Assembly (NCBI GenBank): GCA_002687825.1
Contig: NZBI01000012.1
Coordinates: 1 to 37,622 of the forward strand
Direction: 5' to 3'
DNA: 37,622 bases
Source: Nanobdellota archaeon
GTDB lineage: Archaea; Nanobdellota; Nanobdellia; SCGC-AAA011-G17; ARS1403
Part shown: one piece after another, positions 1-37,622 of the stretch
How the letters are laid out: every line of letters starts with the position of its first letter
Numbering within the stretch: position 1 is the first letter of the stretch
Translations under genes and position numbers: made by a program
The notes under the pieces: model-generated
The model's input: only the letters and a program-made list of their open reading frames with translations
What the model was told of the DNA's origin: nothing
Databases searched by the model: none

Positions 1-33
1 ATTAGTGGTAAAATATAATAAAAAAAGAGGAAA

Positions 34-576
34 ATGAAACTTAGTCATCTTCTAATTGGTAGCTTTTTATTAGTCTCACTTCTATTTGGAATTACTGGAA
101 CTTATAATGTTTTAGTAGGTCCTTTAGGAGAGATAGAAACAGAAACTAAAGAGGTTTCTGGATTAATAGAGATTCAATCAAATTTATTAGAGCAAACAAA
201 TCTTTTTGATGAAATTACAACAAAAGCAAACACAGCAAGAACTGTAAAAGCTTCAGTAGATGCAGCAGCAGTAGCCGTAAAAGAAACGCAAAAAACAACA
301 CCTCCTGCACCAGTTACACAGCCCGAACCATCCCCACAACCCATAGAATTTGAAGAATCGACAGCCTCAGATGTAATAGAACCTCTAACTGGAAGTGTAA
401 TAGAAACCCCAGAATTTAACATAGTAAAAGAAAGGATTAATGGTTCTCTAGCAGGGTTAGTTATCTTAAATGTTTTAATAATAATAAGAGCTCAAATAAA
501 AAGAAAATTACATAGAAAAAAACACAAAAAAGAATTTATTTTAGTTCAAGACAAAGATCATTTCGGACACGAATAG
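34..576 (+). CDS. Hypothetical membrane-anchored protein with Pro-rich linker
   Basis: I do not recognise this 180-residue protein. The N-terminus (about residues 5-27) is hydrophobic and looks like a signal anchor. A low-complexity Ala/Thr/Pro/Glu linker follows at about 65-110, with repeated Pro-Glu and Pro-Gln. A second hydrophobic stretch lies at about 139-152, and the C-terminus is rich in Lys, Arg and His. The likely topology is two membrane segments with an outside linker and a basic cytoplasmic tail. The ATG is preceded by AGAGG, a plausible ribosome-binding site, and an AT-rich TATA-like stretch lies near position 12. The ABC exporter gene follows 36 nt downstream with its own TATA box. 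Function unknown. Confidence 0.6.
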   Translation: MKLSHLLIGSFLLVSLLFGITGTYNVLVGPLGEIETETKEVSGLIEIQSNLLEQTNLFDEITTKANTARTVKASVDAAAVAVKETQKTTPPAPVTQPEPSPQPIEFEESTASDVIEPLTGSVIETPEFNIVKERINGSLAGLVILNVLIIIRAQIKRKLHRKKHKKEFILVQDKDHFGHE

Positions 577-581
577 AAAAG

Positions 582-591
582 CTATATAAAT
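582..591 (+). promoter_or_regulatory. TATA box for the ABC exporter
   Basis: CTATATAAAT lies about 26 nt upstream of the ATG at 613. This is the spacing expected for a largely leaderless archaeal transcript. Confidence 0.6.
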
Positions 592-612
592 AGAACAAGG
601 AAAAAATAAAAA

Positions 613-2352
613 ATGAAAAAAAGAGAGCAACTTCTTCCAAGAGTTTTAAAAATTGTACCAGAAGTAAAACAAGGTTTATCTAGATCAATCATTATCACCA
701 CAATCTACGAAGCTGTAAAACTTATCCCAGTTATCTTAATTAAACTATTAGTAGATTCTGTAGTAGAAGCCTCGTCAACTTTATCTTTAGTTGGATGGAT
801 AATCGTTGGAATGTTCGGAGTTTATTTATTCTCTAACATTTTTGATCATTACAGCGATAAATGGGCTCACAAACAATTACTAACCTATGAAACCAATATT
901 CTAAAAAAAGCTCAAAAAAAACTATTAGAACTTCACATGGGCTATCATGAAAAACATAACACCGGACTACATGTCTCAAAAATAAATAGAGGAGCTTCAA
1001 AACTAACAGAATTAATTTGGTTTGTTTTCAACGAATTCATCCCAACAATAATACAATTAATCTTAACATCTATTTTACTACTTTACGAAGAATGGACAAT
1101 TGCAGTAGTTTTCTTTGTATTCAGTTCATTAATATTTATTATTATAAACAATACTGCAAAGAAAGTCCAGCCTTTAAGAAAAATTTACCTAAAAAAACAT
1201 GAAGAAGCTTTCGGAGAAATGTCTCAATCGTTACAAAATATAGGTACTGTTAAAGATTATGCCCAAGAAAATAAAGAATACAGAATTTATTCAAATTTAC
1301 TAACCCAATACAAAAATGCATCTGTAAAAAGAAACAATTATGAAATGAACAAAGTCTTCTTAAGAGATTTTATTATCAACTTAGGAAGGATCGTCACATT
1401 ATTATTAGCAAGTTTCTTTGTACTAAACGGAAAAGTTTCTCCAGGATCTTTAATCTTAATCTACACATTATATGAAAAAGCTTTCATCAGTGTATTCAGA
1501 TTAGGAAAAATTTACACTCATGTAGGAGACTCAATAGAATCCATACATAGATTATCTGATTTATTAGATAAAAGAGTATTAATCAAAGATAAAAAGGAAC
1601 CAGTAAGAGCAAAAAAACTAGAAGGAAAAATAGAATTTAGAAATGTAAGCTTTAGCTACACAAAAAAACTACAAATTTTAAGAAACATCAATTTAACAAT
1701 AGAACCCAAAAAAGTTATAGCTTTAGTTGGTAAATCTGGTGGAGGAAAATCTTCAATAATTAAATTATTAATGAGACAATACGATGTAACCTCCGGCGCA
1801 GTATTAGTAGATGGTGTTGACGTTAAAGATTATCATTCAGAAGATTTCAGAAAAAGAGTTGCTATAGTGTCCCAAAACGTAGAAATTTTTAACAGATCAT
1901 TAAAAGAAAACATAGCATTCTCAAAGCCAAAAGCATCTTTAGCTGAAATAAAAAGAGCAGCAAAATTAGCTCACGCTCACGAATTTATTAAAGAATTCCC
2001 ACAAAAATACAACACAATGGTTGGAAAAAATGGAGTTAAATTATCAGGAGGACAAAAACAAAGATTAAGCATAGCAAGAGCTTTACTGTCAAAACCAGAT
2101 ATTTTAATTTTTGATGAAGCTACATCATCTTTAGACTCAGCATCAGAAAGATTAATCCAAAAAGCAATATTCTCAATAGCAGGAAAAACAACCATGATCT
2201 TAATAGCCCATAGATTATCAACCATAGAACACGCAGATGAAATAATAGTCTTAGGGAAAAAGAAAATCTTAGAACAAGGAAACTACAGACAATTATTAAG
2301 AAAAAAAGGAATTTTTTATGAAATGGTATCTCTACAAAAGATGAGAGGATAA
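613..2352 (+). CDS. ABC exporter, fused membrane and ATPase domains
   Basis: This 579-residue protein is a half-size ABC exporter (MsbA/MDR-like) that would dimerise and use ATP to move a substrate out of the cell. The N-terminal half (about 20-310) holds several hydrophobic segments. The ATPase domain carries Walker A (GKSGGGKSS, from residue 373), the ABC signature LSGGQKQR (from 477), Walker B ILIFDEATSSLD (from 497) and a switch His in IAHRLST. Length and domain order are normal for the family. It stands alone behind its own TATA box. The substrate cannot be read from the sequence; lipid, peptide or drug export are all possible. Confidence 0.92.
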   Translation: MKKREQLLPRVLKIVPEVKQGLSRSIIITTIYEAVKLIPVILIKLLVDSVVEASSTLSLVGWIIVGMFGVYLFSNIFDHYSDKWAHKQLLTYETNILKKAQKKLLELHMGYHEKHNTGLHVSKINRGASKLTELIWFVFNEFIPTIIQLILTSILLLYEEWTIAVVFFVFSSLIFIIINNTAKKVQPLRKIYLKKHEEAFGEMSQSLQNIGTVKDYAQENKEYRIYSNLLTQYKNASVKRNNYEMNKVFLRDFIINLGRIVTLLLASFFVLNGKVSPGSLILIYTLYEKAFISVFRLGKIYTHVGDSIESIHRLSDLLDKRVLIKDKKEPVRAKKLEGKIEFRNVSFSYTKKLQILRNINLTIEPKKVIALVGKSGGGKSSIIKLLMRQYDVTSGAVLVDGVDVKDYHSEDFRKRVAIVSQNVEIFNRSLKENIAFSKPKASLAEIKRAAKLAHAHEFIKEFPQKYNTMVGKNGVKLSGGQKQRLSIARALLSKPDILIFDEATSSLDSASERLIQKAIFSIAGKTTMILIAHRLSTIEHADEIIVLGKKKILEQGNYRQLLRKKGIFYEMVSLQKMRG

Positions 2353-2365
2353 CTTTATATAAAAT
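2353..2365 (+). promoter_or_regulatory. TATA box for the acidic secreted protein
   Basis: An AT-only core, CTTTATATAAAAT, is centred about 25 nt before the ATG at 2384. Confidence 0.55.
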
Positions 2366-2383
2366 AAAACTTTAACAATTCTA

Positions 2384-4324
2384 ATGAAAAAATTATTAAT
2401 TTTCATTATTTTTTTCTTATTACCATTAGCTTTCGCTCAAGATGGAACTACGGATGACATAACTCACAACAATGAAGAATTTAAAGATGATTTTGACGCA
2501 AATACAGATGATCGACATGAAGAGAATTTCGATGAGCCTTTAGACGATAACCCTGAAGAAGATTTCTTTGAAGAAGACTCTCACCAAGACGATTTAGATG
2601 ATCATAATGACGAATTTTTCGACGATAACCCTGAAGATTTTATAGATGACTCCCATGAAGATTTTGATGATGCATTTCCAGTATTCCAAGATGATTTACC
2701 TATAGAGTGTGAAGGTTTAACAGATGATGAATGTAAAGCAAAATTTGATAGTGAAGAGTTTAGATTTGAAGACGAAAACTCAGAATTTAGAGAAGAATTC
2801 AGACTAGAAGATGGAGAAATCGAACATAGAGAAGAATTTAAAGACGAATTCGGAGAAGAGGAAACAAGAACCGAATTTAAAGATGATGGATTTAGAGAAG
2901 AACATAGAGAAGAATTTGAACTTCCAGATAATTGCCATTTAGAAGAATCTGAATTTGGAAGTTTTGTGAAATGCGAAGAAGAAAAAGATTTCGAATTAGA
3001 TGAATTAGAAAGAAAATGTAATGAACATGGCGGAAATTTCCACGTAGGAGAATTCGGCCCAGAGTGTATTTTCGAAGAACAAAAACAAGGATTTTTCCAA
3101 GAGTCTCAATGTAATGATGATTCTATTTTAAGAGAAGACGCAAATAGATGTCAACAAGATGGTGGTAAGCCTGAAAAATTCATAGATGATAATAACTGTC
3201 CATTTGTAAGCTGTAATTATGAAGAATTCGATAGAAAAAGAGAAGAGCGCTTTGAGAAAATAGAAGATTCCAAAGAAAGATTTTTCAGAGAGTGTGAAGC
3301 TAAAAACGGAAGACCAACTATCTTAAGAGGAGAGCCTCACTGTTTCACCCCAGAAGAAAAAGTTAGAATCAAAGAAGATCTAAAACCTTTAGAACCTACA
3401 GATTTATTAAAAATCGCTTTAAAATTAGAAAACATAGTTAGATCTTTAACTTTAGTAGAAGATAATTTTGTAGAACTTCAAAAATTCTATGAAGACAGAG
3501 ATGACAATGAAAAAGCTGCTAGTTTCGAAAGAGCAATCTCAAAAATAGAAGGCGCAAAAGATAGATTAGATGAAATAAGGAATGATATAGCAGATAAGGC
3601 TGGAGATATAACAGAACAAGATAGAATTAATGTTCTAAGAGATATACAACATGTCAAAAACATAATGCAAGATATAGCTATTGAAATTCTAACAGGTGGA
3701 AAATCCTCAAGATTAGAAAAAAGAGGAGGAGATGATTTCGAAAAGGAAGAAGATGATTTTATGGAAACTATAAGAAACTGTGAAGATTTCACTCAAGATA
3801 ACACTTTTAATTTCAGTCCTGATCCAGAATTCGATGTTAAAATCTATGGAGAAGATGGAAACTGTGTAATGACAATAAATTCAGAAATGACAGGAACAAT
3901 AGTTTACACAATGCCTCCTAAAGTTTATCAATTCTTCAGAGGTCCAGAACAATTGTTTGATGATAGTGTAGAATGTTCTCCAAACGATGGTTGTAAAAGA
4001 ATGAGACAAATGATGGAAGAAGATATGAGAGAAGACGATAGGGATGATGATAGAAGAGGAAATGATGACTTTAATGATAGAAGTGGTCCAGACAGAGGAG
4101 GCTCAAGCGCAGGCCCAATCCCAAGACATTGCGATGATAACAATTTATCTCCTTCAGAATGTTATGAATGGACAATAGAAAACATAGGTACTCCAAACTT
4201 CTGTAGAGATATGTCAGATGATGAATGTAGAACTTTAACTATTGAAGGCTGGGAAAGAGATTTAAACGAGAGAGTGGAATTAGATGAAGCTTTTGAAAGA
4301 GAATTTGAGGAGGAAGAACTATGA
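2384..4324 (+). CDS. Very acidic secreted Cys-containing protein
   Basis: This 646-residue protein begins with a clear signal peptide (MKKLLIFIIFFLLPLAFA, residues 1-18, then AQD). Residues 20-110 are almost a pure Asp/Glu/His/Asn/Phe low-complexity tract. Residues 110-330 alternate acidic FREEF/FKDE-type repeats with scattered Cys. A helical, probably coiled-coil segment lies at about 340-450, followed by further acidic and Cys-containing segments. Dense carboxylates would bind divalent cations, and the Cys residues probably form disulfides outside the cell. I recognise no enzymatic domain. The stop codon overlaps the next start (ATGA), so it is translationally coupled to a small acidic membrane protein. 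A surface or matrix role is an inference. Confidence 0.75.
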   Translation: MKKLLIFIIFFLLPLAFAQDGTTDDITHNNEEFKDDFDANTDDRHEENFDEPLDDNPEEDFFEEDSHQDDLDDHNDEFFDDNPEDFIDDSHEDFDDAFPVFQDDLPIECEGLTDDECKAKFDSEEFRFEDENSEFREEFRLEDGEIEHREEFKDEFGEEETRTEFKDDGFREEHREEFELPDNCHLEESEFGSFVKCEEEKDFELDELERKCNEHGGNFHVGEFGPECIFEEQKQGFFQESQCNDDSILREDANRCQQDGGKPEKFIDDNNCPFVSCNYEEFDRKREERFEKIEDSKERFFRECEAKNGRPTILRGEPHCFTPEEKVRIKEDLKPLEPTDLLKIALKLENIVRSLTLVEDNFVELQKFYEDRDDNEKAASFERAISKIEGAKDRLDEIRNDIADKAGDITEQDRINVLRDIQHVKNIMQDIAIEILTGGKSSRLEKRGGDDFEKEEDDFMETIRNCEDFTQDNTFNFSPDPEFDVKIYGEDGNCVMTINSEMTGTIVYTMPPKVYQFFRGPEQLFDDSVECSPNDGCKRMRQMMEEDMREDDRDDDRRGNDDFNDRSGPDRGGSSAGPIPRHCDDNNLSPSECYEWTIENIGTPNFCRDMSDDECRTLTIEGWERDLNERVELDEAFEREFEEEEL

Positions 4325-4518
4325 AATGGTTAATAATATTTTTAATTATAATTTTAGCAGTAGTTGGATACATGTATTTTGGTGGAGACTCAGATAGTGA
4401 ATCTACAGCAGAAGAAGTAGAAACTGTAGAAGAAGCGAATGAAGCCGTAGAAGATGTTTCAATTAACCTAGACGAATTATCTGATGCTTTAGACTCAATT
4501 AGTGACGATCTAAATTAA
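4321..4518 (+). CDS. Small acidic membrane-anchored protein
   Basis: This protein has 65 residues: an N-terminal hydrophobic anchor (about 3-20) followed by a Glu/Asp/Ser/Val-rich outside segment. The ATG overlaps the TGA of the acidic secreted protein by 4 nt (ATGA), indicating one transcript and coupled translation. The shared acidic composition suggests the two act together at the cell surface. No family recognised. Confidence 0.65.
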   Translation: MKWLIIFLIIILAVVGYMYFGGDSDSESTAEEVETVEEANEAVEDVSINLDELSDALDSISDDLN

Positions 4519-4520
4519 CA

Positions 4521-4532
4521 ATATTTATAAAT
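4521..4532 (+). promoter_or_regulatory. TATA box of tRNA-Gly
   Basis: ATATTTATAAAT ends 26 nt before the first base of the tRNA, the usual archaeal TATA-to-start spacing. Confidence 0.6.
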
Positions 4533-4579
4533 TGAATTTTCTTTTAATTTCTTAAGTGCGTCAGTAGTATAGTGGTTAG

Positions 4580-4599
4580 ACATACAAAATATGGACCAA
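4580..4599 (+). other. tRNA-Gly intron 1, D stem (22/23)
   Basis: The 20-nt intron lies between bases 22 and 23. The central helix is GGTT in the exon with GACC in the intron (one U-G pair). The 5' bulge is AGA, the inner hairpin is CATA/TATG with loop CAAAA, and the 3' bulge is AAT. A cut one base earlier would also give a workable D stem, but this register alone gives 3-nt bulges. Confidence 0.8.
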
Positions 4600-4614
4600 T
4601 ATGTCGGCCTTCCA

Positions 4615-4629
4615 TTCTTCGGAGAAGGG
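4615..4629 (+). other. tRNA-Gly intron 2, canonical 37/38
   Basis: The 15-nt intron follows anticodon-loop base A37. The outer helix is GGC/GCC, the central helix CTTC/GAAG, the 5' bulge CAT and the 3' bulge GGA. The inner hairpin TC-TTCG-GA carries a UUCG tetraloop. This is a textbook BHB. Confidence 0.92.
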
Positions 4630-4644
4630 AGCCGAGGACCTGGG

Positions 4645-4671
4645 AAGTTAAGTTTTAACTTAATTCAGGAT
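4645..4671 (+). other. tRNA-Gly intron 3, T arm (53/54)
   Basis: The 27-nt intron lies between the 5' T stem and the T loop. The central helix is CCTG/CAGG and the inner helix AGTTAAG/CTTAATT is 7 bp with one G-U pair. The 5' bulge is GGA and the 3' bulge is ATT. Removal restores CTGGG-TTCAAAT-CCCAG exactly. Confidence 0.9.
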
Positions 4672-4672
4672 T

Positions 4673-5446
4673 TCAAATCCCAGCTGGCGCATTTAATTTT
4701 ACTAAATTTCTTGGTTTTATTATTTTGAAAAAATTATCCCTCTCAGCCTTTCGCAAAGAGATATGGTACATTCCGACTCTATTTCCTCTCTTGTCATCAT
4801 AAAATGAAAATCTAAACTCCTTAAAGCACAAATCTTCCAAAAATTCTCTAGTTTGTTCCATTATTTTTTTAGAAGCAGAGGAAAAAACCATTTTTTTGTT
4901 GGAGATATGTCCATCACTATCTATAAACCCTCTCAAAAAACCAATCTTGAAATTTCTAGGGTATTTATTTTTTCTTAGAAACACAGTTCTGGATTTTTTA
5001 TTAATCCCTATAGAATTTCTGGAAATCCCCCATCCAACATACCTTAGAATAAATTCAAATAATTGTTTAGAAGTATATCTAACAATTAGAACATTCTTAG
5101 TTCTATACAACATCGGTTTTTTATTGAATTTTTTAGCAAATAGTTTAACAATTTCATCTACAAATCTTTTTTCACTATAATTAAAGTAAAAGCGAGTAGT
5201 ATATGAATAAGTTTTAGCATCAAGAAAAGTATAGCCATCTCCAACAAACAAACCCATTAATTCACCAATGAACGATTCCTCACAACCTATTTCCAAATCT
5301 TTATATTTTTTACCGAATTCTCTCTTATAATAATAGTATAATGTAGATTTACCTAATTTAGTAAGTTTGCTAATGTAATTAAGGCTCTTTCCATCTTTCA
5401 TTAAATTTAGAATAAATTTCTTCTCATTTTCACTTAACCTTCCCAT
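4673..5446 (-). CDS. LAGLIDADG homing endonuclease, free-standing
   Basis: The 257-residue protein has both LAGLIDADG helices in one chain: ELMGLFVGDG at about 62-71 and FLRGFIDSDG at about 170-179. The acidic residues (Asp in VGDG and in DSDG) would coordinate the catalytic metals for double-strand DNA cleavage. An N-terminal helix-turn-helix-like segment (about 5-45) could help DNA recognition. The last codons and stop lie antisense to the T arm and acceptor of tRNA-Gly, a 19-nt overlap. A TATA element lies about 25 nt upstream of the ATG. The likely target is an intron-less or intron-poor copy of the neighbouring tRNA gene, which is inference. A transcriptional regulator derived from an endonuclease is the alternative. 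Confidence 0.85.
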   Translation of the reverse strand: MGRLSENEKKFILNLMKDGKSLNYISKLTKLGKSTLYYYYKREFGKKYKDLEIGCEESFIGELMGLFVGDGYTFLDAKTYSYTTRFYFNYSEKRFVDEIVKLFAKKFNKKPMLYRTKNVLIVRYTSKQLFEFILRYVGWGISRNSIGINKKSRTVFLRKNKYPRNFKIGFLRGFIDSDGHISNKKMVFSSASKKIMEQTREFLEDLCFKEFRFSFYDDKRGNRVGMYHISLRKAERDNFFKIIKPRNLVKLNAPAGI

Positions 5447-5466
5447 ACATCAAATAAAGCCTTTTT

Positions 5467-5476
5467 AATTTATAAG
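5467..5476 (-). promoter_or_regulatory. TATA box of the LAGLIDADG gene
   Basis: Read on the minus strand this is CTTATAAATT, about 25 nt upstream of the ATG at 5446. It sits directly next to the three 9-bp repeats. Confidence 0.55.
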
Positions 5477-5487
5477 CCTCACGGGGG

Positions 5488-5514
5488 TATGTCGACTGTG
5501 TCGAGTATGTCGAA
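5488..5514. repeat. Three tandem 9-bp repeats, TRTGTCGAN
   Basis: The units are TATGTCGAC, TGTGTCGAG and TATGTCGAA, head to tail with no spacer. They lie between the divergent promoters of the endonuclease and PIG-L genes, just upstream of the endonuclease TATA box. The block is more GC-rich than its surroundings. An imperfect GAATG...CATTC inverted repeat (5512-5528) overlaps its end. The arrangement suggests a protein-binding site. Confidence 0.75.
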
Positions 5515-5534
5515 TGAAATTCCCATTCAAAAAC

Positions 5535-5544
5535 CTTAAATAAA
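5535..5544 (+). promoter_or_regulatory. TATA box of the PIG-L/glycosyltransferase operon
   Basis: CTTAAATAAA lies about 25 nt before the ATG at 5565. Confidence 0.5.
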
Positions 5545-5564
5545 CAATAATATACTTTCTAAAC

Positions 5565-6197
5565 ATGTCAAAAAACATCTTAGTTGTATGCGCACATCCT
5601 GATGACAGCGAGATAGGAATGGGCGGTTCTATGCTCAAATACATACACGAAAACAAGCCAATAGTACAAATTATCTTCTCTAAAGGGGAAAAATCTCACC
5701 CACACTTAAAATCCTCAATAATAGCGAAAACAAGAAAAAGAGAGTCAAAAAAAGTAGCAAAAGAAATAGGAATTAAAGAAACAATTTACTTTGATCTAGC
5801 AGATACAAAATTAAGCACAAAAATTACTAATAAAACTAAAGAAAGACTAAGAAATATTATCCAAAAATACAAACCTCAAAAAATTTTCACATTACCATCT
5901 AAAGACACTCATCCAGACCATAGAGCAGTTAACAAAGCTGTTTTAGAGGTCGTAGACTCATTAAAAACAAAATACCCAGTTTACACTTTCCAAGTATGGA
6001 ATATCTTCCCAGAAAATAGACCTATTCTAAAAGTAGATATCTCAGATTATTTTAATGAAAAAATAAGAATAATGAAACAGCACAAATCCCAATGGTTTTC
6101 AATTTACTTACAATTAATTCCAGTTTTTTTAAGAGCTAAATTAAGTGGAATCCAACACAATTGCAAATACGCTGAAATATTTTACAAGGCAAGATGA
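5565..6197 (+). CDS. PIG-L/LmbE family N-deacetylase
   Basis: This 210-residue protein belongs to the zinc-dependent PIG-L/LmbE fold, which removes acetyl groups from N-acetylglucosamine-type sugars or related amides. The N-terminal AHPDD motif (residues 11-15) supplies two metal ligands and the general base Asp. The later HPDH motif (about 124-127) supplies the third ligand. Length is normal. The stop overlaps the next start by 4 nt (ATGA), coupling it to a glycosyltransferase. The pair probably makes or modifies an amino-sugar glycan or glycolipid; the actual acceptor is unknown. Confidence 0.85.
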   Translation: MSKNILVVCAHPDDSEIGMGGSMLKYIHENKPIVQIIFSKGEKSHPHLKSSIIAKTRKRESKKVAKEIGIKETIYFDLADTKLSTKITNKTKERLRNIIQKYKPQKIFTLPSKDTHPDHRAVNKAVLEVVDSLKTKYPVYTFQVWNIFPENRPILKVDISDYFNEKIRIMKQHKSQWFSIYLQLIPVFLRAKLSGIQHNCKYAEIFYKAR

Positions 6198-7282
6198 AAA
6201 AACACTCACAAAAGAAAGTCTTAGCAATAATAACAGGAATAGGCTACGGCCATTCAATACGACAAATCCCAATATTAGAAAAATTAAAATCAAAAGGGTA
6301 CGATATCATAGTTGCAGGTTATGCAAATTCGCATGAATATTTCCAACACAAATTCGAAACTTTAGAAATATATGGTCCAAAATTCCCAGAAAGAAAATTT
6401 AATTTCTCTCCATTCCAAGTTTTTCTTAAAAATTTAACACTACCAATAAAACAATTAATTAATATGTTCAAACTAAAAAAAGTAGTTAGAATCTTCCAAC
6501 CAGATATTATTTTAACAGATTTCGAACCCATTGCATTTTCAATAGCAAAAGACAAACCTCATTTCCTAATTTTCAATTTTGATCCAGAATTGTATAAAGA
6601 ATACTTAAAAGACAGAAAAAAACCCTTCAAACTCCAATACCAATATATTAAGTCAATTTACAAAAAAGCTTCTAAATTAAATTCTCAAATAATAGTTCCA
6701 TCCATCTCTAACAGAAAATCAACAGAAAAAATACACTACGTCAACCCAATCATAAGAGAAATCCCAAAAAAAGCAACAGTCTTAGACAAATACAAAGACC
6801 CAATCTTAGTTTCTTTAGGAGGTTCTTATTTTGGTTCAGAAATTCTAGATCGTTTACTACACATATTACCAAAATTTGAAAATGATTTTATTATTTCAAG
6901 CTACAAAACAATCGGAAAACAACAAAAAAACTTACATTTTATTCCATTCAAAGAAAACTTCCTAGATTATATTAAATCTTCAAAAGGTGTAATCTGTTTC
7001 GGAGGCCATAACACTATCTCAGAAGCTGCAGTTTTAAAAAAACCAGTTTTAGTCTTCCCAGTTCCTAATTATATAGAACAAACTCTAAACGCATATGAAG
7101 CTGAAAAAAACGATTTTGGAATTTCAAAAATACTAAAGCACCCTTTAGACGATAAAGAAATATTTTCAGTAGTTAATGAGTTCTTATCAAGTTTAAGTTC
7201 AATTGAAAAAAATTTACAAAAGTCAAATGTTGAAGATAACGGCGCAGACCAAGCTGTCCAAATTATTATAAATAACTCTTAA
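6194..7282 (+). CDS. Glycosyltransferase, GT28/MurG-like (GT-B fold)
   Basis: The 362-residue protein resembles archaeal GT28-like transferases. It has a Gly-rich N-terminal loop (IITGIGYGHSIRQIPI, about 12-27), a linker, and a C-terminal nucleotide-sugar half with LVSLGGS (about 204-210). The donor-binding signature KGVICFGGHNTISEAAVLKKPVLVFPV lies at about 263-290 (GGHNTISEA is the core). It would transfer a sugar from a nucleotide donor at the inner face of the membrane. It is translationally coupled to the PIG-L deacetylase and its 3' end overlaps the convergent gene by 17 nt. Confidence 0.85.
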   Translation: MKKHSQKKVLAIITGIGYGHSIRQIPILEKLKSKGYDIIVAGYANSHEYFQHKFETLEIYGPKFPERKFNFSPFQVFLKNLTLPIKQLINMFKLKKVVRIFQPDIILTDFEPIAFSIAKDKPHFLIFNFDPELYKEYLKDRKKPFKLQYQYIKSIYKKASKLNSQIIVPSISNRKSTEKIHYVNPIIREIPKKATVLDKYKDPILVSLGGSYFGSEILDRLLHILPKFENDFIISSYKTIGKQQKNLHFIPFKENFLDYIKSSKGVICFGGHNTISEAAVLKKPVLVFPVPNYIEQTLNAYEAEKNDFGISKILKHPLDDKEIFSVVNEFLSSLSSIEKNLQKSNVEDNGADQAVQIIINNS

Positions 7283-8060
7283 GAATATCCACAAACTCTT
7301 TATCCAGTCCACCTAATCTAAATATAGCAGCTTTTTTTACACCATTTTTCTTAGCAGTTTCTAAATCTCTTTTAAATTCTTCTTTTGTAATTAAAGGCTC
7401 ATCTCCTAAAATACCAATAGCAGTACATCCAATACCAATTACAAAATTATCTTTATGTCTCTTACCCCACTTTTTAGTAACTCTCTCATACCATTTCTTA
7501 AATACCCAAGCTCCTAATCCTCCAGCATATTTCCCTAAACTAGTATACATCATTTTTACTTTCTCATTTCCATATTTCTCAGGATGAAACGCCATTCCAA
7601 AAATCCCATTAAACCACTCAGGTAATATATTAGGTTTTTCAGCAGTAATAATTCTCATTTTACTTTTATATTCTCTTAAAAATTTTTTAATTAAAACAAC
7701 ATTACTAAAGAAACTAAAAACTTCAGTTATATACAAACTTTTCTTCATAAACCAAGGAGCCTCAGCATCCCATTTCAAAAATAATTTATTCCCCTTATCT
7801 AAATCTTCTTCAATTTCATTTATTATTCTTTTTAATCCACTTCTTTTCCCCCAGGGGCTTATCCAATAACCCTCCTCTTTCTTTAAAGTAGGCCAATAAC
7901 CAACAGCTTTGATATTTTTATATTTCTTAACTTTTTTTTCATATTCTCTAAACTTCTTTAAACTAGGAGCTGCAATTATCAATTCAAATTCAAAATCTAT
8001 TAATTTTATTTTAGCTAAATTTTTCTCAGTAGGAAACTCTGAATATATCTTAAATTGCAT
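7266..8060 (-). CDS. Conserved-looking hypothetical, possible TIM barrel
   Basis: I do not recognise this 264-residue protein. It alternates short hydrophobic strands with amphipathic helices and is rich in Trp and Tyr. Notable segments are AVGYWPTL (about 53-60), LFLKWDAEAPW (about 93-103), a Gly-rich run near 180-187 and a C-terminal AIFRLGGLDKEF. Acidic residues at strand ends (KWDAE) would suit a glycosidase-like barrel, but this is weak. The 3' end overlaps the glycosyltransferase gene by 17 nt. It shares a bidirectional TATA box with the acetyltransferase gene. Confidence 0.6.
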   Translation of the reverse strand: MQFKIYSEFPTEKNLAKIKLIDFEFELIIAAPSLKKFREYEKKVKKYKNIKAVGYWPTLKKEEGYWISPWGKRSGLKRIINEIEEDLDKGNKLFLKWDAEAPWFMKKSLYITEVFSFFSNVVLIKKFLREYKSKMRIITAEKPNILPEWFNGIFGMAFHPEKYGNEKVKMMYTSLGKYAGGLGAWVFKKWYERVTKKWGKRHKDNFVIGIGCTAIGILGDEPLITKEEFKRDLETAKKNGVKKAAIFRLGGLDKEFVDILKSYL

Positions 8061-8080
8061 CTTAAATATAAACTAAACAA

Positions 8081-8090
8081 ACTATATAAA
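8081..8090. promoter_or_regulatory. Shared, near-symmetric TATA box
   Basis: CTATATAAAT lies about 25 nt from the minus-strand ATG at 8060 and about 27 nt from the plus-strand ATG at 8113. The self-complementary TATATA core could load transcription in either direction. Confidence 0.5.
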
Positions 8091-8112
8091 TCTTTAAGTT
8101 AAATATAACCAA

Positions 8113-8610
8113 ATGATAATCAAGACAAAAGATTTCATTCTAAGACCTTTAAAACTTTCAGATGCAAAACTCTATTTTGAAACTATGCAAGATAAAGAAA
8201 CAAAAAAGAACTTAGAAAGTGTTCCTAAAAATTTAAAAGAAGCAAAACAAGAAATTAGAGATTACATAAAACAAGTAAAAGAAAAAGATTCTAAATATTT
8301 CACAATTGAAATTAAGGGAAAATATGCAGGTAATGTTATTCTACAGCACCAAAATTGGGATCCTAAGTCTGATGAAGGAAGAGTTCATTTATGGATTCAC
8401 CCAGATTACAGAAAAAAAGGCTTGGCAACAAACGCTTTAAAAGAGGTTATAGAATACGGATTTAAGAAAAAATTCAAAAAAATCTTCGCCCAATGCAAAG
8501 CTATTAACAAAGGAGTCATCAAAATAAACAAAAAATTAGAATTTAAAAAAGTAAAAACATTTGTAAACGAACAAGGAGTCAAAAAGATTCTTTGGGTTAA
8601 AGAAAAATGA
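8113..8610 (+). CDS. GNAT acetyltransferase, RimJ/RimL-like
   Basis: This 165-residue protein has the RimJ/RimL-type GNAT layout. It opens with the strand LRPLKLSDAKLYFE (about 10-23). The acetyl-CoA-binding motif A is at about 94-108 (LWIHPDYRKKGLATNAL, with R-K-K-G-L-A as the pyrophosphate loop). Motif B at about 127-145 contains AINKGVIKINKKLEF. The family acetylates protein N-termini or small amines with acetyl-CoA; the substrate here is unknown. The stop codon overlaps the MFS transporter start by 4 nt, so the two are co-translated. That raises the possibility of a drug- or metabolite-modification plus efflux pair. Confidence 0.85.
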   Translation: MIIKTKDFILRPLKLSDAKLYFETMQDKETKKNLESVPKNLKEAKQEIRDYIKQVKEKDSKYFTIEIKGKYAGNVILQHQNWDPKSDEGRVHLWIHPDYRKKGLATNALKEVIEYGFKKKFKKIFAQCKAINKGVIKINKKLEFKKVKTFVNEQGVKKILWVKEK

Positions 8611-9785
8611 AAACATCCTCAAACATTTGGAAATACTATTTATTCGAAGCTTTATGGTCTTTAGTATTTTTCTTTCCAATATTCCAATTATTTTACTTAG
8701 CCAGAGAATTATCTATAACAGAAATCGCATTCATTAGCGTAGCCTTCTCCATTTCCCGAGTAACTCTTGAGATTCCTTCTGGAGTTTTAGCGGATAAATG
8801 GGGGAGAAAAAAGACATTATTCTTGTCCCAAACATTATTTATTATAAGTATGATCTTCATCATTTATTCTCATTCTTTCTACCTATTTTTCATAGCAGCA
8901 GTTATTGAAGGAGCTTGGTTCGCTACTTATTCAGGAACTGCTAGTTCTTTCCTTTATGATAGTTTAAAAGAAATAAAAAGAGAAAAAGAGTATGAAAAAA
9001 TCTCAGGAAGAGGGTATCTATTAACAGGAACTGTTGGAGCTCTTGCTGCATTAGGTGCAGGATTTTTATTTAACATAGATATAACCTTACCTTATAAATT
9101 ATCTATTGTAACAATGGTTCTATCTTTAGTTGTAATCTCTTACTTTAAAGAACCAAAATTCCACAAACCTTTAAATGAAGAAAATATTTTTAGCCATTTT
9201 AAAAGTTCTATGAAAAAAGTTTTTAACACAGAGGCTTTGGCTTTCATTGTCATATTTGGAACATTTGTTTCCTTTGTATTTTTCTATACTTTCACTTACT
9301 CCCAAATATATTTTAAACTAATTAACATCCCTGTTGCCTGGTTCGGTATAATTTTCGCATTAGCTGCTTTAACAGAAGGATTAGGGGGATTATCAGCAGA
9401 CAAAATAAAGAATAAATTCTCCTATAGAAAAATATTTTCCCTTTCTTTGTTATTGGTAATTTTAATTACATTCTCAATATCTCAAATAAAAGATTATCTA
9501 GGTATCCTTCTTCTCTTATTGGCTATGTTCTTATACGGGATGTTTAGAATTATCCAGAGAGGTTATATCCATAAAAGAGTAGAATCTCACAACAGAGCCA
9601 CAATTGAATCTGTCAGTGCATTTGGGATAGGTATATTCGCAGTAGTTTTCGAACCGATAGCAGGAAAAATAGCAGATATATATGATATTCAAAAATCTTT
9701 CTTAGCCTTAGGAATAGTTTTATTGGTTTACGCAATTTATTATTTCACATTTAAATTTAATAAGGAAAACTTATTTAGAAAATGA
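8607..9785 (+). CDS. MFS transporter, probably 12 membrane segments
   Basis: This 392-residue membrane protein has about twelve hydrophobic segments. The major facilitator signature is in the first cytoplasmic loop: GVLADKWGRKKTLFLSQ at about 59-75 (D-x-x-G-R-K-K core). A degenerate matching loop is in the second half, GGLSADKIKNKFSYRK. It would act as a proton-coupled or uniport transporter of small molecules. It is coupled by ATGA overlap to the acetyltransferase gene. Substrate unknown. Confidence 0.85.
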   Translation: MKTSSNIWKYYLFEALWSLVFFFPIFQLFYLARELSITEIAFISVAFSISRVTLEIPSGVLADKWGRKKTLFLSQTLFIISMIFIIYSHSFYLFFIAAVIEGAWFATYSGTASSFLYDSLKEIKREKEYEKISGRGYLLTGTVGALAALGAGFLFNIDITLPYKLSIVTMVLSLVVISYFKEPKFHKPLNEENIFSHFKSSMKKVFNTEALAFIVIFGTFVSFVFFYTFTYSQIYFKLINIPVAWFGIIFALAALTEGLGGLSADKIKNKFSYRKIFSLSLLLVILITFSISQIKDYLGILLLLLAMFLYGMFRIIQRGYIHKRVESHNRATIESVSAFGIGIFAVVFEPIAGKIADIYDIQKSFLALGIVLLVYAIYYFTFKFNKENLFRK

Positions 9786-9841
9786 AACCTAAGCTTTTAA
9801 ATTATTTATAAACACTTTTCCTAAGATCAAATTTTAACAAG

Positions 9842-9970
9842 CTACCATTTTTTCATTTCTTCCAAGAATTCTCCCAGATTAAGAGTTATACATTTGCCTT
9901 CATCAATATCTTTCCAGATTCTATTAAGTTCCTCTTGCTCTCTAATTTCTTCTCTGGTTAGTTTTTTCAT
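9842..9970 (-). CDS. 42-residue antitoxin-tail-like protein
   Basis: This short frame lies 12 nt downstream of hicA and ends LGEFLEEMKKW. It is highly charged and helical, with LTREEIREQEELNRIW at the N-terminus. The EFLEEMKKW ending resembles the C-terminal tails of small antitoxins that wrap RelE- or VapC-type toxins. No DNA-binding part and no matching toxin are seen. It may be a remnant of an antitoxin or a third member of the HicBA operon. Confidence 0.45.
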   Translation of the reverse strand: MKKLTREEIREQEELNRIWKDIDEGKCITLNLGEFLEEMKKW

Positions 9971-9982
9971 ATCCAATAAATT

Positions 9983-10216
9983 CTATCCAACAAGTCCTAT
10001 ATATTTCTTTTCATCTATTTTAGCTAATTTTAAAATTCCTTTCAAAGTTCCAATTTTCAATTCCTTATGCATAGGAACAACAGTACCAATTTTACCTTCA
10101 GAAGTTTCTTTTGACAACCTCACATGACTCCCTTTTCTGCCTTTGATTTCAAAACCAAATTCTTTACACAAAATTTTAACACACTCTTTTCCAGAAATCT
10201 TCTTTAATTTAGGCAA
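9983..10216 (-). CDS. hicA: HicA-type mRNA interferase toxin
   Basis: This 77-residue protein has the HicA double-stranded-RNA-binding-like fold. SGKECVKILCKEFGFEIKGR precedes the diagnostic GSHVRLSK (about 35-42), whose His is the catalytic residue for mRNA cleavage. VVPMH and KIGTLKGILK follow as expected. The gene starts immediately after the hicB stop codon, so toxin and antitoxin are co-transcribed with the antitoxin first. Length is normal and no key residue is missing. Confidence 0.88.
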   Translation of the reverse strand: MPKLKKISGKECVKILCKEFGFEIKGRKGSHVRLSKETSEGKIGTVVPMHKELKIGTLKGILKLAKIDEKKYIGLVG

Positions 10217-10417
10217 TTAACTAGCCACCTCAAAAGTTGTCATTAAAGGTTTAGACTTACTTTTTAAAGGAAATTCCTCCAAATACAACTCAGTAGCTTC
10301 TTTCAAATTGTCTATGGCGTCATCTATATCCTTACCCTGACTCACAGTACCAACTTCAGGACACTCAGCTACATACATATCTTCATCCCTTTTAATTATA
10401 GCAGTAAAAGTTTCCAT
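10217..10417 (-). CDS. hicB: HicB-type antitoxin, short form
   Basis: The 66-residue protein shows the HicB partial RNase H-like fold. It has a strand FTAIIKRDEDMYVAECPEV (about 4-22), then GTVSQGKDIDDAIDNLKEATELYLEE. It would bind and neutralise HicA. There is no C-terminal ribbon-helix-helix or HTH domain, so direct operator binding by this protein alone is unlikely. A TATA element (near 10440-10450) lies about 25 nt upstream of the ATG and nearly touches the 3' end of tRNA-Arg. Confidence 0.85.
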   Translation of the reverse strand: METFTAIIKRDEDMYVAECPEVGTVSQGKDIDDAIDNLKEATELYLEEFPLKSKSKPLMTTFEVAS

Positions 10418-10490
10418 TTTATTAAATTAATAGAATAAATACTTATAAAGTTATCGCCCAGGAAGGGATTTGAACCCTCGACCTATAGCT

Positions 10491-10502
10491 TTCTTCCTTA
10501 GA
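10491..10502 (-). other. tRNA-Arg intron 2, 37/38
   Basis: The 12-nt intron TCTAAGGAAGAA lies after A37. The outer helix AGC/GCT and both 3-nt bulges are possible, but the central helix CTCC/GAAG has one C-A mismatch and the inner part is too small for a stable hairpin. It is therefore a relaxed BHB. Confidence 0.7.
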
Positions 10503-10521
10503 TAGGAGGCTATCGCTCTAT

Positions 10522-10563
10522 TTGCTCAGAACATTTTCGTGAACGTTTTTCAAAAAGGTTCTT
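10522..10563 (-). other. tRNA-Arg intron 1, D loop
   Basis: The 42-nt intron follows the GG of the D loop. The central helix is GCTT (exon) with GAGC (intron; one U-G). The 5' bulge is GGA, the inner helix AGAAC/GTTCT is stacked directly on the central helix, and the 3' bulge is AAA. Excision gives the common archaeal D-loop form ending GGATA before GAGC. Confidence 0.8.
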
Positions 10564-10603
10564 CCAAGCTGAGCTACCCAGGCATAATTAACTTTAAGAA
10601 ATT

Positions 10604-10613
10604 TTCAACTTTT
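10604..10613 (-). promoter_or_regulatory. TATA-like box of tRNA-Arg
   Basis: The minus-strand sequence around GGTTTAAAAG is about 26 nt upstream of the tRNA 5' end at 10583. Confidence 0.45.
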
Positions 10614-10621
10614 AAACCTAA

Positions 10622-10966
10622 CTATACTTCTTCAACCAAATAACCTTCTTTTGTACGAAATATATCCAAACTCCTTCCTTCACTCAAATAAATGGATAAT
10701 CTAGGAGCTTCCTTAAACACATCTTGATTAAACCATTTAACAATATCTAAACTATCAACTCTGCCCCTTAAAGTATCCAAACGATCAACAAGGCCCATGA
10801 ACAAATATCTCTTCCCATCTCCACCTTCACCAACATGTAACGGAACAACTTCATCATCCCCAAAATCAAGAATTAAATTATACTGAGCATCACAATTCCT
10901 ATCCTCATGATAGAGAACTTTCCTTAATATCTCTTCAATATTTTCTACAGTTTCAGGCCCTAACAT
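10622..10966 (-). CDS. Hypothetical 114-residue protein
   Basis: I do not recognise this protein. It is soluble, acidic, and mixed alpha/beta in appearance. VENIEEILRKVLYHED suggests an N-terminal helix, followed by strands LILDFGDDEVVPLHV and KRYLFMGLV. Its 5' end overlaps the 3' end of the PIN-ATPase gene by 14 nt, so it is probably the distal gene of that transcript. Confidence 0.55.
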   Translation of the reverse strand: MLGPETVENIEEILRKVLYHEDRNCDAQYNLILDFGDDEVVPLHVGEGGDGKRYLFMGLVDRLDTLRGRVDSLDIVKWFNQDVFKEAPRLSIYLSEGRSLDIFRTKEGYLVEEV

Positions 10967-12758
10967 TTATCTTTTCTTTACTGTCAAACCCTTTTAAAAG
11001 TTTTCTACCCAATTCACTTCTCTTATTTACTTTAATATCTCCTTTCTTACCAACTGTAGCACTAAACAAATAATCATCTCCAGAATAAACATCAGCATTC
11101 TTACCAACATGATCTTTCACAAAAAATATTATATTATTCTTCCTCTCAATAACCTCAAAACCTACTTCTTCTTTCTCCTGTTTTAATTCTTTTAATTCTT
11201 CAACATCAATCTTAATCCCTAACCTATTCTCAATTTCATCTATATTTTTCCCTTGCTTCCCAATAATTCTAGCGATAAATTCTTCAGGAACAAACACTTT
11301 AGCCTTATGATCACTAACAACTTCAACTCTAACATTCCCATATCTTTCAAAATGATCTTCAATCTTCTTCTCAGCCAATTCCCAACTAGGCTTCTTACTT
11401 ACTTTCGTATCTTGAACAAGAATAACAACAGTCTCTTCACCATAACTATAAATTTCAAATTCTAACTTATCAGTCTCAAAATCTTTAACTTCAACAACAG
11501 GCCTAGCCAAATCTGCCTCAGTCATTCCACTAGGAACTTTAACCATCATCTCAACACTTAAAACTTTTTCAACCCCACCATTTTTAATAAATATAACCGT
11601 ATCAACAACATGTGGTATTACACCTAATTCTATCTTCCCAATAAATCTCTGAATAGCATCTATAGCATTTGTAGCATGTATTATCCCCGCTAAACCAATC
11701 CCAGCCATTCTTAAATCTGAAAATAAATTAAAATCCTTATGATTCCTCATCTCATCAAAAACACAATAATCCGGTCTACTCAATAGAAGTATATCATGAA
11801 TTTCCTCATTATCTCCATAATTCAAACTATATTGAGTTACATTATCATCTAATTGCAAATCCCTAGGTGCTTCAATAGTTTTAACAATTTTTTTTTGAGA
11901 TGCGTAAAATTCAGCCAAAGCAGTTGTAAATGTTGACTTACCCATCCCTGGACTTCCAGCTATTAATATTCCTTCAGCTTGATCTCCAATTCTCTCTAAC
12001 AATTTCTCACTTAATTTATATTCTTCCAATTTCATTTTTTTAACAGGTCTAACTGCAGTAATTTCCATCTTATCAGAAAAAGGAGTTTGAGTAATAACAA
12101 TCCTATAATTCCCTAATTGAGCTATTGTGCTTCCACCTCTTTCAATTTCTAAAAAACTATCATGTCTTGTTTTAGCTTCCTCAATAATTTCCCTAGAAAT
12201 ATCCTTTAACTCATGATGTTGTAACTTTCTTTTATCTAAATCCACAAAATCAATTTTACCAGGACTTCCTTTCTTAGCTTTTGGAACCAAACCTTCTCTT
12301 AAATGAACACTCATAGTTTGTTTATCAAAATATTTATCCAATTTTAATTTCCTATGGTGAATAATAACATGCTCAATAAACATAACATCAATACCTTTAG
12401 CATCAGCAACTTTCGCTTGAACCTTATCCGCAGTAATAAACTTAGCCCCTTCATCCCAAGTTAAGCTTCTAATCATAGCATCAACTTCACCCAAAGCAGC
12501 ATATTTTACTTGATTTATCTTAGGTCTATCTCCAGAAAATCTAACTTCTATACCTTTCATCTCTCTTAATTCACTAACTTCCTCTAATCCAATATAACCG
12601 ATAGATCTTCCTCGATTCGCTTGATGTTCTAATTCAGCTAGCAAAGCTTCATGAATTAACAACTCTTTAACTTTCAATTCTCCTTTCTTTATCCTATGAC
12701 TTAATATTTTCTTTATGATAATACTAGTGTCAGGAACTAATTTTTCTATAATTTCCAT
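10953..12758 (-). CDS. PIN-ATPase-KH protein (PilT/VapC-type archaeal ATPase)
   Basis: This is a widespread archaeal protein of unknown exact role, probably RNA-related. Numbers here count from an upstream TTG at 12767. The N-terminal PIN nuclease domain (about 1-140) has Asp/Glu candidates at VPDTS, LIHEALLAE, GEVDAM and ITADK. A PilT/VirB11-like ATPase carries Walker A GSPGMGKST (271-279) and YCVFDE (about 334-339). A KH RNA-binding domain has IIGKQGKNI near 501-509. I prefer the ATG three codons in (12758): a minus-strand TATA-like GGTTTAAAAG at 12781-12790 then has the usual 25-28 nt spacing. It overlaps the next gene by 14 nt. Confidence 0.88.
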   Translation of the reverse strand: MEIIEKLVPDTSIIIKKILSHRIKKGELKVKELLIHEALLAELEHQANRGRSIGYIGLEEVSELREMKGIEVRFSGDRPKINQVKYAALGEVDAMIRSLTWDEGAKFITADKVQAKVADAKGIDVMFIEHVIIHHRKLKLDKYFDKQTMSVHLREGLVPKAKKGSPGKIDFVDLDKRKLQHHELKDISREIIEEAKTRHDSFLEIERGGSTIAQLGNYRIVITQTPFSDKMEITAVRPVKKMKLEEYKLSEKLLERIGDQAEGILIAGSPGMGKSTFTTALAEFYASQKKIVKTIEAPRDLQLDDNVTQYSLNYGDNEEIHDILLLSRPDYCVFDEMRNHKDFNLFSDLRMAGIGLAGIIHATNAIDAIQRFIGKIELGVIPHVVDTVIFIKNGGVEKVLSVEMMVKVPSGMTEADLARPVVEVKDFETDKLEFEIYSYGEETVVILVQDTKVSKKPSWELAEKKIEDHFERYGNVRVEVVSDHKAKVFVPEEFIARIIGKQGKNIDEIENRLGIKIDVEELKELKQEKEEVGFEVIERKNNIIFFVKDHVGKNADVYSGDDYLFSATVGKKGDIKVNKRSELGRKLLKGFDSKEKINVRA

Positions 12759-12794
12759 TTTATTCAAGAACTCTAATAAACTTTTAAACCTTTC

Positions 12795-13298
12795 TTAATA
12801 AAATTTTAAAGCATTTTTCCAAGATTTTTGTTTCATTCTTTCTAAATATTCTAAACCAGCCTCATCTTCTCCAAAAAGCCTATTAGCCTCCATTGCCATT
12901 CTTATCTTTGGACCACTTCCTTCACATCCAGATTCTCTCAAAATTCTAATCAATTTCTTTTCCCTTTCCTTTACAAAATCAGGAATCTTTAATATTCTAT
13001 AAAATCTCAAAACCTCATCCCTTAAACTATCTTTTGGTATAATTAGACTCTCACAACCTCCAATTCTTCTATTTGTAAAATTTATCAATTTTTTAGCCAC
13101 CTCTTCATCCCTTAAAAGGGACTTATAACTTACATGAAATGAACTACGCTTTTTATTATCTGGATCTAAATGTTCCTCGATTTCTGCAATAGCAGCATTC
13201 CATAATGCGTCATCTATTTCAGAGAATTCTCCAACACCAAATCTAGGCCCTTCACAAATTCCAAAATACATAGTTAGTTCAGCATATTTTTCTGTCAT
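12795..13298 (-). CDS. Hypothetical 167-residue protein
   Basis: No family recognised. The protein appears soluble and mostly helical in its C-terminal half (VLRFYRILKIPDFVKEREKK and following). Two Cys occur in ICEGP and GGCES, and one in SGCEGSG. The N-terminal part has mixed strands. It sits alone between the PIN-ATPase and Nudix genes on the same strand. Confidence 0.55.
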   Translation of the reverse strand: MTEKYAELTMYFGICEGPRFGVGEFSEIDDALWNAAIAEIEEHLDPDNKKRSSFHVSYKSLLRDEEVAKKLINFTNRRIGGCESLIIPKDSLRDEVLRFYRILKIPDFVKEREKKLIRILRESGCEGSGPKIRMAMEANRLFGEDEAGLEYLERMKQKSWKNALKFY

Positions 13299-13350
13299 TT
13301 TTCAAGTATATCAGAACTCTTTTTCATACAAAATTAAAAAAACTAAACTT

Positions 13351-13740
13351 TTAAACCTTTCTTAAAACATCTTTAAACGCTTTATTATGAAAATCTATTT
13401 TATTTATCTCACTAAACTTAAACCACTTATATTCTTGATGCTCCCAACTTATATCAACCTCTCCACTAATTAATTTACATAAGAAAAATACAGCATATCT
13501 CTTATCTTCTCCTTTACCCCACATAACAACATCAAAAGGATCTAAAATCTTAACTTTTAATTTAGTTTCTTCTCTTATCTCTCTTTCTAACCCTTTTCTA
13601 GGTTTATCTTTTGTCTCCATTCTACCACCAGGAAAAATCCACTTCTCACTTTTATTTGCTTTCTTAGAAAATCTCATCATTAAAAACTTTTTATTATCTA
13701 CAATAATTCCATATTCCGCAACTTTAGTTTTTAGATGCAT
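13351..13740 (-). CDS. Nudix hydrolase
   Basis: This 129-residue protein carries a Nudix box at about 39-61. GRMETKDKPRKGLE leads into the metal-binding REIREE core, which would hydrolyse a nucleoside diphosphate linked to another group with Mg2+. The usual Gly after REUXEEXG is replaced by Lys (EETKL), a tolerated but less common change. Length suits a MutT-like member. The 5' end overlaps the upstream TrmI gene by 17 nt, suggesting co-transcription. Substrate unknown. Confidence 0.85.
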   Translation of the reverse strand: MHLKTKVAEYGIIVDNKKFLMMRFSKKANKSEKWIFPGGRMETKDKPRKGLEREIREETKLKVKILDPFDVVMWGKGEDKRYAVFFLCKLISGEVDISWEHQEYKWFKFSEINKIDFHNKAFKDVLRKV

Positions 13741-14302
13741 TTTTTCTTAAAATAGTTAAAAACCCAGTATGACCAATAATCATATTTTTAGGTCTTACCT
13801 TAACTCCTTCTATCATCCATTCTCTCTCAATATTCTCTAAAACTTTTACAACTTTAAATTTCTTTTCACTTTCTTCAACTATTCTCATAACTTGAGTTAT
13901 TTGTGGACTATAACAAATTAAATCTCCATTTTCTTTCAAAGCGTTAAAAGCATTTTCAAAAGCTAACCAAGGTTCTTTTACATCTAAAGTTATTAAATCT
14001 AAATTTTTTTCTTTAATTTCCTCATAAACATCTTTATTTTTGAAAGTAACATTTTTTAATCCAAATTTTTCTATATTTTCTTTAGCTATTGATAAAAATT
14101 CTTTCCTATTATCGTAACTATAAACTTTTTTTACAAACCTAGCCAAATTAGCAGTTAAAACACCACAACCAGCTCCAGCATCTAAAACCTTAGAATCTTT
14201 ATCTATAGAACTATTACTTAAAATAACACCAACATCCTTCTGGATCATTATAGCAGGTCCTCTTTTAATTCTCTTTAGTTTATCTAAGAATTTAGTTTCC
14301 AT
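13724..14302 (-). CDS. trmI: tRNA (adenine-N1)-methyltransferase, TrmI-like
   Basis: This 192-residue Rossmann methyltransferase has SAM motif I VLDAGAGCGVLT (about 39-50). RGPAIMIQKD (about 14-23) and the C-terminal MIIGHTGFL, preceded by EGVKVRPKN, are features of the TrmI family, which makes m1A at positions 57/58 of the tRNA T loop. LDVKEPW (about 106-112) is the motif IV region and CYSPQITQ follows. It lacks the extra N-terminal domain of longer homologues. It overlaps the Nudix gene; a TATA-like element at about 14320-14332 precedes it. Its expected target includes the T arm that intron 3 of tRNA-Gly interrupts. Confidence 0.82.
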   Translation of the reverse strand: METKFLDKLKRIKRGPAIMIQKDVGVILSNSSIDKDSKVLDAGAGCGVLTANLARFVKKVYSYDNRKEFLSIAKENIEKFGLKNVTFKNKDVYEEIKEKNLDLITLDVKEPWLAFENAFNALKENGDLICYSPQITQVMRIVEESEKKFKVVKVLENIEREWMIEGVKVRPKNMIIGHTGFLTILRKNASKN

Positions 14303-14386
14303 TTTAACAATAAAGAATATTCAATATAAAAAACTTCTTAAATGGATTTTACGTTGTTTTTGGTAAAGGTTTTCCTAAAAGCTTAT

Positions 14387-14471
14387 GCGGGAGTGCCAGA
14401 GTCTGGAAAATGGGTTGGACTCAAAATCCAATAGCTTAGTGCTTACGCAGGTTCAAATCCTGTCTCCCGCA
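14387..14471 (+). tRNA. tRNA-Leu(CAA)
   Basis: This 85-nt class II tRNA has acceptor GCGGGAG/CTCCCGC, D stem CCA/TGG and anticodon stem TTGGA/TCCAA. The loop is CTCAAAA (anticodon CAA). A long variable arm is built on TAGC...GCTTA, and the T arm is GCAGG-TTCAAAT-CCTGT (one G-U pair). The discriminator is A with no encoded CCA. It has no intron, unlike the other two tRNAs here. No clear TATA box lies 26 nt upstream; the best candidate (CTTAAATGG near 14336) would leave a short 5' leader. Confidence 0.93.
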
Positions 14472-14480
14472 ATTTTAGAA

Positions 14481-15071
14481 TTAGGTAAATAAAGGGTCAA
14501 CAACTTCCACTTCACAAAAACCTCTTAAATCTTCGTTAGTTATTTTTCCACAAACGTTAATGTCTTTTATAGTGACTGCAACATCAAGGTAACAACCATT
14601 TCTATCATTCTCTTTTTCCAATTTCTCACATTCTGTTTCGTCTTTTAATAGGCCAAACCCTCCCCTACATGTAGATTTCCATCCACTATCAGCTATTTCC
14701 TCACATATAGTTGAATCCCCAAGTTCATTGGCGATAAAAGCATAGCACCAACCTCTTAATTCCGCTTCAGAATAAGGTTCGTTAAGGTCAGAATAGTCTC
14801 CAGGATTTACCTTAATATCTTCACATACAGAGGCATCTTTTGTATCCATTCCAATAGCTGTATAACAAGAATGTTTATACTCCTGTACTTCCATTAGATT
14901 ACATCTTGACAGATCTTTTGAATCTACAGCAAGTTTAAATTCTCTTTCATATTCTTCATATTGTGCAACTTCCTCTTGTATTACTGCATTAATCTCGGAT
15001 TCAGAATAATCTCTGTCGCATCCAGAAAGAATAAAAGATAAAATCAATAAAACCAATAAAGCACCTTTCAT
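14481..15071 (-). CDS. Cys-rich repeat lipoprotein
   Basis: This 196-residue protein starts with a lipoprotein signal: hydrophobic residues 4-15, then the lipobox LSGC with the acylated Cys at 18. The mature part has ten Cys in five similar units of about 25-30 residues. Each has the form D-x-x-x-C-x-x-I/L followed by x-x-C-Y/R/E, for example DASVCEDI and RGWCYAF. This regular spacing suggests stacked helical repeats held by disulfides on the cell surface. A TATA element lies near 15092-15103. Function unknown, but binding or adhesion outside the cell is reasonable. Confidence 0.75.
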   Translation of the reverse strand: MKGALLVLLILSFILSGCDRDYSESEINAVIQEEVAQYEEYEREFKLAVDSKDLSRCNLMEVQEYKHSCYTAIGMDTKDASVCEDIKVNPGDYSDLNEPYSEAELRGWCYAFIANELGDSTICEEIADSGWKSTCRGGFGLLKDETECEKLEKENDRNGCYLDVAVTIKDINVCGKITNEDLRGFCEVEVVDPLFT

Positions 15072-15202
15072 TGTTTATAACAATACAAACTCTTATTTAA
15101 AATTTTTTATTAACAACTTAGAGAAATATTTTCATCACTACCACGTTGACATTAAAGCAAACTTACTAAAAAAGGTTTTGATAATACTGAAATCGACGAA
15201 TA

Positions 15203-15808
15203 TCAATTAAATTTTAACTGATGTTCTTGTCTCAACAAATCTCCAAAGATTTTTTCATAAGCTTTTAAGACCTTATAAATTTGTAAGAAATAATACTCCT
15301 CTAACTCTTCATATTCTTCTTTTTCTTTTTGGTTAGCTAAATCTTGATTAATCGCTTTGACTATGTTATCCTTTTCCATTAATTTAGTTAATTCTAAAAA
15401 CCTAGAATGTAAATTTTTTAACTCCCCTATATTTAAGTCTATAAAGGATTTTTCTTCTTTATCAACTTCTTCTTTTATAGCTTTAAATTTTATATGTGCA
15501 CCATCTTTTTCCAATTTTTCTAAAGCTTCTTTTTCCTGTGATACTATTTCCAGACCTTCTAATTCACCAGATTCAAGAAGTGTTTGTATTTCCACAAGTT
15601 TATCGGTCACTTCACCATTCAAATCATGTAAATGAGACATATGCTCCGGTATCCTCTCATCGAGATGAAATAACATATTGCCACAATGTTGTATTACCAT
15701 GTCAAGGGCATGCTTTTCCTTAACTAGCCTTCCTTCTAAATTAATAAATTCCTGTACAGCTTCAATACTTTGATCCGCAAATTCTTCCATTTCATATCCT
15801 TCTTCCAT
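15203..15808 (-). CDS. Hypothetical coiled-coil protein
   Basis: This 201-residue protein is almost entirely charged and helical, with heptad-like Leu/Ile spacing from about residue 10 to 195, so a long coiled coil is expected. There is no signal peptide or membrane segment. His residues cluster near 28-62 (ALDMVIQHCGNMLFHLDERI and following). The TATA box is near 15828-15841. No family recognised. Confidence 0.6.
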   Translation of the reverse strand: MEEGYEMEEFADQSIEAVQEFINLEGRLVKEKHALDMVIQHCGNMLFHLDERIPEHMSHLHDLNGEVTDKLVEIQTLLESGELEGLEIVSQEKEALEKLEKDGAHIKFKAIKEEVDKEEKSFIDLNIGELKNLHSRFLELTKLMEKDNIVKAINQDLANQKEKEEYEELEEYYFLQIYKVLKAYEKIFGDLLRQEHQLKFN

Positions 15809-15854
15809 AATTATTAATTATAATACAAAATATATAAAAATATCTAAAAATTAA

Positions 15855-17057
15855 CTATCTATTATTATATCTAATTCTTTTATTTCTAAAACCATTTCTT
15901 CCACGTCTATGAAAATCAGGTTTCCTTTCAATCCTAGCAGCAGCAATTCTTTTAATCTTAGGCGTTATAATTTTTTCAATAACAAAAGAACGATTATCTC
16001 TTAAAACTCTTGAGAAATTATCATGATCATAATCACATAATAAATTAATAACTTTACCATCCTTTCCAGCCCTAGCAGTTCTTCCAATCCTATGTATATA
16101 ATCTGTAGAATCTTTAGGGATTTCATAATTATAAACATGAGAAACATTATCTATATCTAATCCCCTAGCAGCAACATCAGTACAAACTAAAACATGTGTC
16201 TTACCATCATTAAATTTTTTCATAATGGAACTTCTTTTATTTTGAGTCAACCCACCATGAACACCAACAGTATTTACTTTATTAGCTCTTAAACTCTTAA
16301 CAACAAAATCAGTACTTCTTCTAGTATTACAAAAAGCCATTACTAATCCAGAAGTCTCCTCCATTAACAAATGATAAAATAATGATAATTTAATATTTTT
16401 ATCAACATCATAATAAACTTGTTTTAATTTACTAGGATCAACAAATTTTCCAGCTCTAATTCTAACAGGATTAATTAAATGATTATTAGCTAATCTAGCT
16501 ATATCGGAAGATATCGTAGCCGAAAATAATAATGTTTGTCTTTCTTTAGGGCAACTTCTTATAATTTTTTCAACATCATCCCTAAAACCCATATCAAACA
16601 TTCTATCCGCTTCATCAAGAACTAATAATTTAATTTTAGATGTATTAATTGTTCTTCTATTCAAATGATCTAAAAATCTACCAGGTGTAGCAACAACTAC
16701 ATCCGCAAATTTTAAATCTTTTATTTGTGGATTAATAGAAACTCCACCATAAACACTAATAACTTTAAGATTTTTTTTATTTCCCAAATATTTCAAAACT
16801 TCTTTAACTTGTTCAGCTAATTCTCTCGTAGGTGTTAAAACTAAAGCTTGTAATCCTCTTTTAGCTTCTAAATTTTCTACAATGCCACAACCAAATGCTA
16901 ATGTTTTACCAGAACCTGTAGCAGATTCCCCAATAATATCTTTTCCTTCAATAGCGTGGGGGATTGTCTTTTCTTGAATCTCTGTAGGACTATCTATCCC
17001 AGAATCTTTTATTGATTCTAATAACTGCTTACTTAATTTTAAATCTTCAAATTTCAT
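15855..17057 (-). CDS. DEAD-box RNA helicase
   Basis: This 400-residue ATP-dependent RNA helicase has a complete motif set. Q motif: TEIQEKTIP (about 25-33). Motif I: ATGSGKT (46-52). PTREL (76-80). Motif II: DEAD (148-151). Motif III: SAT (179-181). HRIGRTARAG is near 324-333. The C-terminal tail is Arg/Asn/Gly-rich (RRGRNGFRNKRIRYNNR), as in cold-shock and ribosome-assembly helicases, and probably binds RNA non-specifically. It would unwind or remodel RNA in ribosome biogenesis or mRNA turnover. It is a single gene. Confidence 0.93.
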   Translation of the reverse strand: MKFEDLKLSKQLLESIKDSGIDSPTEIQEKTIPHAIEGKDIIGESATGSGKTLAFGCGIVENLEAKRGLQALVLTPTRELAEQVKEVLKYLGNKKNLKVISVYGGVSINPQIKDLKFADVVVATPGRFLDHLNRRTINTSKIKLLVLDEADRMFDMGFRDDVEKIIRSCPKERQTLLFSATISSDIARLANNHLINPVRIRAGKFVDPSKLKQVYYDVDKNIKLSLFYHLLMEETSGLVMAFCNTRRSTDFVVKSLRANKVNTVGVHGGLTQNKRSSIMKKFNDGKTHVLVCTDVAARGLDIDNVSHVYNYEIPKDSTDYIHRIGRTARAGKDGKVINLLCDYDHDNFSRVLRDNRSFVIEKIITPKIKRIAAARIERKPDFHRRGRNGFRNKRIRYNNR

Positions 17058-17148
17058 ATTTTTATTTCAAAGAAAAAGTAAAATGTTCAATTACTGAGCA
17101 AGTACTCTCTCATCAACACTAAATAATCAATTTTTTCAGTATATAAAG

Positions 17149-17907
17149 CTATTGTTTCAACTTGTATCCACTTCTAAACAAATAAAGAGTATAAAAGAAC
17201 GCAACTAAAGCCAAAGCTAAAACTACGAACATACTAGTAAAAACATCGCCATCACTAGTCCCCAACATACTAAATCTAAATCCATCTATCATGTAAAATA
17301 AAGGATTTATCAAACTAATTTTTTGAAAGAACTCTGGCAACAATTTAATTGAATGAAATACTCCTCCAAAAAACAATAATGGAGTAATAAAAAAAGTATT
17401 CAATATTGCCAAGTGATCAAACTTCTCAGCCCATAAAGCTACAATTAATCCAATAGAAGCAAAGAACAAAGATACAAAAAATGTAAAATACAAGTACAAC
17501 CCAATATGCTGAACTCCAACATCAATAAAGAACACAAACACTAATAAAATTAAATTAGCAATTACAAAAGCTCTTAAAATACTTCCAAACAAAAATCCTA
17601 AAACCAATTCTAAATAACTCATAGGAGCTATCAACAATTCTTGAATGTAATTAATAAATTTCCCTAAAAATAATGAACTAGAACTTTCATCAAACGAACT
17701 CATAATAATATTCATCATAATTAATCCAGGAACTAAAAACGCTAAATACGAAACTTCTCCAACTTCAAAGTTTTTACCTAAACTAAATCCAAATATAAAA
17801 ATATACAATAAAGAAGAAATTATAGGTGGCCAAATAACTTGATTAATTATTTTAATTGTTCTAAGATTCTCCCTCTTAATCAATGTTAACAAAGCTGTCC
17901 AATTCAT
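17149..17907 (-). CDS. ABC-2 type transporter permease
   Basis: This 252-residue membrane protein has about six hydrophobic segments and the ABC-2 layout. LVPGLIMMNIIMSSFDESSS in the centre and LINPLFYMIDGFRFSMLG near the C-terminus are typical family regions. It pairs with the ATPase encoded just upstream, whose stop overlaps this start by 4 nt. Together they form an exporter for an unknown substrate (drug, lipid or polysaccharide). Confidence 0.88.
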   Translation of the reverse strand: MNWTALLTLIKRENLRTIKIINQVIWPPIISSLLYIFIFGFSLGKNFEVGEVSYLAFLVPGLIMMNIIMSSFDESSSSLFLGKFINYIQELLIAPMSYLELVLGFLFGSILRAFVIANLILLVFVFFIDVGVQHIGLYLYFTFFVSLFFASIGLIVALWAEKFDHLAILNTFFITPLLFFGGVFHSIKLLPEFFQKISLINPLFYMIDGFRFSMLGTSDGDVFTSMFVVLALALVAFFYTLYLFRSGYKLKQ

Positions 17908-18797
17908 TTTTTCGTCAACCTCAAAAATATATCCTGCAAAGAATCTTTAACACTTTTAACATCTAAAACTTTTATTTTCTGTTTACTTAAATGTTCAAAA
18001 ACATCATCTAATTTATCTTTACCTTTATTCCAAACAATAATCTTATTCCCTTTAAACTCAACACAATCAATTTTTTTTATTTTACTTTTCTTATCAGTTA
18101 GAATCTCAGTATGACCCGTATCTAAATCATCTACTAAATTTTTAGTTAAATCATTAGCAATTATTTTTCCATCATTAACAATACAAGTTTTATTACATAA
18201 TTTTTCAATCTCATCTATATAGTGGGATGTTAAAAGAATAGTAACTCCTTGTTTATTTATCTCAGCTAAATATTTATGAATCTCTAATCTTAATTCCACA
18301 TCAACTCCCGCAGTAGGCTCATCCAATATCAATAATTTTGGCTTATGAACTAAAGCTCTAGCTAAAGTTAATCTCCTCTTCATTCCACCACTTAATTTTC
18401 TAAAATCAACTTCTTTCTTCCCATCTAACTTAAATTGTTTTAATAATAATTTAACTCTAGGCATTATTTTTCCTTTAGGAATTCCATAATAACCCGCTTG
18501 ATACACTAAAACATCTTCAATATTCAAATAAGGATCAAAATTATATTCTTGCGGAGCAATACCAATTAAACTCCTAGCATCTCTAAAATCTTTTTTATTA
18601 TCTTTTCCAAAAACTTCTATTTCACCTTTACTAAACTTAGCCAACCCAATTACACAATTAAGAGTAGTAGTCTTTCCAGCACCATTAGGTCCTAAAAATC
18701 CAAAAAAATCTCCTTCCTCAACATCAAAACTTACACCATCCACAGCTTTCACATTTGGATAACTTTTATGTAAATTTTTAATAGATAAAGCTTTCAT
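17904..18797 (-). CDS. ABC-2 transporter ATP-binding protein
   Basis: This 297-residue ATPase has Walker A LGPNGAGKTTT (about 35-45), signature LSGGMKRR (about 134-141) and Walker B LLILDEPTAGVD (about 154-165), then H-loop TSHYIDE. The C-terminal domain past about 215 (DDLDTGHTEIL and following) is typical of DrrA/CcmA-like exporters. It drives the ABC-2 permease encoded next in the operon (4-nt ATGA overlap). A TATA-like AATTTAAAAACC lies near 18820-18830. Confidence 0.92.
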   Translation of the reverse strand: MKALSIKNLHKSYPNVKAVDGVSFDVEEGDFFGFLGPNGAGKTTTLNCVIGLAKFSKGEIEVFGKDNKKDFRDARSLIGIAPQEYNFDPYLNIEDVLVYQAGYYGIPKGKIMPRVKLLLKQFKLDGKKEVDFRKLSGGMKRRLTLARALVHKPKLLILDEPTAGVDVELRLEIHKYLAEINKQGVTILLTSHYIDEIEKLCNKTCIVNDGKIIANDLTKNLVDDLDTGHTEILTDKKSKIKKIDCVEFKGNKIIVWNKGKDKLDDVFEHLSKQKIKVLDVKSVKDSLQDIFLRLTKK

Positions 18798-18836
18798 TTT
18801 AATTTAGACAAATATTGAATTTAAAAACCTATGGAA

Positions 18837-19385
18837 TCAAAAGGGAAGACTACTAAAAGCTAAAATAATAGCCAAAAAGAAAAGTCCTGTGATTATTGCT
18901 CCAAGAACTAAAACTAACGCGAGAAGAATATTAATTAAAAATAATTTCTTTAAAGGCTTCTCAGGTATATTTTTTCTAGATTTCCTATAACCTATAATAG
19001 CTAAAACTAAAGCGATAATATTCAAAATAACTTGTCCTCTAAAGATAGAAAAATCGAACATTTTTAGTAGAGAAAGTCCTCCTCCAGAAACAGCTCCACT
19101 CATAAAAAGAATTAGAAAAACAAAATTAAAAAATAATGTTGAGTAAACAAGTTTTGGATATTTTAGTTCTCCATTTTTTTTACCCTTATAATCTTCAATC
19201 AAAGAATGAAAATAAGAAAATAAAAACCCAGCAGCTAATGAAGTTACAATAATGAATATAACAGAAATAATATCGATTGGAGGAACCGCATTTCTCCCCC
19301 ACGAATATTCCACAGTATAAATTGAAATAAAAACAAGGATAGTAACAATTACAGAAGTTAATACTCCCTTTAATATCGTATTCAT
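18837..19385 (-). CDS. Hypothetical membrane protein, about five segments
   Basis: The 182-residue protein is strongly hydrophobic, with segments near 8-27, 38-60, 78-100, 115-132 and 150-178. A basic loop (YRKSRKNIPEKPLKK) separates the last two. No family recognised. TATA-like GTTATTTAAAAAC lies about 25 nt upstream of the ATG. Confidence 0.6.
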   Translation of the reverse strand: MNTILKGVLTSVIVTILVFISIYTVEYSWGRNAVPPIDIISVIFIIVTSLAAGFLFSYFHSLIEDYKGKKNGELKYPKLVYSTLFFNFVFLILFMSGAVSGGGLSLLKMFDFSIFRGQVILNIIALVLAIIGYRKSRKNIPEKPLKKLFLINILLALVLVLGAIITGLFFLAIILAFSSLPF

Positions 19386-19416
19386 ATAATTAAAATTGAT
19401 CTAGTTATTTAAAAAC

Positions 19417-19800
19417 CTACCCAAAATAAGCATCTAAAGAATAAATACCACTACCTAAAACAATTAACACAATCAAAGAACTAATACTAACAAAATTAAT
19501 CTCCCATCCATCAACAAATTTTAAACTTTTAACAAATTTTCTATGATAAATACCTTGAACCATAACTGCAGCCATTAAAAGAGCAATTCCTCTACTACCT
19601 AAACCTAAAATCATTAATATTCCTCCAAAAAACTCTACAATTATAATAAACCAAGCAAATAATATCCCTGGTTTATAATTTAATTTATCCAACCACTTAG
19701 CTATATCGTTAGGATCTAAAAATTTTTTAAACCCATGTTTTATAAAAAAACCACCCATCATTACTCTAACAATTAGCAACACAACATCTAAATTAGCCAT
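19417..19800 (-). CDS. DoxX family membrane protein
   Basis: This 127-residue, four-segment membrane protein has the DoxX opening: LLIVRVMMGGFFIKHGFKKF (about 8-27). The Gly-rich second and third segments include FFGGILMILGLGSRGIALLMA. The family has been linked to quinol oxidase subunits and redox or membrane-stress functions, but the activity of stand-alone members is unclear. Length is normal. It is divergent from the L21e operon, and its own TATA (ATTATATATAATA) lies near 19821-19833. Confidence 0.8.
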   Translation of the reverse strand: MANLDVVLLIVRVMMGGFFIKHGFKKFLDPNDIAKWLDKLNYKPGILFAWFIIIVEFFGGILMILGLGSRGIALLMAAVMVQGIYHRKFVKSLKFVDGWEINFVSISSLIVLIVLGSGIYSLDAYFG

Positions 19801-19820
19801 TATGTCTTTACACCTTCTCT

Positions 19821-19859
19821 ATTATATATAATTTACTAAACAAAAAGCTTTTTAAATAA
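19821..19859. promoter_or_regulatory. Divergent promoters, DoxX and L21e operon
   Basis: ATTATATATAATA at 19821-19833 is about 25 nt from the minus-strand DoxX start. TTTTTAAATA at about 19849-19859 is about 24 nt from the plus-strand L21e start. Both spacings fit leaderless transcripts. Confidence 0.55.
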
Positions 19860-19878
19860 AAATATACCTAAAAAGTCT

Positions 19879-20178
19879 ATGAAAAGAACAGGTACAGCTA
19901 GAAGGAAAACTCGAAGTTTATTCAAGAAAAACATCAAAACTAAGGGTAAAATAAGCATAAGAAACTACTTACAAACCTTTAAAGACGGTGAAAAAGTACT
20001 ATTAAAAGCTGAACCAGCAAAACAAAACGGTATGTACTTCAGAAGATTTCATGGAATGACAGGAGAAATCATAGGAAAACAAGGTACAAACTACAAAATC
20101 AAATTAAAAGATAAAAACGCAATAAAACAATTAATCGTACACCCAGTACACCTAAGAAAATGTCAAACGAAAAAGTAA
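19879..20178 (+). CDS. rpl21e: 50S ribosomal protein L21e (eL21)
   Basis: The 99-residue basic protein matches eL21. GTARRKTRSLFKK is at the N-terminus, YLQTFKDGEKVLLKAEPAKQ is central, and FHGMTGEIIGKQGTNYKIK matches the KOW-like end. eL21 binds 23S rRNA near 5S rRNA in the large subunit. The stop lies 19 nt inside the next gene (rpoF), giving a coupled L21e-rpoF-DUF655 cluster, a standard archaeal arrangement. Confidence 0.93.
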   Translation: MKRTGTARRKTRSLFKKNIKTKGKISIRNYLQTFKDGEKVLLKAEPAKQNGMYFRRFHGMTGEIIGKQGTNYKIKLKDKNAIKQLIVHPVHLRKCQTKK

Positions 20179-20513
20179 TTCAGGAAAGACCAATCACTAT
20201 GGTCGAATTAGCTAATGATTTAGCTAAATTAGAAAAGGATCAAAAGGAATTAAACTTTAGATCAAACAAAGCTAAAACTTATCTAAATCATTTCACTAAA
20301 ATAACAATTAAAGACGTAAAAGAAATTACTAAAAAAATACAAGCTTTAGAAATACCTAGACTAAAAGACAGACAAATAGTTAAAGTAATAGACACTTTAC
20401 CTAAAGATATAGATGATTTACGCATGGTTTTCGTTGGTGAAACAACTACTGTAAATGAGGAAAACATGAAGAAAATCTTAGATGTAGTGAAAGAATATGC
20501 AAAGAAGAAATAA
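20160..20513 (+). CDS. rpoF: RNA polymerase subunit Rpo4 (RpoF)
   Basis: The 117-residue protein matches archaeal Rpb4/RpoF. It has a helical N-terminus (PITMVELANDLAK and following) and a C-terminal HRDC-like bundle ending PKDIDDLRMVFVGE...KKILDVVKEYAKKK. With Rpo7 it forms the stalk that binds RNA and helps initiation and elongation. The start overlaps the end of L21e by 19 nt; position between L21e and DUF655 confirms the call. Confidence 0.9.
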   Translation: MSNEKVIQERPITMVELANDLAKLEKDQKELNFRSNKAKTYLNHFTKITIKDVKEITKKIQALEIPRLKDRQIVKVIDTLPKDIDDLRMVFVGETTTVNEENMKKILDVVKEYAKKK

Positions 20514-20530
20514 AACTATTGGAGCACAAA

Positions 20531-21094
20531 ATGATGAATCAACCTGTAAGAGAGGAAGTAGTAATAATTTTAGACTTCCTACCTCATGGATATCCGTTCG
20601 ATACCAGACCTATGCACCAAAAGACACCAATAGTGCAAGCTTTAGGTAAAAATCATTTTACATTATTAGAACTAGTTCCTAAAAAAGAAGTTTTTCTCCA
20701 ACCCTATGAAGAAGTTTATATTGGTGAAGGTAAAAGAGATAAGATCCATCATATAATCGGCAGACTAGATATGGGTAAATTAACTCAAACTGCTAAAATG
20801 GAAGTAGAAGCTGTCTTAAAGGATGTAGTAGAAAAAAATGAATCTAGATTTGTAGAGTTTTTCAACAAAGCAGGTCCTATCAACACAAGAAGACATCAAA
20901 TTGAATTATTACCTGGAGTCGGAAAAAAACACATGTGGGAAATAATCGAAATAAGAAAGGAACAAGAGTTCAAAGATTTAGCTGATATTAAAAAGAGAGT
21001 TAAGTTAATGCCAGATCCAAAGAAAACCATAATCAAAAGAATAATTATGGAATTGAACAATGAGGACAAATATAAGCTGTTTTCAGGCGTATGA
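20531..21094 (+). CDS. DUF655 HhH protein, archaeal RNA-associated
   Basis: The protein (187 residues from this ATG) has the DUF655 layout: LDFLPHGYPFD near the start, then VYIGEGKRDKIHHIIGR. A helix-hairpin-helix, LLPGVGKKHMWEIIEIRK, lies near 128-145. The family lies next to rpoF and ksgA in many archaea and is thought to bind nucleic acid. ksgA is absent here. A frame-compatible TTG lies 12 nt upstream, but the ATG at 20531 follows GGAG with good spacing and gives MMNQPVREEV, so I choose it. Confidence 0.85.
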   Translation: MMNQPVREEVVIILDFLPHGYPFDTRPMHQKTPIVQALGKNHFTLLELVPKKEVFLQPYEEVYIGEGKRDKIHHIIGRLDMGKLTQTAKMEVEAVLKDVVEKNESRFVEFFNKAGPINTRRHQIELLPGVGKKHMWEIIEIRKEQEFKDLADIKKRVKLMPDPKKTIIKRIIMELNNEDKYKLFSGV

Positions 21095-21098
21095 AAAA

Positions 21099-21108
21099 CT
21101 TTTTAAAC
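21099..21108 (+). promoter_or_regulatory. TATA-like element before S13
   Basis: CTTTTTAAAC lies about 30 nt upstream of the S13 ATG, immediately after the DUF655 stop. It could start a separate S13-S4 transcript. Confidence 0.4.
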
Positions 21109-21135
21109 ACTTATTCTTGTTAATTTTTTAATAAA

Positions 21136-21609
21136 ATGCCAGACGATATAACACAAAACAAAGATTTCAGACATATTGTTAGATTAGCAGAAGCTGACTT
21201 AAAAGGTGAAAAAACTTTATTACCTTCTTTAAGAAGAGTTAAAGGAGTAGGCTTTTCATTCGCTAATGCGATTTGTACTGTAACAAACATCCCGATAAAT
21301 AAACAAGTTGGGATTTTAACAGATGAAGAAATAAAGAGTTTAGAAAAAGCAATTAAAAATCCTTTAGAACACAAAATTCCTAAATGGTTATACAATAGAA
21401 AAAAAGATTTAGAAACAGGAGAAGATAAACACTTAACATCTTCAGATTTAAAATTACAAAAAGAATTTGATATTAAACATCTTAAAAAAATAAAATGTTA
21501 TAGGGGAGTTAGACACTCTTCAGGATTGCCAGTTAGAGGACAAAGAACAAGAGGAAACTTCAGACATGGAAAAACAATCGGAGTAAGAAAGAAAGGAGTT
21601 CAAAAATAA
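21136..21609 (+). CDS. rps13: 30S ribosomal protein S13 (uS13)
   Basis: The 157-residue protein shows the archaeal/eukaryotic uS13 features. FRHIVRLAEADLKGEK is N-terminal, the helix-two-turn-helix region is RRVKGVGFSFANAIC, and the C-terminus is YRGVRHSSGLPVRGQRTR. That tail contacts 16S rRNA and tRNA in the head of the small subunit. The S4 gene starts one base after the stop. Gene order S13-S4-S11-rpoD is the archaeal alpha-operon-like cluster. Confidence 0.95.
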   Translation: MPDDITQNKDFRHIVRLAEADLKGEKTLLPSLRRVKGVGFSFANAICTVTNIPINKQVGILTDEEIKSLEKAIKNPLEHKIPKWLYNRKKDLETGEDKHLTSSDLKLQKEFDIKHLKKIKCYRGVRHSSGLPVRGQRTRGNFRHGKTIGVRKKGVQK

Positions 21610-21610
21610 A

Positions 21611-22342
21611 ATGGGCAGTCCAAAGAAACCAAAGAAAAAATATAAAAAACCGTTACAAATCTGGCAAAGCGATTTAATTGAAGAACAGAAAGAGTTAATT
21701 AAGGAATACGGATTAAAAAATAAAAAAGAAATTTGGAAAGCAGAAGGATTTCTAAAAACAGTAAGGAACCAAGCAAAAGTTCTAACTGCAGCTAAATCAG
21801 AACAAGCAACAAAAGAAAAAAAACAACTAGTTGACAAATTAATCAAACTAGGTTTAATCCCTCCATCATCTCAATTAGATACTGTTCTAAGTTTAGATAT
21901 TAAAAGCATTTTAGACAGAAGATTACAAACTGTAGTTTTTAAAAAAGGTTTAGCAAAAAGCATTAGACAAGCTAGACAATTCATCGCACATGGGCACGTA
22001 GCATTAAAAGAAGAAAAAATTAATGTTCCTTCTTACCTAGTTCCTCTAGATTTAGAAAATAAAATCACTTTCAATCCAGCTTCTATAATGTCAAACGATC
22101 AACATCCAGAAAGGGCAAAAGAAGCTTCAAAAAGAGAAGATAAAGATAAAAAAGAAAGAAGTGACGAAACAGATATTTTCGCTGGAGATAAGACAACAGC
22201 AATTCCAGTTACAAAAGCTCCAGAGGTAAATCCGCAAACACCACCTACTGAAACTAAAGAAGTAAAAAAAGTTGACGAAGCAACACCAACTGAAAATAAA
22301 ACAAGAGAAAATGAAGATAAGTCCGCTGGCAAAGCAGATTAA
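21611..22342 (+). CDS. rps4: 30S ribosomal protein S4 with long tail (uS4)
   Basis: The first ~165 residues match archaeal uS4. MGSPKKPKKKYKKPL and the Trp-rich segment come first, then the S4 RNA-binding domain SILDRRLQTVVFKKGLAKSI...RQFIAHGHVAL, which nucleates the 30S body. Residues about 165-243 are an extra tail rich in Lys, Glu, Asp, Thr and Pro with no predicted fold. This makes the protein longer than typical archaeal S4 (about 160-190 residues). The tail stays in frame up to a normal stop, and the next gene has its own TATA, so it is not a misread fusion. Confidence 0.92.
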   Translation: MGSPKKPKKKYKKPLQIWQSDLIEEQKELIKEYGLKNKKEIWKAEGFLKTVRNQAKVLTAAKSEQATKEKKQLVDKLIKLGLIPPSSQLDTVLSLDIKSILDRRLQTVVFKKGLAKSIRQARQFIAHGHVALKEEKINVPSYLVPLDLENKITFNPASIMSNDQHPERAKEASKREDKDKKERSDETDIFAGDKTTAIPVTKAPEVNPQTPPTETKEVKKVDEATPTENKTRENEDKSAGKAD

Positions 22343-22352
22343 CTTTATAAAC
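22343..22352 (+). promoter_or_regulatory. TATA box before S11
   Basis: CTTTATAAAC is about 24 nt upstream of the S11 ATG and overlaps the S4 stop codon region. It suggests a separate leaderless S11-rpoD transcript. Confidence 0.5.
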
Positions 22353-22373
22353 ACTTAAAATAAGAAATATAAA

Positions 22374-22778
22374 ATGGCATACGACAAAAGAAAAGTTAGA
22401 TGGGGAATCGCTCATATATATGCTAGTTACAACAACACAATAATTCACATTACAGACATTACAGGTTCAGAAACAATAGCAAGAACGTCTGGAGGAATGG
22501 TTGTTAAATCAGACAGATTAGAATCATCTCCAACAGCAGCAATGGCAGCAGCAAAAATGGCAGCTGAACAATGCAAAGAAAAAGGAATTTCAGGATTAAT
22601 GATTAAAGTAAAAGCACCAGGGGGAAGTAACGGACCAATGAATGCAGGTCCAGGAGCTCAAGCTGCAATTAGATCTTTATCTAGATCAGGATTAAGGGTT
22701 GGAACAATTGAAGATGTAACTCCTACACCACATGATGGAACAAGAAAAAAAGGCGGGAAAAGAGGTAGGAGACCATAA
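22374..22778 (+). CDS. rps11: 30S ribosomal protein S11 (uS11)
   Basis: The 134-residue protein is a clear uS11. [22 protein letters not shown] is N-terminal, [21 protein letters not shown] is central, and [20 protein letters not shown] is the conserved end on the platform of the small subunit near the mRNA exit. Its TAA is immediately followed by the rpoD ATG. Confidence 0.96.
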
Positions 22779-23456
22779 ATGCAATTAAAATTATTAAAGA
22801 AAGAAGAACTTAAAACAACATTCATAATCAAAGAAACAGAACCTTACATAGTTAACGCTTTAAGAAGAATGGTTCTAGAAGAAGTGCCATCAATGGCAAT
22901 TGAAGAAGTTACATTTGTGAAAAATCAATCTGCTTTATATGATGAAATAGTTTCTCATAGAATGGGTTTAATTCCATTAACTACAGACTTAAAATCTTAC
23001 AACTTACCAGATGATTGTAAATGTAAGGGAAAAGGATGTGCAAGATGCGAATTAAAATTAGTTTTAGAAGCAAAAGGTCCATGCACAGTTTTATCAGAAA
23101 ACTTAAAATCAAAAGATCCAAAAATAAAACCAGCATTCCCAGACATGCCAATAACTAAACTATTGAAAGGACAAACTTTACAATTGGAAGCTACAGCTAG
23201 ACTAGGAAAAGGAAAACAACATGCAAAATTCGCTCCAGGACTAGCTTATTATAAATCTTTACCAATATTAACTGCAGAAAATGCAGATTTAAAGAAATTA
23301 CAAGAAAAATGTAAGAACTTAACAGTAAAAGGTAAAAATTTAGAAGTTAAAGATCTAAACGAATGGACAGAAGCTGACGAACAAACATGCGAAGAACATG
23401 GAGTTAAAGTCGAATATTCAGATACAGATTTTGTTTTCATACTAGAATCTTGGTGA
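22779..23456 (+). CDS. rpoD: RNA polymerase subunit Rpo3 (RpoD), in-frame UGA near end
   Basis: 225 residues up to a UGA at 23454-23456. The alpha/Rpb3-type dimerisation domain is present (NALRRMVLEEVPSMAIEEV, about 25-43). A four-Cys segment CKCKGKGCARC (about 79-89) could hold an Fe-S cluster, and the second dimerisation part reaches FVFILESW. Archaeal homologues normally continue ESW/F-G-x-L, and the codon at the Gly place here is UGA. The same frame then stays open for 27 more codons (23457-23537), reading QLDASKILTSAVDLF...LMK before TAA, as the family end should. The subunit pairs with Rpo11, partly through this tail. Whether the UGA is read through, a mutation or an assembly error cannot be told from sequence. 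Confidence 0.93.
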   Translation: MQLKLLKKEELKTTFIIKETEPYIVNALRRMVLEEVPSMAIEEVTFVKNQSALYDEIVSHRMGLIPLTTDLKSYNLPDDCKCKGKGCARCELKLVLEAKGPCTVLSENLKSKDPKIKPAFPDMPITKLLKGQTLQLEATARLGKGKQHAKFAPGLAYYKSLPILTAENADLKKLQEKCKNLTVKGKNLEVKDLNEWTEADEQTCEEHGVKVEYSDTDFVFILESW

Positions 23457-23540
23457 CAATTAGATGCAAGCAAAATTTTAACTTCAGCAGTTGATTTATT
23501 CAATTCAAAATTAAAAGAATTTGATAAATTAATGAAATAA
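23454..23540 (+). other. Post-UGA continuation of rpoD
   Basis: UGA followed by CAA, then an open frame of 27 codons to TAA at 23538-23540. Its sequence (helical, L-x-x-K-L-x-E-F pattern) matches what the C-terminal helix of archaeal Rpo3 should look like. It has no start codon giving a separate protein of any length. Confidence 0.75.
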
Positions 23541-23545
23541 TACTC

Positions 23546-23851
23546 ATGAAAAAACTAGATTTAAAGAAAAAATTACTAGGTAAAAAGTTCTTAATTTATA
23601 TCTTAATAACAGTTATTGCTATTGTAGTTTGGGCAACATTATTTAATTTAATAAAATGGCTAGCAGTTATTTATTTCGCTTTTAGATTTGTTAAATTAGC
23701 CTTAAGAGGTTTTTCTTGTCCAACTTGCTGGTTCCACACAATCATAGCAGCTTTAGTAGTAATCTTAACATACATAGTCTCTTCAAAATTATTCATAGTG
23801 TTTTTTGTAATCTTTATTTGGGCAGATTTCTTCTTTGGAGAGAAAAATTAA
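23546..23851 (+). CDS. Small hydrophobic membrane protein
   Basis: The 101-residue protein has a basic N-terminus (KKLDLKKKLLGKK) and three or four hydrophobic segments. A CPTC motif lies at about 58-61 in the loop before the third. The CxxC could bind metal or form a disulfide. It starts 5 nt after the rpoD continuation and is an insertion in the usual rpoD-L18e order. No family recognised. Confidence 0.65.
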   Translation: MKKLDLKKKLLGKKFLIYILITVIAIVVWATLFNLIKWLAVIYFAFRFVKLALRGFSCPTCWFHTIIAALVVILTYIVSSKLFIVFFVIFIWADFFFGEKN

Positions 23852-23866
23852 TAATCGCTATACAAA

Positions 23867-24073
23867 ATGCAACCAAGATTAAATAGGAATTATTATCAAT
23901 ATGGAGAATACACAGCAATTTTCCTCGCAGGGATGGTCACAGGATGTTTAATCCTAGCCACGACTTTTGCCGCACTCGATAGTTATTCGGGAAAAAAGGA
24001 ACCATTACCTCACATAAAAGAAAATCCTCTAGAAACAGAAGTAAAAAATACAGAACTGACATCACATTTCTAA
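23867..24073 (+). CDS. Single-span membrane protein, 68 residues
   Basis: This short protein has one hydrophobic segment (about 16-37, TAIFLAGMVTGCLILATTFAAL) and polar ends. It lies 15 nt after the previous membrane protein and probably shares its transcript. Codon use is slightly less AT-rich than its neighbours near the middle. Function unknown. Confidence 0.5.
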   Translation: MQPRLNRNYYQYGEYTAIFLAGMVTGCLILATTFAALDSYSGKKEPLPHIKENPLETEVKNTELTSHF

Positions 24074-24079
24074 AACATA

Positions 24080-24092
24080 ACCTTTAAAAACA
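24080..24092 (+). promoter_or_regulatory. TATA-like element of the L18e transcript
   Basis: ACCTTTAAAAACA would place transcription start near 24110-24118, about 95 nt ahead of the L18e start codon. That is far longer than the leaderless norm in this window. Confidence 0.45.
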
Positions 24093-24110
24093 CAAAATTT
24101 AAACAAAATT

Positions 24111-24209
24111 ATAACTCTGCAAGCTAACGCGAACAGTAGAGGTTAAAGATACTTCTACTAAGGAGAAAGGATTAAGTTTTTTGGTGAAGCTTTTTCCTAA
24201 AAAGATTCG
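24111..24209 (+). promoter_or_regulatory. Structured 5' leader of the L18e-L13-S9 cluster
   Basis: A 9-bp hairpin, AGTAGAGGT (24135-24143) with ACTTCTACT (24151-24159, one G-U) and a 7-nt loop, is preceded by a locally GC-richer stretch. A second hairpin CTTTTT (24190-24195)/AAAAAG (24199-24204) sits between a Shine-Dalgarno-like GGTGA (24183-24187) and the ATG at 24210. Folding of the second hairpin would cut the effective SD-to-start distance to about 7 nt. It looks like a control element for ribosomal protein synthesis, but no known leader motif was recognised. Confidence 0.5.
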
Positions 24210-24572
24210 ATGGTAAAACGAACAGGACCTCAAACTTTAGTATTAAGAGATTTAATTAGAGAGTTAACTAGCATAGGTAAAAAAAACAAAGTTAAATTAT
24301 GGTTAAGAATAGCTAAAGATCTCTCAAGACCAACTAGAATTAGAAGGGCCGTTAATTTATATAAAATTGATAAACACACTAGGGAAGGAGAAACAGCTTT
24401 AGTTCCAGGAAAAGTTTTATCCGTAGGAGACTTAACTAAAAACTTAACAATCGCAGCTTACCAATTCTCAGATAAGGCAGAAGAAAAGATAAATAAAAAT
24501 GGTAAAGCAATCAAATTACAAGAATTACTTAAAAATAACCCAGAAGGAAAGAAAGTGAGGATTATAGGATGA
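24210..24572 (+). CDS. rpl18e: 50S ribosomal protein L18e (eL18)
   Basis: The 120-residue protein matches archaeal eL18 (uL15-related). KRTGPQTLVLRDLIREL is N-terminal, LSRPTRIRRAVNLYKID is central, and VPGKVLSVGDLTKNLTIAAYQFS is the core end. It binds 23S rRNA. Its TGA overlaps the start of a 61-residue ORF by 4 nt. It opens the L18e-L13-S9-rpoN cluster. Confidence 0.94.
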   Translation: MVKRTGPQTLVLRDLIRELTSIGKKNKVKLWLRIAKDLSRPTRIRRAVNLYKIDKHTREGETALVPGKVLSVGDLTKNLTIAAYQFSDKAEEKINKNGKAIKLQELLKNNPEGKKVRIIG

Positions 24573-24754
24573 GTCTAGAAAGAACCACTGAAGAAGTGAA
24601 TCTATTAAAATATAGATTCGCACCTGTAGCATATGAATTACCTAACCCAAAGGATCTAGCGGAAGGGGATTTTTTGTATGAAATTAGACAAGCTTCAAAG
24701 AGGTACTCAAGAGAACAAGCAACACCCCTGACAAGGAGAACAACTAACAAATGA
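24569..24754 (+). CDS. 61-residue protein coupled to L18e and L13
   Basis: I do not recognise this small basic protein. It contains LLKYRFAPVAYELPNPKDL and ends with an Arg/Thr-rich tail (ATPLTRRTTNK). It is joined by 4-nt ATGA overlaps to L18e upstream and to L13 downstream, strong evidence that it is translated. The position suggests a small ribosome-associated protein. It is not part of the usual archaeal gene order that I know. Confidence 0.6.
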   Translation: MSLERTTEEVNLLKYRFAPVAYELPNPKDLAEGDFLYEIRQASKRYSREQATPLTRRTTNK

Positions 24755-25170
24755 TTATCAACGGAGAAAATTTAATTTTAGGAAGGCTAGCAACTTTAGT
24801 AGCTAAACAAGCTTTACTAGGGGAAAAAGTAGAAATAATCAATGCTGAAAAAATAGTTATTGTAGGAAAAAGAGATAACATAGTAGCTAACTACAAACAA
24901 AAATTCAATAGAAAAACTCCAAGAAAAGGTCCTTTCATTCCAAGAATGCCAGACAGATTAGTAAGAAGAATGATCAGAGGAATGTTACCTTATAAAAAAG
25001 AAAGGGGATCAGAAGCATTCAAAAGAATAATGTGCCACATAGGTACTCCAGATAACTTTAAAAGTGAAGAAATAACAACCTTAGATAACATTAATGTTTT
25101 AAAATCAAACAATATTAATTATATAACAATAAAAGAATTGTGTAAATTACTAGGAAATACAAATGCCTAA
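24751..25170 (+). CDS. rpl13: 50S ribosomal protein L13 (uL13)
   Basis: The 139-residue protein is archaeal uL13. IINGENLILGRLATLVAKQAL is N-terminal, followed by EIINAEKIVIVG, then GPFIPRMPDRLVRRMIRGMLPYK and the motif region RGSEAFKRIMCHIGTP. It is an early large-subunit assembly protein. Its end overlaps the S9 start by 8 nt. Confidence 0.95.
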   Translation: MIINGENLILGRLATLVAKQALLGEKVEIINAEKIVIVGKRDNIVANYKQKFNRKTPRKGPFIPRMPDRLVRRMIRGMLPYKKERGSEAFKRIMCHIGTPDNFKSEEITTLDNINVLKSNNINYITIKELCKLLGNTNA

Positions 25171-25567
25171 AGTGGTACATATTGCAGGAAAGAGAAAAAG
25201 GTCAATAGCTAGAGCTACATTAAAAGAAGGAACTGGAATTATTAGAGTTAACAAATTATTATTAGATCATTATGGAAACAAATTAGCAAGAATGAAAATC
25301 CTAGAACCTTTAGAAATAGCAAAAGAATTTGCTGAAAAGGTAAATATTAATATTAACGTTAAAGGTGGAGGCTGGCAATCTCAAGCAGAAGCTTCAAGAT
25401 TAGCTATCGCAAAAGCTTTAGTTGAGTACACAAGGGGAGATAAATTAAAGAAAATGTTCCTAGAATATGATAGACACCTTTTGGTTGCAGACACGAGAAG
25501 AAATGAACCGTGTAAGCCGAACGATTCCGGAAAACCTAGAAGTAAGAGGCAAAAATCGTATCGCTGA
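25163..25567 (+). CDS. rps9: 30S ribosomal protein S9 (uS9)
   Basis: The 134-residue protein is uS9. HIAGKRKRSIARATLKEG is N-terminal, then VNINVKGGGWQSQAEASRLAIAKAL. The extended C-terminal tail RRNEPCKPNDSGKPRSKRQKSYR ends in the nearly invariant K-S-Y-R, which contacts P-site tRNA. The stop is UGA, so UGA is a true terminator in this genome. rpoN normally follows closely, but here a LAGLIDADG ORF intervenes. Confidence 0.96.
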   Translation: MPKVVHIAGKRKRSIARATLKEGTGIIRVNKLLLDHYGNKLARMKILEPLEIAKEFAEKVNININVKGGGWQSQAEASRLAIAKALVEYTRGDKLKKMFLEYDRHLLVADTRRNEPCKPNDSGKPRSKRQKSYR

Positions 25568-25620
25568 TACCAGAATAATTGAACCTTTTAAACCATTATA
25601 TTTGATTTTTAAGCCATAAG

Positions 25621-25630
25621 ATATATAAAT
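25621..25630 (+). promoter_or_regulatory. TATA box of the second LAGLIDADG gene
   Basis: ATATATAAAT lies about 24 nt before the ATG at 25652, so the inserted gene has its own promoter. Confidence 0.55.
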
Positions 25631-25651
25631 AATAAAGTATTTAATAATCCT

Positions 25652-27136
25652 ATGAAATTAAATTTAGATTTATTAGATTTTATCCCCCACAAAATTTTTT
25701 CCGGCAAAAAGAACATTCTTAGAAAATTACATAAAGATTATGATGAAAAATTTATCGGGTTATATTATACAACTAAGGGATATAATAATTCTATAAGAGA
25801 GCATAACATAGCAATACCTAGATTTATCTCAAAATCAGAAAGAACATTTGAAGTTTTAGGATTATTGCAAGCAGAGATGGGTAAAACCCAAAATGGTACC
25901 TTATCTTTTGCAAACAACCAACCAAAAATAGTAAACAATGTTTTAAATTGGTTCAAGAAAGAACTAGATTTGAAAGAAGACACTTGGAGGTGGAGTATTA
26001 AACTAAATCTAAATGAACCAATAGATAAAAATTATAAAAAGGAAATCGAAAGCAAAGTAATAAAATATTGGGTTGAAAAAACAAAAATCTCTTTTAATCA
26101 AGCTTATCCAAAAAGAGTTACTTATATAAAAAATACAAATAATAAAAAACTAAAATTCTTTGATAAAGGATCAGTGGTTTTGGAGTATAGAAATAATTTA
26201 TTTAGTCAAATAATAAAAACCTTTGTGAGAAAAATAACTTATGAAGAAATACTGAAATCAGAGCTCAACATCATAAAAAGTTACATGAAAGGAATTTTTG
26301 CGGGAGAGAGCTGTATAGAAGACAGAAAAAAAAGCGGTCACTATAGAATACACTTAACAGCAAACAAATTAGAAGAGAGAAAATTATACCAAAAATGTTT
26401 GGAGAAATTAAACATAAAGGCACGAGAATATGATAACTACAAAGATGTGATTATTTCAGAGAAGGAGAATCACTTAAAATTATTAAAACTACGATTGATG
26501 ACGCTAAACCCAAAAAAATATAGCAAGTTTCTCAACATGATAAGTAGATACAAAGAGTTTCCAGAGTTAAAGGAATATAGAAAACAATTTAAAAATGAAA
26601 TTTGGAACAAAATCCCCAAAGAAAAGGTCAACAAAATCATGGAATTATACAAATTAGGCACAACAAGGACCACAGAGATAGCAAAGATATTAGAAATAAG
26701 TAAAATAAAAGTTAATAGAGTTTTAAAAGAAAACAACTTAGGAAAGAGAAGAGTTAAGGACTATCCAGAGTCTCTAAAAAAGAAAATAGTAAAATATGCT
26801 AAGAAAAATCCAAAAATATCACAAAGAGAAATTACAGAAAAATTTAATATTAGCGAGCAAGCAGTAAGAAGAGCACTTCAAAAGTATGGTTTCAAAAAAA
26901 CAGCAAAAGATAGAATAAAAACATCAATAGAAAAAATTAATAAAATTCTTAAATTATATAGGGAAAATCCCAAAATAAAATTTAAAGAAGTCATAGAGAA
27001 AGTTAAAATTAGTGATACAGCTTTAGTGAATATAAGAAGAATATATGGAATCCATAGACTGGGACATTATTACGTTGTAGGAAATAACCCTAAAGGTAAA
27101 AACCAATACAGTAAACCTTTTAAACAGGAAAAATAG
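25652..27136 (+). CDS. LAGLIDADG-type protein with C-terminal HTH repeats
   Basis: This 494-residue protein has two LAGLIDADG-like helices: VLGLLQAEMG (about 68-77) and MKGIFAGESC (about 212-221). Both end in Glu rather than Asp at the metal site, which many active members also use. Residues about 325-480 hold three helix-turn-helix-like units. The first has TTEIAKILEISKIKVNRVLK, the second SQREITEKFNISEQAVRRAL, and the third FKEVIEKVKISDTALVNIR. It has its own TATA box and lies between S9 and rpoN, splitting that cluster. A mobile DNA endonuclease is likely; a regulator descended from one (as WhiA is) is the alternative. Confidence 0.78.
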   Translation: MKLNLDLLDFIPHKIFSGKKNILRKLHKDYDEKFIGLYYTTKGYNNSIREHNIAIPRFISKSERTFEVLGLLQAEMGKTQNGTLSFANNQPKIVNNVLNWFKKELDLKEDTWRWSIKLNLNEPIDKNYKKEIESKVIKYWVEKTKISFNQAYPKRVTYIKNTNNKKLKFFDKGSVVLEYRNNLFSQIIKTFVRKITYEEILKSELNIIKSYMKGIFAGESCIEDRKKSGHYRIHLTANKLEERKLYQKCLEKLNIKAREYDNYKDVIISEKENHLKLLKLRLMTLNPKKYSKFLNMISRYKEFPELKEYRKQFKNEIWNKIPKEKVNKIMELYKLGTTRTTEIAKILEISKIKVNRVLKENNLGKRRVKDYPESLKKKIVKYAKKNPKISQREITEKFNISEQAVRRALQKYGFKKTAKDRIKTSIEKINKILKLYRENPKIKFKEVIEKVKISDTALVNIRRIYGIHRLGHYYVVGNNPKGKNQYSKPFKQEK

Positions 27137-27188
27137 GAACTTAATTTATGAAAGGTATAAAAGAACTTCAAAGGGGACAGGGATAAGT

Positions 27189-27386
27189 ATGATCATAGCA
27201 ATGCGCTGTTTCAGCTGCGGAAAACCAGTATCTCATCTTCATGAAAAATACCTTAAAGAACTAGAAAAAGGTAAAAAACCTAAGGAAGTTATGGACAAAC
27301 TAGGTTTAGAAAGATACTGCTGCAGAGCTTTATTCTTAGGACATGTAGAATTATTAGATACAGTAGCTAGATTTAAACGAAGTTAA
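27189..27386 (+). CDS. rpoN: RNA polymerase subunit Rpo10 (RpoN)
   Basis: The 65-residue protein matches archaeal Rpb10/RpoN. The zinc-binding pattern is MRCFSCGKP at the start and RYCCRALFLGHVEL later (C-x2-C ... C-C). LEKGKKPKEVMDKLGLERYC matches the family core. It helps join the Rpo3-Rpo11 platform to the large subunit. Cluster neighbour rpoK and enolase do not follow directly; S2 and enolase appear 7 kb further on. Confidence 0.94.
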   Translation: MIIAMRCFSCGKPVSHLHEKYLKELEKGKKPKEVMDKLGLERYCCRALFLGHVELLDTVARFKRS

Positions 27387-27399
27387 TCTTTTTCTCCCA

Positions 27400-27687
27400 C
27401 TAATTGAGCAACCAATCCAACGTAATGGCTATGATTAGCATTATAGATTCATTATATGCGTTTAGATTCATCCCTCCTTCTGAAAAACTTTGGGTAAAAT
27501 TCCTTTCAGTTTCTTGATAACTATCTCTAGCTTCGGAAATTCTTTGTTGTAGAATCGCATTTTCATTAAATTCCATCAATGAGGAAACAGCCAAACTAAA
27601 ATCTACACTCTCTCCACTAGCTTCCATTTCAGCAATATGGCCACTAAGTGTAGCGTCAATTTCCTCCTGTGAAACAATATCTTCCAT
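27400..27687 (-). CDS. Hypothetical 95-residue helical protein
   Basis: No family recognised. The protein is acidic and helical with a final hydrophobic helix (ESIMLIIAITLDWLLN, about 80-95) that could anchor it to a membrane. The frame stays open upstream to an ATG at 27741. I choose the internal ATG at 27687 because CTTTATAAC read on the minus strand (27708-27716) lies 25 nt upstream of it. Confidence 0.5.
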   Translation of the reverse strand: MEDIVSQEEIDATLSGHIAEMEASGESVDFSLAVSSLMEFNENAILQQRISEARDSYQETERNFTQSFSEGGMNLNAYNESIMLIIAITLDWLLN

Positions 27688-27758
27688 AACCCTATATTTA
27701 TTACAAACTTTATAACTATTTCCATACTCTTTTAAACCCATTTTTTCTAAATTTCATT

Positions 27759-28445
27759 ATGAATATCCACAATAACATAGAAATGAGGGACTTATCCCTA
27801 GTATACAAAGATCATTTAATTATCTCAGATCTCCACATCGGATTAGAAGAAGCTCTAAACAAACAAGGAATTTTAATACCAAGATTTCAATTCGAAGAAA
27901 TAAAAACTAAATTAAAAAAAATTCTAACAAAGGAAATTAAAACTGTAGTAGTAAACGGAGATTTAAAACATGAATTCGGAACAATCTCGGAACAAGAATG
28001 GCGCCACACTTTAGAGGTTCTAGATTTATGCCTAGAAAACAATAGAAATGTAATTCTAGTAAAAGGAAACCACGATACAATTTTAGACCCAATAGCGGAA
28101 AAAAAGAACTTAGAAATTTTAGAAGAATATGTTGTAGATGATATTACAATTATTCATGGAAATAAATTAAAAGAAATTAAAACAAAAATAATAATCATAG
28201 GACACGAACATCCAGCAATCAGAGTCCAAGATAATATAAGAACAGAATCTTACAAATGTTTTTTAAAAGGAGATTACAAAGATAAAACTTTAATCATAAT
28301 ACCTTCTTTCAGTTTAGTTACTCAAGGAACAAACATTCTAACTGAAAAAGATCTAAGTCCTTTTTATGAATCAAGAGACAATTTCGAAGTTTTCATAGTT
28401 GGAGATAAAATTTACAGCTTCGGAAAAATAAAAGATTTAATTTAA
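27759..28445 (+). CDS. Calcineurin-like metallophosphoesterase (archaeal ICC type)
   Basis: This 228-residue protein has all five metal-site motifs of the fold: DLHIG (about 23-27), GDLKHE (about 68-73), GNHD (about 107-110), a weak central His region (IIHGNK) and GHEHP (about 147-151). It resembles the archaeal SbcD/ICC-like phosphoesterases found next to DNA repair genes. It probably hydrolyses phosphodiester bonds using two metal ions. A TATA-like CTTTTAAACC is about 26 nt upstream; it is divergent from the helical hypothetical gene. Confidence 0.85.
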   Translation: MNIHNNIEMRDLSLVYKDHLIISDLHIGLEEALNKQGILIPRFQFEEIKTKLKKILTKEIKTVVVNGDLKHEFGTISEQEWRHTLEVLDLCLENNRNVILVKGNHDTILDPIAEKKNLEILEEYVVDDITIIHGNKLKEIKTKIIIIGHEHPAIRVQDNIRTESYKCFLKGDYKDKTLIIIPSFSLVTQGTNILTEKDLSPFYESRDNFEVFIVGDKIYSFGKIKDLI

Positions 28446-28510
28446 CTATATACAATATATAGAACAAATATAAATAATTCTTTAATTTTATAATATCTGG
28501 GGGATTTTAA

Positions 28511-28648
28511 ATGGAAGAATTTACAATGGCTAGAGAGGAACACGACGAAAACATGTATCCAGATGAGATCATCGAAGAGGAGCTAGAGAACGATGAGATT
28601 TCCGTAGAAGAGGAAGGCTTTTGGAGAGGCTACAATTACGCATACTAA
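28511..28648 (+). CDS. Tiny acidic protein, 45 residues
   Basis: This short frame begins MEEFTMAREEH and ends EEEGFWRGYNYAY. It is nearly all Glu/Asp in the middle. It has a GGGGGA ribosome-binding-like element 9 nt before the ATG and an AT-rich promoter-like stretch at 28467-28478. The aromatic C-terminal tail after an acidic body is a distinctive pattern and suggests a real protein that docks onto a partner. Function unknown. Confidence 0.55.
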   Translation: MEEFTMAREEHDENMYPDEIIEEELENDEISVEEEGFWRGYNYAY

Positions 28649-28717
28649 AGAGGCATAACTAAAACTTCGAAGATTTTAATAGACAATTTTATATAATTCT
28701 AATCTATTATTCTTTAT

Positions 28718-29293
28718 ATGTATTTGAAAAGGGGCATCTTAGTTTTACTAGTATTAACTTTATTTACTCAAATTTCTATAGCTCAAGATAATTTAGAGTG
28801 TTCTTTCATAATAACCGCTTCCAATACAGATGAAGCATGTGATACAATCTGGGAAGGATATTTACAAATTCCTTTTGAAAACAATCAAAAAAGATTAAAT
28901 GCAGCAATCTCAGCAGTCGACTCATTACAAGAAGATCAAAATGGTTTTTTCTTCAAAGATCAAATAAAAGAATGCCTAAGAGAAGAAACTTCAGATATTA
29001 ACGCATTAATAAGCCAATTAAGAGAAGAAAATACAAGGGAAGTAAGGTATAAAGCATTAGAAGCATTATCAGAATATACCAACAACGAATTAGTTATAAG
29101 AGCATTAATTGATGTTTCAGAAAGGAATACAGACCGAGGAGTAAGAATAGAGGCTTTAGTTCAATTAACTCAAGTAGTTGATATAAATACAATAAATATT
29201 GGATTATTAAGGGAAGTGGAGGATACATTAAATGACCTAATGAGGGATGAAGATGAAGGGTATCCATTAGATCGTCAGCAGGAAATTCGTTAA
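28718..29293 (+). CDS. Secreted HEAT-repeat protein, N-terminal half of a frameshifted protease gene
   Basis: The 191-residue ORF starts with a signal peptide (about 1-22, ending ISIAQ). HEAT-like helical pairs follow: INALISQLREENTREVRYKAL, NELVIRALIDVSERNTDRGVR and so on. It ends at TAA 29291-29293. The next ORF in a different frame continues the repeat pattern (SLIALNTERGLNFVISP), so the two look like one broken gene. TATA TTTTATATAATT lies near 28687-28698. Confidence 0.7.
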   Translation: MYLKRGILVLLVLTLFTQISIAQDNLECSFIITASNTDEACDTIWEGYLQIPFENNQKRLNAAISAVDSLQEDQNGFFFKDQIKECLREETSDINALISQLREENTREVRYKALEALSEYTNNELVIRALIDVSERNTDRGVRIEALVQLTQVVDINTINIGLLREVEDTLNDLMRDEDEGYPLDRQQEIR

Positions 29294-29418
29294 TAGCTCT
29301 CAATACAGAAAGAGGATTAAATTTTGTAATATCCCCAATTAGGAATAGAAGGCAGAGCGCAAGTTTAAGAGCAAATTTTGTTTTATTTTTAGGAAAAAGT
29401 AGATTTTATGATATAGCA

Positions 29419-30678
29419 GTGCCAGAGTTAATTGCTTTATCTAGATTAACTGATGTAGATACAGCCTCTTTCTTAAGAAAGACATTTATGGGATGGACCG
29501 TTGGGGATGATTGGTTTGCTAAAAGAGAAATTAGAAAGTCCGCAATAAGTTCATTAGGAACAATAATGTCAAATTTACGAAACGAAAATACAGAAAATTC
29601 AGATGAACTAATCGAGGACATAATTACTGCATTGTTAGACAACATAGATTACAACTTAGATTATTATCTTACTAAACGTGAAGAAGAACAAACTATTACT
29701 TTGCTACTTAGAAACATAGATATTGACACGAGAATCGAAGAGGAATTTGACAATTTAATTTTTAAAATTCCATTAACACCAAGTGTAGTATTAGATTCCA
29801 TGTTAGAAGCAGTTCCCCTATTTAGACAGGTATATAGTTTATTGGAATTAGAAGAATTGCCTATTTACGAACAAAATTCTATGTCTTTCGCTGTTTATAG
29901 ATACTTATTAGAAAATCATGGGGAGACTCCTACTGATTCACAAATATTGTCGGCAATAATTTTTATTAGAGAAAAAAGAGTCTTATTCGAAAACAGAGTA
30001 ATTTTAGGACCAGATAAGTATTTTATTCATTTTACTCATGAAGAAGAAAGGTTTTCAAATACAAATATGGAAGAATTTGCAAGAAACAGAGGTGTTACTA
30101 ATATAGCCCATAGTAATCTTAAGGGCACATCCTCTAAAAATATAATAAGAGAATTAATAAAAAATAGTACAGGACCAACCGTAATTTGGTTTGATGGACA
30201 TGGAGGAAAAAGATCAATAGGTTTGGGTAATTCTGGAGCTGTAATAGAAGAACAAACTGAAATTAAAACAAATTCTATATTCCATACAGAGATAAACGAT
30301 GATTTGCGTGATAGAGGAAACCTAGGTGAAGTTATATTAATTTTTGATTCCTGTTTCAGTTATAATTTTGCCGAAAATGTATTAGAAGATTTAGCGGGCA
30401 TCTCTCTGCCAACTATAATTACAGCAACAAACAAAGGACAATATGGATACGGAAGCAATTTCTTAGATTCTTTAATTTCTTTAAATCTACAAAAAGGAGA
30501 ACCTCTATTAGGTAGACACATATACGAATCAGAAGAATTTTCTAGCTCTAGCCAAGATAGTGCAGTATTCTTCTCAGATTTTGGAGACTACAATGAAATT
30601 GCTTTAAACAACATCAATCATGAAGGTTGTATGGTTTGTGAGGGGGATTCTTGTCCAGTAAATTTAGAGACATCTTAA
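29419..30678 (+). CDS. Caspase-like (clan CD) protease domain, C-terminal half of a frameshifted gene
   Basis: 419 residues from a GTG; the frame is open back to 29257. The first half continues HEAT-like helices. The second half is clan-CD-like: a strand ends VIWFDGHGG with His at 261, and another ends ILIFDSCFS with Cys at 312, giving the His/Cys dyad of caspase- and gingipain-type peptidases. Both catalytic residues are intact. A -1 shift (or +2) between 29257 and 29290 would join it to the upstream signal-peptide ORF. Cys near the C-terminus (CMVCEGDSC) may bind metal or form disulfides. It would act outside the cell. Confidence 0.72.
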   Translation: MPELIALSRLTDVDTASFLRKTFMGWTVGDDWFAKREIRKSAISSLGTIMSNLRNENTENSDELIEDIITALLDNIDYNLDYYLTKREEEQTITLLLRNIDIDTRIEEEFDNLIFKIPLTPSVVLDSMLEAVPLFRQVYSLLELEELPIYEQNSMSFAVYRYLLENHGETPTDSQILSAIIFIREKRVLFENRVILGPDKYFIHFTHEEERFSNTNMEEFARNRGVTNIAHSNLKGTSSKNIIRELIKNSTGPTVIWFDGHGGKRSIGLGNSGAVIEEQTEIKTNSIFHTEINDDLRDRGNLGEVILIFDSCFSYNFAENVLEDLAGISLPTIITATNKGQYGYGSNFLDSLISLNLQKGEPLLGRHIYESEEFSSSSQDSAVFFSDFGDYNEIALNNINHEGCMVCEGDSCPVNLETS

Positions 30679-30711
30679 ACCTAATCTTTAAATAAAATAA
30701 AATCCTTTAAA

Positions 30712-31644
30712 TTGAGAGTGATAGAAAACATCTTATTTTTTTTAATAGCAATAATAGCTTTAGTTAAAAGCGTAAACATTACAGTAAACTCCTTAACAAC
30801 ATTAGCTAAAAACCTAAACGTTTCTGAATTTATAATTGCAACAGTGTTAATGGGAACTACAACTTCATTACCAGAACTTTTTGTTGGAATAAATTCGGCA
30901 ATAAGAAACATTCCTCAATTATCTTTAGGAAATGTTATAGGAGCATCCATCTTAGACGTAACTTTAGTTATAGGAATCCCTTTATTAATAGCAAAAAAAA
31001 TAAAACCAAAATCAAAAAACATAGCATTCAGTGCAAAATCTATGCTCTTAGTAATTTTCTTACCATTGTTATTTATCTTAGACAAAACAATTTCAAGAAC
31101 AGAAGGTTTAATTCTATTAGCAGTATTTGTTTTCTACATTTATTCTTTATTAAAAAGAAGAAGAATAAAAAGAATAACAACAAAAATAATACCAAAAAAA
31201 ATTTTTAGACACTCAATAAAATTCTTAGTAGGAATATCTTTATTAATTTTATCTTCCCATTTTGTAGTTAAACACGCAAATTTAATTGCTTTAGATTTAG
31301 CAGTGCCTCCAGTATTAATAGGGTTATTCATGGTATCTATAGGAACTACATTACCAGAATTAACTTTTGGAATAAGAGCAGCATTATCAAAACATCCAGG
31401 GATGGTAGTGGGAGATGCAATTGGAAGCTTAATAGCAAATATTTTATTGGTAGTAGGGACAACTTCTCTAATAAAACCAATAACTCCAGCAATAACTCCA
31501 TTTATCTTAGGATCAATTTTCTTAATTATTTCAGCAGCAATATTTTATTTAATTGTTAGAAGAGGAAAAGCATTAAATTATAAACACGGTTTAATCTTAG
31601 TTTCAATATATGCAATTTACGCAATTTTAGAATTTATCTTATAA
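30712..31644 (+). CDS. Cation/Ca2+ antiporter (CaCA family)
   Basis: This roughly 310-residue, ten-segment membrane protein has both alpha repeats of the family. The first is MGTTTSLPELFVGINSA...GNVIGASILD (about 45-80). The second is SIGTTLPELTFGIRAA...GDAIGSLIANI (about 205-245). The Glu of each LPE motif coordinates the cation. It exports Ca2+ or a related ion in exchange for Na+ or H+. The start is TTG at 30712 or GTG at 30718; a TATA-like element (30685-30696) fits either. The P-type ATPase gene follows after one base. Confidence 0.9.
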   Translation: MRVIENILFFLIAIIALVKSVNITVNSLTTLAKNLNVSEFIIATVLMGTTTSLPELFVGINSAIRNIPQLSLGNVIGASILDVTLVIGIPLLIAKKIKPKSKNIAFSAKSMLLVIFLPLLFILDKTISRTEGLILLAVFVFYIYSLLKRRRIKRITTKIIPKKIFRHSIKFLVGISLLILSSHFVVKHANLIALDLAVPPVLIGLFMVSIGTTLPELTFGIRAALSKHPGMVVGDAIGSLIANILLVVGTTSLIKPITPAITPFILGSIFLIISAAIFYLIVRRGKALNYKHGLILVSIYAIYAILEFIL

Positions 31645-31645
31645 T

Positions 31646-34246
31646 ATGGAATTTTACAAACTATCAACCGAACAAGCATTGAAATCTTTGAACTCTTCTT
31701 TACAAGGATTGTCAACAAAAAAAGCTAAATCTTTATTAAAAATTCATAAAAAAAACAGAATAAAAAAAACAAAACATTTCTCAAAATTAAAGATTTTTCT
31801 AAGACAATTCCTAGATCCTTTAGTTATTATTTTAATTTTTGCGGTTATATTGTCTTTACTAATACCCTTTTTCAAAAATGGAAATGCATTAAAATTTCAC
31901 GACACTTATGATTCTTTATTTATAGGAATTATTCTAGCTTTAAATGCAATCTTAGGTTTCATTCAAGAATACAAAGCAGAAAAATCTATAGAATTACTAA
32001 AAAAATTATCTTCTCCCAAATCAAATGTTTTAAGAGATAATAGAGTAAAAAAAATATCTTCAGAAGAGCTAGTCCCAGGAGATATTATGGTTCTAAATGC
32101 TGGAGATAAAGTTTCAGCAGATGCAAGAATAATAGAATATGAAAATTTACAAATAGATGAATCTTCCTTAACAGGAGAATCCACACCAGTTCTAAAAAAG
32201 AATAAAACCATCAACAAAACAATAAACCTAGCGGATCAAAAGAACTTAGTTTTCTCAGGAACTTTAGTAACTCAAGGAACAGCAAAAGCTTTAGTTTGCT
32301 CCACTGGTATGAAAACTGAAATAGGAAAAATAGCAACCTTAGTCCAAGAAGTAAAAGAAGTTAAAACTCCCCTACAAAAGCGATTAACCCATTTAGGAAA
32401 GTGGTTAGGAATAATAGTCATAGCAGTTTCATTCATAATTGTTCTAACAGGATTATTAAACAAACAATCTTTTGCAGAAATGTTATTAATAGGGGTTTCT
32501 CTAGCAGTTTCAGCAATTCCAGAAGGTTTACCCGCGGTCATAACAGTAGCATTAGCATTATCTGTAAATTCCATGGTAAAAAGAAAAGCATTAGTAAAAC
32601 AACTAAAAGCAATTGAAACTCTAGGAAGTGTTACAGTAATAGCAACAGACAAAACAGGAACCTTAACAAAAAATGAAATGACCGTTTCTGAATTATTTGT
32701 TAATAATGAAACAATTAAAGTAACAGGAACAGGATTCAAAACAGAAGGTTCTTTCTTATTAAATAATAAAAAAATTTCTCCAAAGAATTTTAAATTACTA
32801 TTAGAAATTGGAGCAAACTGCAATAATGCATCCTTACCAAATGTAGGAGATCCAACAGAAATAGCTTTATTAGTCTCAGCAGCAAAAGCTAAAATAAAAC
32901 CCTTTAATGAAAAAACTAATGAAATTCCATTCGATTCTGAAAAAAAATATATGATAACATCAACTAAAAATATTTCTTATATCAAAGGGGCTCCAGAAGC
33001 AGTTCTAAAATTATGTAATTACATCAACATTAACAACAAAATAAGAAAACTAACAAAAAAAGATAAAGATAATATTTTAAAGAAAAACGATGAAATGGCC
33101 TCCTCAGCTTTAAGAGTTTTATCTATGGCTTACAAAAAGAATTCTAAAACTATTTTTGTGGGCTTACAAGGGATGATAGATAAACCAAGATCTGAAGTTA
33201 AATCTGCAATTGAACTATGCAAACAAGCAGGAATTAGAGTTTTAATGATTACGGGAGACCATAAACTAACTGCCCAAGCAATAGCAAAACAAGTTGGAAT
33301 TTCCGGGAGAAGTATTGAAGGTAAAGATCTAAACAGACTAACAGATTCTCAACTAAAACAAACTTTAAAAGAAGTTAACATAGTCGCAAGATCTTCACCA
33401 GAGCATAAAGTAAGAATATTAAATATATTACAAAAAGAAAAACAAGTAGTCGCAATGACTGGAGATGGAATCAATGATGCTCCAGCTTTAAAAAAAGCAG
33501 ATGTTGGAATAGCAATGGCAATAAAAGGGACCGATATTGCAAGAGACGCTTCAGATATGGTTTTACTAAACGACAATTTCAATTCAATCGTCCAAGCAAT
33601 AAAACAAGGAAGGCATGTCTATGATAATATTAAAAAATTTATTAGATATTTATTGTCAGTTAATTTCTCAGAAGTGCTTTTAATTTTAGTCGCAATTCTA
33701 ATGAAATTTCCATTACCTTTGTTACCCTTACAAATTTTATGGATTAATTTAGCTACAGACGGACTTCCAGCTTTAGCTTTATCTGTTGAAAAATCAGAAG
33801 ATGGAGTAATGTCAAAAAAACCAAGAAATACAAAAGAAAGTATCTTCAAAGGAATAAAAAAACCAATAATAATAAGCACCTTAATAATTTTCTCGGTTTC
33901 TTTACTAGTATTTTTATTATATTTAGATAACTTAACGAAAGCAAGAACAATGGTATTAACAACCAGTATCTTATATCAATTATTTTTCGTTTTTACTTGT
34001 AGGTCTGACCAAAGCTTATTCAAAATAGGTTTTTTCTCAAATAGAAAATTAGTCTATGCAGTTTTAGGAACAATAGCTTTACATTTATTATTAATGTATT
34101 CATCTTTAAACAAAATATTCCAGATGTCCCCATTAAATACGAATGATTGGATAACAACTATATCTCTAGCATCTTCAGGATTAATATTATTTGAAATTTA
34201 TAAAATAATAAGAACTAAGATTCCTCACTCTTCAAAAAATTTTTGA
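31646..34246 (+). CDS. P-type Ca2+-transporting ATPase
   Basis: The 866-residue protein is a type II P-ATPase. The TGES loop is at about 177-180, PEGLP at 292-296 in segment M4, and DKTGT with phosphorylated Asp335. KGAPE is near 449-453, and TGDGINDAP starts at 605. M5 contains FSEVLLIL and M6 contains NLATDGLPALALS, whose Asn and Asp match Ca2+ ligands of SERCA/PMR1-type pumps. Length is normal for prokaryotic members. It pumps Ca2+ out using ATP. It starts one base after the antiporter stop, and the last 22 nt overlap the convergent hypothetical gene. Confidence 0.92.
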   Translation: MEFYKLSTEQALKSLNSSLQGLSTKKAKSLLKIHKKNRIKKTKHFSKLKIFLRQFLDPLVIILIFAVILSLLIPFFKNGNALKFHDTYDSLFIGIILALNAILGFIQEYKAEKSIELLKKLSSPKSNVLRDNRVKKISSEELVPGDIMVLNAGDKVSADARIIEYENLQIDESSLTGESTPVLKKNKTINKTINLADQKNLVFSGTLVTQGTAKALVCSTGMKTEIGKIATLVQEVKEVKTPLQKRLTHLGKWLGIIVIAVSFIIVLTGLLNKQSFAEMLLIGVSLAVSAIPEGLPAVITVALALSVNSMVKRKALVKQLKAIETLGSVTVIATDKTGTLTKNEMTVSELFVNNETIKVTGTGFKTEGSFLLNNKKISPKNFKLLLEIGANCNNASLPNVGDPTEIALLVSAAKAKIKPFNEKTNEIPFDSEKKYMITSTKNISYIKGAPEAVLKLCNYININNKIRKLTKKDKDNILKKNDEMASSALRVLSMAYKKNSKTIFVGLQGMIDKPRSEVKSAIELCKQAGIRVLMITGDHKLTAQAIAKQVGISGRSIEGKDLNRLTDSQLKQTLKEVNIVARSSPEHKVRILNILQKEKQVVAMTGDGINDAPALKKADVGIAMAIKGTDIARDASDMVLLNDNFNSIVQAIKQGRHVYDNIKKFIRYLLSVNFSEVLLILVAILMKFPLPLLPLQILWINLATDGLPALALSVEKSEDGVMSKKPRNTKESIFKGIKKPIIISTLIIFSVSLLVFLLYLDNLTKARTMVLTTSILYQLFFVFTCRSDQSLFKIGFFSNRKLVYAVLGTIALHLLLMYSSLNKIFQMSPLNTNDWITTISLASSGLILFEIYKIIRTKIPHSSKNF

Positions 34247-34650
34247 TGTATTCTCAGACATTCTTGATTATAGTGATCAACACCATCTCCAAATAAATCT
34301 CTTATTGCAACCAAAGGTAAAAATTGACCATCATATGGGTGTCTTTCTCTTCCATATTTTGCAACACCTCCAACAGAATTCAATTCTTCTGCAAATTCTT
34401 CCAATCCAAGCGAAGGATATTCACAACCTACAGTTAACCTGGGAAATTTTAGTGTAGGATCAGCTCCAGTTCCATCTTCTCTTTGAAAGCACAGCTCAAC
34501 ATCGGCCATAATTTTTCCATGATCCCATTTAGGGTTCACAAAAGAAACTTTGTGACCAAAAGTATCTGTAGAAGGAATACGAAGCCAATAAGAAAAATCT
34601 TCTAATCCAGAATCTTCAAAAAGTTGTATTTTATTGTAATCTCTTCCCAT
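34225..34650 (-). CDS. Hypothetical 141-residue protein
   Basis: No family recognised. The protein is soluble, of mixed strand/helix type, with aromatic and acidic residues (FSYWLRIPSTDTF, VELCFQRED, ERHPYDGQFLPL). It overlaps the 3' end of the Ca2+ ATPase gene by 22 nt on the opposite strand. A TATA-like CTTAAAAG (minus strand, around 34671-34683) is about 27 nt upstream of the ATG. Confidence 0.55.
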   Translation of the reverse strand: MGRDYNKIQLFEDSGLEDFSYWLRIPSTDTFGHKVSFVNPKWDHGKIMADVELCFQREDGTGADPTLKFPRLTVGCEYPSLGLEEFAEELNSVGGVAKYGRERHPYDGQFLPLVAIRDLFGDGVDHYNQECLRIHQKFFEE

Positions 34651-34719
34651 AAATTCTAACCCAGAAAGCTTCCTTTTAAGTTTTTCTTTAAAATTTAATA
34701 ACGTTTAGAAAATATACAA

Positions 34720-35319
34720 TTAGGATTCGTCATCAAAATCTTCTAAACTAGCCTTTAATTCGCCTAATTTCTTAATCTTCATATATTCTTTAGTTAAGAT
34801 ATAAAACAATAATCCTAAAGATTTCTTACCTTTATTATTACAAGGAATTATAAAATCAATATCATTAGCTGTATTGTTAGTATCACAAAAAGCAATGATG
34901 GGAACTCCCATTTTATTGGCATCTTTAACAATATTTCTATCGGGCCAAGGATCAGCTACTACCAACAACTTAGTCTCAGTAAAATTTTTACTATCCGGAT
35001 TAATTAAAACTCCCGGACTATATCTTCCACTAATAACATCAATTCCAGTATGTTTAGAAAATAACTCTGCAGCTTTCCACCCATTTTCCCTCCTACAAGC
35101 CACTAATATTTCTTCAGGTTCATATTGTGCCATAAACTCGGCAGCAATTCCAATCCTCTCATTAATCTCCTGAACATTAAGCACTGCAAGTCCATCAGGT
35201 CTTACTTTGTAAATAAAGGGGGCCATATACTTAGTTTTAAACTTAGTACCAATATGTAATCCAGCTTTCAAATATTTATCTAACGGAACTAATAAATTTT
35301 CTTCTTTTGGTTCTACCAT
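34720..35319 (-). CDS. rps2: 30S ribosomal protein S2 (uS2)
   Basis: The 199-residue protein is archaeal uS2. YLKAGLHIGTKFKTKYMAPFIYKVRPDGL is N-terminal (IGTKFKT core). GRYSPGVLINP matches the central motif, LLVVADPWPDRNIVKDA follows, and IAFCDTNNTANDIDFIIPCNNKGKKSLGLLF matches the end. It lies between the small-subunit head and body. A TATA (GCTATTTATAAAA, 35338-35349) precedes it. S2 often lies with enolase in archaea and both are here, with two genes in between. Confidence 0.95.
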   Translation of the reverse strand: MVEPKEENLLVPLDKYLKAGLHIGTKFKTKYMAPFIYKVRPDGLAVLNVQEINERIGIAAEFMAQYEPEEILVACRRENGWKAAELFSKHTGIDVISGRYSPGVLINPDSKNFTETKLLVVADPWPDRNIVKDANKMGVPIIAFCDTNNTANDIDFIIPCNNKGKKSLGLLFYILTKEYMKIKKLGELKASLEDFDDES

Positions 35320-35354
35320 AAAAACTTAACAAAATTAGCTATTTATAAAATTAA

Positions 35355-36065
35355 CTATAAATTCCTTATTATCTCTTTAACAAATTTCTCAGCATCTTTT
35401 CTCAGCCCAAAACCTAATCCTATTCCTAAAGCCAAAGCCACTCCCACAGATAAAGCTCCCAAAACTAATAAAAATGCATTCTCTAAAACTCCAACTTCAA
35501 TACCAATTTGCTTAAAGGCTATAATCACTACCATAACAACGATGACCCATTTAAGCCCTCTAGACAATAAACTAATACCTCTAACTTTAGAATTCATATT
35601 AATCTTTAATTCTATATAATGAGCAAATATCATTCCAAAAATTACAATAACAACAGCTAAGATTAAATTAGGTAACCATAAAACAAAGCTATTCAAAACA
35701 TCACTTAACGCTCCCAAATCTATTTTATCAACAGCAGCTTCTAAGAACACAATAAACACATACCATTTAACAATCTCTCCTAAGATACTAGATAAATGTG
35801 TTTTCCCAATAGCTCTAGATAATTCAGCTTTCTCAATTTGTCTATCTACTCCAGCTTTATTTAAAATAATTTTTAAAACATGCCCCAAAACAGCTCCAAA
35901 GGCGTAACCTATAAACAATAATAAAATTACAGCAATCAAATCTGGAAAGAACTTTATGAAACTAATCCACAAAGATTCAAATGGACTTCTTATTGCGATT
36001 ACAGTTTCTAGTATGCTTCCCATATTCTCTGAAATATACTCTAAATTCTTTATATAGTTTTCCAT
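35355..36065 (-). CDS. MscS-like membrane protein
   Basis: About 236 residues with four or five hydrophobic segments. The last is Ala/Gly/Leu-rich (VLGALSVGVALALGIGLGFGLRKDAEKFVKEI), like the pore-lining helix of mechanosensitive channels. The C-terminal domain of a full MscS channel is absent, so it is a short TM-only member. Function is probably ion flux under membrane tension. The frame stays open to an ATG at 36104, but that start would overlap the YjbQ ATG. I prefer the ATG at 36065; its upstream TATA is weak. Confidence 0.72.
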   Translation of the reverse strand: MENYIKNLEYISENMGSILETVIAIRSPFESLWISFIKFFPDLIAVILLLFIGYAFGAVLGHVLKIILNKAGVDRQIEKAELSRAIGKTHLSSILGEIVKWYVFIVFLEAAVDKIDLGALSDVLNSFVLWLPNLILAVVIVIFGMIFAHYIELKINMNSKVRGISLLSRGLKWVIVVMVVIIAFKQIGIEVGVLENAFLLVLGALSVGVALALGIGLGFGLRKDAEKFVKEIIRNL

Positions 36066-36068
36066 AGA

Positions 36069-36079
36069 AATTTTTAAAT
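36069..36079 (+). promoter_or_regulatory. TATA box of YjbQ
   Basis: TTTTTAAATAG lies about 28 nt before the YjbQ ATG at 36103. Confidence 0.5.
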
Positions 36080-36102
36080 AGGGGACAAAAGCTAAATTCA
36101 TC

Positions 36103-36534
36103 ATGCATTCAGCAAAAATTCAATTAGAAATTAAAGAAAACATTCATGTAGTTAATATAACTTCAGAAATTAAAAAAATAATTGAAGAATCAAAAATAGA
36201 ACATGGTTTAGTAAATATTTACACACAACATACAACAACCGGAATAAGAATCAATGAAGATGAACCAGGATTAATCGAAGACTTCAAATCTTTCATGAAA
36301 AAACTAGTACCAAACGGAGGAAGATATGAACATGACGATTTAACTAAAAGAGAAGTTCCTAAAGATGAAAGAATTAATGGTCATAGTCATATACAAGCTT
36401 TTTTATTAGGCGCATCAGAAACAATTCCCATAGAAAATAACAAATTACAATTAGGTCCATGGCAATCTATTTTTTTCGTAGATTTAGATGGAGAAAATAG
36501 AAAAAGAACTATTTTAATCAACATCTCAGATTAA
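36103..36534 (+). CDS. YjbQ/UPF0047 family protein
   Basis: The 143-residue protein matches the UPF0047 (YjbQ) family. QHTTTGIRINEDEPGL is at about 46-61 and GHSHIQAFLLG at about 92-102. LQLGPWQSIFFVDLDG at about 113-128 includes the conserved W-Q-x-I-F/Y. Some members have thiamine phosphate synthase activity in vitro, but the cell role is unclear. It is convergent with enolase and overlaps it by 9 nt. Confidence 0.88.
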   Translation: MHSAKIQLEIKENIHVVNITSEIKKIIEESKIEHGLVNIYTQHTTTGIRINEDEPGLIEDFKSFMKKLVPNGGRYEHDDLTKREVPKDERINGHSHIQAFLLGASETIPIENNKLQLGPWQSIFFVDLDGENRKRTILINISD

Positions 36535-37622
36535 TTCACTAATCCTCAACAACTCATTCAACTTACTAACCCTCTCCCCACCAATAATTCCAGTTTTAAT
36601 TAAATTACATTCCCAACCAACAGCTAAATGAGAAATAGCATTATCTGTAGTTTCCCCACTTCTATGAGACATAACAGGAATTATCTTATTTTTCTTAGCA
36701 ATATCAATTACTTCTTTAGTTTTTAATAAACTTCCAATTTGATTCGGTTTTATTATAACAGCTGAAATTTTATCTTTACTTAACTCCAACCTTTCCGGAT
36801 TTGTAGCAATTAAATCATCTCCACATATCAAACAATTTTCCTTTTTCAATTCTTTAAATCCATCAAAATCCCCATCATTCAAAGGATCTTCAACATAAGC
36901 CAATTTATGGTTTCTAATAATCTTCCTAACGATATCAACTTGATCTTCTTTACTCAAATTTCTTTTCTGCTGAACTCTTGAAAATTTTTTATATTCATAT
37001 TTCCTACCATTCCATAAACTATCTCCAGCAATATCTAATCCAATTTTAACATCTTTATTATATTCATCTCCAACTTTGTTAACAACTTTTTTCATAATAC
37101 TCAAAACTTCTAAATTACTCAAACTACAACTCCATCCTCCTTCTGTAGTTTTTGCTCCAACAAAATTTCTATCATGTTTTTTTAACTCTTCCTTCAAATT
37201 TTTATAAACATCAATATTAATCTGACAAGCTTCATCAAATTTTTTTACTTGCGGCAAAATTAAAAATTCTTGAAAATCCGGCCCCTGTCCGTGTTTTCCA
37301 CCACCAACACAATTTCCAAGCGGCGTTGGTAGTTTCTTTACTTTTTTATTTAAAAATGTGTATAATTCTTTATCGCTTGCAGCTTTTAATACGGCTAATT
37401 CTAAAGCAACTAAAACATTACCTCCAATTTTCTCAAAGCTCTCAGAAAAATCATGGCTCTTTACATATCTCTCAATTTTTTCTAACTCTTCAAATTTCTC
37501 AATTCTTATTCCCTTCAAATCCTTATTAAAAGTTTTATTTACTAATGATACTAATTTATCAAAATTTTCAGGGTAAGGATTAACAGCGTAATTACTCACA
37601 GAAGCTCCAGCACCAATACTAG
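36526..37622 (-). CDS. eno: Enolase, 5' end cut by the window
   Basis: The frame continues through the window edge (SIGAGASVSNYA precedes the first internal start), so the N-terminus is missing. Visible motifs are GGGKHGQGPDFQEFLILP, KLAYVEDPLNDGDFDGF, CGDDLIATN, IIKPNQIGSL and MSHRSGETTDNAISHLAVG. These include the catalytic Lys and metal-binding Asp/Glu of enolase. It interconverts 2-phosphoglycerate and phosphoenolpyruvate in glycolysis or gluconeogenesis. Next to S2 as in many archaea, although two genes intervene. Confidence 0.92.
   Translation of the reverse strand, partial: SIGAGASVSNYAVNPYPENFDKLVSLVNKTFNKDLKGIRIEKFEELEKIERYVKSHDFSESFEKIGGNVLVALELAVLKAASDKELYTFLNKKVKKLPTPLGNCVGGGKHGQGPDFQEFLILPQVKKFDEACQINIDVYKNLKEELKKHDRNFVGAKTTEGGWSCSLSNLEVLSIMKKVVNKVGDEYNKDVKIGLDIAGDSLWNGRKYEYKKFSRVQQKRNLSKEDQVDIVRKIIRNHKLAYVEDPLNDGDFDGFKELKKENCLICGDDLIATNPERLELSKDKISAVIIKPNQIGSLLKTKEVIDIAKKNKIIPVMSHRSGETTDNAISHLAVGWECNLIKTGIIGGERVSKLNELLRISELI

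Follow-up and report, generated by a model that had tools for sequence, protein, structure and literature searches.

The gene at positions 4558-4691 on the forward strand of the window (the whole stretch of 37,622 nucleotides that was analysed) is a tRNA-Gly(UCC) gene containing three BHB introns, from an uncultured Woesearchaeota-like (DPANN) archaeon. With high probability it is the working tRNA-Gly(UCC) gene of this genome, its three introns being predicted to be removed by EndA and its exons joined by RtcB. Multi-intron tRNAs are a known class in archaea, and the gene belongs to it; what is new here is the lineage, a relative with four introns, the single EndA and a set of endonuclease frames anchored at tRNA genes. 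The features of the region are the following:

4524-4531, forward strand: TATA-box-like TTTATAAA, centred about 30 nt upstream of the tRNA and also found upstream of the G002 and G008 orthologues
4558-4579, forward strand: exon 1, tRNA positions 1-22
4580-4599, forward strand: intron 1, 20 nt, position 22/23; central helix GGTT/GACC, hairpin CATA/TATG, outer helix 2 bp
4600-4614, forward strand: exon 2, positions 23-37, with the anticodon TCC
4615-4629, forward strand: intron 2, 15 nt, canonical position 37/38; central helix CTTC/GAAG, UUCG-capped hairpin, full outer helix (the anticodon stem)
4630-4644, forward strand: exon 3, positions 38-53
4645-4671, forward strand: intron 3, 27 nt, position 53/54; central helix CCTG/CAGG, hairpin 7-8 bp, outer helix 2 bp
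4672-4691, forward strand: exon 4, positions 54-73
4673-5446, reverse strand: LAGLIDADG_3 homing-endonuclease-like ORF, 257 aa, with an N-terminal helix-turn-helix-like stretch

With exons in capitals and exons and introns alternating, the gene reads GCGTCAGTAGTATAGTGGTTAG acatacaaaatatggaccaa TATGTCGGCCTTCCA ttcttcggagaaggg AGCCGAGGACCTGGG aagttaagttttaacttaattcaggat TTCAAATCCCAGCTGGCGCA. Joining the exons gave a 72-nt tRNA-Gly with a standard cloverleaf, the anticodon UCC and zero mismatches in the acceptor, anticodon and T stems (G-U counted as a pair). All three junctions have a 4-bp central helix (4 of 4 pairs) and 3-nt bulges with the cut after the second bulge base, so that the rule of 3-nt bulge, 4-bp helix and 3-nt bulge proposed in the earlier note holds at each intron. 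The intron hairpins are of 4 bp in intron 1, 2 bp with a UUCG loop in intron 2 and 7-8 bp in intron 3. Compared with the strict hBHBh' form, the outer helix has 5 bp in intron 2 and 2 bp in each of introns 1 and 3, which places introns 1 and 3 between the strict and relaxed forms, nearer to the relaxed HBh'. When folded freely at 37 °C the T stem stays closed over intron 3 and competes with its BHB helix.

The gene model was compared with chance using a parser that allowed up to three BHB introns at any place. Its top result on the window was the three-intron model at 4558-4691 with a score of 30.3, exactly the model of the earlier note, whose coordinates, junctions and anticodon UCC were right to the base. 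Across 400 control windows, taken from this contig at a distance from known tRNAs, the highest score was 21.7. The second-best parse, which placed intron 1 at 21/22 and scored 29.5 against 30.3, loses one central-helix pair and was rejected. When the introns were shuffled with the junctions fixed, a full central helix together with a hairpin at least as good as that observed had P values of 4e-5, 8e-3 and 2e-5 for introns 1, 2 and 3, respectively. The tRNA-Gly(GCC) gene of the same genome (G000:C3:20571-20657) has a single canonical 15-nt intron and contains identical D-arm and T-arm sequences that are free of introns, therefore the exon borders are fixed independently of the BHB rule. The gene at 4558-4691 was missed by the Rfam tRNA model at its gathering score and by ARAGORN run without introns. 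Because standard tRNA models miss such genes, DPANN genomes may look poorer in tRNAs than they really are.

The genome, of 775 kb and 87% completeness, encodes both EndA and RtcB, with one copy of RtcB (E = 6e-164) and one EndA of 186 aa that scores over the cut-off and has both EndA domains. The EndA is closest to those of Woesearchaeota/Nanoarchaeota MAGs (71-75% identity), in agreement with the DPANN-like affiliation suggested earlier from the window. The earlier note had also taken the introns outside 37/38 to imply a heteromeric or epsilon-2 endonuclease and had proposed a search for endA paralogues. No paralogue was found: searches with PF01974 at E<=1 and with PF02778 at E<=10 each gave a single match and no beta subunit, and a 20-member EndA profile at E <= 10 gave no second copy in the 87%-complete genome. 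Nor was a three-unit fusion of the epsilon2 type (~390 aa) found, and with one EndA of 186 aa the proposed enzyme type was not borne out. An enzyme of broad specificity is not required simply because an intron lies outside 37/38, as narrow EndAs cut canonical BHBs; the question for the enzyme is the weak outer helix of the introns and not their position. Relaxed BHB introns are removed efficiently only by (alpha-beta)2 and epsilon2 EndAs (PMC6379350), neither of which was found here.

Residues 38-186 of the EndA align without gaps to 1A79, the narrow-specificity alpha4 enzyme of Methanocaldococcus, and there is consequently no sign of the Crenarchaea-specific loop that, with a conserved Lys, marks the broad-specificity crenarchaeal EndAs; no insertion was found relative to 1A79 or at that place in 20 relatives. 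On balance, the single EndA appears to be an alpha4-type homotetramer that tolerates the relaxed BHB form. A less probable assembly is a heterotetramer in which EndA is paired with a beta subunit too diverged for the Pfam models or the EndA profile. Of the solved structures, the closest to the EndA is NEQ205, which serves as the catalytic subunit in the heterotetramer of Nanoarchaeum equitans, and enzymes of that type handle introns such as those of this gene. The beta subunit of Pyrobaculum is just 96 aa long (PMC6379350), and a beta subunit of small size could escape the searches that returned one match each. However, NEQ261, the Nanoarchaeum beta subunit, was matched by a plain search with the EndA of this genome at 4e-13, and a similar subunit should therefore have shown. 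An EndA over the cut-off is present in 96 of 103 genomes from the order, and a second one over the cut-off occurs in G067 only, a genome with 6% contamination, which also speaks against a partner. An alpha4-like enzyme handling introns 1 and 3 is more likely than a beta subunit missed by the searches.

When the gene was compared with known systems, the multi-intron tRNAs of the Thermoproteales (Pyrobaculum and others) were similar in having BHB introns, several per tRNA, and the positions 22/23, 53/54 and 59/60 are among the known non-canonical archaeal intron positions (PMC4090602). The Thermoproteales are hyperthermophilic Thermoproteota, and the Crenarchaea-specific loop is part of their (alpha-beta)2 EndA, while the present genome is DPANN and has one EndA with no loop insertion. 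Nanoarchaeum equitans, the source of NEQ205, is listed among the archaea with multi-intron tRNAs (PMC4033280); its EndA is a heterotetramer of catalytic and structural subunits, whereas no partner subunit was seen here. Non-canonical tRNA introns also occur in ARMAN-1/2, which are small archaea of the DPANN type, but their epsilon2 EndA is a three-unit fusion of ~390 aa (PMC6379350) compared to 186 aa here. The tRNA-Ile(UAU) of Cyanidioschyzon merolae also has three introns, one each in the D, anticodon and T arms (PMC9602550), although in this eukaryotic red alga with a Sen-type endonuclease the likeness is in layout only. So far, the EndAs associated with heavy interruption of tRNAs have been of the (alpha-beta)2 or epsilon2 type with a special loop. 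This rule on EndA type can be tested directly in an order of small DPANN archaea whose tRNAs contain up to four introns each and whose EndA is single and loop-free.

The introns of tRNA-Gly occur at the same sites across the order, in other families as well. The tRNA-Gly(UCC) of G008, from the same family, contains four BHB introns at 22/23, 37/38, 53/54 and 59/60 (G008:C30, L120 1510-1664), and the same model was obtained again at L233 with a score of 29.0. This exceeds the maximum of three introns per archaeal tRNA, the Thermoproteales type included, that is published in the open-access literature (PMC8450103, PMC4033280). In G014, from another family, the three introns of the window were recovered at L217 by manual reading, the automatic parse differing for the first two. 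The tRNA-Gly(UCC) genes of G001 and G005 have introns at 22/23 and 53/54, that of G029 at 37/38 and 53/54, and those of G046 and G047 at 53/54 only. The earlier view that such a gene would be unusual in DPANN stands in that no earlier description was found in the open-access literature, but within this order these introns are common.

The reverse-strand ORF at 4673-5446 matches PF14528 (E = 2e-11), and two acidic motifs, GLFVGDG and GFIDSDG, can be read in its sequence. It resembles the free-standing LAGLIDADG homing endonucleases in having two LAGLIDADG motifs with acidic residues in a stand-alone ORF. Its last six residues, NAPAGI, and the stop codon are antisense to exon 4 of the tRNA, giving an overlap of 19 nt. 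The gene order of tRNA-Gly(UCC), LAGLIDADG ORF and PIG-L is also present in G002 and G008, with the C-terminus of the G002 copy shortened so that it looks decayed. In G029, from another family, the ORF at 1021-1792 of L293 ends in KLNAPAGI like that of the window and adjoins tRNA-Gly(UCC). Within the genome itself there are 16 non-intein LAGLIDADG_3 ORFs, of which 10 have a C-terminus that lies inside a tRNA gene or at most 45 nt away from one, compared to 0.11 expected (P ~1e-18). Among 27 LAGLIDADG_3 ORFs of relatives, chosen regardless of tRNAs, eight end firmly at a tRNA and five more plausibly do so. On the N-terminal side a tRNA lies within 60 nt in only 2 of 43 ORFs, so the direction is consistent, with the frame running into the tRNA. 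The open-access literature yielded no description of archaeal tRNA genes in which such a frame ends, and a LAGLIDADG frame that ends inside the last exon of a tRNA is apparently an undescribed feature. The simplest reading would be a stand-alone family of homing endonucleases sitting at its target, the tRNA gene. An origin of the ORF in a phage or virus was considered and set aside, as searches of phage records and IMG/VR showed no relative of it within the sensitivity applied. Elsewhere in the window, a 494-aa LAGLIDADG protein with C-terminal helix-turn-helix domains is encoded at 25652-27136 on the forward strand with no adjoining tRNA. LAGLIDADG_3 domains are abundant in genomes of the order, many of them within very long frames that are probably inteins.

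That the introns themselves were spread or kept by such tRNA-linked endonucleases is unlikely. Under that proposal the endonuclease would cut the uninterrupted tRNA gene, repair would copy the intron-bearing allele and the introns would break the target site. The frame at 4673-5446 does end in the last exon of tRNA-Gly(UCC), bordering intron 3, a similar arrangement occurs at the tRNA-Gly(UCC) of G002, G008 and G029, and the tRNA-ending fraction of such frames (10/16) points the same way. How tRNA introns transpose in archaea is described as unknown (PMC4090602), which was counted in favour, and the tRNA-linked endonucleases give a concrete and testable lead on intron gain. However, an endonuclease neighbour showed no enrichment for introns in this genome, where 6 of 10 tRNAs linked to an endonuclease have introns compared to 8 of 17 others (P = 0.69). 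The tRNA-Gly(UCC) genes of G014, G001, G005, G006, G046 and G047 have introns, with no such ORF found in the stretches covered, up to ~2 kb on either side, and the intron-free Pro-GGG, Arg-UCG, Ala-GGC and Ile-GAU tRNAs also have one. More doubtful still is the wider picture in which the tRNA genes of this order are the home of a stand-alone LAGLIDADG family with frames ending at or inside them, the non-canonical BHB introns are the scars of it or shields against it, and a single-subunit EndA of broad specificity works with neither beta subunit nor loop.

The central helices of the introns are preserved between genomes by paired changes. At 53/54, 36 of 36 central-helix pairs in nine orthologues are Watson-Crick, with the exon strand varying between CCTG, TCCG and CCCG; at 22/23, 36 of 36 pairs in nine introns are Watson-Crick or G-U, with the third pair T-A in five and C-G in four. 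Shuffled partners gave fewer Watson-Crick pairs at both sites (P = 0.002 at 53/54 and P = 0.005 at 22/23), P values that serve as guides and not as exact probabilities, the rows being related (G046 close to G047, G000 close to G002). A BLAST search of the 87%-complete genome with the mature sequence, for the second, intron-free tRNA-Gly(UCC) that the earlier note had proposed looking for, matched the gene's own exons, tRNA-Gly(GCC) and, weakly, other tRNAs, and returned no second tRNA-Gly(UCC), although the part absent from the assembly could hold an intron-free copy. With its helices kept by paired changes and with no other tRNA-Gly(UCC) detected, the gene is very probably a working one. A decaying tRNA pseudogene with insertions that merely resemble introns, which three interruptions within one essential tRNA and the failure of standard models to detect it might suggest, is highly improbable given the mismatch-free spliced stems, the lack of another tRNA-Gly(UCC) among the matches, the paired changes and the occupation of the same intron sites in several families.

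As a working gene, tRNA-Gly(UCC) would be transcribed from an archaeal promoter and its precursor would fold into three BHB motifs. EndA would cut after the second base of each bulge and RtcB would ligate the four exons to give the 72-nt tRNA, to which CCA would then be added. Introns 1 and 3, located in the D and T arms, have short outer helices, so their BHB probably forms only while the precursor is unfolded or partly spliced. The splicing of this tRNA, together with its transcription, cleavage and ligation, the splicing order and the assembly of the enzyme, we infer from sequence.

At least 27 tRNA loci are present in the genome, counted from stretches around features, and about 14 of the 27 have introns, many off the canonical site (the parses of L014, L018, L021, L022 and L026 being provisional). 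Examples are tRNA-Ser(GGA) with introns at 8/9 and 29/30, tRNA-Gln(UUG) at 10/11, and tRNA-Arg(UCU) and tRNA-Leu(UAG), both at 30/31 and 37/38. A further interrupted tRNA, missed by standard tools, lies in the window at 10460-10590 on the reverse strand; manual reading gave a tRNA-Arg(CCU) whose D loop holds a 42-nt intron, with a second, short intron at 37/38. The locus L009 (G000:C20:9089-9188) has the anticodon UAU and a 26-nt intron at 37/38 and is apparently a tRNA-Ile(UAU), a tRNA that has otherwise been noted in Nanoarchaeum and Korarchaeum (PMC8450103). At L022 (G000:C17:27392-27523) the provisional parse gave a tRNA-Cys(GCA) interrupted by introns at 15/16, at 30/31 and probably also at 37/38.
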